Origin: Heloderma charlesbogerti
Taxonomy: Eukaryota > Chordata > Lepidosauria > Squamata > Helodermatidae
Length of the DNA: 64,000 nt
Direction: 5' to 3'
NCBI GenBank assembly: GCA_026122225.1
Contig: JANEZZ010001570.1
Location: 744,001-808,000 of the forward strand
Each line of letters starts with the position of its first letter. Within the stretch, counting starts at the first letter, position 1. A program made the translations under genes and the position numbers. Positions 1-64,000 of the stretch are shown piece by piece. A model generated the notes under the pieces. It did no database searches and had not been told where the DNA came from. It worked only from the letters and a program-made list of their open reading frames with translations.

Positions 1-402
1 CTTTTGGTGATGTCCATGTGTAGAGTCGCCTCTTGTGCTGTTGGAAAAGAGTGTTGGCTATGATCAGCGTGTTCTCTTGGCAAAACTCTATTAGCCTTTG
101 TCCTGCTTCATTTTGTACACCAAGGCCATGCTTGCCTGTTACCCAGTTATTTCTTGCCTTCCTACTTTAGCATTCCAATCCCCTATAATGAAGAGGACAT
201 CTTTTTTGGTGTTAGTTTTAGAAGGTGTTGTAGGTCTTCATAGAACCGATCAACCTCAGCTTCTTCGGCATCAGTGGTTGGGGCATAGACTTGAATTACT
301 GTGATGTTGAATGGTTTGCCTTGGATTCGTACTGAGATCATTCTATCATTTTTAAGATTGTACCCCAGTACTGCTTTTCCCACCCTTTTATTGACTATGA
401 GT
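1..402 (-). pseudogene. BovB/RTE LINE, endonuclease fragment (downstream part)
   Basis: Antisense fragment of a BovB (RTE-clade) non-LTR retrotransposon. The minus strand encodes part of the apurinic-like endonuclease domain, including IQGKPFNITVIQVYAPTTDA, which matches the second BovB copy at 35250-38322 almost residue for residue. The copy runs off the left window edge. It is interrupted at 402 by a hairpin transposon and resumes at 1999. A run of six A residues on the coding strand (six T at about 212-217) puts the reading frame out before the DVLFIIGDWN segment, so the copy is non-coding. The second copy has the same six-base run. Confidence 0.93.
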
Positions 403-669
403 TAGGGATGGCAGAGAATTTCTCCCTGAATCTTCGGGAGGCCAAGCGCCGATGCATTCAGCCCCCTGAAAGTGTTGGGGAAATTCTCCGCCGCCCCCCC
501 CCGGGGTTGGGACTTACTTTCAGCGAATGTCCCTCTTGGCGGCGGGTCCCGGCGGCGGTTCGGCGGCGGTTCGGCGGGGGTGGGGGCCGGTCTCCCGACT
601 AGCTGCCGCCACCACCATTACAAAATAAAAAAGTAAGTAAAAAAACAAACACCCATGATAGGCTATGTG

Positions 670-1628
670 TAGGGGTGGACGAAAGTCACTTACCTTTTCT
701 CGCAGCTTGTTCGTGGTGTGGGGGAGCGCTTCGCTGCTCCCCCCGCGAAGTTCAGGCCGGGGGGGGAGGCTTCCCTTCTCGCCCGGCCGAAATTCAGGCC
801 AGGGGGGAGGCTTCCCTTCTCGCCCGGCCGAAATTCAGGCCGGGGAGGACGCTTCCCGCCTCGCCCGGCCGCGAACACGGAAGTTAAAAAAAAAAAAAAG
901 TCCCCTGATAGGCTACGTGACGATTCACGTAGCCTATCATGGCTAGATATGGAAAGTCAGCCGTGATAGGCTACGTGAATCGTCACGTAGCCTATCACGG
1001 GTGACTTTAAAAAAAAAAAAGCGCGTACGCGAATGGCGGCCCCCATAGGGAGCCGCCATTCGCGTTCCTTATTTAGTTGCTGTAGTCTACGTAAATGTTT
1101 ACGTAGACTACGGCGAAAATAAGGGCAACGCAAATAGCGTTGCCCTTATTTTCGCCGTAGTCTACGTAAACATTTACGTAGACGACAGCCACCAAATAAG
1201 GAACGGGAATGGTGGCTCCCTATGGGGGCCGCCATTATCCATACACACTTTTTTTTTTTAAAGTCACCCGGGATAGGCTACGTGATGATTGACGTAGCCT
1301 ATCACGGCTGACTTTGCAAATCTAGCCGTGATAGGCTACGTGAATCGTCACGTAGCCTATCAGGGGACGTTTTTTTTTTTTTTCTTTCATTGCAATGGCG
1401 GGGGCGGCAGCCGGTCGAAAGACCGGCTGCCGCTCCCGCCCCACTCGAACACCGGACGAACCACCAGCCGGACCCGCCGCCGGGAGGGACATTCAGGGAA
1501 GGTAAGTCCCGTCCTGGGGGGGGTGCGGGGGGGGTGCGGAGGATTTCTCACCGAAACATGTTCGGGGGGCCGAACACGTTGGCGCTCGCCCCCCCGAAGT
1601 TTCGGGGAGAAATTCTCCGCCATCCCTA
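670..1628. mobile_element. Hairpin hAT-like element (inner), full palindrome form
   Basis: About 959 bp, starting TAGGGGTG and ending CATCCCTA (1621-1628), flanked by the exact duplication GCTATGTG (662-669 and 1629-1636). It inserted into the stem of a hairpin of the outer element. Order: End B GC-rich block (670-890); two GATAGGCTACGTGAC-type hairpins (907-1000); a GCGAATGGCGGC palindrome (1025-1070); a GTAGTCTACGTAAA hairpin; the central AAGGGCAACGC palindrome near 1110-1150; then the same units mirrored; then End A, which holds the perfect hairpin GGCAGCCGGTC / GACCGGCTGCC (1405-1430). No transposase is encoded. Confidence 0.9.
737..865. repeat. GC-rich minisatellite inside End B
   Basis: About three tandem units of roughly 46 bp, each holding AAATTCAGGCC and CTCGCCCGGCCG. 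The same array, in variable copy number, sits in End B of the elements at 403, 23140, 54611, 56619 and 61640, which suggests expansion and contraction within the family. Confidence 0.8.
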
Positions 1629-1782
1629 GCTATGTGACGATTAACGTAGCCTATCACGGCTGACTTTGGAAATCTAGCCGTGATAGGCTACGTTAATCGT
1701 TACGTAGCCTATCACGGGGTGTTTTTTTGTTTGTTTGTTTTTTACTTTTTCTTTCGCGGCCGGGGAGACGGGGCGCTTCTCC

Positions 1783-1915
1783 CCGGCCTGAATTTCAGCC
1801 GGGCGAGGTGGGGCACCTCCCCCCCTGGCCTGAATTTCGGCCGGGCGAGGCGGGACACCTCCCCCCCTGGCCTGAATTTCGGCCGGGCGAGGCGGGACAC
1901 CTCCTCCCCTCGCCT
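1783..1915. repeat. GC-rich minisatellite, antisense orientation
   Basis: Three tandem units of about 42 bp containing GGCCTGAATTTCGGCCGGGC, the reverse complement of the array at 737-865. Belongs to End B of the outer element. Confidence 0.8.
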
Positions 1916-1971
1916 GAACTTTGGGGGGAGAAGCGAAGCACCTCCCCCCCACCGCGAATCACCCCTGCGAA

Positions 1972-1980
1972 AAGGTAAGT
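1972..1980 (+). other. Consensus 5' splice-site-like motif in End B
   Basis: AAG|GTAAGT, a near-ideal U1-complementary donor sequence, pointing out of the element and 18 bp from its terminus. The same motif in the same position occurs in most other End B copies. It may instead be a subterminal transposase-binding motif. Confidence 0.5.
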
Positions 1981-1998
1981 GACTTTCGTACATCCCTA

Positions 1999-2560
1999 CT
2001 ATGAGTGCTACTCCATTTCTTCTAAGAGATTCTTGCCCACAGTAGTAGATATAATGGTCACCTGAATTAAATTCGCCCATGCTTGTCCATTTTAGTTCGC
2101 TGATTCCCAAGATGTCGATGTTCAATCTTGCCATCTCATGTTTGACCACCTCCAGCTTACCTTGATTCATTGACCTTACATTCCAGGTTCCTAAACAATA
2201 TTGTTCTTTACAGCATCGGACTTTCTTTTCACCACCAGATACATCCACAGCTGAGTGTCCTTTTGGCTTTGGCCGAGCTGCTTCACTCTTTCTGGCACTA
2301 CTTGGAAATACCCTCTACTCTTCCCCAGTAGTATATTGGACACCTTCCAACCTGAGGGGCTCATCTTCCAGCGTCATCTCTTTTAGCCTTGTGATACGTT
2401 CCATGGGGTTTTCTTGGCAAGAATACTGGAGTGGGTTGCCATTTCCTTCTCCAGTGGACCACATTTTGTCAGAACTCTCTTCCATGACCTGTCCATCTTG
2501 GGTGGCCCTGCACGGCATAGCTTATGGCTTCACTGAGTTACGCAAGCCCCTTCGCCACCA
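1999..2560 (-). pseudogene. BovB/RTE LINE, 5' region and endonuclease N-terminus
   Basis: Continuation of the antisense BovB copy beyond the nested transposons. The minus strand encodes the start of the endonuclease (YCLGTWNVRSMNQGKLEV, DILGISELKW, HYIYYCGQESLRRNGVA) down to the codons where the insertion falls. Upstream of this (2320-2560) lies the BovB 5' leader with the familiar CCACTGGAGAAGGAAATGG stretch. The leader begins around 2560 with GGTGGCGAAGGGG, so the 5' end looks complete, unlike the second copy. A small perfect inverted repeat (CCCCTTCGCCACC/GGTGGCGAAGGG, 2549-2579) sits at the boundary. Confidence 0.92.
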
Positions 2561-2579
2561 CAAGGGGTGGCGAAGGGAA

Positions 2580-2939
2580 TCTATGAAGGGGTTGCCATGG
2601 GTAGTGAGTGCAAAAGAGCTCAGTGCAAAGAAGGAAGTCTGTGTGAAAGCTTTAGTTGTAGGGCCCTAATCTTAATGGATGCAAATGAATATTAAATATG
2701 TTTACCAGTGTTGGCATTGTTGTTGGCATAATGCCCTTTCTAGGGCTCTGGCCTGTCCAGTTTAAAAGGGTGCACGTGCACCTAGATGGCTTGACTGCAA
2801 TAGGAGCTAAGGAGACAGTAAGGTATATATGGAGCATATATCCAATGTGCTCACATCTCTTTACACAACAAGGGCAGTCCAATCTGAGGGCACACTGTAC
2901 ACTGAGGATAGCAATACATACTGCATATCTTGCCCTGCT
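2580..2939. other. No gene recognised
   Basis: Ordinary mixed-composition DNA after the BovB 5' end. No coding, RNA-gene or repeat signal I can name. Confidence 0.6.
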
Positions 2940-3480
2940 TAGGGATGTGCAAATCAACAAAACCCGATTTCGCTGAAGTTCTCTGAATTCAGTCTTGAAG
3001 CTCATTCCAACTCAAGTCTGTATGAGATTAAGAGCTTTTTAGAAAAGGTTTTGCATGGAAATATGTGCATATTTTGTGTGTATTTGTCCGAATTTATGAA
3101 TCCTTGGAGCCCTAAGCTAAACTGGGTCAGGAGAGGCACACAGTTATCTATGGAAACACAAAATAGAATCAGATATCCCGTGGATTCCTAGAGATGGGTG
3201 ATCAAGTGATTTTTGTGATGGCCATAATTTCCCAAACACCAATTTGAAACTCATCTTGCTTTGTTTCCCATCTTCATTTTGGTTGAAGGGGAAAAGTGCA
3301 CATTTCCAACAGGAAAATGCACATTTTTAAAAGAAAACACCCAAAATGTGCTCTTTTCCCTCATAGAGTAAAATGTGAAAATGTGCATTTTTACACACCT
3401 TTAAAAGTCTGCATTTTTTAAAATGCACCTGTTTTAGAGTGCAAAGGTGACTTAAGGAATTTGTGAGCATTTTCAGAGAA
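2940..3480. mobile_element. End D type hAT-like MITE (right end unclear)
   Basis: Begins TAGGGATGTGCAAATC and continues into AACCCGATTTCGCTGAAG, which is the mirror image of the right end of the element at 52676-53871. The interior carries repeated AAATGTGCATTTT-like pieces, also seen at 52800-52870, 53650-53760 and 56130-56280. I could not find a matching right terminus or target-site duplication, so the right limit is approximate. Confidence 0.5.
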
Positions 3481-5011
3481 CATGCTCTCCTGTTCGTGTT
3501 TTGAGATCATGGCATGTTCTCATGATCTGCAAACATTAACATTAAGGATTCCCACAATAATGCCTATAACATGAACACACACACACGGGATGAATCAAGG
3601 AGTGGGAAGTTCAGGTGGGAGACTCTTGAGTAATATCTTCATTGTGAGAACCAAGGACTCATTCCCTAATCTCTTGGAGCTGTTCATTATCATTAAAACT
3701 TGCTTTGTAAACAGGCTTCTGTGCAAAGGGCAGCACATTTTTTTTCCAGCTTGCTCTAATTCTCAGTGGTTTCAGCTGGCAGTAATATCTGAGTCATCAT
3801 CAAGTTCTCAAAGCCAGTCTGTGCTCCACAGATTAAATTTGGGTCAGCCCCTCTGCATTCTGTCTTATTTCATTCCTCCTAGTCGTTGGCATTATGGCAT
3901 GGCATCCCATCAATATTGACCCTTATGTCAGTTAAGTAGGAGAGCTCTAATTGTGTGCCTTCTGCACAAAGGTGACCCAGAAACACTTGAGGCTTTCATT
4001 ATACTTTTGAAGATGTTGTGTGCACCTATTGCTGTGGTAGAAGTATTGATTTCTGCAGTAAGCTAGTGGAGGAACATGACAGAGAAAGAGAGGGGGGTGA
4101 ATATTATGCCTTCCTGTGATCTGCCTGAGATAAATGTGTCATGAAACTACTGTTTAAAGGAAGAAGGTTGTTTTTCTCCTTTCCCATTTTCAGTGTAACT
4201 CAAGTTCTCTTTTCAAAAAAATAATTCATCCTACTTTGGCCTTGTTAAGTTTATACTGTTGGCAGCATTTCCTTTTTGTCACAATGTCACATCCCAGCTA
4301 GAAGGGCACTGCTTTTAAGATCTACTAGGTTTGCCTGAGTGAGCATTTGCATGAATGAGTCCTACCACAGCATTATTATGAAATGACTAAGGATTGTCAA
4401 TTCCTAATTTTAATCTTCATGTGATTATAAACTAGACATTGATTCTAATGTTTATGACTTCTCTCTTCTTCTCCCTTGCCTCCATGGCAATCAATTTTAG
4501 TATAAAAGAGGAAAATGAGCCATTATTATTATTGTTGTTGTGTTGTTGTTATTATTTACCATATAGCCAAAAATAATCTTAGTTTATCCCCTAAAGAAAC
4601 AATAAAAGATGAATTGCCCTGAAATCTTATCAAGTGCAGGGACAGTAATCAGAAAGAATCAATCTGCATGAGAAATGGAACACTACTTACACTGACAAAT
4701 GTATCACTGCAAATAAGTCTTCTATTTATTTACTTAGAAATATTGTGGCTGTTTGCAATGGTGATGCTACGATAGACCTTGAAGATGAAAGCTTGTTTGT
4801 AAAATGTGATCTCCTACAAACAGTTAGCGAAGATCACTAGTAAACAACCGACTTCCAAGATGATGATGTGTGTATCTATGTATTTATAAGAAGAGACATC
4901 TTGTGTATTTCAGGAGCCTCAGGACAGGGAAGGAGAGGAAACACAAAGTATATCTGCCTACTTTGAACATAGTAATTTTTGTTCCTGTTGGTATAGGATG
5001 AGTAATAAGAA
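3481..5011. other. No gene recognised; AT-rich single-copy-looking DNA
   Basis: No coherent reading frame, RNA-gene motif or repeat I recognise. Contains a short ATT/GTT-rich stretch near 4520-4555. Confidence 0.6.
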
Positions 5012-5770
5012 ATGCCTCCCCCCAATAACCTTAGAAAATGCCCTAACCCTGGCACCAGCTTGTCTGGCAGAAGTAGGGGCATTGCGGGTGGGTGGGGAGA
5101 GAAGGGGTGGCTCTGTGCCATTGGGTATCCCCCACCACCAGGCAGGGGAGGAGCCGGTAGAGCCCTCTTAAGCTCTGTGCCCCTCCTAACAGAAGCTCTC
5201 TTGCTCTTACGGCTCCCTCCCACCCTCCCAGAAGCAGTGTGGGTTTATTACCGGTTGCCCTTTTGGGAGCCATGTAGGAATTTTTGGTTCACAGTTCAAT
5301 TGGCCTTCTACTGTGAGTCTTTTTGCCTACTTCACACTGTTATTGGGCTGGGGTGCGTCCTGTAGGTAAATATGGTCTAATCTTTCATAGGTCACATTCC
5401 AGTTGGTGGCTAGGATGGGCAAAAGCAGAAAGAGATTAGGGATGGTGTACATGCAGAGGCACCTTATGGTGACAGGTGACGCCTGTGGCCCCCCGAATGG
5501 GTTATGCAGCTCAGCCGGGGGATAAGGGTTGCCTGGGAGACCAACCCTCCTCACTCACTCAGGTGTTGTACGGCACTGGGAGGGGGATAACAGGGAAGGT
5601 CTACCTCCCCCACAAGGGGCAGTCTGGAGGGGGGGTGAGATTGATGCCACCCCTCAGGCTGGGTGTGTTTTCACCCAAGAAGTGCCAGCTAGTCGCTGAC
5701 ACAGTCAGCTGCCCATCCTAGGTACCCCTTTGCAGATGTTTTCAATAAATGTGGCCCAGTTTTCAACCCA
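5012..5770 (+). mobile_element. LTR-like repeat block
   Basis: Starts with a module (GGCACCAGCTTGTCTGGCAG at about 5050) that also forms the inverted ends of the element at 10685-13803. Downstream AGAAGCAGTGTGG ... GTAGGAAT ... TGCCTACTTCACACTG is shared with 46055-46160. It has a CTTAAGC promoter-like motif near 5168 and AATAAA at about 5745, followed by a T-rich stretch. This organisation resembles an LTR, or the terminal repeat of a DIRS-like element. No retroelement proteins are attached. Confidence 0.4.
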
Positions 5771-6157
5771 AGCCTTGTTGTTTAACTCTTCTTTGACCCA
5801 TCTCCACTCGCAATGGTTTCTGCAGGCATTTCCCACACATTGTTCTCTAAAAGTCAGTAGAAGAGATGGGTGCCTGGTTTTATGATCACAATCAGGTTGT
5901 CCCTAAATGTTACTTCACTCTCAAAGAGTGAATGGATTAAGAAAAGTAGGCCATATAGGGACACAACTGTGGTATGGATGGGGAGTTGATCTTACACCAT
6001 GCATCTGGTGACTCTGGTATTTTGGGTGAGGAGCAGGTTTGTTCCATCTCAGCTAGGGCTGGGTGAACCCCACGAAGTCCAGACTTGGGGGGGGGGTGTC
6101 CACCTTGAGGGAACCTGGGCTGCTTGGGCTCAGCAGTTTTCCCCAGAGCCCTGCACG
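5771..6157. other. No gene recognised
   Basis: Unclassified DNA between the LTR-like block and an AT-rich MITE. Contains a nine-G run near 6090. Confidence 0.5.
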
Positions 6158-6964
6158 TAGGGATGTACGGACTGTGTAAACTCTGCTCCGTTGGTGTTTT
6201 GCAGATTGTCAGGCACCTTTTGTTCCATCATGCGCTGCTCCTAGACCAATGCTTTTTTTTTTCCAACATGATGAAAAATATGCAAATAATTACATAAAAG
6301 GTTTTGTAACAATTAGGAATGTTTGAGAATTTCTCCACGGATTGGCATCCCTGCATTAGCCATGAGAGGTTATGTATATATTTATCACAAAATATAAGCA
6401 GGGATGCAAATGGCATAGCAGCCACCATTTGTGTCTCTGCTCTTTGCCATGATAGGCTACATAAATATATATGTAGCCTATCATGGCTAACACAGGGATA
6501 CAAATGGTGGCTGCTATGGCAGCCGCCATTTGCGGGCGTAGCCCGGCAGCAGACGGAGCTACGGCTGTGGGCAGCCCCGGCCGGTGGCTCCATGGACTCG
6601 CTGCAGAGTGGAGCCGGCCAGGGAGGATTCCGGGGGGAGGGACGGATCACCTCCCCCCCACCGCAGATACCCTGGACCAGAACAAGGTAAGGGATTTGTA
6701 CATCTCTAGTAACAATTTGCATAATTTACCTTTGTACTAACATTTAGCATATTGACCCCTATTCCATCCAACTTTTCCTCAGCAGAAACCTGCATATTTT
6801 CCTATGAATAAATATACATAAATTTTTAGAAAGTAAAAAAAAAAAAAGCGAAAGTCCATGGACTCCATGCAGCCAGGGGAGTGGGGTGTGCTCTGAAGCA
6901 GATTCTGCAGGTTGGACTCTTAGAAATCTGAGCTCATTTTAGTAGAATTTCTCCAGCATCCTGA
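6158..6964. mobile_element. End C type hAT-like MITE, with nested hairpin element
   Basis: Starts TAGGGATGTACGGACT and holds GATTGTCAGGCACC and TTTTGTTCCATCATG in the same order as the family members at 48913-49392 and (mirrored) 27003-27722. The right end TTTCTCCAGCATCCTGA matches the other family end TTTCTCCAACATCCCTA with changes. A second element is inserted at 6314-6708. I do not see an 8-bp duplication around the outer copy, so its right boundary may have been altered. Confidence 0.6.
6314..6708. mobile_element. Short hairpin hAT-like element
   Basis: About 395 bp, TAGGAATG to CATCTCTA, flanked by the exact 8-bp duplication GTAACAAT (6306-6313 and 6709-6716). Contains one GATAGGCTACATAAATA hairpin (6450-6486), one AAATGGTGGC/GCCGCCATTT palindrome (6500-6535) and an End B with AAGGTAAGG at 6684-6692. 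It is a deletion derivative of the longer family members, nested inside an End C type MITE. Confidence 0.85.
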
Positions 6965-7392
6965 TAGGCATGTGCCCACCAGATTTCGTGAGGTTTTAAA
7001 AAGGCAAAGTCAGCTGCCATTTGGGGCCCTTGGGAAAATTACATGTAAAAGATGCATAAATTGCATCTTTTACACCATTTATGGCCATAAAGCACTTACA
7101 TCTACATATGTTGCAGCTGTAAAAGTGCTTTTACGGCTGCAATTTACATAGATTGAAGTGCTTTACAGCCACAAATGGTGTAAAATACAGAATTTATGGC
7201 CATGATTTTTCCAAAGTCTGCAAATGGCAGCCACCATTCACAGACCTTCTCTTTTTAAAACCTGGAAACCATCCTGTGTGGAGGCCGGTGGGCACAGAGC
7301 CCAAGGGAGCTGGTCTACTGCAAACCCCGCAGGTCACATTCTTGGGAATCTGGCCTTATTTGAGCCCGCATCAGATTTCTCCACCATCCCTA
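6965..7392. mobile_element. AT-rich foldback element, different palindrome set
   Basis: Runs from TAGGCATG to CATCCCTA (7385-7392). It has the same palindrome-in-palindrome plan as the main family but different words: GTAAAAGATGCA/TGCATCTTTTAC (7046-7074), GCAGCTGTAAAAG/CTTTTACGGCTGC (7112-7141), and outer arms ACACCATTTATGGCC and GGTGTAAAAT. A GCAAATGGCAGCCACCATT palindrome (7222-7242) resembles the main family. No matching 8-bp duplication was found. Confidence 0.55.
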
Positions 7393-8301
7393 ATCTCAAC
7401 TGTATCTTATTTTAACTGTATTAAAAACATATGCATGTATGCTAATTTATAACAGTAATAATAGCTCTACACTTTATATGAACACACAATGCATTAAAGA
7501 ACCATTTCTAATTTTAAAAATCTACAATTAAGAGTAAATTTTCTTACTATATTCAAACGTTGTCATATAATCTATAATGCAAATTTGAGTACAGACAGGC
7601 AACTTAATCCTAAACTCATTTGCTCCTGTTCATCAGTCTTTTCTTAGCAGGGGACTCTAATGTATTCATGGAATAAGTTCCCCTATCTGCAAGGGCAACC
7701 TCATTAATTTCAATGAATGTTTATATAAGCCAAGGCATGTGTACACTGACTGAGGTATTGCCTCCACTGAAGTGAATGGGATAGCCTACAGGTGCAAGAA
7801 CTCCACATGTGCTAAAGACCATGCAGACAGTGCTCTGGATGGACCAACTGGCTGCCGTCCTCCTGAACCACTAGGCTGTCCAGATCTTCTTATGGGAAAG
7901 CAGCATTTTCCTTTTCATATAATAGGATTTAACGTCTTGGCTTGCATAATGCTCTTGCATATGCAAGTGAAGTAATGGATTTAAGAGTGTGGTGTCAATT
8001 CCAAATAGTGTTTAGCATCCAAAAGCAACAGACCAGTGCTGGTCCAAACTCCTCTGGATTCAGGGGTGGGGTCTGTGAAAGCCCAGAGTGTTATGCACAC
8101 AATAATATATATTAAAAAAAACAACAGCCACCAGCTCAGATATATTTCTCAAAGCTGTTTCTCCTGCTTTTGTGAATAATTTTCATACACAGAAAATGCA
8201 TGTTTAGCATTTGTTTTTAAGAACATAACTAGACAAATGGGCAATCAAGTCATTTTTCCTTCTATTTTACAATGACCAAGTATTTTCATTCAAAAGCTTT
8301 G

Positions 8302-8303
<2 letters not shown>
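7393..8303. other. No gene recognised
   Basis: AT-rich unclassified DNA; nothing coding. Confidence 0.6.
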
Positions 8304-8346
<43 letters not shown>

Positions 8347-8396
8347 TCTACAGTATACACACACACACAGTGTGTGTGTGTGTGTGTATATATATA

Positions 8397-8441
<45 letters not shown>

Positions 8442-8442
8442 T
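8304..8442. repeat. Compound (TA)n/(CA)n/(GT)n microsatellite
   Basis: Alternating purine-pyrimidine DNA: TA run, CA run, GT run, then TA again. The arrangement is close to palindromic (CACACACA followed by GTGTGTGT) and could extrude a hairpin or form Z-DNA. Confidence 0.95.
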
Positions 8443-8854
8443 CTCTCTCTATGACATTGTAAAACAGTGGTTTCTTCCAAAAGATACAGTGCTGATGAAA
8501 TGAACATGTTTTAGTAAGAGACTAAATTAGAATCTATTGTATCTCTTAAAATGTAAAACAAAACCTTGTTTATTGTACAAAGGAATATTGAAGGTAATAT
8601 GTACTGTACTTCCTGTGCATTAGATTCTGACTCATGGAATGTTACACAAATTCAGAAATTCTATGATATTAGAACAATTGAATATTGTGCCTTTATATTA
8701 TATTTCACTCTTCTCCTTCCAGCTGAATATTTACTGACAACAACAGGGACTGATATGTTTCCAAAGCTGGAATTGCCTTTGGAAACAAAATGGAAATGTT
8801 CCATATTCACTATACTTATAATGGCTTCCTTACAGACCAATAGGGGGAAAAAAA

Positions 8855-9325
8855 GTTTATAAAGGGGGACAAGAATGAGGTGTATAAATTTACCCATGGT
8901 GTGGAGAAAGTAGATAGGGAAAGGTTTTTCTTCTTCTCTGATAATGGTAGAACCCAGGTTCATTCAATGAAGTTGAATGAGGGGATATTCAGGAGACCTA
9001 AAAGGAAGTACTTCTTCACATATTGCATAGTTAAACCATAGAATTTGCTACCACAATAGGTAGTGATGGCCACCAACTTGGACAGCTTTAATAGGGGATT
9101 AGACAAATTAATGGAGGATAAGACTATTAATGGCTACTAGTCATTACGGCTATATATTACCTCCAGTATGCTTCTGAATATCAGTTGTTAGGGAACATGA
9201 GCATGAGTATTGTTGTCTAAATGTCCTGCTTGTGGTCTTGCCATATCTATCTGGTTAACCACTGTGAAAACACAATGCTGGGCTAGATAGGTTTTTGGTC
9301 TGATCTTCTTACATCCTTACCAGTG
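8855..9325 (+). pseudogene. LINE 3' end, CR1-like
   Basis: Decayed C-terminal ORF2 tail and 3' end of a CR1-related LINE. In the plus frame one can still read pieces such as MKLNEGIFRRPKRKYFFT and NLLP...VVMATNLDSFNRGLD, the usual 'K-L-F-F-T ... W N x L P' tail. It is followed by the 3' UTR phrase GATGCTGGGCTAGATAGG-like and TCTGATCTTCTTACATCC. Stops and frameshifts are frequent. Confidence 0.7.
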
Positions 9326-10117
9326 TTACCAAAGATGGCACTACCTAAATAATGGCTGACCTTATGTCTAACCTCTCTTTAATCCAGTAGATGAGAGCAC
9401 CTTGAACACCTGGATTGAGTAGACCTGGATTGAGACTGTGGTGTATACTTTGTTTTATACTTTTCATATGTTAATCTACAAAGAAAAAATCAGAGTGAAT
9501 ACAATTTTTATAATGGACATGGATTTTACTAATTAATTTAATTAGCACAGTATGCTAAGCTTTAGAACAAAGAGATGCACCACTCATTTATCCTTTAACT
9601 TAATTTTTCAAGAAAATACTTCTGTTTCTTAAAGTTCATCAGCAGGTTTCATACTAAATTGTAATGACAGTATCTTGGAATGACAATACCATGCTTAGCT
9701 GCTGCAAGGAAATAAACAATAATTATAATTTCCAGATTAAAAATTAAAGCACCATAGCCATAAGCATGAGAATTGCAATGAAAGTACTGCTGGTACTTTC
9801 CCTTATGCAGTTATTAGACTTGACTACAATGAAGAAATACACTTTTGCATTTTGTCTTTAAAACAAAACAGAACAAAAGCATTCACAATTCAAAACCATT
9901 CTAGTTTCTGACTTCGTTGATATGGACATCAGGAACTTTGAAACAATCGGAATAGTAACAGCACAGCAGACACAATCTAACCAACTTAAAAGCAATGGAA
10001 ATTAAAACTGTTCAACAGGATAAATTCTAGCATCTTCTTAATTTACTGTTGGAAATAATGGGAATTAAAAGCATCTAGCTTTATCTAGATCATGCCAGCT
10101 ACTCATTGCTGAAATAA
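9326..10117. other. No gene recognised; AT-rich
   Basis: Long AT-rich stretch with no repeats or coding signal that I can name. Confidence 0.6.
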
Positions 10118-10125
10118 TTATTGAG

Positions 10126-10607
10126 TAGGGATGTTAGAAAACTCCTCCACGGATTTCAGGGAGGCCGAATTCCAGTGAATTCGGCCCCCCGGAATCCGTG
10201 GTGGAATGGAGCAACCCACCCCACAACCCCGCGAAAGCCCCGTGAAACGGAGCCTACCTGGCTGCGGCTCCAGTGGCGGTGGCTCTGGTGGCGGCGGCGG
10301 TTGCTGCTGGGCTGCATCCACAAATGGCAGCCACTATGCCGGCCACCATTTGCGTCCCTGGCAAGCCATGATAGGCTACATAAGTATCTACATAGCCTAT
10401 CACGGCTCAGGGCAGGGACGCAAATGCCATAGCCGCCATTTGCATCCGTATTTTGAGCTGTGATAGGCTATGTATATATGAAAAAATTCCATGGAGTCAC
10501 CATGGAGTGGAGCCGGTCAGGGAGGATTCCGGGGGGAGGGACGAAGTGCCTCCCCCCCTCGAGCAGACACCGCCACCAGAACAAGGTAAGGGATTCATAC
10601 ATCCCTA
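10126..10607. mobile_element. Hairpin hAT-like element, medium deletion form
   Basis: About 482 bp, TAGGGATG to CATCCCTA, with 8-bp flanks TTATTGAG and TAATTGAG (7 of 8). End A is on the left, where the sequence folds around GGCCGAATTCCAGTGAATTCGGCC (10160-10183). Then come an AAATGGCAGCC/GGCCACCATTT palindrome, a full GATAGGCTACATAAG hairpin (10368-10405), a second half hairpin (10449-10472) with its right arm missing, and End B with AAGGTAAGG. Confidence 0.85.
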
Positions 10608-11774
10608 TAATTGAGCCATTGTTAAAATACTAGTTTTACAAATATTAAGGAGTATAATAATATTTGAATCTAATAGCTTTAGACATATGCCCTAACCCTG
10701 GCACCAGCTTGTCTGGCAGAAGGGGGGGCATTGCGGGAGGGTGGGGAGAGAAGGGGTGGCTCTGTGCCATTGGGTATCCCCCAGTGGCACCACCAGGCAG
10801 GTGGGTAGCGTCTTAAAGCCGGAGTAGCGGCACAACCTTACCGGGCATGGGCCCATCAGAGCTTCCTACTTCCTTGGCCTTTCCAAGGGGGGACCTACCA
10901 TCCCCAGGCATTGGGCAAGAGGTGGACGAGTACTGACTGCTACACGGGAGCACTCCTGACAGAAACAGCACGTCAATGAAGGGTCAATGGCGGCCCTCCT
11001 GAGAAAGGGCTTGACATAAGCCAGGCACACACCTCCTCAGGTGAAAGCCATTATGAGAAGGAGTAGCCCTGGTGGCCTCACAACTCACCAGATTAGCGTA
11101 GGGACCCAATATGCCACTTACGTAGATGCCCAAGCGGGTGGGGGCAAGGTGAGAGATCCTAAATTGATCCAGCAGAACCCTGTAAGATGCTGCGTTAAGT
11201 GGCTGGGGGTACTGTGGGGTGTGACTCGTGGGGATGCAGGTGACCTGGGCGTCATATAGGGAGATGACATTGGGAGGGACAGCCGTCCCAGGGAAGTAAG
11301 CTAAGGTGGCAACCGCACAGCTTTGCAGGTCGCCCGTCTGGACAAGTGGGGTGAGGTGCAGTCATCTCACCCATATCCAGGTCGGCCACGACCGGGTCCC
11401 CGGGAGCAAGGGAGACGATGCCGCTTGCAGTGCTCCTGACAGAGATGCCCCAGGACGGCGGACCGCCCCAGCTGTGGAGTGACACCTGGGTGAAACCACA
11501 AAGGAGGAGATGGAGGCTTCAACAGCATCCAGACGAGCTGCACCCCATGTGGCTGTGTGCTGATCCTTGACTGGAAATTGGATGTTGATGCTTGGGCACT
11601 CGGGGAAGAGGAGGCTGCAGAAGGGAGGAGCTCAACCGTGGGCAGTGAGCCATCCAGAAGAGCTAATGGAGAGGAAGTGGAGGCTTCAACAGCGTCCAGA
11701 TGAGCTGAAATAGAAAGTATTAGTGAGCGTTGAGTCTGGTGTTGTGTTTGCTTGGGCTAGACAGCCGAGGGTTT

Positions 11775-11957
11775 CTATGGTCTGGCCGGGGGCGGGGGAG
11801 AGATCCCCGAGGAACACTCATCGGCTTCCAAAGGAACAAGAATTGATGCCAGTACCGGGTCTGCTTCCTCCTCGGGCCTTGGCAGCGATCTCTTGGGGAG
11901 GGGAGGCGGGGCCCTATCCTTCCCATTCTTTCTACCTTGGTCTTTCTTGGGGGCCAT
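11775..11957 (-). CDS. Short lysine/proline-rich open frame, gag/ORF1-like start
   Basis: A 60-residue open frame with a basic start (MAPKKDQGRKNGKDR), then proline-rich and acidic stretches (PEEEADP). Such a composition is common at the N-terminus of retroelement ORF1/Gag proteins, and its place inside the inverted-repeat element supports that reading. I do not recognise the family. The frame ends early and the downstream minus-strand sequence has no long continuation, so it is probably dead or not a gene. Confidence 0.25.
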   Translation of the reverse strand: MAPKKDQGRKNGKDRAPPPLPKRSLPRPEEEADPVLASILVPLEADECSSGISPPPPARP

Positions 11958-12313
11958 GATGTAGAAAGTGGGTTAAGCTTGACACCGTGTTGGCGAGAAA
12001 GAGACAAGGGCCCAGGTGCCCGGACCTAGTCCAATACTCTAACCAGCACCCCATAGAAAATGCAGCAGGAGGCTACACGCTGGGCTCGGAGGGCAACAGG
12101 CAACACCCCCCAGGCCTCGAGATCCGCGGACCCGAAATCAAGCCAAGGCAGAGAGTCTTGGATGCCAGATAGGAGGGCCACACTCCACGGCCGATAACGG
12201 CTAAAGAGGTGAGTGGCACAGAGGGGGGGGGATTGTCGCCTGTTGTACGAACCGGCGCCCACAAGGCGCAGGAAGGGCCTGTGGCCACCAGCCGGGCCAG
12301 AATACGGGCGCTG

Positions 12314-12318
12314 CCTTT

Positions 12319-12361
<43 letters not shown>

Positions 12362-12478
12362 AATCTATTCATTCATTCATTTATTTATTTATAATCTATT
12401 CAGTTATTTATTTACTTATATTTATTTATTTATTTAATTTTTAATTTTAAATTTATTATTATTATTATTATTATTATT
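12314..12478. repeat. (TTTC)n, (TTTA)n and (TTA)n tract
   Basis: About twelve TTTC units, then ATTC/TTTA-rich sequence, then an ATT run ending at 12478. It lies directly beside the CpG-rich block, giving a sharp composition switch. Confidence 0.95.
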
Positions 12479-12499
12479 GGTGTGTGTGTTTGCTTGACT

Positions 12500-13480
12500 T
12501 TGGGGGGGGGTGCGCACACCGCCGCCACAAGCGCTCTGTGCTCCCAGAAGCAGCGACAGCTGGCCATCGGGGGGGGGGCGGACACGCTGCCATCATAAGG
12601 ACAGCAGCCTCGCAGGCCGGAAAAACGCCGACAGCAACCAGTGCCGCAGCCGAGCGCGCGCCGTCGCTATAAAGGCCGGCGCTCCCGTTGGCGCTGCGAC
12701 CCACTGCCTGGAGGGGCGGCGCCCCAACCCGCGCACCCCGCCACGAGCGAGGCAATTCCGGGGCCACGGCAGCATAAGGACGCCGTGACCGCTGGAGGAG
12801 GAAGTGGGGGGGTGGGGCGGGCGGGCTGCCGCCGCCTCCAGCACCGCCACCCCCGCAGGGGAGGATGACACAGGCGGCGCGGTCTGGCAGCACCCTGGGG
12901 GCACGGCGGCATTCACACACCACGACCCCCAGAGCAGGAGGCAGAACAAGGGGGTAGGCGCACCCCCGCCATAAATGCCGGCACCCCCGCAGGGGAGTGG
13001 GACAGAGGCGCTGCGCTTGGGAGTGACAGCAACCCTGGGGGTGCGGCGGCACACCGCGACCGCCGGAGAAGGCATACAACGTAGGGGGGCGGGCGGGCAA
13101 CCAGCCGCAAGTGGCAGTGCCCCCGGAGGGGAGCCGGACAAGAGGCGCCACTCCTGGGTGCACGCCGCTGGGCCTCCCACTGACACGGCAAGAGGCAGCC
13201 AAGGAGGGGGCGGCACCCGGACACGAGCGCCCAAGCCTCGCTCACCAGGAAACCTGGAGCCGGGTAGGCGCGGAAAAAGGGGGGGCAGGTGAGCTACCGC
13301 CGCAAGCCCCGGGGCCCACAGGGGCCCGCAAACCGCCGGAGGCAACAGGCCCCGAGCCCCAGCGCCTGCTGCCACCAACGTCGGTGCTCCTGCCAGGAGG
13401 GCAGGCACCAGGCACGAGGCAGCCACGCAGGAGCGCAAGCGCCCCACCGCGAGCACCAGGAATGCTGGAGCCGAGGCAAG
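12500..13480. repeat. CpG-rich degenerate minisatellite, unit about 130 bp
   Basis: Very GC-rich with many CpGs. Recurrent words GCACCCCCGCAGGGGAG, CCCTGGGGG(T/C)GC.GGCGGCA and CACCGCGACC return about every 125-135 bp (for instance near 12850, 12980 and 13115), with about five diverged copies. Long frames on both strands here (up to 330 codons on the minus strand) come from lack of stop codons in GC-rich repeats rather than from a conserved protein. Confidence 0.65.
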
Positions 13481-13879
13481 CGTCGACATGAAGTGGTTTG
13501 GGCGCGCTGATTGCACGCGGAGTCCAGTGGCTGCAACGACGATGAAGCTGATCTCCAGCAGGCAGGTGTCCTTCATTCGTTTCAAGGCAGAGCTGTCGTT
13601 CTCTATAGCTGCGTCGAGCCAGAGAGCTGAGATTGGGAGGGGGAGCTGAGTTTAAGGCAGCTCAGCCTGCCCCTCCCTGCATGGTGGTGCCACTGGGGTG
13701 CACCAATCAGAGGCCCCTACATCTTGTCACCCCACCTGCCCGCAATGGCCCCCCCTTTCAGCCAGACAAGCTGGCCCCGGGGTGAGGGCATAACTGACGG
13801 GTGGCGAAGGGAAAGGTCATCTTGTGTATGGCTGCCAATCTCATATTAGGCACCCACAGCAAACAGCCCTCAGAGGACC

Positions 13880-14890
13880 TTAGGTGGAGGACTGGGATGT
13901 AGAGGAGAAGGCACTCCCTAAGGTACCTTGGACTTTAAAGTTAAGAACCAGCACTTTATATTTTGCTCGGAAACAAATTGGCAGCCAGCGTAAAGATTTT
14001 AAAACTGGTATAATATGGTCTCCACAGGATGTCCCAGAGACCGACCTGGCTGCCATATTTTGTACCAGTTGACATTTCTGAACTAGATGTAAAGGCAGCC
14101 CCAAGTACAGCGCATTGCAGAAATCAAGCCTAGAGGTTACCAGTGCGTGGACCACCATTACCAGTCCACACATTCCAGGAATGGGCATAGTATCAGCCAA
14201 AGTTGATAACAGGCACTACTCACCATTGCCTCCTCCTGGGGTGCCAGGAGCAGGGTTGGGTCAAGAAGCACCCCCAAGTACCAACTTGCTCCTTCAGGTT
14301 GAGGGCAACCCAATCCAGAACCGGTTGACATACCTCAATACCTGAATTACTCACCATGAGCACCTCTGTCTTGCCTGGATTCAATTTCAGCTTGTTCTCC
14401 CTCATCCAGCCCATTACCGACTTCAGGCAGTCATTCAGAGGAGTCATACCTTCCTTGGATAGAGAAGTTAAGGAGAAATAGATTTGGGTGACGTCAGCAT
14501 ACTGATAACACTCAGCCCTAAACCTCCTAATGATCTCTCCCAGCGATTTCATCTAGATATTGAACAGCATTGGGGATAGAATGGAGCTCTGAGGGACTCC
14601 ACATAATAGTTCCTTTTTGGAGGAACAACTATCCCCAAGCGATGCCATCCGGAACCATCCTGAGACAAAGGAGTGGAATGACTACAGAGCAGTGCCCCCA
14701 ACTCCCAACAGCGATCCAGAAGGATACCATGGTGAATGGTATTGAATGCCTCTGAGAGATCCAAATGAATCAACAGGGATGCACTCCCCCTATCAATTCT
14801 CAGGCGAAGATCATCCAACAAGGTGATGATGGCAGTCTCAACTCTGTATCCCCCTCTGAAGCTGGTTTGAAATGCACTTGATAGATGCAT
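13880..14890 (-). pseudogene. L2-clade LINE, reverse transcriptase fragment
   Basis: Minus-strand ORF2 remains in three shifted frames. From 14890: FQTSFRGGYRVETAIITLLD and LLIHLDLSEAFNTIHHGILL (RT core with the D in the DLSEAF box). From 14552: IYFSLTSLSKEGMTPLNDCL and MGWMRENKLKLNPGKTEVL (thumb-side motif). From 14200: HALVTSRLDFCNALYLGLP then HIIPVLKSLRWLPICFRAKY, the C-terminal domain typical of L2-like elements. Between blocks there are frameshifts and the YxDD region is degraded (ADVTQIYFS). The 3' end runs to about 13840. Confidence 0.85.
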
Positions 14891-15239
14891 GTGCTAGGAC
14901 ACTGGGATTGGCTGCTGGGATTGCTGCTGTGTAATGGGAGAAATGGTTCTTTCTTCCTCACAGTTTGCCCAGTGTATTCCGAATTGAGGTGCACGGGTGG
15001 AACACTATGCATATGGAACCTAATTGATAATATCTCTGGCATGAGACTATTTTGGCATGAGCCAGCCAATGAAGTTGTAAACATGATTCAATAAATATAA
15101 TTAATAGAATTTAGTGCAGACTTAAGAACAGTATTGCCTATTCTGTTTACCTCACAGCAAAACAGTGCAGTTTTTCAAACACATCTATCCCAGGAAGGGC
15201 TGTATCTAAATGAAACAGCACCTGCTTACCATGAAGAAA
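14891..15239. other. No gene recognised
   Basis: Unclassified sequence between an L2-clade LINE and a SINE tail. Confidence 0.5.
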
Positions 15240-15367
15240 GATGCAGCATCTCCAGATAGGTCTGGGAAAACCCCTGCCAGAAACCCTGGACAGCTGCTGC
15301 CAGTCAGTGTAGACAATACTGAGCTAGATGGGCCAAGGGTCTAACTCAGTCTAAGGCAGAGTCCCAA
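15240..15367 (+). repeat. tRNA-derived SINE, 3' part
   Basis: Holds the tail module of a common reptile SINE: CTGCCAGAAACCCTGGACAG, GCTGCCAGTCAGTGTAGAC, TACTGAGCTAGATGGGCCAA and CTAACTCAGTCTAAGGCAG. The Pol III A/B-box head is missing or degraded. Confidence 0.75.
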
Positions 15368-17627
15368 TTTAAAATTAACTCTGATACAGTGTGAAAAAAG
15401 GGTTGTTGTTTTTTGTTTTCATTTCAACCACCTTCTTTGAACTCCAAACCTGAGCTTGAAGCAATTTTTTTAAAAAAAGCTAAACCTTACTTCTGCAAAT
15501 ATAAAAACCTACTTAGAATTTCATGCATAATTATCTCCCTGCTGGCTTGCTGATATGAAGCTAATCACACTAAGAAATTAGCTACCTCTTTTTTTCCCAA
15601 GGAATTATATCAATTTGTAGTATCGTTTGACAAGATTTTTTTTAATTGATTACCATAAATTCCAATTTCTAGACGGAGAGCTTCAAATACAAAAAACACA
15701 CACAAAACATTCTATAGGGAAGATTAGCTTATTTTCTGCTCTTGTTTTACAGAGACATAAACATATCACACTGCATGCATGATAAACAAGGATGAAGACA
15801 ATTAAATGTGGGGAAAGTGTTCAGATATGCCACTTGAATACAGTAACTATAATCCCTTCTTCTCAATGCTGTTTTATATAATGCCATTTAAAAAAAAATA
15901 GAGTTGTAGGCCTGAAGGGTGTCTGAAGGGCACCTGGAGCACAACCTGCACTGAGACATGTCCTTCTACTTAACCCACCTGCCCCCAGAACTCTTCAACA
16001 AAGAGCATGTCAAAAATACATAGTAGAAAAGGCCAGGGTGTCAGGTTTGTGTTAATCCCGTTCATGACATCACTGCTGTGAGGCTTAGATTTTACTTTTA
16101 GCAGTGATTCTGGGGAGCTGTTAACACATCTGGTTGAGAATTTCTGTCACGGTCCAGAATCTAAGCCTAGCAATTGCAGGTTCAAGAGTCTCAAGGTGGT
16201 CAACACAAACAGGGTCCAGGCAAAAGCTGAAGATTCAAAACAGTCCAGCTCACGGGCAACAAGGTCTCAAGGCAACACAACTGTCAAGGAGCAAGCATAT
16301 GGAAAGTTAGTGTTTAAACCCAGAAGTACTTTTGCCAAGAAACATTCAGAGATGTAGTAGAAAAGGCCGAGGCCTAAGGGTAGGCCTGGGCCTGAACCAA
16401 AGTCCCCAAAATGGAAAAGTACAGGGAATGTAAGTGAAGAAAAATAACACACAGATAACTGGGTAAGAGGGTGGAATAAACAATCCTTAAGACAGATAAA
16501 GGAGGCTGCAGCTCCTATCTCATGAGGACAATGGGCAGGCTGGACAAGCAGAAACCCATTGCCTAATGAGATAAGGTACCGCCTTGCAGGAATTTGCAAA
16601 TCATTGAGCCCCAGTTGTGCATAAGAGTGTATTCATGGATAGAAAGAAGCATCCTGTACACATGATAATGCCTGGTGCCGCATGCGTGATGATATAGATA
16701 GCGTATGTAAGCTTCTAAATGGCTAAGATCTCTTGCCTAGTATTTCTTACTATGTACTGTGTTTTCTGATAAAAGCTTGTTTAACCTGTTCCCAACTAGT
16801 AGTTCTTTTGTGAATTACCTGTGTATACACATTAGTGAATAAAGTGTTATTTCAGATATGTGACCACCAGTCTCATCCTTCAGGCAGGGATGGTTTTCAC
16901 TCCTTTTGCTTCCCCCACAGAGTCAAGGCGAGGGAAGCTGGATTCAGGCAGTTCTAGTCCACACTGTTTCCAGCAACTCTTCCAGCTCCCAATTGCTGTT
17001 CTTAGGCAGAGGCTGTCAGAACCCCACCCAGGATCTAGCTGAAGCTTGTTAGTAGCATCTGAAAAGTCTCCTTGTGAGGAGCACCCATACTCCTGAGGCA
17101 CCCCTTTACTCCTAAGGAGTCCTCTGCCACAGCCAGGGGTTTCTCCTGGGCTTGAAGAACCTGGCCTGTCTCTCCAGTCTATCACTCTTGGGGGCTGAGG
17201 TCCTGCGCTCCTCCAGGCCCTCTGACCCTGGCATGTCCTGAGCCTCAGCAGCTGCTGGGGGCTCTGGGTCTGCCTCTGAGGAGGAATCGTCCAGTTTGGG
17301 CATGAGGTTTCCACAAGAGCAAGAGAACTGTCCAAACAGGTTGCAGAGAGCTAAGCTAGGTCAATAATGGGTAGGCATCAGTGGAGGAGCTTTATAGCTG
17401 GCATGCACAGGCTCTGTACTCTTCCAAAGTAGCAGCACTCAGGAAAGTCCTCACACTGCCAAATGAGCATTGCACCTTTAAATCATCCTCAGCAGCATTT
17501 ATTGTACAGTCAGGCCCATTAAAACCACAAAAATAAATCATAGTCATTATTTTACACAATCACGTAGAAATATAAATATTGAATCATTACACAAGAGAAA
17601 GAAGAATAAAAGCATAGTCATTAAAAC
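15368..17627. other. No host gene; possible old LTR and retroelement traces
   Basis: Mostly unclassified. Around 16740-16860 a run resembling an LTR end is seen (ATAAAAGCTTGTTTAACC, later GAATAAAGTGTTATTTC). From 17303 leftwards the minus strand has an open, acidic and proline-rich frame (MPKLDDSSSEADPEPPAAAE ...) that looks like retroelement-linked low-complexity coding sequence, but I cannot assign it. Confidence 0.35.
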
Positions 17628-17654
17628 ATACACACACACACACACACACACACA
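17628..17654. repeat. (CA)n microsatellite
   Basis: Thirteen or so CA units. Confidence 0.95.
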
Positions 17655-17819
17655 TTTAAAGCAAAATATGGTACAAAAGTTAAAACATGAGATATAAAAT
17701 GGGAGTTACAATTAAGATAAAGAAATCATCTTATGAGACCTTTGGATGGAAAAGAGGAACTTAGCCACTAGCATTGATTTGTTTATACTGCCCCCCCCAA
17801 AAAAAATTCCAAATACCGC

Positions 17820-18426
17820 TCCAATGGTCTTCCAGGGCATTTCCTCATAATAGGGCAGAGTAGAGACTACTATGGAGGCTACTTTCAAAGAAAATGTGAC
17901 CTAAAGTTTCAACTACTTCATCTCCACAAGGACACAAATGATCCTCATATGGGGCACTCTGATAGCACCCTTCCAATATGGCAGAAGGGAGACAATTAAA
18001 TGTTGCCCTAGAGAAGGAATGACGATACTTGGGAATGGTCAAATTATTCAAATACCTGGCCTATCTAGGGAATTCAAAACTTAAGCCCAGATGTATTGGG
18101 GTGCAAAATCTATGGGCCTTATATTGAAAATCAATATCCTTGATCTGTTGTTCTAAAATAGGTTTTACAGCAGAATAATCTCTTGTATGGAGAAAATCCA
18201 TAGAAAGGCCTAGCAGATGCAGTTTAAGAGTAACGGCTTTAAACAATAAACTGGTAAAGGCATCTTTTTGTAAGAGTTAGAGATAACCTAAAGATGGCTC
18301 AGAAGAATAAGGAACCTTTAGACAATAGTGAAAGGCAAGGAACCAAGCCCTGCATTTTATAGATGAAAGAACAGCATACAGCCATAATCCAGCAGTCGAC
18401 ACACATCTTGGCATTCCAAAAAGTGA
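17820..18426 (-). pseudogene. LINE ORF2 C-terminus (clade not assigned)
   Basis: Minus-strand C-terminal part of a LINE ORF2. The stretch FSRATFNCLPSAILEGCY followed by PYEDHLCPCGDEVVETLGH (C-x-C ... H ...) is the zinc-knuckle-like tail seen in several LINE clades. Upstream frames (DYSAVKPILEQQIKDIDFQ; CVDCWIMAVC region) continue the same ORF with frameshifts. It is interrupted at 18427 by a hairpin element and resumes at 19296. Confidence 0.65.
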
Positions 18427-19295
18427 TAGGGATGGCGGAGAATTCCACCACGGATTTCAGTGAGGCTGAATGCACTGGCATTCGGCCCACTGAAGTCCGT
18501 GGCGGAACAGCCTCCCACCCCCCGCGGATTCCCCCCCACCGGGACGAAGCTTACCTGGGGTGGATGTTCCAGCGGCGGCAGCGGCTCCAGTGGCGGCTCC
18601 GGCGGCGGCTGGTCTTTCGACCGGCTGTCGTGGCCACCATTTGCATCTGCTCTTTGCCGTGATAGGCTATGTAAGTATTTACGTAGCCTATCACGGCAGG
18701 CAAAAGAAAAAAGAAAAAAAAACAGTGAACGCAAATGGCGGCAGCTACGGCAGCCGCCATTTCCGTTCCCTATTTTTAGCCGTTTTAGCCTACATAAATA
18801 TTTACGCAGGCTATTACGGCGAAAAAAAGGGGAACGTAAATAGTATAGTGGGCGCTATTTGCGTTCCTTTTTCTTTTGCCGTAATAGCTTAAGTAAATAT
18901 TTATGGAGGCTAAAACGGCAAAAAACAGGGAACGCAAATGACGGCCGCCGTAGCCGCCGCCATTTGCATACGCTGTTTTGTTTTTTCCTGTGGTGATAGG
19001 CTACGTAAATACTTACGTAGCCTATCACGGCAGCCTGGCTGGATGCAAATGGCGGCCGCTACGGCAGCCGCCATTTGCATCCGCAGCAGCCAGTCCACGG
19101 CCGGAATTCCGGCTGCGGACGGCCCTGGCCGGCGGCTCCACAGAGCTGCCACAGAGCGGAGCTGGCCGGGCAGGATTCTGGGGGGAAAGACCGGATCGCC
19201 TCCCCCCATCGAGGATTCCGGGCGGAGGGACAGAGCGCCTCCCCCCCACCGCGAATCACATCCATGAAAAGGTAAGTGACTTTCATACATCCCTA
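18427..19295. mobile_element. Hairpin hAT-like element, ATATTT-loop subfamily
   Basis: About 869 bp, TAGGGATG to CATCCCTA. Flanks AAAAGTGA and AAAAGGGA match at 7 of 8. Left End A contains a CACGGATTTCAGTG/CACTGAAGTCCGTGG palindrome (18449-18501). Two GATAGGCTACGTAAATA hairpins (18660-18700, 18997-19032) flank AAATGGCGGC palindromes (18735-18765, 18935-18968, 19045-19080) and central TAGCCTACATAAATATT hairpins. Right End B has AAGGTAAGT at 19269-19277. It splits a LINE ORF2 tail. Confidence 0.9.
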
Positions 19296-19443
19296 AAAAG
19301 GGAGTGCAAGAAGTTTGAAAGAACACTCTCCACAGTTGAGTTAAATCCTCGGATCCATCATGGCACACCATACAACAACTGGGACAGAATTTTGACCTTA
19401 AATGCTTGTACAACAATGGGAACAAATTGTGCCCCCTTAGTAT
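19296..19443 (-). pseudogene. LINE ORF2 fragment continued
   Basis: Minus strand reads VQAFKVKILSQLLYGVP, then a stop, then WIRGFNSTVESVLSNFLHSL, joining smoothly to the fragment at 17820-18426. 'LSQLLYGVP'-type words are typical just after the RT domain of LINE ORF2. A second hairpin element starts at 19444 inside the same ORF. Confidence 0.6.
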
Positions 19444-20061
19444 TAGTGATGTATGAAATTCACTTACCTTTCCGTGGATTATGTTGATGGTGGGGGGGAG
19501 GCGTTCCTTCCCTCCCCCCGGAATCCTCGACGGGGGTGGAGGCGATTCATTCCTCACCCCCCAGAATCCACCACGGCTGGCTCTGCTCCGTGGCAGCTCT
19601 GCAGAACAGCCGGCCAGGCCCAGCCAGGCCACAGCTGTCCGCAGCTGGATTTCCGGCCGAGGAGGGCTCTGGGGAAAAAAAAACCCCAAAAATGCATACG
19701 CAAATGGCGGTGGCTACAGCTGCTGCCATTTGTGTTCCTTATCTTTGGCCATCTTAATCTATGTAAATATTTATGTAGACTATGATGGCAAAAATAAAGG
19801 GGAACGCAAATAGCGTAGCGGGCGCTATTAGTGTCCCTTTTTGATTCACCATAAATATTTACACAGGCTAAAACGGCGAATCAAAAGGGGATGCAAATAG
19901 CGCCCGCTACACTATTTGCATTCCCCTTTATTTTCACCTTTATAGTCTACGTAAATATTTACGTAGACTAAGATGGCCAAAAATAAGGAACGCAAATGGC
20001 AGCAGCTGTAGCCACCGCCATTTGCGTATGCATTTTTGGGGTTTTTTTTTCCCCAGAGCCA
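19444..20061. mobile_element. Hairpin hAT-like element, right end lost
   Basis: Left terminus TAGTGATG and End B (CACTTACC at 19462-19469) are present. The interior from 19664 to 20061 is one large palindrome: GGGCTCTGGGGAAAAA at its left is mirrored by TTTTTCCCCAGAGCC at its right, with AAATGGCGGTGGC, AATCTATGTAAATATT and CGTAGCGGGCGCTATT words mirrored in between. The element ends abruptly at the far side of this palindrome. The expected End A and the right duplication are absent. Confidence 0.8.
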
Positions 20062-20330
20062 AATGTTCTGAATGCCTCGGATGAGTGAAAATAGATTCAG
20101 ATGATGTAACAGATGACATAATGCCTCAGTATGTACAAACAAAAATCTGTATAATCATTTTACTCCAAATGTGACCAAATGAATAAATGTTGCACTTGTC
20201 ATGATTATTAAAATGCAGCACTTTCTAATATCTGTTTAAAGAGGCCCTTACAGATGTCTGCAGTTTGGGGGGCATTTTCAGTGTTGCCTAAATCATCACA
20301 ATCACATCATTAATATGTATACTGTTCTGG

Positions 20331-20332
<2 letters not shown>

Positions 20333-20369
<37 letters not shown>
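20333..20369. repeat. (CT)n microsatellite
   Basis: About eighteen CT units. Confidence 0.95.
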
Positions 20370-20371
<2 letters not shown>

Positions 20372-20518
20372 AGAGTAGTGTCACAACAGATGCGGGAGGG
20401 GGATGAAGAAAATAAGTTTCAAGAACGTGAGTGTGTGGCTGTTTTCCCTATGAAGATTTGAAGAACAGGAGGGTGGCCAAACAGGAGTAGCAAGGGCAGA
20501 TTTACACCGGGTATGTTT

Positions 20519-20577
20519 TTTTTAATTACAAAAGCACATAATGTTGTAATATTTAATTACAAAAGCACATAATGGAG
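20519..20577. repeat. 30-bp tandem duplication
   Basis: TTTAATTACAAAAGCACATA is followed by TATTTAATTACAAAAGCACA, two nearly identical copies in tandem. Confidence 0.85.
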
Positions 20578-20699
20578 AACAGGGGCAAGAGGAAACGAAG
20601 AACTTAGGGAAGTAATGGGAAAGTGTGGCAAGTGCAATAGCGCTTTTGCAGATCACAGTCAAAAAGGAGACACAGACACTTTGCTTTGGAAGTTAAATT

Positions 20700-20842
20700 G
20701 ACCACAGCTCCATTTGGGGTTCTCTGGGGATTCAGGCAGGAATTTCCATTTCCAGCCCTACATAGAGAAGCTGGGGATCAAACCTGGGACCTTCTGCATG
20801 TAAAGCAGGTACTCTACCACTGAGCCACAGACCTTCCCTCAT
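20700..20842 (-). repeat. tRNA-derived SINE
   Basis: On the minus strand: A-box-like TGGCTCAGTGGTAGAGTA, then CTGCTTTACATGCAGAAGG, B-box-like GGTTTGATCCC, and the module CTGCCTGAATCCCCAGAGA. This is the usual head of the reptile SINE whose tail is at 15240-15367. Confidence 0.85.
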
Positions 20843-20844
20843 GT

Positions 20845-20975
20845 ACTAGTGAGGTAGACTGAGGTAGAGAGCGCCTGGGCCAACAAGCTTCACAACTGAT
20901 GTGGGTTTCAAACCCAGTTCTCCGCAATCCAAGTCCAACACACTTCCCATTGCACCATATTACTCCTAGGACTCA
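20845..20975 (-). repeat. Second tRNA-derived SINE type (Sauria-like)
   Basis: Minus strand: ATGGTGCAATGGGAAGTGTG, TTGGACTTGGAT, then GGGTTTGAAACCCACATCAG, resembling the head of the SINE family common in squamates (GTGTAGTGG..., GTTGGACTAGGA..., GTTCAAATCCCCA). Abuts the previous SINE. Confidence 0.65.
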
Positions 20976-21846
20976 TGTTATAGTGCAGAATACATACATT
21001 CTTCCATAGGACCACTAACCTCCCCCCCTCATCTTAAGTTGATTCATCTGTCTAAAAGTCATCAGACTTGGCCACACTTACACTTGCTTTGCAGTTGCTG
21101 GATTTCTCTGTTGTGTGTCTTTCTGCCTTCAGATTCACTTTCAGCCTACAGTGAGTTAGGGAGGGTAGGATAGGATTAGGATGGCGAAATGAATCATTTC
21201 ATCACAGGCTAAAAATGCACCAAGCAACCAGGCCAATTTTTGATAATGTGGATCAGCCCATATAAACTGAACTCCCATGTCTGTGTCCAACAAAGATATG
21301 TTGGGAAACCTGAAAATCTATGCTGCTTTTGTAGAGTACACATGGCTATTGCTTAGAAAGGCTGTTTAAATGGGAATATAGTCTGAAAACCAATGAAATA
21401 CCCACTAGCTGGCTCTAAGAATACCATTTTGTTTTAAACAAGAATTTACAAAATGACAATTGTGCAGCATAACTGTTGTATGTTACAGTATAATAGTGTT
21501 TATTTGAAGCTCTTCCATTGCATCTTCTGAACTGTTAAATGGAATAGACTTTAATGGATAGCATTTCCTTTTCCTGAAGCATTTATTCTTCTGGTACAAT
21601 ATAACTCGGTGCTATTTTAAAGCAATTTTATAGCAATCAAAATGGTATCATGAAAGAGAATGAAGAGGACAGGACCTGCTGCCATACTGACAATAACAAG
21701 GCAGTTCTTAGTTCTCCAGATAGCGTCAGACAGTATGCAAGACTTGAGGGCTCAAGTATTACATTTTGGATCTTTATCTACTACACAGAGAAGATAAAGC
21801 CCAGTGCTGTTGAGGAAGTAATGTTGATCTAAAGCCTGCTTTTTAA
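20976..21846. other. No gene recognised
   Basis: Unclassified AT-rich DNA. Confidence 0.55.
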
Positions 21847-21978
21847 GGAAGAAGAGGAAGAGGAGGAAGAGGAAGAGGAAGAGGAAGAGGGAGAGGAAGA
21901 GGAAGAGGGAGAGGAAGAGGGAGAGGAAGAGGAAGGAAGGATAGAAGGAAGGAAGGAAGGAAGGAAGGAAGGAAGGAA
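21847..21978. repeat. Purine-rich (GAAGAG)n/(GGAA)n tract
   Basis: About 130 bases of pure A/G on the plus strand: GAGGAA-type units then (GGAA)n. Homopurine-homopyrimidine mirror repeats of this length can form triplex (H-) DNA. Confidence 0.95.
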
Positions 21979-22035
21979 GAAAAAGACACAATGGATAGTA
22001 TCCCATTGTGCTGGTGTGCTCACAGAAGCAACTGC

Positions 22036-22209
22036 TTGTGCAACGGGGCTGTTGCACTTCTAAAAATAACCCAAACATTTGTTTCCAGAACAGGGCAGGT
22101 CAGCAGAGCTTCCAGAAGGAAGCTCCACTAACCTGTCCCGATCCAGAAATGAGCATTTCCACTCATTGCACGGCTTATTTTTAGAAGCGTTGAAGTCTTG
22201 TTGCACAAA
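22036..22209. mobile_element. Foldback MITE, TTGTGCAAC family
   Basis: Left arm TTGTGCAAC...TTCTAAAAATAA...ACCTGTCC-type words are mirrored by TTATTTTTAGAAG...GTTGCACAA on the right, with the axis near CCAGAAGG at about 22115. The same family, in longer form, is at 43671-43892 (shared words CCACTCATT, TCCAGA.ATG, CAGCAGAG). Confidence 0.75.
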
Positions 22210-22346
22210 CGGTCATGAATGCAATGGAACCTGTGGAAGTAGAGTGGCCTCATTTGATGCTGCCCATAGAAAATGAAACAAAAATTGTTTTGGAAATTGG
22301 AAAGAAATTGGAAATTGGCAAGGATGGCACCAAATCAGATGCAGAA

Positions 22347-22348
<2 letters not shown>

Positions 22349-22385
<37 letters not shown>
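22349..22385. repeat. (TG)n microsatellite
   Basis: About eighteen TG units. Confidence 0.95.
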
Positions 22386-22386
<1 letters not shown>

Positions 22387-22389
22387 GTA

Positions 22390-22810
22390 TCAGGGACTCT
22401 ATTAATTCTGTTTTTCTTATTCTCAGCAAATGATTTACTAGCTATTTTGAACAGAACGTATTTTTTAAATTTTGAATATCACTTTTCCATTTTTTAATTG
22501 CTAATTAGGTTTCAATTAAGCTAAATATTTACATTTCAGATTATCAAAAACAACAATAATACCAGTTTTAAAAGGGTGCGGGAGGGGGGACTTTTTTGCA
22601 TATATGTTCAATCCAGCATTAGCTGGTCTGTTCACTTGGTTCCAAATTTGTACTGCACTTTGGGACCAATTTATGTTAATTCTGGAATAATATAAATGTG
22701 TACTTTCATGTTTAAGATTAGATGTGGAGTTTGCTTATGTTTAAGCCAATTATGCACTTTTTTTTACAAACAAATAACCCCCCCCAAAAAACCTAGTGTT
22801 GTACAGCAGA

Positions 22811-22858
<48 letters not shown>

Positions 22859-23131
22859 ACACATTTTAGAAAGACCAACTTGACCATAGAGAAAGGCCTA
22901 GGAAAGTGCAATTTAAGGAGCACCTACCATGCCAGAAGCAGTGTACAAATCCTGCCTTTTGTACTGCTCACAGCACAACTGGTTTCCTGGACAAACTGAA
23001 AGAGGATTTTACAGTGCTGTATAAAATTTCAGGGAATTCTGGGGCAGTTAATACGGGGAACCACCCTTGAGCCATCCCTGCATCTGCAATTTACATGTAA
23101 CTGGTGATATAGCTATGGCTATTCTGCTAGT
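22390..23131. other. No gene recognised; contains (TA)n(CA)n at 22811-22863
   Basis: AT-rich unclassified DNA with a compound microsatellite. Confidence 0.6.
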
Positions 23132-23139
23132 GTCCACAC

Positions 23140-24029
23140 TAGGGATGTACGAAAGGCACTTACCTGGTCCCACAGCATGCTTCGCGGTGGGGGGGAGGAG
23201 CTTCGGTTCTCCCCCCAAATTTCACGCCGGGGGGGGAGGCGCCCCGCCTCGCCCGGCCGAAATTCAGGCCGGGGAGAAGCACCCCGTCTCCCCGGCCACG
23301 AAATAAAAAAGTGGGGGGAAAAAAACAAAACCCATGATAGGCTACGTAACGATTTACATAGCCTATCACGGCTAGATTCCCAAAGTCAGCCATGATAGGC
23401 TACGTAAATCATTTCGTAGCCTATCACGGGTGACTTTGGAAAAAAAAAAAGCGCGTACGCAAATGGCGGTGCCCCTGGGCACTGCCATTTGCATTCCTTA
23501 TTTGGTCACGGTAGTCTACGTAAAGATTTACGTAGACAACGGCGAAAATAAGGGCAACGCTATTTGCGTTGCCCTTATTTTCGCCGTAGTCTATGTAAAT
23601 CTTTACGTAGACTACCGGGACCAAATAAGGAACACAAATGGCAGCGCCCATGGGCGCCGCCATTTGCATACGTGCCTTTTTTTCCCCTTCAAAATCACCC
23701 GTGATAGGCTACGTAACAATTTACGTAGCCTATCACGGCTGACTTTGGAAATCTAGCCGTGATAGGCGACATAAATCATTACGTAGCCTATCACGGGTGT
23801 TTGGGTTTTTTTACTTTTTTTTTTTTCACCGGCCGCCGCCCCCGCCCCCGACGAACCGCCGCCGAACTCCCGCCGGGACCTGCCGCCGAGAGGGACATTC
23901 GAGGGAGGTAAGTCCCATCCTGGAGGGTGGCGGGGGGGTGGTGGAGAATTTCGCCAACTATTTTGGGGGGCTGAATGCATTGGCATTCGGCTTCCCCGAG
24001 ATTCGTGGAGAAATTCTCCGCCATCCCTA
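23140..24029. mobile_element. Hairpin hAT-like element, complete
   Basis: About 890 bp, TAGGGATG to CATCCCTA (24022-24029), exact 8-bp duplication GTCCACAC (23132-23139, 24030-24037). End B is left (CACTTACC at 23158-23165), End A right (AGGTAAGT at 23906-23913). Four GATAGGCTACGTAA hairpins, in two pairs each joined by a CTAGATTCCCAAAGTCAGCC-type spacer, flank AAATGGCGGTGCC and GGCAGCGCC palindromes, GTAGTCTACGTAAA hairpins and the central AAGGGCAACGC palindrome near 23560. Order is H1-H2-H3-H4-H5-H4'-H3'-H2'-H1'. Confidence 0.93.
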
Positions 24030-24139
24030 GTCCACACCTGGGAGAGAGAATGATAATGTAGAGAGTAATATCATCCCATCTCATGCACTTTCCTGTATAC
24101 AGATGTTACCAAGGATACAGTCATGGGAAAATGGCAACC

Positions 24140-24260
24140 ATTTAGACTTCGGTTTGGGAAACATAGATTCCAACTCTGGTCAGCCATGAGTTTTCTGGCT
24201 GGCCATAGGCAAGCCATTTCCACCATCTTTACAATGCGGGAAAACTCATGAGCTCTCATC
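24140..24260 (+). repeat. tRNA-derived SINE (Sauria-like), internal part
   Basis: AGATTCCAACTCTGGTCAGC, CATGAGTTTTCTGGCTGGCC and GGCAAGCCATTTCC match the B-box and post-tRNA region of the squamate SINE type seen antisense at 20845-20975. Confidence 0.6.
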
Positions 24261-26270
24261 ATGACACTGAATGAAAATGGCTAAAGAACTAAACTGTGCC
24301 ATGCACATGCATTGAATGATAGAATAATAAAATGCAAATTGGATATACATTACAGTGTGGCAACACCAGTATTTAATTACCTACAGAAATTAATTAAATC
24401 CTGATACTTTATTTCAGATTTCCTGGATTTGTTTTTTTTACTTATTATTTTATAAATGAAAAATCAGCTGCAATTCAGCACATTCCCCATAAAGCAACAT
24501 AGAGGTTTTCAAAGCAGGAAATCAAATGTGTGTATAAATCAGCACTAGAATGTGTATCCTGCCATGCAAATCAGTGAAATTTGTTGGATGCCAGAAAACA
24601 AAACAAAAAACAGAAAAACAATATGAATATTTGTCACTGTTCTTTATGCCACCACAGCAGTCCCTACCACTGCTGAAAAAGGCACTGAGAAACAAATACC
24701 TATCTTCCCCACCACCCCTTGGTTTAAGCGCTAATTAAACTTCCCTGATAAGCACAGCAAACATGTGTAGCAAGAAAAATGCACACACTGTGAATCAGGA
24801 CACATGTCACTTGCATGTATAAATTACCATTAAAATTTGGAGCACATACAGTAACATATAAAACAGAAACCATTAAGTAAAAACAGAAAGAAAAAAGCTT
24901 CCTGCGTAGGGACAGGCTATCCAGCTTTCAAACTGATTATCCACTGTCTGAAAGAAACACCTCTATTTCACTAAGACGATGAATTGCCTTATGGAGCTCC
25001 ATGATAGCTTGTCTGTGGACCATTTAGAAAGCTATCAGGGATGAACCAAATTGCTTTTTCCTATTTTATTTTTAATCCAAGCAGCAAAACAATTCATTTA
25101 AGTATGACTTGGCCAAGCCATTCTTATGCAGATTGTCTGCATGGAATATGCAGAAGACTCATTTGTTCTGGTGGATTTTCTTCTTCTTTCTACTACAAAT
25201 ATTTTCATGTGTATGTGTTTCTGGAAGCTGCAAGTTTCATCCATTGAAGAGAATTTGTTTTAATTAAACCTGCTTGGCATCCACTTGGTTGTACTTTTGT
25301 GAACTTTTTTTTTTTTGCTACTTTCTTTTGTAGAATAGTAAAATGGGGGGGGGAATCAACATGAAGCATTGTGGGTTTTTTTTTTTTTAACAAAATGCAA
25401 TATGTAACTCAGATTACACACACACACACACTTTTATAGGATTTACCTATCTTATAAAAGAGTAAAGAAATAGTAATTTCCTTCTATTTGATGCCCTCCT
25501 TTTCAAATAGAGTGTTGGCCATTGAAAACTGTTGATATTTGAAGTTTCATTGATACTTATCTTATAAATACATCTTCCTTAAGGCAGTTATCCTGATACA
25601 TTTGGTCTCATCAAATGACAGACACCTTCCGTGACCCAAGTTTGACACTTAAGGTCTGAACTGAGGTAATTTCCTAACAGTCAAATTAACAGAGAATCAT
25701 GGTTGACTTTCAGACCTTTAAGAAATATATGCTTGAAGCAGGACTTCTTTGTTGTCATTTTTTGGTGCCTAAGAGCTGCTGAGCCCAGATTTTTTTTTAA
25801 AAAAAAACAAAACACATTACGGGTGTAGCATTCTACAGACATGGTCTCAGAGACTTGGTTTAAAAGCATCTTCCCCATTGTGCAGGCCTAACATGTTGAG
25901 AAAATGGCTAAAATTGCTTTAATTTTTTTTAGATGAACTCATTTTGAACAACACCACCATAACATTCCCCATCTTAAGCTACAATGCCATTATTATACTA
26001 TATCCCACAGGTTTAGTGGTGCAAAGCCAGATGGTAACTAACTTCCTATGCTCCTAGTTGTTCACTATAGTACATAACCGGGTATACAGAGAATGCCCCA
26101 TGGAAAGTGTCCTAGGGAAAGTATAATCTTTTACCCAGGGACAATAGAGGAACTCAGCCACATGTATTTTGTCAGCCATGTGAACCATTGTGTGATGGTG
26201 CCAAGATAAGTGGATCAGTGGACTAAGGAAATCAGTGGAGACAGATAGCACTAAAACAAGACAGGTCTGT
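24261..26270. other. No gene recognised
   Basis: Two kilobases of AT-rich, single-copy-looking DNA with short (CA)n at 25418-25432 and A/T runs. Confidence 0.6.
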
Positions 26271-26871
26271 ACGTAAAGATTTACGTAGCCTATCATGGCT
26301 AGATTTTCAAAGTCAGCTGTGATAGGCTACGTAAATCTTTACATAGCCTATCACGGCTGACTTTGGGGAAAAAAAAAAACCAGCACGTACGCAAATAGCG
26401 GCACCCTTATTTTTGCTGTAGTCTACGTAAATCTTTACGTAGACTACCTGTGCCCAAATAAGGAACGCAAATGGCGGCGCCCATGGGTGCCGCCATTTGC
26501 ATACGCACTTTTTTCCCCCCCCAAAGTCAGCCGTGATAGGCTACATAAAGATTACGTAGCCTATCACGGCTGACTTTGAAAATCTAGCCGTGATAGGCTA
26601 TGTAAATCTTTACGTAGCCTGTCACTTTTTTTCTTTTTCTTTTTACACTTTACTTGGAAATGGCGGCGGCAGCAGCTGGTCGGAAGACCAGCCGCCGCCG
26701 CCACCGAACCGCCGCCGGGACCCGCCGCCACGAGGGACATTCACGCGAGGTAAGTCCCATCCCGGGGGGGGGGCGGGGGGTGTCGGAGAATTTCCCCACC
26801 AATTTTGGGGGGCCGAATGCATTGTCATTCAGCCTCCCAAAGATTCGTGGAGAAATTCTCCGACATCCCTA
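26271..26871. mobile_element. Hairpin hAT-like element, left end lost inside a hairpin
   Basis: Starts abruptly in a hairpin stem (GTACGTAAAGATTTACG) and ends normally at CATCCCTA (26864-26871). Present: three complete GATAGGCTACGTAAA hairpins, one GTAGTCTACGTAAATC hairpin, one AAATGGCGGCGCC palindrome, and End A with AGGTAAGT at 26748-26755. The missing left end begins exactly where a hairpin should be. Confidence 0.85.
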
Positions 26872-27278
26872 GTTTTATTATTAGACCTATATGGATGTTC
26901 TCCAAGACTGGATTTCTGAGCATATGGATGTAAATTCCACTGAAAGAAATGGGAATGATGCCAAGTTCATACCTGCATGTTGGCCCTCAGTAAGTGTGAC
27001 ATTAGGGATGCTGGAGAAATTCGAGATGGACTAAAATGAGCTCAGATTTCTAAAATTCTGACATGCGGAATCCACTGCAGAGCAGCCTCCTCAGGCAGCA
27101 CAGAGTCCATGGACTGCCATAAGATTTTTTAATTTTCCTGAAATTTATGCATATAAATTTGTAGGAAAATATGCAGGAAATGTTGAATGTAATCGGGAAC
27201 AATATGCTAAATATTATGTACTAAGGTAAATTATGTAATTACATAAGTACTTATGTAATTATTTCCGTATTTTTCTGC

Positions 27279-27534
27279 TAGGGGTGTATGAAACCCTTCT
27301 TTCCTGGCTCCGCCAGGTTCCACAGGTGGGGGGAGGTGATCCATTCCTCCCCCTGGAATCCTCGACGGGGGGGCGATCCATTCCTCCCCCCGGAATCCTG
27401 CCCGGCAAGCTCTGCTTTGCAGCCAGGCCACAGAGCCACCGGCCGGACCAACCTGCAGCGGGGCCTCCAGCCTGCCGAAATTTGCTGGCATTCGGCCTCA
27501 CTGGGATCCGTGGTGGAATTCTCCGCCATCCCTA
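27279..27534. mobile_element. Minimal hairpin-family element (ends only)
   Basis: About 256 bp, TAGGGGTG to CATCCCTA, flanks TTTTCTGC and TTTTCCGC (7 of 8). It consists only of an End B-like GC-rich block (two GGAATCCT-CGAC/CCCG units) joined to End A (CGAAATTTGCTGGCATTCGG). All GATAGGCTACG and ATGGCGGC palindromes are gone, so the ends alone were enough to move. Confidence 0.85.
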
Positions 27535-27545
27535 TTTTCCGCATG

Positions 27546-27547
<2 letters not shown>

Positions 27548-27615
<68 letters not shown>

Positions 27616-27620
27616 TACAT
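27548..27620. repeat. (TA)n(CA)n(TA) microsatellite
   Basis: Alternating tract within the End C MITE. Confidence 0.95.
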
Positions 27621-27730
27621 ATATATATTTGCATCTGTCTGTGGGTGTACAATGGAACAAAAGGCACCTGACAATCCACAAAACACTGACGGAGTGGATT
27701 TTATACAGTCTGTACATCCCTATGTGACAT

Positions 27731-28066
27731 TAAGTAATGATTTGCATGTGTGAACAGCCATCGTAAATGAAACAATGCAGAGCTGATATTACCTAAACCA
27801 CAATAGCACTTCAGTTAAAAGTCACTGAGTGACACACGTAGAGTGATAAGATGTTGAATCTCACCACTATATCAGAACACCTCAGATTCTGTCCCAAAGT
27901 CCCCCACTCACCTGCCCGCCCCCTGTCATCCAGCAAATGCTTGGAAATTGATTTGGAAATTCCACAATGGCACCCATTGGTGAGCTGACAGACCAGCTTG
28001 ATATGGCCTGCCTCCCCTGCCCATTACAAATATCATGGGAATGGAACTAGCAGTGGAAATCAGGAT
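27731..28066. other. No gene recognised
   Basis: Unclassified DNA between two elements. Confidence 0.5.
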
Positions 28067-28074
28067 GTCTGGGG

Positions 28075-29038
28075 TAGGACATCAGAGAAATCAGGATGTC
28101 AGAGAATTCTGCCACAGATCTCGGTGAGGCCGAATGCCAGTGCATTTGGCCCCCTGAAATCCGTGGCGGAATGAAGACCCCCGGCCCCCCACCCCGCGAA
28201 AGGTGCTCGAAACGGAGCACTTACCTGCTGCTGTTCACGCTGACTTGTGAATGGCAGCCGCCCTGCAGCCACCATTCATTTCTTCATCATAGCCATAATA
28301 GGCTACGTAAATACTTATGTAGCCTATCACGGCTAACGCAGGGACGCCTTTTGCATCCCTGCGGAGGCCGTGATAGGCTACGTAAGTTTTTACATAGCCT
28401 GTCACGGCAACCTCCCCCCAAAAAGCAGCGTACCCAAATGGCGGCGGCTATGGTGGCCGCCATTTGCATTCCCTATTTTTTGCCATTTTAGCTTACATAC
28501 ATATTTACGTGGGCTATTATGGTAAAAACAAGGGGAACGCAAATAGCATAGTGGGTGCTATTTGCATTCCGTTTTTTTCGCCATAATAGCCTACATAAAT
28601 ATTTACGTAGGCTAAATGGGGGGGGGGAGGAACGCAAATGGCACCCATTACGCTATTTGCATTCCCCTTGTTTTTTGCAGTAATAGCCTACATAAATATT
28701 TATGTAGGCTAAAATGGCTAAAAATAGGGAACGCAAATGGCAGCCGCTGTAGCCGCTGCCATTTGCATATGCTGGTTTTTTTTGGCTTTCCATGATAGGC
28801 TATGTAAATACTTATGCAGCCTATCATGGCAGCTTTGCAGGACACAAATTGCGGCTGCTACGGCAGCCACCATTTGCGTCCACAGCAGCCCTTCCGTGGC
28901 CGGAACTCCGGCTGCTGACGGCCCTGGCCAGCAGCTCTGCGGAGCTGGCCCAGGGGGGATTCTGGGGGGAGGGACAGAGCGCCTCCCCCCACCACGAATC
29001 CAAGCTCAGCAAAGGTAAGTGACTTTCGTACATCCCTA
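28075..29038. mobile_element. Hairpin hAT-like element, complete, long core
   Basis: About 964 bp, exact 8-bp duplication GTCTGGGG (28067-28074, 29039-29046), right end CATCCCTA. Left End A begins TAGGACATCAGAGAAATC and carries a small internal duplication of that terminus (AGGATGTCAGAG at 28092). The core has two GATAGGCTACGTAA(A/G) hairpins, then AAATGGCGGCGGC / GGCCGCCATTT, TAGCCTACATAAATATT hairpins three times, a third GATAGGCTATG hairpin, and End B with AAGGTAAGT at 29013-29021. Confidence 0.9.
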
Positions 29039-29046
29039 GTCTGGGG

Positions 29047-29338
29047 TAGGGATGTCAGAGAAATCCGCTACGGATTCAAATGAGGCCAGATGTGGGCTCA
29101 GGAATCCACAGCGGATTGGGACCACTTACCTCTGCTCCAGGAGGACTGGAGGAGGAATGGCACTCGGCTGCTTCTTCCAGCCAGAGCTGTTCGCCTCCTC
29201 CCTGTCCCTTCCGATTGCCTTTAAGAAAAATGTCTTTAAATAAAAAAAGGTGATTGGGAGGATGTGCACATAGACTTATATGCAAGCATATAAGTGAGCA
29301 GCAAGCAGAGCAGATAGGGGTGAGTTCACCCATCCCTA
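29047..29338. mobile_element. hAT-like MITE adjoining the previous element
   Basis: TAGGGATGTCAGAG to CATCCCTA (29331-29338), 292 bp, with the palindrome AATCCGCTACGGATT and ACTTATATGCAAGCATATAAG (29273-29294). Only GTCT of the flanking octamers agrees (GTCTGGGG, GTCTCTCA). The neighbour to its left inserted exactly beside its left terminus, which uses up the left flank. Confidence 0.65.
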
Positions 29339-29479
29339 GTCTCTCACGTCTTTCCAGCAGTAGATTGAATCTCAGCCATCACAGACGAATACTCTTAATG
29401 TTACAGGCTAAACCAGTTCCCAGGAAGCAACAGTGGGAGAAAGCTCTCTTGAATAGTAGAGCTCTCTACTCTTAAAGCT

Positions 29480-29580
29480 CTCTTGTCCTGCTTGTGATCT
29501 TCCCACTGGAATCTGCTTGGCCACAGTGGGAAAGAGGATGCTGGACTAGATAGGTGTTAGGTCTGATCCAGTCAAGATTC
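29480..29580 (+). repeat. CR1-like LINE 3' tail fragment
   Basis: GGCCACAGTGGGAAAGAGGA, TGCTGGACTAGATAGG and GTCTGATCCAG repeat the tail module seen at 9250-9310. Confidence 0.6.
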
Positions 29581-31889
29581 AGTTTGAATCCCAATTCACT
29601 GCTTTGCAAAAAAGCCAGATTCTGCTGAGACTGATTTGGAGACTGTCTACTTCAACTTGGGTACTGAACCCAAGTTGAGATTTGGAAATCTGTGGCTTTA
29701 TGCCTGCCTTTGTCTCACATGGGAAATCTAAAAATGGCTCTATTTTTCTGTTTGTTAGAAGTGGATGGAATTGGCAGGTGTAATAGGAGGGAATAATACC
29801 TGATACATTTCAGAAAAAAATTGGTACAGTGGGGTTTTTTTTGTTTTCTTTTGCTACATGCCTTTGTATTTTGATTTTTTAAAAAGGGAACTTCTGGTAA
29901 CCTTTTCATTTATTGGCAGAATTGGATAAGATTTGCTGGGATAGTTGTCCCTTTTGAGGGGACTGAGCCTGCCAAGTTCCAGATGAATAGGTATAGGGAT
30001 GTTTGTGCAAGAGTAGCCTTTACATTTTGAAGGTTTTGTGAATTAAGCCTCATGGAGGGTCTAGCTTCAGCTCTAGTCTAGCTTCAGTTTTGGAAGAAGC
30101 CCAGTTCACCTTGGAAGGCACTAGAATTGGTCCAAAGGAGGCCAAATTCAGTTCAGACTTTGGCCCAAGCTGCACACATCTCTATACTCCAGCAGGGCAC
30201 TTCGTATGTTCTTATTATCAAAGATCGCTAGCATAAATAATTAAAATCAAGCATTTTTTTTCAAGGATATATTACAATGCCTTGAATTCTAAAGGAAGAC
30301 TCCTAAAAACAATTTTAAAGTAGACACAGTTCCAAGAGTGTTTAACATAATACATGCAGTTCACAGGTTTTACGAAGCATTGTATCACCTGCCCTATCCC
30401 AGCACAAGCCAAGTAACAGCCTCAGCATCTAGTTAACAAAGGGTAGAATCCAGTCACCTCATCCTGCTGATGGAATGGTTTTCATGAACCATTGGGAGGG
30501 TGGAGGGGGATTACCCTTCCCCTCTGCTGCCCCCGATACACATTCAAAATCAGTTCTGGGAGGGCTGGGGATGAGGAGGAGATCGTCTCAGTGCTTGAGC
30601 AAAAGTCCTACCACACATGACAATAGATTCCACCCAAAGTCTGAAATACGATACATTGGGAATAGGCCTCCATTTGGCACAGTATGACTTACTTCTGAGT
30701 AAACATACATAGGATTACACTGTTAGAGATCCTGGGAATTCTCTGATGTCTGGTGGCCAGAGCATGAAAACATTCATGATTAGAAGTGTATCTCTGATCC
30801 TTTTATCTCACCCAAAAATCTACTCAGATGAGATCCTGTGTGGTATTGGAAGAAACACAATACATTATTGAGGAAGACACTGTGTTTTTTGTATGCCTCC
30901 AAGTTTAATTAAACTTGGCACATTTTAATGCAATTTCTCATGAGAAGATAATGTCTAATATGTTAGGGTGTTTTGCACACACACACACCCCGTTTACACC
31001 ATGGTGAATCTGAAATAGTGCCACCAAGTCAAAGGACTGAAGTGAGATCAAAATATAACAGCCCAGAGCATTTCCATAAAGCTGTAAACCTACAGAGTTT
31101 TCATGTTCCATAATGGAGCACATACAGGGCAACATTAATATTCTATTGAGCTTCTTTAATGTTATTATTTCCACCGCTTTTTTATAGTCTCCTATTGCTG
31201 GCATGTAAATTTTGTCTTTATGAGTGTATCTGAATGAGAATTGTCACCCAGGTATCTAAATGAGTTCTCATGCTTATCAAAGAGCCTGTTTTATTCAAAT
31301 TCTTCCATTGTACCTGCCAGGAGGAAATGGCATCAAATGTAAATTCTGTCTCCAGGCAGATACAGCATTGTGTGGAATTGCAATAAAATTTAAATTTGAA
31401 AGCTTGTGTTACTGAAATTTTAAAAGTAAAAACACAGCATAAAATCAACAGGCAGAACAGAAAAGTTCACCAACTTTTTTAGAGGCTGCTTTTTGAATTT
31501 CTAGAGTTCATGTGTGTAGTTTTCTGAAGGAAAGCAAAGGACAAATATCAAAGAGAACATTGTTTGGACAATTCTGAAAGTGGAAATGAATTAAGTCTAG
31601 GCCAGATTCTGTGCTTCTTGAAATTTTATTCCGTCAACATATATCTTTCTGTAGAATTGTTGTGGAGGAGAAAATCTACCGGTATGATTTCCAGTGTCAG
31701 ATATTTAATAATTGCTACTTGTATTTCCCTTTAGGTATCTGACATTCCATTTTTGACATAATATAACATTCAGACATTCAGTATTGAGGCTACTTGATAA
31801 TGTAGCATTTGGTATTTAACAGTATATATGCACAGTGCTTGTCATGGAAGGTTTACATATCAGTCAGGAAGCTTGACAAGAACTTCATT
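29581..31889. other. No gene recognised
   Basis: Unclassified DNA. A possible small MITE of the same terminal type lies at 29994-30184 (TAGGGATG to CATCTCTA) but without matching flanks. Confidence 0.55.
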
Positions 31890-32354
31890 GTCTTTCTCAT
31901 AGAATCAGTATAGTGGGGTTGGAAGGAGCCTACAAGGCCACTGAGTCCAACCCCCTGCTCAATGCAGGAATCTAAGTCAGAGCATCCCTGACAGATGGCT
32001 GTCCAGCCTCATCTTGAATGCCTCCAGTGTGGGAGAGCCCACCACCACCCTAGGTAATCGGTTCCATTGTCGTATTGCTCTAACAGTCAGGAATTTTTTC
32101 CTGATGTTCAGCCAGAATCTGGCTTCCTGTACCTTGAGCCCATTATTCCGTGTCCTGCATTCTGGGATGATCGAGAAGAGATCCTTGTCTTCCTCTCTGT
32201 GACGACCTTTCAAGTAGTTGAAGAGCACTATCCTATCTCCCCTCAGTCTTCTCTTCTCAAGGCTAAACATGCCCAGTTCTTTCACTTTCTCTTCATAGGG
32301 CTTTGTTTCCAGTCCCCTGATCATCTTTGTTGCCCTCCTCTGAACTCTCTCCAC
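31890..32354 (-). pseudogene. CR1 LINE: ORF2 C-terminus and 3' UTR
   Basis: Minus strand reads ERVQRRATKMIRGLETKPYE, FSLEKRRLRGDRIVLFNYLK, ARFWLNIRKKFLTVRAIRQW, NRLPRVVVGSPTLEAFKMRL, ending with a stop, the textbook CR1 ORF2 C-terminus, followed by the CR1 3' UTR (CTTGAGTCC-type region, GGTTGGAAGGAGCC, ATAGAATC). The 125-residue frame is intact. The upstream end is a target-site duplication copy CTCTCCAC (32347-32354) next to a hairpin element. The rest of the same CR1 is at 32687-33773 (inverted) and 34136-38760. Confidence 0.95.
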
Positions 32355-32686
32355 TAGGGATGACAGAAGATTCCACCATGGATCTTAGTGAGGCTGAATA
32401 CCAGTGCATTAGGCCCCTGGAAATCCATGGTGGGACGAAGCCCTCCCCGCCCCACCACCCTGCAAAAGGTGCATGAAACAGAGCACTTATCTGGTGCTGT
32501 TCGCGCTGCTTTGCGAATTGCAGTCGCCATTCGCTTCCCCATTTTTACCATGATAGGCTACGTCAATACTTACGTAGCCTATCATGGCTAACGCAGGGAC
32601 ACCAGTTGCATCCCTGCGGAGGCTGTGATAGGCTACGTAAATATTTATGTAGCATATCATGGCAAAAAAAGGGAACGCGAATCAGT
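32355..32686. mobile_element. Hairpin hAT-like element, left half (End A side)
   Basis: Begins TAGGGATGACAGAAG directly after CTCTCCAC. Contains End A, two GATAGGCTACGT hairpins (32549-32587, 32624-32662) and breaks off in the A-rich linker after the second hairpin (AAAAAAAGGGAACGCGAAT). Its End B half is at 33774-34135 on the far side of an inverted CR1 segment. Confidence 0.88.
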
Positions 32687-33046
32687 CAGTCTGTATGCAC
32701 CTTGAAAACAATGCCGTGATTACTCGAAGCCAACATGGATTTGTCAAGAACAAATCCTGCCAGGTGAATCTGATCTCATTTTTTTTATCAAGTAGTATCC
32801 CTTGTGGACTAGGGGAATGCTGTGGACATCATATACCTTGACTTTAGCAAAGCTTTCGACAAAATGCCCCATGATATCCTGATAAGCAAATTAGCTCAAA
32901 GTGGGCTAGATGAAACAACAATCAGGTGGATCCACAGTTGGCTACAGAATCGGACTCAAAGAGTGCTAATCAATGGGATCTTCTCAAACTGGAGAAAGGT
33001 AAGGAGTGGGGTACTGCAGGGCTCAGTCCTGGGCCCAGTGCTCAGC
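32687..33046 (+). pseudogene. CR1 LINE RT core, inverted segment (first part)
   Basis: Plus strand encodes QSVCMHLENNAVITRSQHGF, VKNKSCQVNLISFF, then after one frameshift VDIIYLDFSKAFDKMPHDI, WIHSWLQNRTQRVLING, SGVLQGSVLGPVLSNQ. These are CR1 RT motifs in order. Orientation is opposite to the CR1 sequences on both sides (31890-32354 and 34136-35245), and the protein order shows that this is their missing middle. It stops just before the YxDD box, where a broken hairpin element begins. Confidence 0.93.
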
Positions 33047-33484
33047 AACCAAATAAGGAACGGGAATGGGGGATCCCTATGGGGGCCGCCATGATCCGTA
33101 CGCGCTTTTTTTTTTTTTAAGTCACCCGTGATAGGCTACGTGACGATTTACGTAGCCTATCACGGCTGACTTTGCAAATCTAGCCATGATAGGCTACGTT
33201 AATCGTCACGTAGCCTATCACGGGGGCGTTTTTTTTTTCTTTTATTGGAATGGCAGCGGCGGCAGCTGGTCAAAAGACCAGCTGCCGCTCCCGCCCCGGA
33301 CGAAGACCCGACGAACCGCTGGCCAGACCCTCCGCCGGGAGGGACATTCGCCAAAGGTAAGTCCCATCCCGGGGGGGGCGGGGGGCGGGGGGCAGAGAAT
33401 TTCTCCCCGAAACTTGTTCGGGGGGCCGAACACGTTGGCGCTCGGCCCCCCGAAGTTTCGGGGATAAATTCTCCGCCATCCCTA
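33047..33484. mobile_element. Hairpin hAT-like element, left half lost at the palindrome centre
   Basis: Starts in the centre module (CCAAATAAGGAACGGG) and ends normally at CATCCCTA (33477-33484). Contains one ATGGGGGATC/GGCCGCCAT palindrome, two GATAGGCTACG hairpins (33128-33167, 33187-33224) and End A with AAGGTAAGT at 33354-33362 and a GGCAGCTGGTC/GACCAGCTGCC hairpin. The loss also removed the CR1 YxDD region. Confidence 0.88.
33354..33362 (+). other. Consensus 5' splice-site-like motif in End A
   Basis: AAG|GTAAGT pointing outward from the element, downstream of the GC-rich block. The same motif stands in End A at 23906-23913, 26748-26755 and 57457-57465. Confidence 0.5.
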
Positions 33485-33773
33485 GGAAAAAGAAACCAAA
33501 GGCACAGATACAAGATGGGGGATATGTAGCTCAACAACACTACAAGTGAGAAGTATCTTGGAATTGTTCTTGATCACAAGGTGAATATGAGCCAACAATG
33601 TGTTGCAGCTGCAAAAAAGGCAAATACTGTTTTGGGCTGCATTAATAGAAGCATAGCTTCCAAATCCCGGGAAGTACTAGTTCCCCTCTGCTCAGCACTG
33701 GTTAGGCCTCATCTGGAGTACTGTTCCAGTTCTGGGCACTGCACTTTAAGAAGGATGCAGACAAGGTGGAGAG
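33485..33773 (+). pseudogene. CR1 LINE RT thumb region, inverted segment (second part)
   Basis: Plus strand continues with KPKAQIQDGGY-like, then SEKYLGIVLDHKVNMSQQC, VAAAKKANTVLGCINRSIAS, SREVLVPLCSALVRPHLEYC. The next CR1 residues, ERVQRRATKM, are found on the opposite strand at 32354. The segment ends with GTGGAGAG (33766-33773), the reverse complement of the duplication at 32347-32354. Confidence 0.93.
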
Positions 33774-34135
33774 TGGGGATGTGCAAAAGTCACTTACCTT
33801 TTCGAAGGGGTGATTCACAGAGTGGGGAGGCACTCCGCACCTCCCTCTGAAATCCTAACCTGGCCAGCTCTGCTCTGTGGCAACTCCGCAGAGTCGCTGG
33901 CTGGGTGCATTCTCAGGCGTACGGAGCCTGCAGACGCAAATGGCGGAGGCTATGGCAGCTGCCATTTGCGCCCCTGTTTTTTTACCATGATAGGCTACAT
34001 AAATATTTATGTAGCCTATCACAGCAAAAAAACAGGGGCGCAAATGGCGTAGCGGCTGCCATTTGTGCCGCTGTCTTTCACCATGATAGGCTATGTAAAT
34101 ATTTGCGTAGCCTATCACGGCAAAAAAAAGAAGAA
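33774..34135. mobile_element. Hairpin hAT-like element, right half (End B side), inverted
   Basis: Starts TGGGGATGTGCAAAAGTCAC with CACTTACC (33791-33798), an End B. Contains an AAATGGCGGAGGC/GCAGCTGCCATTT palindrome and two GATAGGCTACATAAATA-type hairpins. Ends in an A-rich linker (AAAAAAAAGAAGAAAG) fused to CR1. Complements the half at 32355-32686. Confidence 0.87.
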
Positions 34136-35245
34136 AGAAAGCTCCAGAATTTTCCCAGGGATTGATATCAGACTGACTGGTCTGTAGTTCCCAGGTCCTC
34201 CTTTTTACCCTTTTTGCAGATAGGGACAACATTAGCCCTCCTCCAGTCATCTGGCACTTCACTCATCCTCCATGATTTCTCAAAGATAATAGCAGTTCTG
34301 AGAGTTCTGCTGCCAGTTCCTTTATTACTCTAGGATGCAGTTCATCTGGCCCTGGAGATTTGGACTCAAAGTAATTAGATGTTTCTTGATCATATGCCTA
34401 TCGATCTCAAGCTGCAATCTTGCCCCTTCACCCGTACTTTGCCCTTGTCAAGGAGGTTATAGACCCTCTTTTGGGAGAAGACAGAAAGTAAGAATTGAGC
34501 ACTTCTGCCTTTTCTTTGTCATCTGTTATCATTTTGCCATCCTTATTTAATATTTGAACCACCATTTCTTTCCTCTGTCTTTTGTGCACATATCTGAAGA
34601 AAGCCTTTTTGTTGCTTTTAGCATCCCTCACTAACCTCAGCTCGTTCTCAGCATTAGCCTTCCTGACGCCATCCCTGCAATTCTGTGCTACCTGCCTGTA
34701 CTCTTCCTTTGTTGCTTGGCCTTCTTTCCACCTCCTGTATGTGTCCTTTTTCTGTTTTCAGGTCATCTCTAAGCTTTCTGTGAAGCCACATTGGCTTCTT
34801 CTGTTTTCTTCCAGCTTTTTTTTCTTGTTTTCTTGTGCCTTGAGAATTTCCTTTTTAAAAAACTCCCACCCATTTTGGACTCCTTTTCTCATTAGAGTCA
34901 CTTGCCATGGGACCTTACTGATCATTGTTCTGAGTTCATTAAAATCCGCTTTCCCAAAATCCAGGGTATGCATTTGGCTATACTTGGCTTTTGCTTCCTT
35001 TAGAACCAAGAACTTAAGTATAACATGGTCGCTTTCCCCCAGAGTTCCTGTAACTGCTACTTTATCCACTAAGTCATCTCTGTTGGTTAGAATCAAGTCA
35101 AGGATAGCTGATCCTCTAGTTCCTTCCTCTACTTTCTGTAGGAGGAAGTTATCAACCACACAAGTCAGGAATTTCCTGGAGGGGCCATGTTTTGCAGAAT
35201 TTGTCTCCCATCAAATATTGGGGAAATTGAAGTCCCCCATTATTA
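34136..35245 (-). pseudogene. CR1 LINE: endonuclease C-terminus to start of RT
   Basis: Minus strand, from right: GDFNFP-like end of the endonuclease near 35240, then VDNFLLQKVEEGTRGSAILD, LILTNRDDLVDKVAVTGTLG, ESDHVILKFLVLKE (endonuclease C-terminal motif SDH), GVQNGWEFFKKEILKAQENK linker; then RDAKSNKKAFFRYVHKRQRK, DKEKAEVLNSYFLS (RT N-terminal region); then GNYRPVSLISIPGKILE in degraded frames near 34140-34190. Several frameshifts. The BovB at 35250 interrupts its endonuclease, whose 5' part resumes at 38323. Confidence 0.93.
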
Positions 35246-35314
35246 GGAAATGGCAACCCACTCCAGTATTCTTGCCAAGAAAACCCCATGGAACGTATCA
35301 CAAGGCTAAAATAG

Positions 35315-35886
35315 ATGATGCCGGAAGATGAGACCCTCAAGTTGGAAGGTGTCCAATATACTACTGGGAAAGAGCAGAGGGAATTTCCAAGTAGCGCCAG
35401 AAAGAGTGAAGCGGCTGGGCCAAAGCCGAAAGGACACTCAGCTGTGGATGTGTCTGGTGGTGAAAAGAAAATCCGATGCTGTAAAGAACAATATTGTTTA
35501 GGAACCTGGAATGTCAGATCAATGAATCAAGGTAAGCTGGAGGTGGTCAAACATGAGATGGCAAGATTGAACATCGACATCTTGGGAATCAGTGAACTAA
35601 AATGGACAGGCATGGGTGAATTTAACTCAGGCGACCATCATATCTACTACTGTGGGCAAGAATCCCTTAGAAGAAATGGAGTAGCACTCATAGTCAACAA
35701 AAGGGTGGGAAAAGCAGTACTGGGGTACAATCTTAAAAATGATAGAATGATCTCAGTACGAATCCAAGGCAAACCATTCAACATCACAGTAATTCAAGTC
35801 TATGCCCCAACCACTGATGCCGAAGAAGCTGAGGTTGATCGGTTCTATGAAGACCTACAACACCTTCTAAAACTAACACCAAAAAA
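35315..35886 (+). pseudogene. BovB ORF2 part 1: endonuclease N-terminal half
   Basis: Encodes the apurinic-type endonuclease start. TWNVRSMNQGKLEVV (N of the active-site pocket), ILGISELKWTGMGEF (catalytic E region), HIYYCGQESLRRNGVALIV, FNITVIQVYAPTTDAEEA (Y/P motif) and VDRFYEDLQHLLKLTPKK are all intact. The frame is lost after LTPKK because the coding A-run (35881-35886) has six A where an unbroken frame needs seven. No SL is expected; RTE elements carry EN at the ORF start. Confidence 0.93.
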
Positions 35887-37505
35887 GATGTCCTCTTCAT
35901 CATAGGGGATTGGAATGCTAAAGTAGGAAGTCAAGAAATCACCGGGATAACAGGCAGGCATGGCCTTGGTGTACAAAATGAAGCAGGACAAAAGCTCATA
36001 GAGTTTTGCCAAGAGAACATGCTGATCATAGCAAACACTTTTTTCCAACAGCACAAGAGACGACTCTACACATGGACATCACCAGAAGGTCAATATCGAA
36101 ATCAGATTGATTATGTCCTTTGCAGCCAAAGATGGAGAAGCTCCATACAGTCAGTCAAAACAAGACCTGGAGCTGACTGTGGCTCAGGTCATGAGCTGCT
36201 TCTTGCAAAATTTCGGCTTAAATTGAAGAACGTTGGGAAAACCACTAAACCATTCAGGTATGACCTAAATCATATCCCTTATGAATATACAGTGGAGGTG
36301 AGGAATAGATTTAAGGGATTAGACCTGATAGACAGAGTGCCTGAGGAACTCTGGACGGAGGTCCGTCACATTGTTCAGGAGGCAGCAACAAAATCCATCC
36401 CAAAGAAAAAGAAATGCAAGAAAGCCAAGTGGCTGTCTGATGAGGCTTTAGAAGTAGCTGAGGAAAGAAGGGAAGCGAAAAGCAAGGGAGATAGGGGAAG
36501 ATATATCCAACTGAATGCAGAGTTCCAGAGAATAGCAAGGAGAGACAAGAAGGCCTTCTTAAAGGAACAATGCAAAGAAATCGAGGAAAACAACAGAATG
36601 GGAAAGACTAGAGATCTCTTCAAGAAAATTGGAGACCTCAAGGGAACATTTTGTGCAAAGATGGGCATGATAAAGGACAAAGAAGGCAGGGACCTAACAG
36701 AAGCAGATGAGATTAAGAAGAGGTGGCAAGAATACACAGAAGAACTATACAGGAAAGATCTGAATGTCCCTGATAGCCATGATAGTGCGGTCACTGAACT
36801 TGAGCCGGACATCCTTGAGAGTGAAGTCAAGTGGGCCTTAGGAAGCATTAGTAACAACAAAGCTAGTGGAGTTGACAGTATTCCAGCTGAGCTATTTAAA
36901 ATCCTAAAAGATGATGCTGTTAAAGTGCTGCATTCAATATGCCAACAAATTTGGAACACTCAGCAGTGGCCACAAGACTGGAAAAGGTCAGTTTACATTC
37001 CAATTCCAAAGAAGGGCAATGCCAAAGAGTGTACAAACTACCGCACAATTGCGCTCATTTCACATGCCATCAAGGTGATGCTCAAAATCATACAAGCTAG
37101 GCTTCAGCAGTATGCGAACCGAGAACTACCGGAAGTACAAGCTGGGTTTCGAAGAGGCAGAGGAACTAGAGATCAAATCGCCAACATTCGCTGCATCATG
37201 GAGAAAGCAAGAGAATTCCAGAAAAACGTCTATTTCTGCTTCATTGACTACGCTAAAGCCTTTGATTGTGTGGATCACAACAAACTGCAGCAAATTCTTA
37301 AAGAGATGGGAGTACCAGACCACCTTACCTGTCTCCTGAGAAACCTGCACGAGGGTCAAGAAGCAACAGTAAGAACCGGACATGGAACAACTGATTGGTT
37401 CAAAATTGGGAAAGGAGTACGACAAGGCTACATATTGTCACCCTGCTTATTTAACTTATATGCAGAGTACATCATGAGAAATGCCGGGTTGGATGAATCA
37501 GAGGT
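35887..37505 (+). pseudogene. BovB ORF2 part 2: endonuclease C-terminal half and RT core
   Basis: Open from 35887 with DVLFIIGDWNAKVG (EN GDWN box), QIDYVLCSQRWR and GADCGSGHELLLA (EN SDH-equivalent with G at the S position). After a basic linker the RT begins: SGVDSIPAELFKILKDD, IPIPKKGNAKECTNYRTIAL, QAGFRRGRGTRDQIANIRCI, FCFIDYAKAFDCVDHNKL (RT motif with catalytic D), VRQGYILSPCLFNLYAEYIM. The frame shifts by one base near 37510, shortly before the catalytic YADD. About 540 residues open, close to what the family needs. Confidence 0.95.
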
Positions 37506-37511
37506 CGGATT

Positions 37512-38300
37512 GCTGGGAGAATTATCAACAACCTCTGATATGCAGACGATACCACCCTAATGGCAGAAAGTGAAGAGGATCTCAAGAGCCTCTTGTTCAG
37601 GGTGAAAGAGGAGAGTGCAAAAGCTGGTTTGAAACTCATCATTAAAAAAACAAAGATCATGGCATCTGGCCCTATCACTTCCTGGCATATCGAAGGGGAA
37701 GAAATGGAAGCAGTGACAGATTTTACTTTCTTGGGCTCCAAGATCACTGCAGACGGTGACTGTAGCCATGAAATTAAAAGACGCTTGCTCCTTGGGAGGA
37801 AAGCTATGGCCAACTTAGACAGCATAGTAAGAAGCAGAGACATCACCTTGCCGACAAAGGTCTGTCTAATCAAAGCTATGTTTTTCCCAGTAGTAATGTA
37901 TGGCTGTGAGAGCTGGACTATAAGGAAGGCTGAGCGCCGAAGAATTGATGCTTTTGAACTGTGGTGCTGGAGAAGAAGAGTCTTACGAGTCCCCTGGACT
38001 GCAAGGAGGTCCAATCAGTCAATCTTAAAGGAAATCAACCCTGAGTGCTCATTGGAAGGGCAGATACCGAAGCTGAAGCTCAAATATTTTGGCCACCTAA
38101 TGAGAAGAGAAAACTCTCTGGAAAAGACCCTGATGCTGGGAAAGACTGAAGGCAAAAGGAGAAGGGGATGGCAGAGGATGAGATGGCTAGATAGCATCAC
38201 CAATGCAATGAATATGAACTTGAGCACACTCCGGGAGAGAGCGCAGGACAGGAAGGCCTGGCGTGCTATGGTCCATGGGGTCATGAAGAGTTGGACATGA
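37512..38300 (+). pseudogene. BovB ORF2 part 3: YADD to C-terminus
   Basis: In the shifted frame a TGA at 37536-37538 stands immediately before YADD (37539-37550). The family has an arginine there, so CGA to TGA, a CpG transition, is the simplest explanation. Then MAESEEDLKSLLFRVKEE, KTKIMASGPITSWHIEGEE, FTFLGSKITADGDCSHEIKR, FFPVVMYGCESWTIRKAERR, AFELWCWRRRVLRVPWTA, KYFGHLMRRENSLEKTLMLG and the end RAWRAMVHGVMKSWT then stop. This C-terminal region is otherwise intact. Confidence 0.95.
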
Positions 38301-38322
38301 CTGAACGACTGAACAACAATCA

Positions 38323-38760
38323 TTACTACATCATGCTTCCTTGAAAATTGGCTATTTGCTTTTCAAAAGTTTCATCCTTGTCTTCTCCTTGATTGGGTGG
38401 CTGGCTGGTAGTAGACTCTGACCACCATGTTCCTTTTATTCTTTGCTCCATTTTTTTTAACCTAGATGCTCTTGATGGGGCTACCAAGCTCCTCCTCCTG
38501 TGCAGAGATATGTATTTTTCACATATAGTGCAACCCACCTCCATTTCTGTTCCTCCTGTTCTTTTTGAACAAGTTATATTCTTCTCCGACATAAGCAGAA
38601 CCATAACAGGCAACTCCTGTCTCCATCTATGCACAATTAAGTCCAGTACCACGCTGTGGGGACCAAGACCTTTTCTAGACAAGTCTGTTAAAACTTGATG
38701 CTTCTGCTTCTGGATTCTTTGTACAATTAAGATGAGATCTCTAGTCACTTTTTCTTTCTT
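38323..38760 (-). pseudogene. CR1 LINE: endonuclease 5' part
   Basis: Minus strand holds the endonuclease N-terminal part in shifted frames. LSRKGLGPHSVVLDLI and HRWRQELPVMVLLM lead into PPNQGEDKDETFEKQIANFQ (38400-38330), the 'Y-R-P-P' EN motif region just before GDFNFP. It joins the CR1 sequence at 35245 across the BovB insertion. Confidence 0.85.
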
Positions 38761-38892
38761 TCCTACCTTTCCATACTTTTCTCTATGTGACGTCTAACTG
38801 GTTCTGTGGTATAGCAGAATAATGCTTCTATGAATTGCACTTTTTTTTTGCAATGCCAAAAAGTGCTGGATTTTCCCCACTTCCAAAAAACC

Positions 38893-39200
38893 TGCAAAAT
38901 GCTTTGAAAACACAGGAGGAAAGCTGGAGGATAACCGCTATTCCTTTACTGCTACAAGCAAAAGAATATTTGGGGTAACATATAAAGCATATGTTGAAAC
39001 TCAGGCCTGGGGGCCAAATTCAGACAACCTGGGGTCCCAATCTGGTTCTCCAGGGTTCCCAGATAGTTATGCCCTCTTCCCCATATCCACAGATGGTTCC
39101 TGTTCCCCCCCACACACACACACACACACCTATCATTTGGTGGTTTCCAGGGTTTTGCATGATTTCTTCCCAATTCTAAAAGGTTAAAATACCTCTCTTA
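38893..39200 (-). repeat. Inverted repeat pair, left arm
   Basis: Read as its reverse complement it matches 40440-40738: TGAAACTCAGGCCTGGGG, CCAGGGTTCCC.AGAT, GGTGGTTCCTG...CCC, TTAGTGGTTTCCAG-type words and TTGCATGATTTC come in the same order. Either one 300-bp repeat inserted twice in opposite orientation, or a duplicated-inverted segment. Confidence 0.8.
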
Positions 39201-39782
39201 AGGTTTAATGGCAGTAAGAGCTTTCAACTAAAACATGCTAGCATTGCAGGCATTTGACCCCAACCCTTTTGTCTTTGGCCTTGCCTCTGAAGCACCCATA
39301 AACAACTGTGAATGAGGAATGGTGAGTGCACAATAAAAGCCCCATCTAGAAAAGCTCTGTAATATGTAATGACATTATCAACACAGTACTGAATACCTGA
39401 TTTTAATCTAAGCAAGGAACGGGAACCTCGAAACCAGGGGCTAAACATGGCCTGTGGTGGTACCCCATCCAGCCTGCCAAGTGTCTTCCATGGGTCCACC
39501 CCCTGTCCCAGGCCCCTCCCCTGTTCCCTACCCCAGTGAGAGGGAGGGAAAGGGCTTATCTCTGTTCTGCACTGCACCCCTAATTTCCCTCAGTGCAAAC
39601 TAATGGAGGTTGTATTGAGAGGATGAAGGACATATGTAGGGAAAAAACTGGGAGGGAGGAATCCCAGGTCACAGCAAAAACCATGTTGCTACCAGCATCC
39701 TTGGTGGTACATCAGCTCCCACACAAACCATTTCCCTGCAATTAAATACAAATGGAGTTATTTCCTGTTTATTTCCAATTAC
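39201..39782. other. No gene recognised
   Basis: Spacer between the inverted repeat arms; nothing coding. Confidence 0.5.
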
Positions 39783-39960
39783 ATTATTATTATTATTATT
39801 ATTATTATTACTACTACTACTATTATTACTATTATTATGTATTTGTTTATTTATTACATTTCTATACCACCCCATAGCTGAAGCTCTCTGGGTGGTTTAC
39901 AAAAGTTAAAAAGTTAAAATACAATATACGAAGTTTAACACCTATTTACATAAAAGCACA
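39783..39960 (+). repeat. (ATT)n tract and ubiquitous reptile tail repeat
   Basis: (ATT)n with CTA interruptions (39783-39839), then TTTATTTATTACATTTCTAT, ACCACCCCATAGCTGAAGC and TCTCTGGGTGGTTTACAA, the common 'cell-membrane-like' tail found at the 3' end of many reptilian interspersed repeats. A relative is at 49430-49560. Confidence 0.6.
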
Positions 39961-40439
39961 CAGACAAAATACACAAAAAACATATAACTAAAAACATTTT
40001 TAGTTATATGTTTAGTGAATTGTCCTCCAATGCCCTGAAATATTCCCCCCCTGCCCCACAAATGAAAGAGGCTTCCATTGTTCTGCCTCATTCTCAAGGT
40101 GATTTATAGTTTATTTTTGTGGTGATTTTGAGCTTACCTAATCACAGCTAGCCTCTCAGGCTGCCCTTATGTCCTGAGCTGAAAAAGCCCTATGGGAGGA
40201 ATGACCTCATGGTGCCTTAAACTGGGCTTTAACTGATGTGTAGGAAGCTGAGGAGGCCACAGGAGGCCAGAGAGATGATTGTACAATGAAAGCAGGACAC
40301 TTGTGCTCACTTCTCGGCCACCTCCTAAGTTAGGTAAGCCTAGAAATCCAAACCCAGGAGAATTTCTCCAAAATTTCTTCATCATTGAATTTCTTTTCAA
40401 AAGCAGCTTCTCTACTTTCAAACTGAATGAGAACGGTAA

Positions 40440-40738
40440 AAAAAAAATGTGGGAGACATTTTCGGCACTAGAAATCATGCAAAAACCTGGAAACCACTAA
40501 ATGCCAGGTGTGTGTGCATGGGAAGCAGGAACCACCTGGGGATATGAGGAAGGGGGCATGGCCATCTGGGGAACCCTGGAGGACCAGTTTGGGATCCCAG
40601 GTGGGCTGGATTTGGTCCCCAGGCCTGAGTTTCAACACATTTACTTTATTCGTTACCCCAAATATTGTTTTGATTGTAGCAGTAAAGGAATAGCAGTCAT
40701 CCTCTAGCTTTGCTCCTGTGTTTTCAAAACACGTGGGG
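40440..40738 (+). repeat. Inverted repeat pair, right arm
   Basis: Partner of 38893-39200, about 1.2 kb away in opposite orientation. Contains GAAATCATGCAAAAACCTGG, GGAACCACCTGGGGATATGA and CCCCAAATATTGTTTTGAT. Confidence 0.8.
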
Positions 40739-41083
40739 GCAGGGGAGGGAAACGGTATTTTAACTCTTCACCCATTTATGAAATACAAACATCTGTGTAG
40801 CTCAGATGGGAAGAAATAACAGAGCTATCTTTATTGGGTACAAAACGATTTCCAAAATATTCATAGTACTCAATATGCCACCTACAATGCCAATCAGCTT
40901 ATGGTGGTAACCAAATTGGGCCACCTGCTCAGTCTTTGTAAACAGGTTTTCTTGCAATGGTCCCTCCACCCCCATTTGACAAACCCTGCACTTATTAATG
41001 GCAGCAGTCGAATACAGAAAAGGTGCCTAAGTGGATTAGTAGATATAGCAGGACCTCACGCAATGCTGAAATTCATGTTTTCA

Positions 41084-41125
<42 letters not shown>

Positions 41126-43029
41126 ATATCCACTACAGACAAGAACAGCAGCTCAAACAGATGCAAATAAAACATGGAACATTTTAGATGGTGGCTATTT
41201 CTCTTAGCTTTTTTCAAAATGATCTTTTATGGGGAAAAAATGCACAGTGTGATGTTGATTTCATAGAATTTGATGTGCAAATGGGGGGCGGGGGGACCCA
41301 ACCTCTCTCTGCACCAAACCCTTACATTGTTTTCAGTGATAGGATTGTCTTTAAAATAGCTAGTATCCTCATGCAAAAGGATCAGTAGCGTACTATAATC
41401 AGAAAGAATGCTAAGAGAATGGGCTAGCATGTGGAACCCTGCCATGAAATGTAGGAGTTGAATCCAATGGAGGCCTTGCAATAATCAAAATCACTTTGGT
41501 TTGTTTCAATCAACAAATCACATTGGCTTGTTTTGATCAAGTGGGCACTCGATTTTTTGCTGAACTTCCCCTCCCCACTGCTGCTCCTCCCCGCTAAGCT
41601 GCTCTGAGGGTTGGGGACTCTCTGGAACAGTATGGCATAGGGTTAGAAAGGCTACAGTAGGTAAGGGGGATAGGCAAAATTTGGGTGTGTCAGCTCATAC
41701 AAACACACATGCTTTCTGGATGCATAAAGCCACCACTGGATCCTGTCAAGTTTCCCGATCCCCCCAGCACACATGCTCAGGCAATCTGACACTGGACACC
41801 CAAATCAGTGAGATTCTTTTATTGCAGGAAATCCCACAGCAAAAGCTTAATGGTTACACTCTTCAGAAATCATATAGCTGATGGTCAGTAGCTATAGGCT
41901 TTATGGAATTCCAGACATGTCCAAAGCTAAACACTACTACTGTGACTGAGATCCTCAATATGGTTTCGCCGTTGCCATCTCCACGGTTCTGAACACAAAG
42001 GAAGGGACTCTGGATTCCTGGGTACCCAACCCAGACAATCCTGGGGCTTTGTCTCCTGGGCTCCAACTCCAGACATGGAAACAGAATGATTCCTGGGATG
42101 AACCCATCAGGCAATCAGGGGATAACTTCTTGAAAGGCCTAACAACCCACACCCATAGAGGGTCCAACTTTGAATCTTTTGTTGAGAACTCTAGGCTACA
42201 TGGTCAAGACCCACCAAGGTCAAGGGAAGGGCACACCCATACATGCAAGGAGTTCCAGCCACCACTTTCGCATTGGCAACTCCACACTGCATGAGTTCTG
42301 GCAGAGGGAAGTCCAAAAGTCATAGATCAAACGCAGCCTGCCGTACACTGAGCTGACTACAAACACAGACACACAATCCACAGCAACGAGAGTTCAAGTC
42401 TATGAAAAGCCTCACAGTACTTTTCATGGCAAATCCTTAACAATCCAAAGTTCCAGTCCATGTGCAGAGTGCTTCCAAAAGCCCAGACGATGATGGATCC
42501 AAACAGAGAAGGCTTTGGGCAATGAAGATGAGATGTTCTTAGGCTCTTTGCCTTTGCCTTAACTTAAAAGGGAAGGCATGACTGTAGGACACCCCCTCCA
42601 GATCCCTTGACATACATGGGCCTTTAGCCTTTCAGCAAGGCCCTGTCTAAACAGGGCAGCACTGCTCAGCCCTCCAGCAGTGACATTTCAACCTGGGCAA
42701 CCCTTCTGCAAACCCCACCCCTCCTCTGTCAGGTTCTCACAGACAGCTTCCAGCCTCCCTGCCCGTCAAGGCCAGACCAGCAGGTGGACAGGGAGCTGGG
42801 TGACTCCCCCTGGCTCTGCTGTGAGCACACTGACAGAGATAAGCTCACACCAATTCTGACATTCCAGAGGCTGAATAGGCCCAAGCCCTTCCAGGCTACT
42901 TCTAATCAAATCCTGGCTATAACTGCAGTACTGAAGCTGGGCCCTGACAGATACAACCCTAGGATTGAGTGGGGGGCTTATTGTTCAATCTTAGATTTGG
43001 ATAGAGCTTTCATGATTGTCCATTAATGT
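40739..43029. other. No gene recognised; (AT)n at 41086-41121; LTR-like traces
   Basis: Unclassified. From 41800 to 42900 the antisense strand has an AATAAAAG motif (rc of 41814-41822) and a G/C-poor, frame-free composition that might be an old antisense LTR, but I cannot support a boundary. Confidence 0.4.
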
Positions 43030-43480
43030 CTGTGAAAGACTTCGGCTTGGACCAATGGTGCAACTAGGTCATTTAGTTATAGAAATTTCAGTTGTAATAT
43101 GTCTGTTATCCCATAATTTTATAAGCTAGGCTATGTCTGTTCTACCTCTGTGTGAAATTGTCATGCCAAACAAAGACACAGTGCCTTATCAGAGACTCAG
43201 GAATGCCAAGAACGTATTTACATTAGAGTACAAGACTACCTCTCTGCGCATGCCTAGATATGTGAAAGGTGCTGCCTGCTTTCTGTTTCCTTCTCAGCTA
43301 GACAAAGAGATTAGTACAGTGCAAGCGTAAAACAGCCCCCAAAGGTCTTGCCTATATAAACTTTTGGATCACATTACTTGATTGTGACCTTTGTTGGAGC
43401 ATTAGCCCCAAGGGTTGCCTTATTCTGCAGAATAAAATCGTGTTGGACCAGATCTCTGCCTCCTCTCGTTCTTGGTAAAC
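43030..43480 (+). mobile_element. Solo LTR-like sequence
   Basis: Promoter-like CCTATATAAACTTTTGG at about 43349-43365, then about 75 bp later AATAAAATCGTG (about 43431), then a G/T-rich run, the U3-R-U5 order of an endogenous retrovirus LTR. No coding region is attached. Boundaries are uncertain. Confidence 0.45.
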
Positions 43481-43670
43481 AAATTGGAAAGTCTACCAGG
43501 GAAAGAACACAATTTTTGTAACAATTTCATACCTAGGGCTTGATAATCTCCTGCCCTCCCACCCCCGCCTCTTTTAGACAGCCATGTGTACAACTCCAGT
43601 TGTGAAGCACACAACTACCATACACTGGGCAGTGTCCAATGGGGCCGCTGCACTCCTGCTGTGTTGCACC

Positions 43671-43892
43671 AGTGGGACCCACCACTTGTGCAACAGGGAC
43701 TTAGGCCTCATAAAGGAACCCTCAAAATGAGTGGAAATGCTTATTTGCACATCGAGACAGGCCAGCAGAGTTCTGCTGACCTGTCAGCTGTGCTAACCTG
43801 CCCTGTTCCAGACATGGGTGTTTCCACTCATTTTGGGTTACTTTAACAGCCACTAGTAGCTCCGTGTTGCACTAGTGGTGGGTCCTGCTGGC
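43671..43892. mobile_element. Foldback MITE, TTGTGCAAC family, long form
   Basis: Left arm (GTTGCACCAGTGGGACCCAC, AAAATGAGTGGAAATG) is mirrored by the right arm (CATTTTGGG-side TTTCCACTCATTTTGGG, GTTGCACTAGTGGTGGGTCC), with the axis near CAGCAGAGTTCTGCTG (43761-43776). Related to 22036-22209. Confidence 0.8.
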
Positions 43893-44847
43893 ACATGGGC
43901 AATATAGGATCCTGCCCATCTTCTTCCCACCCCTGTTACTATTTTGAAATAGAAAGGATAATATATTTTAAAAATTAAAAATAATCTTATGAGCATCTGT
44001 AACGATGTACATATCTGACAATAAATGATGATAAAGTGAACGGCCTCAGCCCAGGTAGGCTCTTTCATGGCCACACTGTTCCAGGACAGCAGCACCTGTT
44101 TGATGCTGCCCTCATCACCTATTGCTCTCTAGGTGGTAATTTGGGGTTCCTCTGGGCTGGGCTAGGTGGACTTTGTCCCTGAGGTCCAAGCCTAGCTGCA
44201 CCACTGGCTTGGATCCTACATTTTCACTCTGCAAACAGAAGGAACTTCCATTCCTGAAAGGAGAGTTTAACTCATGGAAGGAAAATTTAGGATTCAGACC
44301 ATGGTGTGGATTGGATCCAGATTTAGGTGCATGCAACTGGGCTGGTGGAAGAAAACTTCCCCACCGCCTCCTCTCCACTGCAGCACCAGAAGCCCCCATC
44401 CCCTAATGCTACATAGAGGGTCAGGGAACCCTGCTGCCTGGGGTGAGCTGTGGTGTGTGGGAGGAGGGGAGATCCTCCCAAATTGTGAGGTGGCACCTCC
44501 CTGGATCCAACCCTATGTGTATACTTAGGGAACAATGATTCATTTCTAAAAAGATATGCCCTGGGGCTCAGGGTTTCCCTGGAAGTAAGTCTGACATCAC
44601 TGTTGTTTTTCCTGACAGAGACGGTGTGACTTCCACATAGCAGAAATTCAGTAGATGTAGTTTTTTGTGTTTTTTTCTTAGAACAGATGTGGGGAAATAT
44701 GCACAGGTTACTTTTCTGCAGGCATGCACCTGTTAAAAGCACAGTGCTTCTGTCAGGAGGGAAATATGCCAAACATACCTAGAAGTCAACTCTGGACATT
44801 CTGCCCCTAAGTATTAGTGCTGCTTAGATTGTGCCCTAACCCCTCCT

Positions 44848-44881
<34 letters not shown>

Positions 44882-45599
44882 TGTGTGTGTGTGTTTATAT
44901 AGAGAGAGAAAAGCTGCAAGCAAGTGACAGCAAGAGGCTCTGAGCCAACACACCCAAGAGGCATTGAATTCTGCATTTGGCTATTATGACAATTAAGTAA
45001 GAAAGAACATTCATGAGGTGGCACTATTCCTTTGTGCCTATAGCACAATTAGTTCAACTGATCATTAAAAATATTTATTCAGCCAGTAGCAGCCATTAAT
45101 CAAGGTTTGGCATCCATGCAGTGACTGCATAAAAATGTAAAGAACTGTACGATCAGTGCTGAACACTTTCCATAGAATGACATCTATTGTTCTACTCCTA
45201 TGCTGCCATAGTACAGAAGAGACTTTTATGAGTATAGGCAGAGGCACAGTAATAATTTTCTCTATTTATTGTAGTAACATTTGCCATTTATTGTAATTAG
45301 ATCTAAGTATCTTTTGATATGTGTTAAATATATACATTCATTCATGTTGTACCAGAGTCCAACATGAATTATTATCTTCAGCGTATTCCCATGAATATTT
45401 AGGCTTTCAGTGTTTGAGTTCTGGTTTATGTGTGAGATCAAAGAGTAAAGCTAAATACTTGGATAAAACATTAGTCTTCTCTAGCCTACACAATTATATT
45501 ATGTTTGAGTTATATAGTAGAAGAAAATTCTCCTTTAACCAGCGTGATAACTGTAAAATTGGTTCAGGTTCACTATGAGGAGCTACCTGTTAATATGGT
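43893..45599. other. No gene recognised; (CA)n/(GT)n at 44851-44894
   Basis: Unclassified. The microsatellite is a perfect CA run followed directly by a GT run, making a palindrome. Confidence 0.55.
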
Positions 45600-46510
45600 T
45601 TGCTACTAGGGGCTACAGGGTGATAGAGGAACAGTCATCCTGCCCTTACTGGCAACTGCAAGGAGGTGGCAGTAGAGAGAGGGGGGTGCCTCAGTCACTG
45701 TGTGCAAGTGCATGTGGGTAAATATCTAGAGGTCCTCCCTGATAACAGCAGCCCGCACCCATACCAGAGGATGCTAACCAATCAGCAACTGTATCTTGCA
45801 GCGCTGATTGAGGTGACCACTGTCTTCACCACTGCCTACTAACCATTACCAGTAAGCATGAGAAAGCCACTCCTATTGTACCCAGGGTTGTCTCCTCACA
45901 CCCGCTTTGGAGGAAGGAGGCCTGTGGCAGCTGCATGACCCACTGTCTTAATGCCTGGCTGCAGCCCCAGATGGAAGAAGGATGTGAGCCTTTATAAGGC
46001 TGTCCTGTCCTCTGTGCATTCTCTCTCCCTTCGGATTGGCTTCCCAATCACCCCCACCCCCAAGCAGCAGTGTGGAATTAGCTGGTTGCCCACTCCAGGG
46101 GCCAAGTAGGAATATTTGCTGATAGAATCTTTTTTGCCTACTCTACACTGTTTGGTCACGGGGTGGGTTTTGATTTAGCTAATTGGGTTAATTTAATTGG
46201 TCACAGAGTTTGGGCACCCAGCTAGGGAAATGGGCTACCCTGGAGAGCACCCTGAGGCATCTGGAAGGTCACTGGCCCATCCTGTCATTGCCAGCTGGCT
46301 CAAGAGAATGGAAGAAGGCATCACCTTGAGACCCTGTAGGCTTCAAGTCCATCAAATGTTGACCAGCAGGGATGGGCTGGAGCAACTGAGTGACCCCTCA
46401 GTCTGCCTTCATGGTGGGCAGGGGAAGAAAAGCCTGGATCTGCATTGGTTTGATCTGGTGCTTTGAGTCAGGGTGGGATTGCTCAGAGGACACCAAGGGA
46501 TGTGTAACCT
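45600..46510 (+). mobile_element. LTR-like repeat block, relative of 5012-5770
   Basis: Shares AAGCAGCAGTGTGGAATTAG-type, GGTTGCCC, GCCAAGTAGGAAT and TGCCTACTCTACACTG with the block at 5230-5340, in the same order. Upstream a TTTATAAGGCTGTCC TATA-like motif (about 45991-46005) precedes TCTCTCTCCC. No coding region. Confidence 0.45.
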
Positions 46511-47368
46511 GAACTCCCTAGGTTAAAGGGTCCACACATATCTACAGGATAGTTTCTGTTGTATATCCTTATAAAACTTAGGGCTCCTTCACACCGGGCT
46601 TTTATCCTGTGATTGAGATTTCTCCTTCACAGAAGTCTGCACGCTCTTTACATGACACACACAGTAACCCTGCCGTGACCCTCCTGCACTAAATGCCCTT
46701 TGTTCCATTTTTTAAATAGATCACAAATAATGAGCTATCAAATGACCCCGTTGTGTTCTTCTTCAGTTCCCTCCATGAAAAGAGTTAAAGCGGCAAGAAG
46801 AGGAGCGAGATCAATGAAAGATAATGGAAGTCTCAGATATGGGGAGAGGGAGGGGGGAGAGGGAGGGGGGAAGGGGAGTGCGTGTAAAGGGAGTCAGTTG
46901 TGATCCTGCATTTAAAACAGAAGCAGAAAGACCCATTTTGAATGCAGGATTTTAGGCTGGTGTAGAAATGCCCTTAATAAGGTTGTCACCTTTTAACACT
47001 GGACTAAAAAAAGGGCATTTCCATGGAGATATTCAACTCCATAAAGTTCCTAACACTATAAAGTACAATCCTCGTGATATGAAAGGTTTTTCTTAATCAT
47101 CGTTCATGTGTAGGTTCTGTGGTAGTAAAGGCTGTTTAACTGACACTGCTAAGCACACAGGTAACCAAAGTGTTGGATTTTTGTTTCTTTCTGATAATAC
47201 AATTATCAGTTGGTTAACCATGCTTTTTATTACTTGCAGACTTGCAGTTGTCATCAGCTGCTTGAGTGGCTTAAAAAAAAGATTCGGCTCAACTATCAGG
47301 TTGAACAGCTGGGAAAAAGCTAGCTCAGCCTTCCCCAGTCCTGGCCCTCCAGATGTCCACAACACCAT
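46511..47368. other. No gene recognised
   Basis: Unclassified, with a G-rich purine tract at 46840-46880 (GGGAGAGGGAGGGGGGA) that has G-quadruplex potential. Confidence 0.55.
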
Positions 47369-47376
47369 GCTGTATG

Positions 47377-48091
47377 TAGGGATGTCAGAGAATTTCTCCA
47401 CGAATCTCTGGGAGGCCAAATGCCAATGCATTCAGCCCCCCGAAATTGGTGGAGAAACGGTCTGCCCCCCCGCCCGCCCCTGGGATGGGACTTACCTTGT
47501 GTGAATGTTCCTGGCGGCGGCAGCTCCCAGCGGCGGTGCGGCGGCGGTGCGGCGGTGGCGGTGCGGCGGCCAGTCTTCCGACTGGCTGCCGCCGCCGCCA
47601 TTTCCAAGTAAAAACAACAACAACAACAAACGTGATAGGCTACGTAGAGATTTACGTAGCCTATCACGGCTAGATTTTCAAAAAACACCGTGATAGGCTA
47701 CGTAAAGATTTATGTAGCCTATCACGGCTGACTTTGGGGGGGGAAAAAAGCACGTACGCAAATGGCGGCACCCATGGGCGCCGCCATTTGTGTACGCACT
47801 TTTTTTTTTTCAAAGTCAGCCGTGATAGGCTACATAAACATTTACGTAGCCTATCACGGCTGACTGCAGGGATGCAAACGGCAGCAACTACGGCCGCTGC
47901 CATTTGCCTCCCGGCAGGACAGCAGGATTCACGGCTGGAGGGACGGGGCACCTCCCCCCCGGCCAGAATTTTGGGGGGGGAGGGATGGGGCGCCTCCCCC
48001 TCGCCCAGAATTTCAGGGGGAGGGACGGAGCGCCTCCCCCCCACTGCGAAGCAAGCTGCGGGATCAGGTAAGGGACTTTCATCCATCCTTA
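47377..48091. mobile_element. Hairpin hAT-like element, complete
   Basis: About 715 bp, TAGGGATG to CATCCTTA, exact 8-bp duplication GCTGTATG (47369-47376, 48092-48099). End A with CACGAATCTCTGGGAGG then a GCGGCGGTGCGGCGGTG run, two GATAGGCTACGTA hairpins, AAATGGCGGCACC/GGCGCCGCCATTT, one more hairpin, AACGGCAGC/GCTGCCATTT, then an End B with three ATTTTGGGG/ATTTCAGGG units and CAGGTAAGG at 48065-48073. The central GTAGTCTACG module is missing. Confidence 0.92.
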
Positions 48092-48099
48092 GCTGTATG

Positions 48100-48904
48100 G
48101 GGATGTTTGGAATTGTAGTCCAACACATCTGGAGGGTACCAGTTTGGGAAAAGCTGTGCTAGGTGGTTTACTTTGTCTCGTGTTGACTTGAACACTTGAG
48201 CAGCCCAATTCCTCCAAACCCATTCAGCTTCCCTTCCCTCACAGAAGGGGAAAAATCCCTATATTTGGGAAGTGGGATGTAAGAGATAGTGGAGGTCATG
48301 GAAGAGGGGCAGGCAGTGGAAGGCAGGAGAGTCATTTGCTGCTGGAGTATGTGTGGGTTTGAAGCCCCATGATCTCTGGCTGCAAATGACAGCTGGCTAT
48401 GCACAAGACAACCCCATGATGCTGGGCTATGCCAGACATATCTGCAGCCAGAGATTGTGGGGCTTCCAAGCTTCTCCAGCTGCAATAGCTTGAGGCAGGG
48501 TGTGAGCTCGAACTTGAGTTGAGGTGAACTCAAAAGAGGCTGTGCCCACCTCAAATTGGGTCAGCTCTAATTCTGGCAGGGCTGCTCACATTTTCAAGCA
48601 CTCTCACTTGGAATGAGTGTCCCATCTCTAATTGCCAAGCATTAAACTGAATGAGTTCAACCTACTTACAGTGCATATGTGGTTGCCCTGCACAGTGAAC
48701 AGGACAGACAGATGAGGGGGAAGAAAGAGCAGAAGAGCACATACAAGAGGGAGGAGCGCAAAACAATTCTGCCAGTGAGTGCACTGAAAGGAAAGGCCTC
48801 AGGTATAGCTTAGGTGTACAGCACCCATTAACTATGTTAGCTGCAGTAGCAAAAGAGTCACTTCTTATTTTGGGCCTCTTCTTGGCTCTCTTTAACCCTT
48901 CTAC
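48100..48904. other. No gene recognised
   Basis: Unclassified DNA. Confidence 0.5.
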
Positions 48905-48912
48905 CACATCCA

Positions 48913-49392
48913 TAGGGATGTATGGATTTTGTTTAATCCATTCCATCTCTGTTTCACTGATTGTCAAGTGCCTTTCATTCCATCACTTGGTCATTGACAG
49001 AATCAGATTTTTCCCTTTTCAGAAAAGTACACAAAAAGTCTACCACAATTCATGTAACTTCACTGGCACAAAATGTTATTTTTCTTAGCTCAGCGTACAA
49101 TCAACCAGCAGAACACACACAAAAAGAGTGCTAGACAATGGAGGCTGAAGAGAGATCAGAGATGTATAAAATGTTGTGTGTGTTTAAATGGAGTATATAT
49201 TGTGTATTTTCCAGTAACTTTTGTATTTTCATAAAACTGAATTTGCATAAATTATGGAAAGCAAGAAAATGGTCCACAAGGCCTCGGAACCTGTGCAACT
49301 CAAAAGATGCCAGTCCATTGTGGAATCTTCAGGTGAAATTCATAGAAATCTGAAGTCATTTGAATCCATTTCAGATTTCTCCAACATCCCTA
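48913..49392. mobile_element. End C type hAT-like MITE, complete
   Basis: 480 bp, TAGGGATG to CATCCCTA (49385-49392), exact 8-bp duplication CACATCCA (48905-48912, 49393-49400). AT-rich. The left end has GATTGTCAAGTGCCTTTC as at 6200 and, mirrored, 27670. It is the cleanest copy of this AT-rich family in the window. Confidence 0.92.
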
Positions 49393-49400
49393 CACATCCA

Positions 49401-52129
49401 AGCTGATCTGCTCCCTCACTTAGCTATTTATTTATTAAAATTATTTATTTATTTTAGATATTTATATTTGTTTTAGACATGTTAAGGCTGCTTCTTAGAT
49501 ATGTTAAGGCTGCTTTTCAGGACAGTGTCCTCTCAAGGTGGCTTACAGAATATAGAACACCATTTACTTATTCATTTAATTTGTATATTGGCTTTCTACC
49601 CCCCCCCCCTACAAATGGTGCCCAAGGCAGCCATAAAATCACAGTTCCAAATAATTTCCCTGCTTCAACTTCTGTTGCCCCATTCCTTGATACATCCATG
49701 GCTATCACAATGCCATTGCCCTACTAATTTCCAAGAGAACTGGAGTACTAGGACCTGCTGATTCTGCTTTGTTATCAGAGCTGTTTACCTGATGCCAATC
49801 CACAACCACTCCTCCATTTATTGTGATGTTTTTGAGCAGGCAAAATTAGGCCTGATATCCAAGGCCATGCCTGAAAAATGTGTTATCCATCAGTCTGAAT
49901 GCAGTCTGCAACAAACCATGTGCTTGACAACTCCACTGTTTTTGTAGATCTAGGGAACAAAAAAATCACACCACAACAAGAAGTTCAATAAGACCCCTCA
50001 TAGGCTGCCCTATATTCACCTTGGTAGGTCACAAATCCCTGGATTAGGTACAGATCCCTGGATTAGAATATCATTAATATCATGCCTAATCAAAAATATT
50101 GCCAAAAATTTATGGTTATCACATCAGCCCCTCTGGACTAAAATAGTGAGATATTCTTTTTCTGCTATGAAGACTAGGAGACCCTTTCAAAAATAAAATC
50201 AATCACAGACAAGGTAGAATTGAGAACAAGCCACGGAGAATTATGCCTTGGAGTGGATTCATCAAAGCTTTAATGGGTCGATATTTTTCACTTTCCAGTG
50301 TAAATGAATGAATGCCATTATCATTTGTTAGAGTAAAAAAATAGATAATTAATAGTTTTATGGCAATTCCAGGATGTGTGCATTCATGGAAACTGATCAG
50401 TAGAGTATGTAAATCACATTCTCCACATGCTATTCTTCTGCAGTGTTCAAATTCATTCTGACTAGATGCTTAAAATATGCCAGTCTAATACTTTGCTTTA
50501 GAAAAGACGCAACTAAGTTTGAAAGCAAGGCAGTGAATCTCAACATTCCTCTTAGGCAGAGCCCACTCACTTTAATGGACTACATGTAAAATAATTGGTG
50601 TGATGTCAGTGTATGTGCTAAACTAGTAAACTGAAGCCCAAATTGGTAACCCTTCCTTACCAATCACTCTTCCTTACAAAGTGGTTCAACCACATTACAG
50701 CACTGAAGGGGCATGGATGTTCATCTAGTATGTATCCAGTCCCTGCAGTGCATATGTAACTTCTGCTTCATTCTGCATAGGCCCTGCCCACAATGTTCAG
50801 GCCAAACTAAACTACATGTTACTTTAAAGAAGAAGTCAGGGCCTATGTTGTCGTCATCATCTACTACTACTACTACTACTACTACATAAAGTAGCTGCAG
50901 GGGACCCAATCTTCATTGAGAGCATAACATGGAGGAACAGGGGGACTTTAAGCCTTTGCCCCCTGTTATGGTTCCTACCCAGGTTGGGCCTCACATGCCT
51001 GCAGTTTAATTGCCATATAATGATCCACTTGCTACAAAGTGTAGTTTGGTCCTCTATCTACACTGTAAATAGTGCACTATTGACACTATTGCTGACCCCT
51101 CATTTACAGTGTTCTAATTAGCTGTGGTAGGCCTAAAATAAGCTTTGCTTTTTTTTGTAAGGTTCCGGCTTTGTTCCTATTCTGTACTTCAAATACAGTA
51201 GTTATATCGGAACTTTCATTGTTAATTTTGGGTTGTATCTCATATTAGTCCTACTTAGAGTAGACCCATTGCAATGAATGGGACTTCAGTTAGACTAACA
51301 TTGGACACAACCCATTGGATTCAACCCTTTATTTTTGTAACTTGGGAGGGAGCGGGACCACAGTTCAGCATCCTACCCCACCCAGCATGCATTCAGTTAG
51401 GGATAAGAGGATTGCCTCTTTCATTTCTTTAGCGTTCTTCTGATTCTGCTGTGTTCTGTTGTTCCTGAATTCCAGTTTATCTAGGAGAATGTCTAAAGTT
51501 AATTCCCAATTTAGAGCAAGGACAGTTTGGGATCTATATTGAGGCATCAGTAATATGCATCTATATAAATTTAACTGCTTAGTTTATTGAATCATCTGTT
51601 AAAAGGCAGTTGAATAATCAACTAAAAGTTCTTTGATCAGCTGACAGGCCTAATAAATACACACCCGAAATGTCATGCCTTTATAAAATAGATAGAATTC
51701 TAAATACTGTCTAAGCAAGTTATAATGAGCTAATTTCTGCATCCATAATGTGTCCAACACAAGTCTGTCTCAGCATGCTGGCTATTATCTTGTCAGTTTT
51801 ACTGTAAGAATTCATTCCTTGCATGTTTCTAGACAGAACATTCACAAGGCATTACTAAATAGCCATCACTTGTCAGCGGACCATAGAATGAAAACCAGGG
51901 TACTTAAAGAATGGATGAAACCATGGGTAAAACATAAGCACAAGTTAAAACTTTTCCTTGTGTGAAATCCTTCCCAATTGAGCAAGATTTGGAGAAGGTT
52001 GTCCAGGTTCATGGCTTTTGTGCTCTCTCTGTCTCTCTCTCTCTCTCTCTGTCACACACACACACACACACATCATACACACCTGAGAGCAGATACATGC
52101 CTTGTCCCAACCACAATGCTTCCAAACTG
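49401..52129. other. No gene recognised; (CTA)n at 50861-50886, (CT)n(CA)n at 52023-52076
   Basis: Long unclassified stretch. 49430-49560 carries a tail repeat (TGTCCTCTCAAGGTGGCTTA) of the type at 39840. Confidence 0.6.
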
Positions 52130-52304
52130 GAACATAAGACACAAGTCCATCTAGCTCAATATTACTTGCACTGACAGTGACTCTTCAGGGCTTCAGACAG
52201 GGTTCTTTTTCTAGCCTGACTTTGAGATGCATGTCAGGGATTGAACCTGAGAGTTTCTGCATGCAAACCATGTGCCCTGCCACAGAGCTATGGCCCCTCC
52301 TCCT
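52130..52304 (-). repeat. tRNA-derived SINE, near complete
   Basis: On the minus strand: GGGGCCATAGCTCTGTGGCA (A box), GGTTTGCATGCAGAAACTC, GGTTCAATCCC (B box), GACATGCATCTCAAAGTC, CCTGTCTGAAGCCCTGAAGA, then TATTGAGCTAGATGGAC. It contains both halves of the SINE seen separately at 15240 and 20700. Confidence 0.88.
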
Positions 52305-52675
52305 AGTGAGATAATGGGCTGATTCATCTATTGGGACAATAATAGGGTAATTCTTAGAGAAGACCTTCATTCAAGGTTCTTTGTCATTTCTATTTTCTGA
52401 AAATTTTCAGAGATTTTTATTTATTATACCGGCAATATGAGTTTATAATATATATGATATTACAAAAATCAGTATTCTATAGAATATCTAGAAATGCTGT
52501 TCATAGGCAAATAGGTAAAGTACCAAAGAAGGCCAAATAAGAATTATATTACATGTTTAACATAGTTGCGGTCTGCAAGTCTTAGGAATTCTGTAGATTT
52601 CCAAGTAAGGCTTGGGAAATATAGGAATATATTGAAGAGCATGATGTGCTTTCTCTAGGCATGATATACTATCTC
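52305..52675. other. No gene recognised
   Basis: AT-rich DNA without recognisable content. Confidence 0.5.
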
Positions 52676-53871
52676 TAGGGATGTAAGAAAAAAATATTTC
52701 AGTTTTTTATCAGGATTTACTCTGAGCAAACCATGGACTTGAATGCAATCTGGAGCCAAAGTCCATGAATTTCTGAGCTTGCAAAGTGATTCATGGACCC
52801 CCCAAAATACATTTCACAGCATGCACACATTTGAAAAATACATATGAAAAATGTGTACTTTTGAAAAATTAGGGATGTATGAAATCCCTACCTGGCTCCA
52901 TGCTGGTCAATCTGTGTGTGTGGGGGGAGGCACTCTGTCCCTTCCCCTGAAATCCTCCCAGGCCGGCTCCGCTCCACAGTGGCTCCGTGGAGCCACTGGC
53001 CAGGGCCAGCCGCAGCTGGAGTTCCGGCCGCTGCCGGGCTGCTGCGTCCTTGCAGTAAGCCATGATAGGCTACGTAAGTATTTAAGTAACCTATCATGGC
53101 AAAAGGCAGCCACACAAATGGTGGTCACTATGCCATTTGCGTGGCTGCCTTTTGCTGTGATAGGCTACGTAAATACTTATGTAGCCTATCATGGCTTACT
53201 GCAAGGACGCAAATGGTGTAGCGGCCACCATTTGCGCTCCTGCTCTTTGCCGTGATAGGCTACATAAGTATTTACGTAGCCTATCACAGCAAAAGGCAGC
53301 CACGCAAATGGCATAGTGACCACCATTTGTGTGGCTGCCTTTTGCCATGATAGGTTAATTAAATACTTATGTAGCCTATCGTGGCTTACTGCAAGGATGC
53401 AAATGGCGGCCAGTACGACGGCCACCATTTGCAGCCACAGCAGCCCAGCAATGGCCAGGAGACCAGCCAGAGCCGCCGCCACTACATCAGCCACCACTGG
53501 AGCCACAGAATCCGCCAGGTACGTCCTGTCCCAGGGGATTCCATGGGCTGGCAGGGTGGGGGAGTCTGTTCCACCATGGATTCTGGGGGGCCAGATTCTA
53601 AAGCATCTGGCCTCACTGGAGCCCATGGAGGAATTCTCTGACATCCCTATGAAAAATGCACACAAACATGCTTTAATCAATGGGAGAAAAATGTGCACAT
53701 TTCAAAGATGTGCACAATTGATGCATACATTTGGGAAAATACACATAAAAATATGCATAAATTTTCATGGGAAAAGGGGAAAAAATCACAATCTGATTTG
53801 TGACAAAATGAACTTTGATGTGGAATTTAGAGAACTTCAGCAATATCGAGTTTTGCTTGTACACATCCCTA
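52676..53871. mobile_element. End D type hAT-like MITE with nested hairpin element
   Basis: TAGGGATG at 52676 to CATCCCTA at 53871; the right end (GAACTTCAGCAATATCGAG, TTTTGCTTGTACACATC) mirrors the left end of 2940. AT-rich interior with AAATGTGCAC-like repeats. A complete hairpin element is nested at 52870-53649. I see no matching 8-bp flank (ACTATCTC, AGTGATCC). Confidence 0.65.
52870..53649. mobile_element. Hairpin hAT-like element, complete, nested
   Basis: About 780 bp, exact 8-bp duplication TGAAAAAT (52862-52869, 53650-53657). Four GATAGGCTACGTAA(A/G)TA hairpins (53063, 53157, 53258, 53347 starts), each partly degraded, alternate with AAATGGTGGTC/GTGGCTGCC palindromes (GCCACGCAAATGGC...). 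The End A side (right) has GGATTCTGGGGGGCC. Confidence 0.92.
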
Positions 53872-54602
53872 AGTGATCCTAGGAATTCAGTGGATGGGAT
53901 GGGATTAGGCAATGTTTACTAACAACGGAAGATAAGAAAAAATAAAGAAATATTCTGTATTATGTCTGATTAAATAATAATTTAATGAATAAAATAACAA
54001 TGTATTTGTAAGCACAAATGAACCAAATATTAAAACATGTCTTGTAGTGCTTTTATGAACCACAGTCTAGTCAGGATCCTCAAACATACAACATAGTTAA
54101 TTTTAGCATGAATTATTTGTTACAAATGCAAATAACAGTGTTATTGGTTACAACAAGACAACCCCGAATGGCACTTAAATTGACACTGAACATTAACACA
54201 AACCCAGGTTTGACTTTGGCCCTTAAGTTGCAATAAGGTTTCACAAAACCTTACTTGGTTTCAGTTGAAAGTTCTGTAGCACCAGGTTGGACTGGCAATT
54301 CTTTATATTTTTGGATGCCCTCTAAATGTATGAGCTTTTCCTTGCACTTCAATCTGGAATATAGTTGTTTGGGGATTTCAAGTAAGGCAAAAGAAGCTGT
54401 CACTTGTCACATTCATGACAACTGCTAATATACTATGTGTATCTCGTTGACTTCTGTGACAGTGATAGGCACAGGCATTCTGATTGTACATCCTATTTCT
54501 ACAGCTGGGTGGGTTTTATCTAGAGATGTGTTACAAATTCACTCTACCAAGTTTTTTTTTTTAATGGATTATCCAGTTCACACCTCCCAGACCCAAATGC
54601 AT
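53872..54602. other. No gene recognised
   Basis: AT-rich unclassified DNA. Confidence 0.55.
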
Positions 54603-54610
54603 TTTGTGCT

Positions 54611-55532
54611 TAGGGATGGCGAAGAATTTCTCCCCGAAACTTCGGGGGGCCGAGCGCCAACATGTTCGGCCCCCCGAACAGGTTTTGGGGAGACGTTCTC
54701 CGCACCCCCCGCACCCCCCCCGGGACGGGACTTACCTTCCCTGAATGTCCCTCCTGGCGGCGGGTCCGGCTGGCGGTTCGTCGGGTGTTCGAGCGGGGCG
54801 GGAGCGGCAGCCGGTCTTTTGACCGGCTGCCGCCCCCGCCATTGCAATAAAAGAAAAAAAAAAACAACGTCCCCTGATAGGCTACGTGACGATTCACATA
54901 GCCTATCATGGCTAGATTTGCAAAGTCAGCCGTGATAGGCTACGTGAATCGTCACGTAGCCTATCACGGGTGATTTAAAAAAAAAAAAAAAGTGTGTACG
55001 GATAATGGCGGCCCCCATAGGGAGCTGCCATTCCCGTTCCTTATTTGGTCGCTGTAGTCTACGTAAATGTTTACGTAGACTACGGCGAAAATAAGGGCAA
55101 CGCTATTTGCATTGCCCTTATTTTCGCCGTAGTCTACGTAAACATTTAAGTAGACTACAGCAACTAAATAAGGAATGCGAATGGCGGCTCCCTATGGGGG
55201 CCGCCATTCGCGTACGCGCTTTTTTTTTTTTTAAGTCACCTGTGATAGGCTACGTGATGATTCACGTAGCCTATCACGGCTGACTTTGCAGATCTAGCCG
55301 TGATAGGCTACATGAATCGTCACGTAGCCTATCAGGGGGCGTTGTTGTTTTTTTTAACTTTCGCGTTCGCGGCCGGGCGAGGCGGCAAGCCTCCTCCCTG
55401 GCCTGAATTTCGGCCGGCCCGAGGCGGGAAGCCTCCCCCCCCGGCCTGAACTTCACGGGGGGAGCAGTGAAGCGCTCCCCCCGCACCGCGAACAAGCTGC
55501 GAGAAAAGGTAAGTGACTTTCGTCCACCCCTA
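54611..55532. mobile_element. Hairpin hAT-like element, complete, GTGACGATTCAC subfamily
   Basis: About 922 bp, TAGGGATG to CACCCCTA. Flanks share TTGTGCT, offset by one base. End A left (GAAACTTCGGGGGGCC... palindrome; ACTTACCTTCCCTGAATG), GGCAGCCGGTC/GACCGGCTGCC hairpin, four GATAGGCTACGTGA hairpins, ATGGCGGCC palindromes, GTAGTCTACGTAAATG hairpins and the central AAGGGCAACGC palindrome (near 55095), End B right with AAGGTAAGT at 55506-55514. Confidence 0.9.
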
Positions 55533-55645
55533 TTGTGCTTGGAAATCCATACATTTCCAGTCTTGTGCTGTGTTCTGCAAAACAAACAAAAATGTGTTCA
55601 TCAACATGGCGTATTGGCCTCCGAGTGTAGCCAAGTCATTTGTAG

Positions 55646-56119
55646 TGTTAGAGGGGCCTAGAGATCCATAATGCTTGCTTAAGTCCATTATTGGTGCAAT
55701 TCCCATGCTAGTAAGCCTCTGAGCATGTGCAGATGAGTCAAAAGGCTGATAACAGCCTTCTTGGTGCGTTCCTTGCTGATGAGGAGAGTCTTTATCTCTG
55801 ATGTGCCTGAGAAGCAGAGTTTGTTTACCTTAAAGCTGCAGGTGGCTTTGCTTATCAACCAAGTGCCGTTGGTTGATGATGCTGAGAATGAACGCTAGGG
55901 GCACATGCTGCTGAAACGCTGCTTATTGCTAACCTATAGAGTATAAGATCCATTGGACCCAGGAGCTCGTGGTTCAGAGAAGCTGTCTGATCCAACCCTT
56001 GGGTACGCCTGCGTGCTGTAAGTTACTCAGTAAAGTCTCCCTGTAAACAAACCTTTGAGGCTGATTTGTCACTATCTTGGCACTTCTAACCTAAGAGTTC
56101 AACGCCCACGGCCGGGGCA
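55646..56119 (+). mobile_element. Solo LTR, copy 1
   Basis: Shares with 59783-60222 the start TTAGAGGGGCCTAGAGATCC, the middle CAGAGAAGCTGTCTGATCC and GCTGTAAGT...CTCA.TAAAGTCTCC, and the end CCCA.GGCC.GGGCA. Runs from TG to CA with GTATAAGATCC as TATA-like and AGTAAAGTC in the polyadenylation position. An endogenous-retrovirus LTR with no attached genes. Confidence 0.7.
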
Positions 56120-56610
56120 ACACACATGGACACATTTGAAAAATACTCAAAGAAAAATGCACACATTTCCAAAATGCACACAAACACACTTTAGTTAATG
56201 GGTGTGTCCATGTCCAAAAATGTGTATAGTTTTTAATGCACACAAAAATGCATTGACATGTGCATTCATGTGTACGTTACAAAATACATATCTATTTCTG
56301 TACGTATGTCTGTGTGTGTGTGTGTTTTAAAAAATGCAAGCTCATGTGGAAATGAGATGGAATGTGCATTACTTCAAAAAGCAGATGATCTTGGTGAGAC
56401 TGAGAGATCCATCCGTCCCTTGTTTTATCAGATGTGCTTCTCATTAGCCTTGCTTGTTGCAGCAGGTCTTTGTGGGCCTCTTTTCACTGACTCCTAGTTT
56501 GACTTTTTTGTCCTACATAGTCGGAATATGAAATATGACCCTTCTGCATCTCCAAAATATCTGCCACAAATAGCAAGAATATGATAATCACAGTCCTGGC
56601 TATGAGCAAA
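56120..56610. other. Fragment of End D type MITE interior
   Basis: AAATGCACACA and TTTGAAAAATAC words match the interior of 52676-53871. Short (GT)n at 56304-56324. Confidence 0.45.
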
Positions 56611-56618
56611 CATTTGAG

Positions 56619-57593
56619 TAGGGGTGGACGAAAGTCGCTTACCTGTCGTCGAAGGCCGTTCGCGGTGGGGGGGAGCACTTCGCTGGTCCCCCCGCGAAGT
56701 TCAGGCCAGGGGGGGGAGGCTTCCCGCCTCGCCCGGCCGAAATTCAGGCCGGGGGGGAGGCTTCCCGCCTCGCCCGGCCGAAATTCAGGCCGGGGAGGAG
56801 GCTTCCCGCCTCGCCCGGCCGCGAACGCGGAAGTAAAACAAACAAAAAAAAGCCCCCTGATAGGCTACGTGACGATTCACGTAGCCTATCATGGCTAGAT
56901 CTGCAAAGTCAGCCGTGATAGGCTACGTGAATCGTCACGTAGCCTATCCCAGGTGACTTTAAAAAAAAAAAAAAAAGCGCGTACGTGAATGGCGGCCCCC
57001 ATAGGGAGCCGCCATTCGCGTTCCTTATTTAGTGGCTGTCGTCTACGTAAATGTTTACGTAGACTACGGCGAAAATAAGGGCAACGCAAATAGCGTTGCC
57101 CTTATTTTCGCCGTAGTCTACGTAAACATTTACGTAGACTACAGCCACCAAATAAGGAACGCGAATGGCGGCTCCCTATGGGGGCCGCCATTATCCGTAC
57201 ACACTTTTTTTTTTTTTTTTTAAGTCACCCGGGATAGGCTACGTGACGATTCACGTAGCCTATCACAGCTGACTTGGCAAATCTAGCCGTGATAGGCTAT
57301 GTGAATCGTCACGTAGCCTATCAGGGGACTTTTTTTTTTTTCTTTGATTGCAATGGCGGGGGTGGCAGCCGGTCGAAAGACCAGCTGCCACTCCCGCCCC
57401 GCTCGAACACCGGACGAACCGCCAGCCGGACCCGCCGCCGGGAGGGACATTCAGGGAAGGTAAGTCCCGTCCCGGGGGGGGGTGCGGGGGGCAGGGGGGT
57501 GCGGAGGATTTCTCACCGAAACTTGTTCGGGGGGCCGAACGCGTTGGCGCTCGGCCCCCCGAAGTTTCGGGGAGAAATTCTCCGCCATCCCTA
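56619..57593. mobile_element. Hairpin hAT-like element, best complete example
   Basis: 975 bp, TAGGGGTG to CATCCCTA (57586-57593), exact 8-bp duplication CATTTGAG (56611-56618, 57594-57601). End B (56619-56835) with three 46-bp units; H1 56855-56890; H2 56911-56946; H3 ATGGCGGCCCCC/GAGCCGCCAT 56988-57020; H4 GTCTACGTAAATG 57030-57068; H5 AAGGGCAACGC/GCGTTGCCCTT 57075-57105; H4' 57113-57142; H3' 57160-57195; H2' 57228-57265; H1' 57285-57325; End A 57345-57593 with GGCAGCCGGTC stem-loop, AAGGTAAGT and a GCGTTGGCGC-centred palindrome. Every block is itself a palindrome and the whole core is also one. Confidence 0.95.
57457..57465 (+). other. Consensus 5' splice-site-like motif, End A
   Basis: AAG|GTAAGT. 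Its End B partner on the minus strand is CAG|GTAAGC at 56637-56645, so the element has outward-facing donor-like motifs at both ends. Confidence 0.5.
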
Positions 57594-58495
57594 CATTTGA
57601 GCAAACAATGCAATTGATTTTATGAAGGTTCATGCCTAGTGCTCCTATGGTTCTTCAATGGCATAATCACAGGGACCATCCATACTGTAAACACCTCCCA
57701 TTGAATGAATACTGACTTCCATATTTTCTTCAACTTCAAGTCCATTTAAAACATCTTATGGAGAATTGGATGTATTTAATCCAATCCTGATATCCTATCC
57801 ATCCAACTAGTGTCTCATAAGGAGGTATCTTGAAACCTCAAGGATAAGCTCTAATTTCCATCAGCTGAACAATTCATATGGGCTTCAAGGGATGGATAAA
57901 GATGTTGTTTCGGTTTGTTTTTTGATAGCATTTACTAAAAGTAAGAAATATGTGGAACAGAAAGAACTTGAGATTTTAAAAAATCCTATGTGGGATAAAG
58001 ACAGACTGACAGATTCATCCATCCCTAGTTTTTCCTTGATTTTTCATCCAATGTACTAGCATGTATGTTTCAGTATTCTAGTTAGCTGTCTCCATACTAC
58101 TATAGTTTTGGCCATGGGGTTTATCACAGAAGATTGGACATTCAGGATACAATGTCTTCAAATTGGTATGAATTTTATTTGCAAATTTTGCAACTGTTAC
58201 CAGACATAGGGACGTTGTGGACATCTGCGGGGGGGAGTCTGCTGGACATCCACCCGCTCACTCCCCCATAAATTGTGCATAATGCTGCTATTTACAGCTT
58301 CCGTTATGTGCAAAACAAAATTGTGATTTATGTACATAGATTACCCATGATTTTCTACAAAATAGCACCTTGCAGGGCTGTGGGACACTGCATCCCACTT
58401 GCCTGGCACCCGTGGAACATACGGTGGCTTGCCCTACATGCTGAACAGGGTCAGCTGGCTGGCAATGTTTTCTGCATGTTTGAGAATTAATCATA
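57594..58495. other. No gene recognised
   Basis: Unclassified DNA. 57888-58025 ends in CCATCCCTAG and may be a decayed TAGGGATG-type MITE. Confidence 0.45.
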
Positions 58496-58890
58496 GAATC
58501 ATAGAATAGTAGGGTTGGAAGGGGCCTGTAAGACCATTGAGTCCAACCCCCTGCTTAATGCAGGAATCCAAGTCAGAGCATCCCTGACAGATGGCTATCC
58601 AGCCTCATCTTGAATGCCTCCAGTGTGGGAGATCCCACCACCTCACTAGGTAATTAGTTCCATTGTCATATTGCTCTAACAGTCAGGAAGTTTTTCCCGA
58701 GGTTCAGCCGGAATCTGGCTTCCTGTAACTTGAGCCCATTATTCCATGTCCTGCACTCTGAGATGATTGAGAAGAGATCCTGGCCTTCCTCTCTGTGACA
58801 ACCTTTCTAGTACTTGAAGAGCACTATCATATCTCACCTCAGTCTTCTCTTCTCAAGGCTAAACATGCACAGTTCTTTCAGGCTCTAAAA
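58496..58890 (-). repeat. CR1 LINE 3' end
   Basis: Antisense CR1 tail matching 31890-32300: CATAGAATAGTAGGGTTGGA, AGGAATCCAAGTCAGAGC, CCTGACAGATGGCTATCCAG, AATGCCTCCAGTGTGGGAG, TTGCTCTAACAGTCAGGAAG. Stops around 58890. Confidence 0.9.
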
Positions 58891-58956
58891 CCTAGATCTA
58901 TCTCTAAAACCTAGATAGTCTCTAAAATCTAGATTATCTAAAACCATTCCTCAATG

Positions 58957-59601
58957 TAGGGATGTACGAAACGACTTACCTGTTTCATTTTGTGACATCC
59001 GTGTGGGGGGGAGGCGCTGCATCCCTCCCCCTGAAATCCTCGCCGGCCAGCTCCAATCTATGGCAACTCTGCAGAGCCGCTGGCCAAGGCCGCCCACAGT
59101 GACATCTGGCCACTGCTGGGCTGCGCAGAGACGCAAATGGCAGCTGCCATAGCCTCCGCCATTTGCTTCCCTTTTTTTCACCATGATAGGCTACGTACAT
59201 ATTTACGTAGCCTATCACGGCAAAAAAAAGGGAACGCAAATGGTGGCGGCTACAGTGGCTGCCATTTGCATTTCCTTTTTTGCCGTGATAGGCTACGTAA
59301 ATATTTACGTAGCCTATCACGGCCTTTGCAGGGACGCAAATGGTGTCCCTGCGTTAGCTGTGATAGGCTATGTAAGTATTTACATAGCCTATCATGGGAA
59401 AAATCGTGACGTGAATGGCGGCCGCAGACACGGCCGCCATTTGCAAAGCAGTGCAAATGGCACCAGGTAGGTGCTCCATTTCGCGCACCTTTCACGGGAT
59501 GGTGGGGCAGGGCAGCTTTGTTCCGCCACAGATTTTGGGGGGCCAAATGCACTGGCATTCACCATCACTGAGATTCATGGCAGAATTCTCCACCATCCCT
59601 A
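58957..59601. mobile_element. Hairpin hAT-like element, compact
   Basis: About 645 bp, TAGGGATG to CATCCCTA, flanks CCTCAATG/CTGCAATG (6 of 8). End B left (CGACTTACC), AAATGGCAGCTGCC palindrome, three GATAGGCTACGTA(C/A)ATA-type hairpins (59185, 59286, 59360 starts) separated by AAATGGTGGCGGC and GACGCAAATGG, AATGGCGGCCGC palindrome, and End A right. Confidence 0.88.
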
Positions 59602-59782
59602 CTGCAATGCGAAGAAATCACTGGTATTACCTGATGTTTTCACTAAAATACTTACTGTTCCATACACTGCAGACTCAAGGTTCAGGAAATGTGTAGACAA
59701 TAGATATGTAGTACTTTGCCTGGTGTTTGGGATTTCCTAGGTTTCTTTAGATTACATACACTGAATGTTACCTGTAACATAC

Positions 59783-60222
59783 CTTAGAGGGGCCTAGAGA
59801 TCCATAATGCTCTCTTTAGGTTCATTATAAGTGCAATTTCCTTGCTAGTGGGCCTCTGAGCTTGTGAGATGAGTCAAAGGTCGATATTGCCTCCTCAAAA
59901 GTGAGGCTCTGTTTAGGCTCTGTTTACAGGTGGCTGTGCTGGGAAAGTTCTGATTGTTTCCACTCTCAACAAGTACTATTAGTCTATGCTGCTAAAGTTG
60001 CAGATGAATGCTAATTGCTGCTGTCATGCTGCCTCACTTCTAACATGTATGTTATAAAACCCATTGTACCCCTTGGCTCTGGGTTCAGAGAAGCTGTCTG
60101 ATCCAACCATTAGGTATGCCTGTGTGCTGTAAGTACTCAATAAAGTCTCCTTGTAAGCAAACCTGGATCTGGCTTATCATTATCTTGGCACCTCCAAACT
60201 TTAACAGCCCATGGCCAGGGCA
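59783..60222 (+). mobile_element. Solo LTR, copy 2
   Basis: Same LTR family as 55646-56119. Clear TATA-like GTTATAAAACCCATTG (about 60051-60066) and AATAAAGTCTCC (about 60139) with G/T-rich downstream sequence. CATAC flanks both sides (59776-59780 and 60220-60224) and may be the target duplication. No internal genes. Confidence 0.72.
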
Positions 60223-60882
60223 TACAAATGGCAGCTTGGTTTTTCCCGTAAATCATCATTCATGTAAAATGGTGGCCATAAATAGCACCATTTATGCAAA
60301 ATTACAAGTATAAATGGTCTAATTAGATAGACCATTTTAGATAGACTAATTAGATCAGAGGGTAATGGTCTACCCACTTATCTAAAGTCCTGCTTGGGGC
60401 CGGGGGGGGGGCAAAGTGAGGGCAGGGTTCCCCCTTCCCCAGCAGTGCACATTTTTCCCTCATGTTGATTACAGGAGGGAAATTCCCATGCCATCTCAGG
60501 CTGGTGTAGGTGAGGGGCATGATTCTGGGCCCCCTCAAGAAAATAGATGGGCTTTGGATCATAGGGAATCACTATGTTTCAGGACTTCCATCTGCCTGCA
60601 TGTCACCACCACTGGTACAGCTACAGAGCTCTCTGTAGGCATAGCAGGGTCCTCCACAACAGCAGAGCCCCCCCTCCCCCCACCACTGGTGGAACTTCTC
60701 TCCACTGATGTGGGTCAGCAGAGGGGGCACATCCATTTAACCCTAACCCCCTCCAGCAAGTTCAGTTCAGTGCTTAGGATTGCTACACCTTTAATGGTTA
60801 TAGTTTTACTATTATTTGTTTCTGTTTGATACAAGAAAAAAATATGGCTGTATTAAAATTTATACATTTTTTCACCTTCTCC
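60223..60882. other. No gene recognised; small foldback near 60300-60360
   Basis: 60320-60360 holds TCTAATTAGATAGACCATTT followed by TTTAGATAGACTAATTAGAT, a short direct/inverted repeat cluster that may be another foldback element. Confidence 0.4.
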
Positions 60883-61311
60883 TGGGATGTACGAAAGTCA
60901 CTTACCTTTTCGCGGATTCTGTTCGTGGGGGGGGAGGTGATCCGGTCCTCCCCCCCAGAATCCTCAACGGCTGGCTCTGCTCCGTGGCAGCTCCACAGAG
61001 TAGCCGGCCAGGCCAGGGCCATCTGCAGCTGGATTTCTGGCTGTGGACTGGCTGATGCAGATGCAAATGGCAGCCACTGTAGCGACCGCCATTTGCATCC
61101 AGCCAGGGAGCTGTGATAGGCTATGTAAGTCTTTACATATCCTATCACATCTGGGTAAAAAAAAAAAAAAAAATGGCATATGCAAATGGCGGCGACTACA
61201 ATGGCCGCCATTTGCATTCCTTATTTTTCATAGTTTTAGTCTACGTAAATATTTATGTAGAGTATTATGGTGAAAAAAAAGGGCAACTCAAATAGCGTAG
61301 TGGGCACTATT
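60883..61311. mobile_element. Hairpin hAT-like element, left half only
   Basis: Starts TGGGATGTACGAAAGTCAC (first bases damaged) with CACTTACC. AAATGGCAGCC/GACCGCCATTT palindrome, a degraded GATAGGCTATGTAAG hairpin, AAATGGCGGCGAC palindrome, TAGTCTACGTAAATATT hairpin, then stops in the central GCGTAGTGGGCACTATT palindrome, exactly where the next element begins. Confidence 0.82.
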
Positions 61312-61639
61312 TAGGAATGGCGGAGAATTCCGCCACGGATTCCAGTGAGACCGGATTCCTCTAAACAATCTGGCCCCCTGGAATCTATGGCGGAATGTCC
61401 TCCTGCCCCCCTGCCCCCACGCGGAATCCCCCCGGGACAGCACTTACCTGGGGGGGATTTGGCGGCGGTGGATTCGGCAGTGGCGGTGGCTGGTCTCCTG
61501 CCTGGCCGCAGTAGGGCTGCTGCCGCTGCCATTGCCATCCTTGGACCATGATAGGCTATGTAAGAATTTACATAGCCTATCACAACTAACATCAAAACAA
61601 ACAAACAAACATGCAGCATACGCAAATGGCGGCGGCTAC
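61312..61639. mobile_element. Hairpin hAT-like element, End A half only
   Basis: Starts TAGGAATGGCGGAGAATT. End A with a CGCCACGGATTCCAGTG palindrome and CACTTACCTGG, one GATAGGCTATGTAAG hairpin (61549-61584), then stops at AAATGGCGGCGGCTAC, half of an ATGGCGGC palindrome, where the next element begins. Confidence 0.82.
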
Positions 61640-62405
61640 TAGGGATGTTGGAGAATTTCTCCATGAATCTCCAGGAGGCTGAATGCCAATGTATTCGGTC
61701 CCCCGAAATTGGTGGAGAAACGGTCCACCACCACCCTGCCCCCCCCGGAATGGGACTTACCTTTGTTGAATGTCCCTGGCGCTGGCGGCTCCCGACGGCA
61801 GTTCGGCAGCGGTTCGGCAGCGGCCGGTCTTCCAACCGGCTGCCGCTGCCGCCATTTCCCAGTAAAACAACAACAACAACAACAAACGTGTTGCCACCAT
61901 TGCCACCATTCGCGTTCCTTATTTGGTCGCTGTAGTCTGCATAAAGATTACGTAGACGATGGCGAAAATAAGGGCAATGCTATTTGCGTTGCCCTTATTT
62001 TCGCCGTAGTCGACGTAAAGATTTACGTAGACTACAGCGACCAAATAAGGAACGCGAATGGCGGCTCCCTATGGGGGCCGCCATTTGCGTACGCGCTTTT
62101 TTTTTTTTTTAAAGTCACCCGTGATAGGCTACATGACGATTAACGTAGCCTATCATGGCTGACTTTGCAGATCTAGCCGTGATAGGCTATGTAAATCATC
62201 ATGTAGCCTATCACGGGGGCGTGTTTTTTTTTAACTTTTTATTTCGCGGCCGGGCGAGGCGAGGCGCCTCCTCCCCGGCCTGAATTTCGGCCGGGCGAGG
62301 TGGGAAGCCTCCCCCCAGCCTGAACTTTGGGGGGAGCAGCGAAGTGCCTCCCCCCCACCGCGAAGCAAGCTGTGAGACCAGGTAAGTGGCTTTCGTGCAC
62401 CCCTA
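61640..62405. mobile_element. Hairpin hAT-like element, left part rearranged
   Basis: TAGGGATGTTGGAG to CACCCCTA. End A, then no H1/H2 hairpins; instead the sequence goes straight to TTGCCACCATTGCCACC and the GTAGTCTGCATAAAG hairpins, the central AAGGGCAATGC palindrome, ATGGCGGC palindrome, two GATAGGCTACATGA hairpins, End B with GGTAAGTGG. No shared flank octamer (GCGGCTAC, CTGTGAAT). Confidence 0.82.
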
Positions 62406-62520
62406 CTGTGAATGGATGATGGAACAAACGGTGCCTGACAATCCATGAAACTGAGATGGGGGGATTTTGCATAATCCATACATGTGGGAGAATGTGAAAC
62501 TGACAGATTTGTCCATCCAG
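62406..62520. repeat. End C MITE fragment
   Basis: GATGGAACAAACGGTGCCTG, ACAATCCATGAAAC and TTGCATAATCCATACATG match the mirrored End C sequence at 27645-27715. No terminus present. Confidence 0.6.
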
Positions 62521-62575
62521 GCCCAGGGCTTTGAGCACTGAACTCTTAAAAGTCCGGGATTGAACCTCTGCGTAT

Positions 62576-63417
62576 TAGGGATGTACAAAAGTGACTTACC
62601 TGTTTATGGATTCTGTTCATGGGGGGGCGTTCCATCCCTCCCCCCGGAATCCTCGACAGGGGGGGAGGCAATCCGGTCCTCCCCCCTGGAATCCTGCCTG
62701 GCCAGCTCTGCTCCATGGCGGCTCCGTGGAGCAGCCAGCCAGGACTGTTCACAGCCAGATTTCTGCAGCCAGGCAGCTGTGATAGGCTACGTAAGTCTTT
62801 ACGTAGCCTATCATGGCTGGGCAAAAAAAAACCCCACGACTACGGTGGCCACCATTTGTGTTCCCTATTTTTTGCTGTTCTAGCCTACGTAAATATTTAC
62901 GTAGGCAATTACAGCGAAAAAAAGGGAACCACAAATAGCGTAGTGGGCGCTATTTGCGTTCCTCTTTTTTTCACCATTTTATCCTACGTAAATACTTACA
63001 TAGGTATTTACAGCGAAAAAAAAAAAGAACGCAAATAGCGCCCATTATGCTATTTGTGGTTCACTTTTTTTTCCACCGTAATTGCCTGCGTACATATTTA
63101 CATAGGCTAGAAAGGCAAAAAATAGGGAATGCAAATGGCAACCGTCGTAGCCGCTGCCATTTGCATACGCTCGTTGGTTTTTTTTTTTTAGGGGTTAGCT
63201 GGGATAGGCTATGTAAATTCTTACGTAGCCTATCACAGCTTGAAGGACGGCAATGGCGGCCGCAGCAGCAGCCCGGCCGCGGCCGGCCAGGAGACCAGCT
63301 GCCGCCACTGAATCCGCCACATCTGCCCCAGGTAAGTTCCATCCCGGGGGATTCCACAGGGGGGTGGGGGGGCAGGAGGCCATTCTGCCATGGATTTTGG
63401 GGGGGCAGATTCTTTAG
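62576..63417. mobile_element. Hairpin hAT-like element, right tip displaced
   Basis: TAGGGATGTACAAAAGTGAC with CTTACC, left duplication CTGCGTAT (62568-62575). Two GATAGGCTACGTAAG/TATG hairpins, TAGCCTACGTAAATATT hairpins, CGTAGTGGGCGCTATT palindrome, AATGGCGGCCGC and End A (AGGTAAGTTCC at 63329-63339). The end breaks off after CAGATTCTTTAGA. The missing tip is found inverted at 63534-63574. Confidence 0.88.
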
Positions 63418-63574
63418 ATTATAAAATGTACTCTGCAACAGTGCCTACCTGCCATACAGCTGTAAAAGATGCAGAACCTGTCAGAAAAAGAGACAGCAAC
63501 CCTAATTCAGCACTAACAGGTTTGAATACGCAGTAGGGATGGCAGAGAATTCCACCACGGATTCCAGTGAGGCC
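63418..63574 (-). other. Micro-inversion: flanking DNA, duplication and element tip
   Basis: 63526-63533 reads ATACGCAG, the reverse complement of the element's left duplication CTGCGTAT, and is followed by TAGGGATGGCAGAGAATT, a 41-bp End A tip that stops at GGCC. Read backwards this block restores the right end, the duplication and the right flank of the element at 62576. Confidence 0.82.
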
Positions 63575-63659
63575 TCTGTCATGAGACAGATGACAACTTC
63601 AAGCTTTAAACATGACCTTTACTTAATATTAAAAGGCATATTCTTGTTACACTTAAAAC

Positions 63660-64000
63660 TAGGGATGTACGAACGTCCCTTACCTGAACCCAAAGCTTGA
63701 TTCGCGGTGGGGGGGGAGGCGCTCCGTATCTCCCCCTGAAATTCTGGCTGGGGGGGGGAGGCACCACGTCCCTCCGGCCGTGAATCCACCTGTCCTGCCA
63801 GGATGCAAATGGCGGCAGCCGTAGCCGTCTCCGTTTGCATCCCTGCAATCAGCCGTGATAGGCTATGTAAATGTTTACGTAGCCTATCACAGCTGAGTGA
63901 AAAAAAAACACACCACGCATACGCAAATGGCGGCACCATTTGTGTACGCGTGGCTTTTTTTTTTCACTCAGCTGTGATAGGCTACGTAAACATTTACGTA
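63660..64000. mobile_element. Hairpin hAT-like element, cut by the window edge
   Basis: TAGGGATGTACGAACGTCC with CCTTACC, a GC-rich End B with CCCTGAAATTCTGGC units, AAATGGCGGCAGCC palindrome, a GATAGGCTATGTAAATG hairpin (63855-63890), a reduced AAATGGCGGCACCATTTG palindrome and the start of the mirrored hairpin at 63975. Confidence 0.9.

Follow-up and report, generated by a model that had tools for sequence, protein, structure and literature searches.

A hAT MITE of Heloderma charlesbogerti whose body is a mirrored subterminal array of palindromes

Elements of the hAT superfamily have short TIRs of the TAGGG/CAGNG type, and foldback (FB) elements have long inverted arms that reach the termini and vary by repeat expansion. 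Excerpts of the relevant literature state that hAT transposases bind subterminal repeats via BED fingers (PMC10368747), and that Tol2, Tag1 and Ac need ends extending far beyond the TIR (PMC10368747; PMC4763223). In Hermes, the left end carries a quasi-palindromic pair of repeats, STR1-STR2, which is cooperatively bound by two BED domains, while the right end binds none (PMC10368747, in the available part). A hAT MITE of the Atlantic cod, gadMor-hAT-1784, is described in the accessible portion of its report as having ~600-bp arms of 167-169-bp tandem repeats (PMC12368964), and the long inverted arms of Galileo are likewise stated to vary by repeat expansion (excerpt of PMC4168063).

Here, we analyse an element at positions 56619-57593 of a 64,000-nucleotide stretch of the genome of Heloderma charlesbogerti (contig JANEZZ010001570.1, positions 744,001 to 808,000; hereafter the window), the parts and relatives of which are given in Table 1. 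The element is striking in its build but ordinary by superfamily: it is a hAT MITE, the body of which is its partner's mirrored subterminal hairpin array. As in other hAT MITEs and derivatives (Ac-Ds type, Hermes, Tol2), there are 8-bp target-site duplications, short TIRs of the TAGGG type (TAGGGGTGG and TAGGGATGG at the two ends), subterminal repeats and a partner that shares an end with the element and encodes a transposase with BED and hAT-dimerisation domains. A preliminary description had taken arms made wholly of self-palindromic units to be outside the described standard classes; because of the duplications, the ends and the partner's transposase, we place the element in the hAT superfamily. 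It is shorter than about 1 kb, carries no transposase and is present in many copies with sharp ends, as is typical of MITEs.

There are, however, differences to the described systems. The subterminal repeats are 30-45-bp palindromes that alternate every ~50 bp, and instead of joining two ends, the short element mirrors a single one. The array at one end is in keeping with the palindromic subterminal sites of Hermes, which is rich in such sites at one end and poor at the other, but the Hermes quasi-palindrome lies within 17 bp (PMC10368747, in the available part), as compared to about seven long palindromes here. With gadMor-hAT-1784, the element shares membership among the hAT MITEs, the absence of an ORF and long inverted arms of internal repeats; the cod arms, in contrast, consist of 167-169-bp direct tandem repeats rather than ~50-nt alternating half-units, and self-palindromic alternating half-units do not feature in the accessible portion of its description (PMC12368964). 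Arms of ~167-bp direct tandem repeats are absent here. Galileo belongs to the P superfamily and has direct tandem repeats (excerpt of PMC4168063). The Pfam domains of the partner found here, on the other hand, are BED and hAT dimerisation, and unlike in FB elements and Galileo, where the arms are terminal, the mirrored core is internal, spanning positions 216-731 of the 978-bp family consensus. To our knowledge, a hAT end that consists of such alternating half-units has not been published. A literature search for such ends yielded none among the matches listed, a search with the A motif as letters gave only unrelated titles among the matches listed, and one for a named squamate or gecko family brought up nothing relevant among the matches listed.

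Table 1. Parts of the element at 56619-57593 and its relatives in the window
Feature	Position	Strand	Remarks
Whole non-autonomous element, 975 bp	56619..57593	+	ends TAGGGGTGG..CCATCCCTA; flanked on both sides by 8-bp duplication CATTTGAG
Target-site duplication CATTTGAG, left	56611..56618	.	
Target-site duplication CATTTGAG, right	57594..57601	.	
Left end with 41-bp GC-rich palindromic tandem units	56619..56832	+	homologous to extreme 3′ end of autonomous hAT, reversed
Left arm of long palindrome, half-units h1-h6	56836..57087	+	
Palindrome A1 (GATAGGCTACGTGACGATTCACGTAGCCTATC)	56859..56890	.	
Palindrome A2	56917..56948	.	
Palindrome B1 (AATGGCGGC..GCCGCCATT)	56988..57016	.	
Palindrome a1, TAGTCTACGTAAA type	57038..57067	.	
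Central palindrome b, mirror axis of element	57068..57112	.	20-bp stem, 5-nt loop
Right arm, most simply a mirror copy of left arm, half-units h7-h12	57093..57345	-	
Palindrome a2	57113..57142	.	
Palindrome B2	57164..57192	.	
Palindrome A3	57233..57264	.	
Palindrome A4	57291..57322	.	
Right tail	57346..57593	+	without match in autonomous composite
Second copy of 56619 family, 92.7% identical	670..1628	+	duplication GCTATGTG; nested in relative 403-1998 (duplication CTATGAGT)
Small relative, three centres (BAB)	6314..6708	+	duplication GTAACAAT
Small relative, three centres (BAB)	10126..10607	+	duplication, one mismatch
Relative with alternating array	18427..19295	+	duplication, one mismatch
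Diverged family, also mirror order AABabaBAA	23140..24029	+	duplication GTCCACAC
Relative, simple alternation ABAbABAB	52870..53649	+	duplication TGAAAAAT
Inverted copy, one end rearranged	54611..55532	-	

The core of the element (56836-57345) is its own reverse complement at 93%. It consists of outer inverted repeats (56836-56985 and 57196-57345; 150 nt, 92%) and inner ones (56988-57087 and 57093-57192; 100 nt, 98%) around 5 nt, and separate small hairpins are also present within the arms. Folded as single-stranded DNA, the 510-nt core reaches -280.1 kcal/mol as compared to a shuffle mean of -63.4 (z -44; none of 100 shuffles was as good). The window contains 73 local palindromes, of which a few represent AC/TG repeats or have no relation to the array, as compared to none after a single mononucleotide shuffle. 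Nine self-palindromes follow each other in the order A A B a b a B A A (a pattern scan of array types, which overlooked the central b, gives eight), and two weak axes, termed C, sit between the A pairs. Cutting the core at every axis yields twelve half-units, all of which, read outward from an A axis, start with NNTYACGTAGMCTA, and the four that reach a B axis run on to AATGGCGGC. A single half-unit of ~50 nt, composed of half A, a linker and half B, thus recurs along the array in alternating orientation. Alternating inverted copies of a single half-unit generate a palindrome at every junction as well as over the whole. The two levels of palindromy that had been noted for this element are real, but they are thus one fact rather than two. 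The same half-unit also builds four diverged arrays that were read fully, with neighbours across an axis being roughly 70-95% alike (in these arrays, axes were placed and type letters assigned manually on the basis of the pattern scan, and one axis of the array at 18427 was added), and half-units align across all five arrays read.

Searching the genome (2.30 Gb, 3,246 contigs) with the element gave 4,020 candidates, and the best 40, which were scored, were all near full length and 91-100% identical. The alignment comprised 42 copies, 39 from among these 40 places and three, including the query, from the window; 39 of the 42 were full length, and the other three were omitted. In 36 of the 39 full-length copies, the TAGGG..CCCTA ends are bordered by 8-bp direct duplications that differ at no more than one position, the exceptions being L009, L032 and L038. 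The family consensus is 978 bp long, with a mean divergence of 3.5% and copy lengths of 934-989 bp. The consensus core forms 244 Watson-Crick pairs over 516 columns, and each of the nine blocks pairs (12-20 pairs). The ancestor hence already had the palindromes, which are decaying in its copies, rather than their being the decay artefact of a single copy, a possibility that had been raised with the preliminary description. Its claim of a transposon family with self-palindromic blocks in mirror order is borne out by the AABabaBAA order both at 56619-57593 and in the 39-copy consensus, which also retains, as had been proposed for many copies, pairing at the level of the blocks and of the whole core. 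The places 670, 23140 and 54611 indeed hold mirrored arrays as well, the one at 54611-55532 being inverted, with the outermost 92 bp of one end aligning poorly. The mirror order, however, is a property of the 56619 family and of the element at 23140, whereas several relatives merely alternate (BababaBAA, ABAbABAB, AbABAB, BAB), the first of these being the array of L069.

Relatives that are delimited by duplications have 0, 3, 6, 7, 8 or 9 centres, and spans with a higher number of centres contain nested copies. The relative without an array, at 27279-27534, measures 256 bp and keeps both end types and a duplication with one mismatch; it is nested in 27003-27722. This latter element and the one at 48913-49392 have perfect 8-bp duplications and TAGGGATG ends without an A/B array, and they are probably other hAT MITEs. 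The relative at 403-1998 is older, its array being split by the copy at 670-1628, and the insertion site lies within an A palindrome. Insertions into relatives were found at 9 of 38 sites (p=0.006 against a coverage of 9.1%, 0.11 against 15%). The former coverage comes from 20 stretches of 2.5 kb, of which five hold arrays and in which 9.1% of the 50 kb matches relatives from the window; these stretches were taken at round-number coordinates of larger contigs on which copies are also located, such that they are no true random draw. Since the elements are abundant, they are relevant for genome size, nesting and annotation.

A Pfam search of the genome for the hAT dimerisation domain (PF05699) gave 871 candidates, and the best 150, which were scored, were all over the cut-off, with 17 of them in open frames of at least 870 codons (counted from the table). 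Three of the loci, L102, L103 and L104, are 97.9-99.0% identical over 7.8-8.3 kb and each have an open frame of 879 codons. In L102, this frame (P0001) contains a zf-BED domain at residues 142-191 and a Dimer_Tnp_hAT domain at 754-836 (Pfam), and it has four matches in PDB, two named Hermes transposase and two only transposase, the best over residues 770-835. A tblastn search with P0001 at 1e-3 found no match in the window or in 28 loci. Positions 1-541 of the short-element consensus correspond to the 3′ end of the autonomous element in reverse (89.4% identity with L103 8275-7740, 82.7% with L102), and L104 matches the consensus in pieces (3-120 and 134-469) at about 89%. Furthermore, consensus positions 405-731, mirrored, also match this 3′ end. 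Judged by eye, the autonomous array has the order half b, a, b, a, B, A, C, A, and in L102 it follows 3.3 kb after the frame. The 41-bp GC-rich tandem units at 56667-56832, each of them palindromic, lie between the left end and the array of the short element, and the autonomous 3′ end has them too.

The autonomous element measures 9.4-9.8 kb. The L102 copy is delimited at both ends (C2955:1607338 to 1616728, 9.39 kb), with the flanks ATTTGTTC and CTTTGTTC matching at seven of eight positions. In a second copy on C1330, the flanks differ (TCCCTAGC and CTCCTGCC), which counts against a clean insertion there; a copy of the short element ends two bases upstream of it. The 5′ end, TAGGGATGTCAGAGAAATTCTC, was seen in two copies and carries no A/B array, such that in the two autonomous copies seen at both ends the array is present at one end only. 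We conclude that this element is likely the autonomous partner of the short element. The right tail of the short element has no match anywhere in the autonomous composite, which rules out that the short element is a simple internal deletion of its partner. Read on the reverse strand, the tail opens with TAGGGATGGCGGAGAATTTCTCC and by eye resembles the autonomous 5′ end over the terminal ~24 bp. The hexamer CGAAAG, chosen after looking, occurs four times in the first 400 bp of the composite, three times in the last 600 bp and twice in the 8,770 bp in between. A minisatellite (CCCATGTGCCTGCCTGCC..) is located at about 1230-1950 of L105 in the 5′ part of the autonomous hAT. Two short segments of the window, 31914-32021 and 58489-58617, are 82-89% identical to composite positions 6455-6584, outside the array, and are perhaps a shared unrelated repeat.

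With respect to the origin of the mirror, the arrays of the three autonomous copies share 93-97% identity with the left arm of the short element and 90-93% with the right arm, and the arms are 96% identical to each other. The first ~541 bp, comprising the left end, the GC-rich units and the array as far as the central axis, are homologous to the partner's subterminal 3′ end, with the other half of the core mirroring that array, and the right arm is most simply explained as a mirror copy of the left. In the 23140 family, of which we have one copy, the arms are 89% alike to each other and 85-87% to those of the 56619 family. Arms being more alike within than across families argues for independent mirroring or for re-copying. 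L066, a copy of the 56619 family in the sampled stretches, has the right-type linker GTACGGATAATGGCGG on both arms (about 2070-2290) and looks re-mirrored, the state expected after a second round of mirroring. The consensus arms differ at nine columns. Throughout these columns, not one of the 39 copies has its left and right arms homogenised, though scattered single states are exchanged; these copies were chosen by likeness to a query with unlike arms, a choice that is biased against re-mirrored copies. The consensus has a perfect central stem (20 bp, 5-nt loop) and L102, by eye, an imperfect one, which is what fold-back copying at this hairpin would be expected to leave. Template switching can generate perfect stems along with compensatory changes of several bases in a single event, according to the part of the study by Monttinen and Löytynoja that is available (PMC8794818). 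The arrays resemble these cases in the copying of the reverse complement, but the cases described there are RNA genes, whereas here it would be a mobile element that multiplies the product. The build-up of the array by a process that makes reverse-complement copies, as previously proposed, fits these observations, and we infer that growth by copying at hairpins is the best account of it. An origin of the array by serial self-insertion was set aside, the A/B spacing being regular at ~50 bp.

The palindromy of the modules is kept through double changes. Among 89 A modules from the window and the 20 sampled stretches, one stem pair is G-C in 64, T-A in 16 and C-G in eight (one other), and another is A-T in 66 and G-C in 15 (eight others), counts that refer to sequences and not to independent events and that come from a search (at most seven mismatches in 24 to one consensus) which disfavours finding compensated variants. 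Unlike these compensated pairs, two CpG pairs of the A modules decay one-sidedly. One pair of 80 B modules, also counted as sequences, is G-C in 64 and A-T in ten (six others); the sets of 89 A and 80 B modules include a few that are broken or match by chance. The private changes among 39 close copies comprise one double-complementary and 68 one-sided changes, with 0.18 double changes expected, which is no clear excess. Outside CpGs, variants that at least three copies share are less frequent in modules (6 alleles at 222 sites) than in linkers (11 at 115) or beyond the core (23 at 261; p=0.006 for modules against the latter), and variation in the linkers is about twice that in the modules (0.0232 versus 0.0103). 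Singletons are not significantly rarer in modules (26 at 222 sites versus 44 at 261 outside, p=0.15; 14 in linkers), and the interaction between singleton and shared variants is not significant (p=0.16, or 0.08 with linkers pooled). Because of these two results, the data go no further than suggesting that selection acts on the modules. The multiplying lineages thus seem to retain both palindromy and module sequence, but in resident copies this is not visible.

As a whole account, we consider it probable that this is a high-copy non-autonomous hAT element that mirrors the array end of its partner, grew by hairpin copying, is mobilised in trans and retains its palindromes as BED sites. The array and its mirror arm would have arisen while DNA was replicated or gaps were repaired, via template switching or fold-back synthesis at a hairpin, and the partner's transposase would act in trans to excise and reinsert the short element. 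Both types of palindrome, A and B, may be kept as putative paired sites for the BED domains of the transposase, such that a doubled array end would make a better substrate. This is the least certain step; by analogy with Hermes, the palindromes are candidate sites for BED pairs, and CGAAAG, which is common to both autonomous ends, fits less well because it lies outside the A and B consensus. A very strong long hairpin and arms composed of palindromic units would also be expected of a separate foldback-type class that is defined by its hairpin arms and moved or copied by a hairpin-specific process. Yet the duplications and ends are of the hAT type, an autonomous hAT has the same end and array, the palindrome stops short of the termini, and the mirror order is missing in several relatives, so that such a class is largely refuted and very improbable. 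Palindromes are hard to sequence, but an assembly or decay artefact can be dismissed as refuted in view of copies with intact duplications on many contigs and a consensus core that pairs throughout. There is a small chance that the modules are sites for host transcription factors: ATGGCGGC in B, which we take to be the YY1 core, is found again in the majority of the 80 B modules, some of which match by chance, but this motif was picked after sight, and such sites would explain neither the palindromy nor the A modules.

It is possible, though we think it unlikely, that the palindromes are kept for hairpins of single-stranded DNA or RNA, which might block gap repair, protect the ends or provide double-stranded RNA that acts on the autonomous end, and not as half-sites for a protein on duplex DNA. 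The stem energies are large, and the compensatory changes maintain pairing, as a hairpin role would have it. The ends of the snapdragon element Tam3 are rich in hairpins and resist gap repair, although a literature search gave no paper on this among the matches listed. A head-to-head pair of Tam3 elements gives rise to a hairpin RNA, and small RNAs from the 5′ end with its transposase motifs suppress Tam3 (PMC12449043). However, the module sequence itself is conserved here (TAG.CTACGTAAA), beyond what pairing requires, which points to sequence recognition. Alternatively, there may be no selection at all, with palindromy being refreshed by repeated template switching and module conservation reflecting recent copying from unit to unit. 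The greater likeness of arms within (96% and 89%) than across families (85-87%), the two right-type arms of L066 and the fact that one template switch can yield perfect stems together with multi-base compensatory changes (available part of PMC8794818) speak for this, but linkers, which would be copied as well, vary about twice as much as modules (0.0232 versus 0.0103 outside CpGs; shared alleles at 11/115 versus 6/222 sites), and we remain doubtful of it.

Beyond the account of mirroring, trans mobilisation and retained BED sites, a wider and tentative reading, for which we would not claim much likelihood, is that hAT ends grow recurrently by serial hairpin copying with concerted arms and units, as the re-mirrored look of L066 would exemplify, that every further palindrome adds a pair of BED sites, and that mirroring of the end with the array creates a runaway parasite of the autonomous element. 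If true, a mutation process, template switching, would directly build better transposition substrates. It has long been asked where long foldback elements and MITEs originate and how palindromes of this kind withstand mutation. In this single genome, there is a series from an array-less relative via arrays of three to nine centres and mirrored forms to an autonomous partner with an array at one end, which allows hairpin copying to be tested directly against selection for transposase sites.

The window has further features. A GC-rich stretch (61%) at 12000-14000 contains long overlapping open frames, one of which was tested and had no Pfam match. LINE reading frames of 569 and 253 aa are found at 35315-38300 on the plus strand, the first with a reverse-transcriptase domain (frame 35851-37557), which we take to be BovB/RTE-like; it was the only one of five window frames scanned to match Pfam. 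Together with 19 places that beta-keratin models (PF02422) match over the cut-off, this frame points to a squamate reptile as the host. With Rfam at gathering scores, the sole match in the window was a tRNA at 20763-20834 on the minus strand (36.1 bits), which is possibly the head of a SINE.
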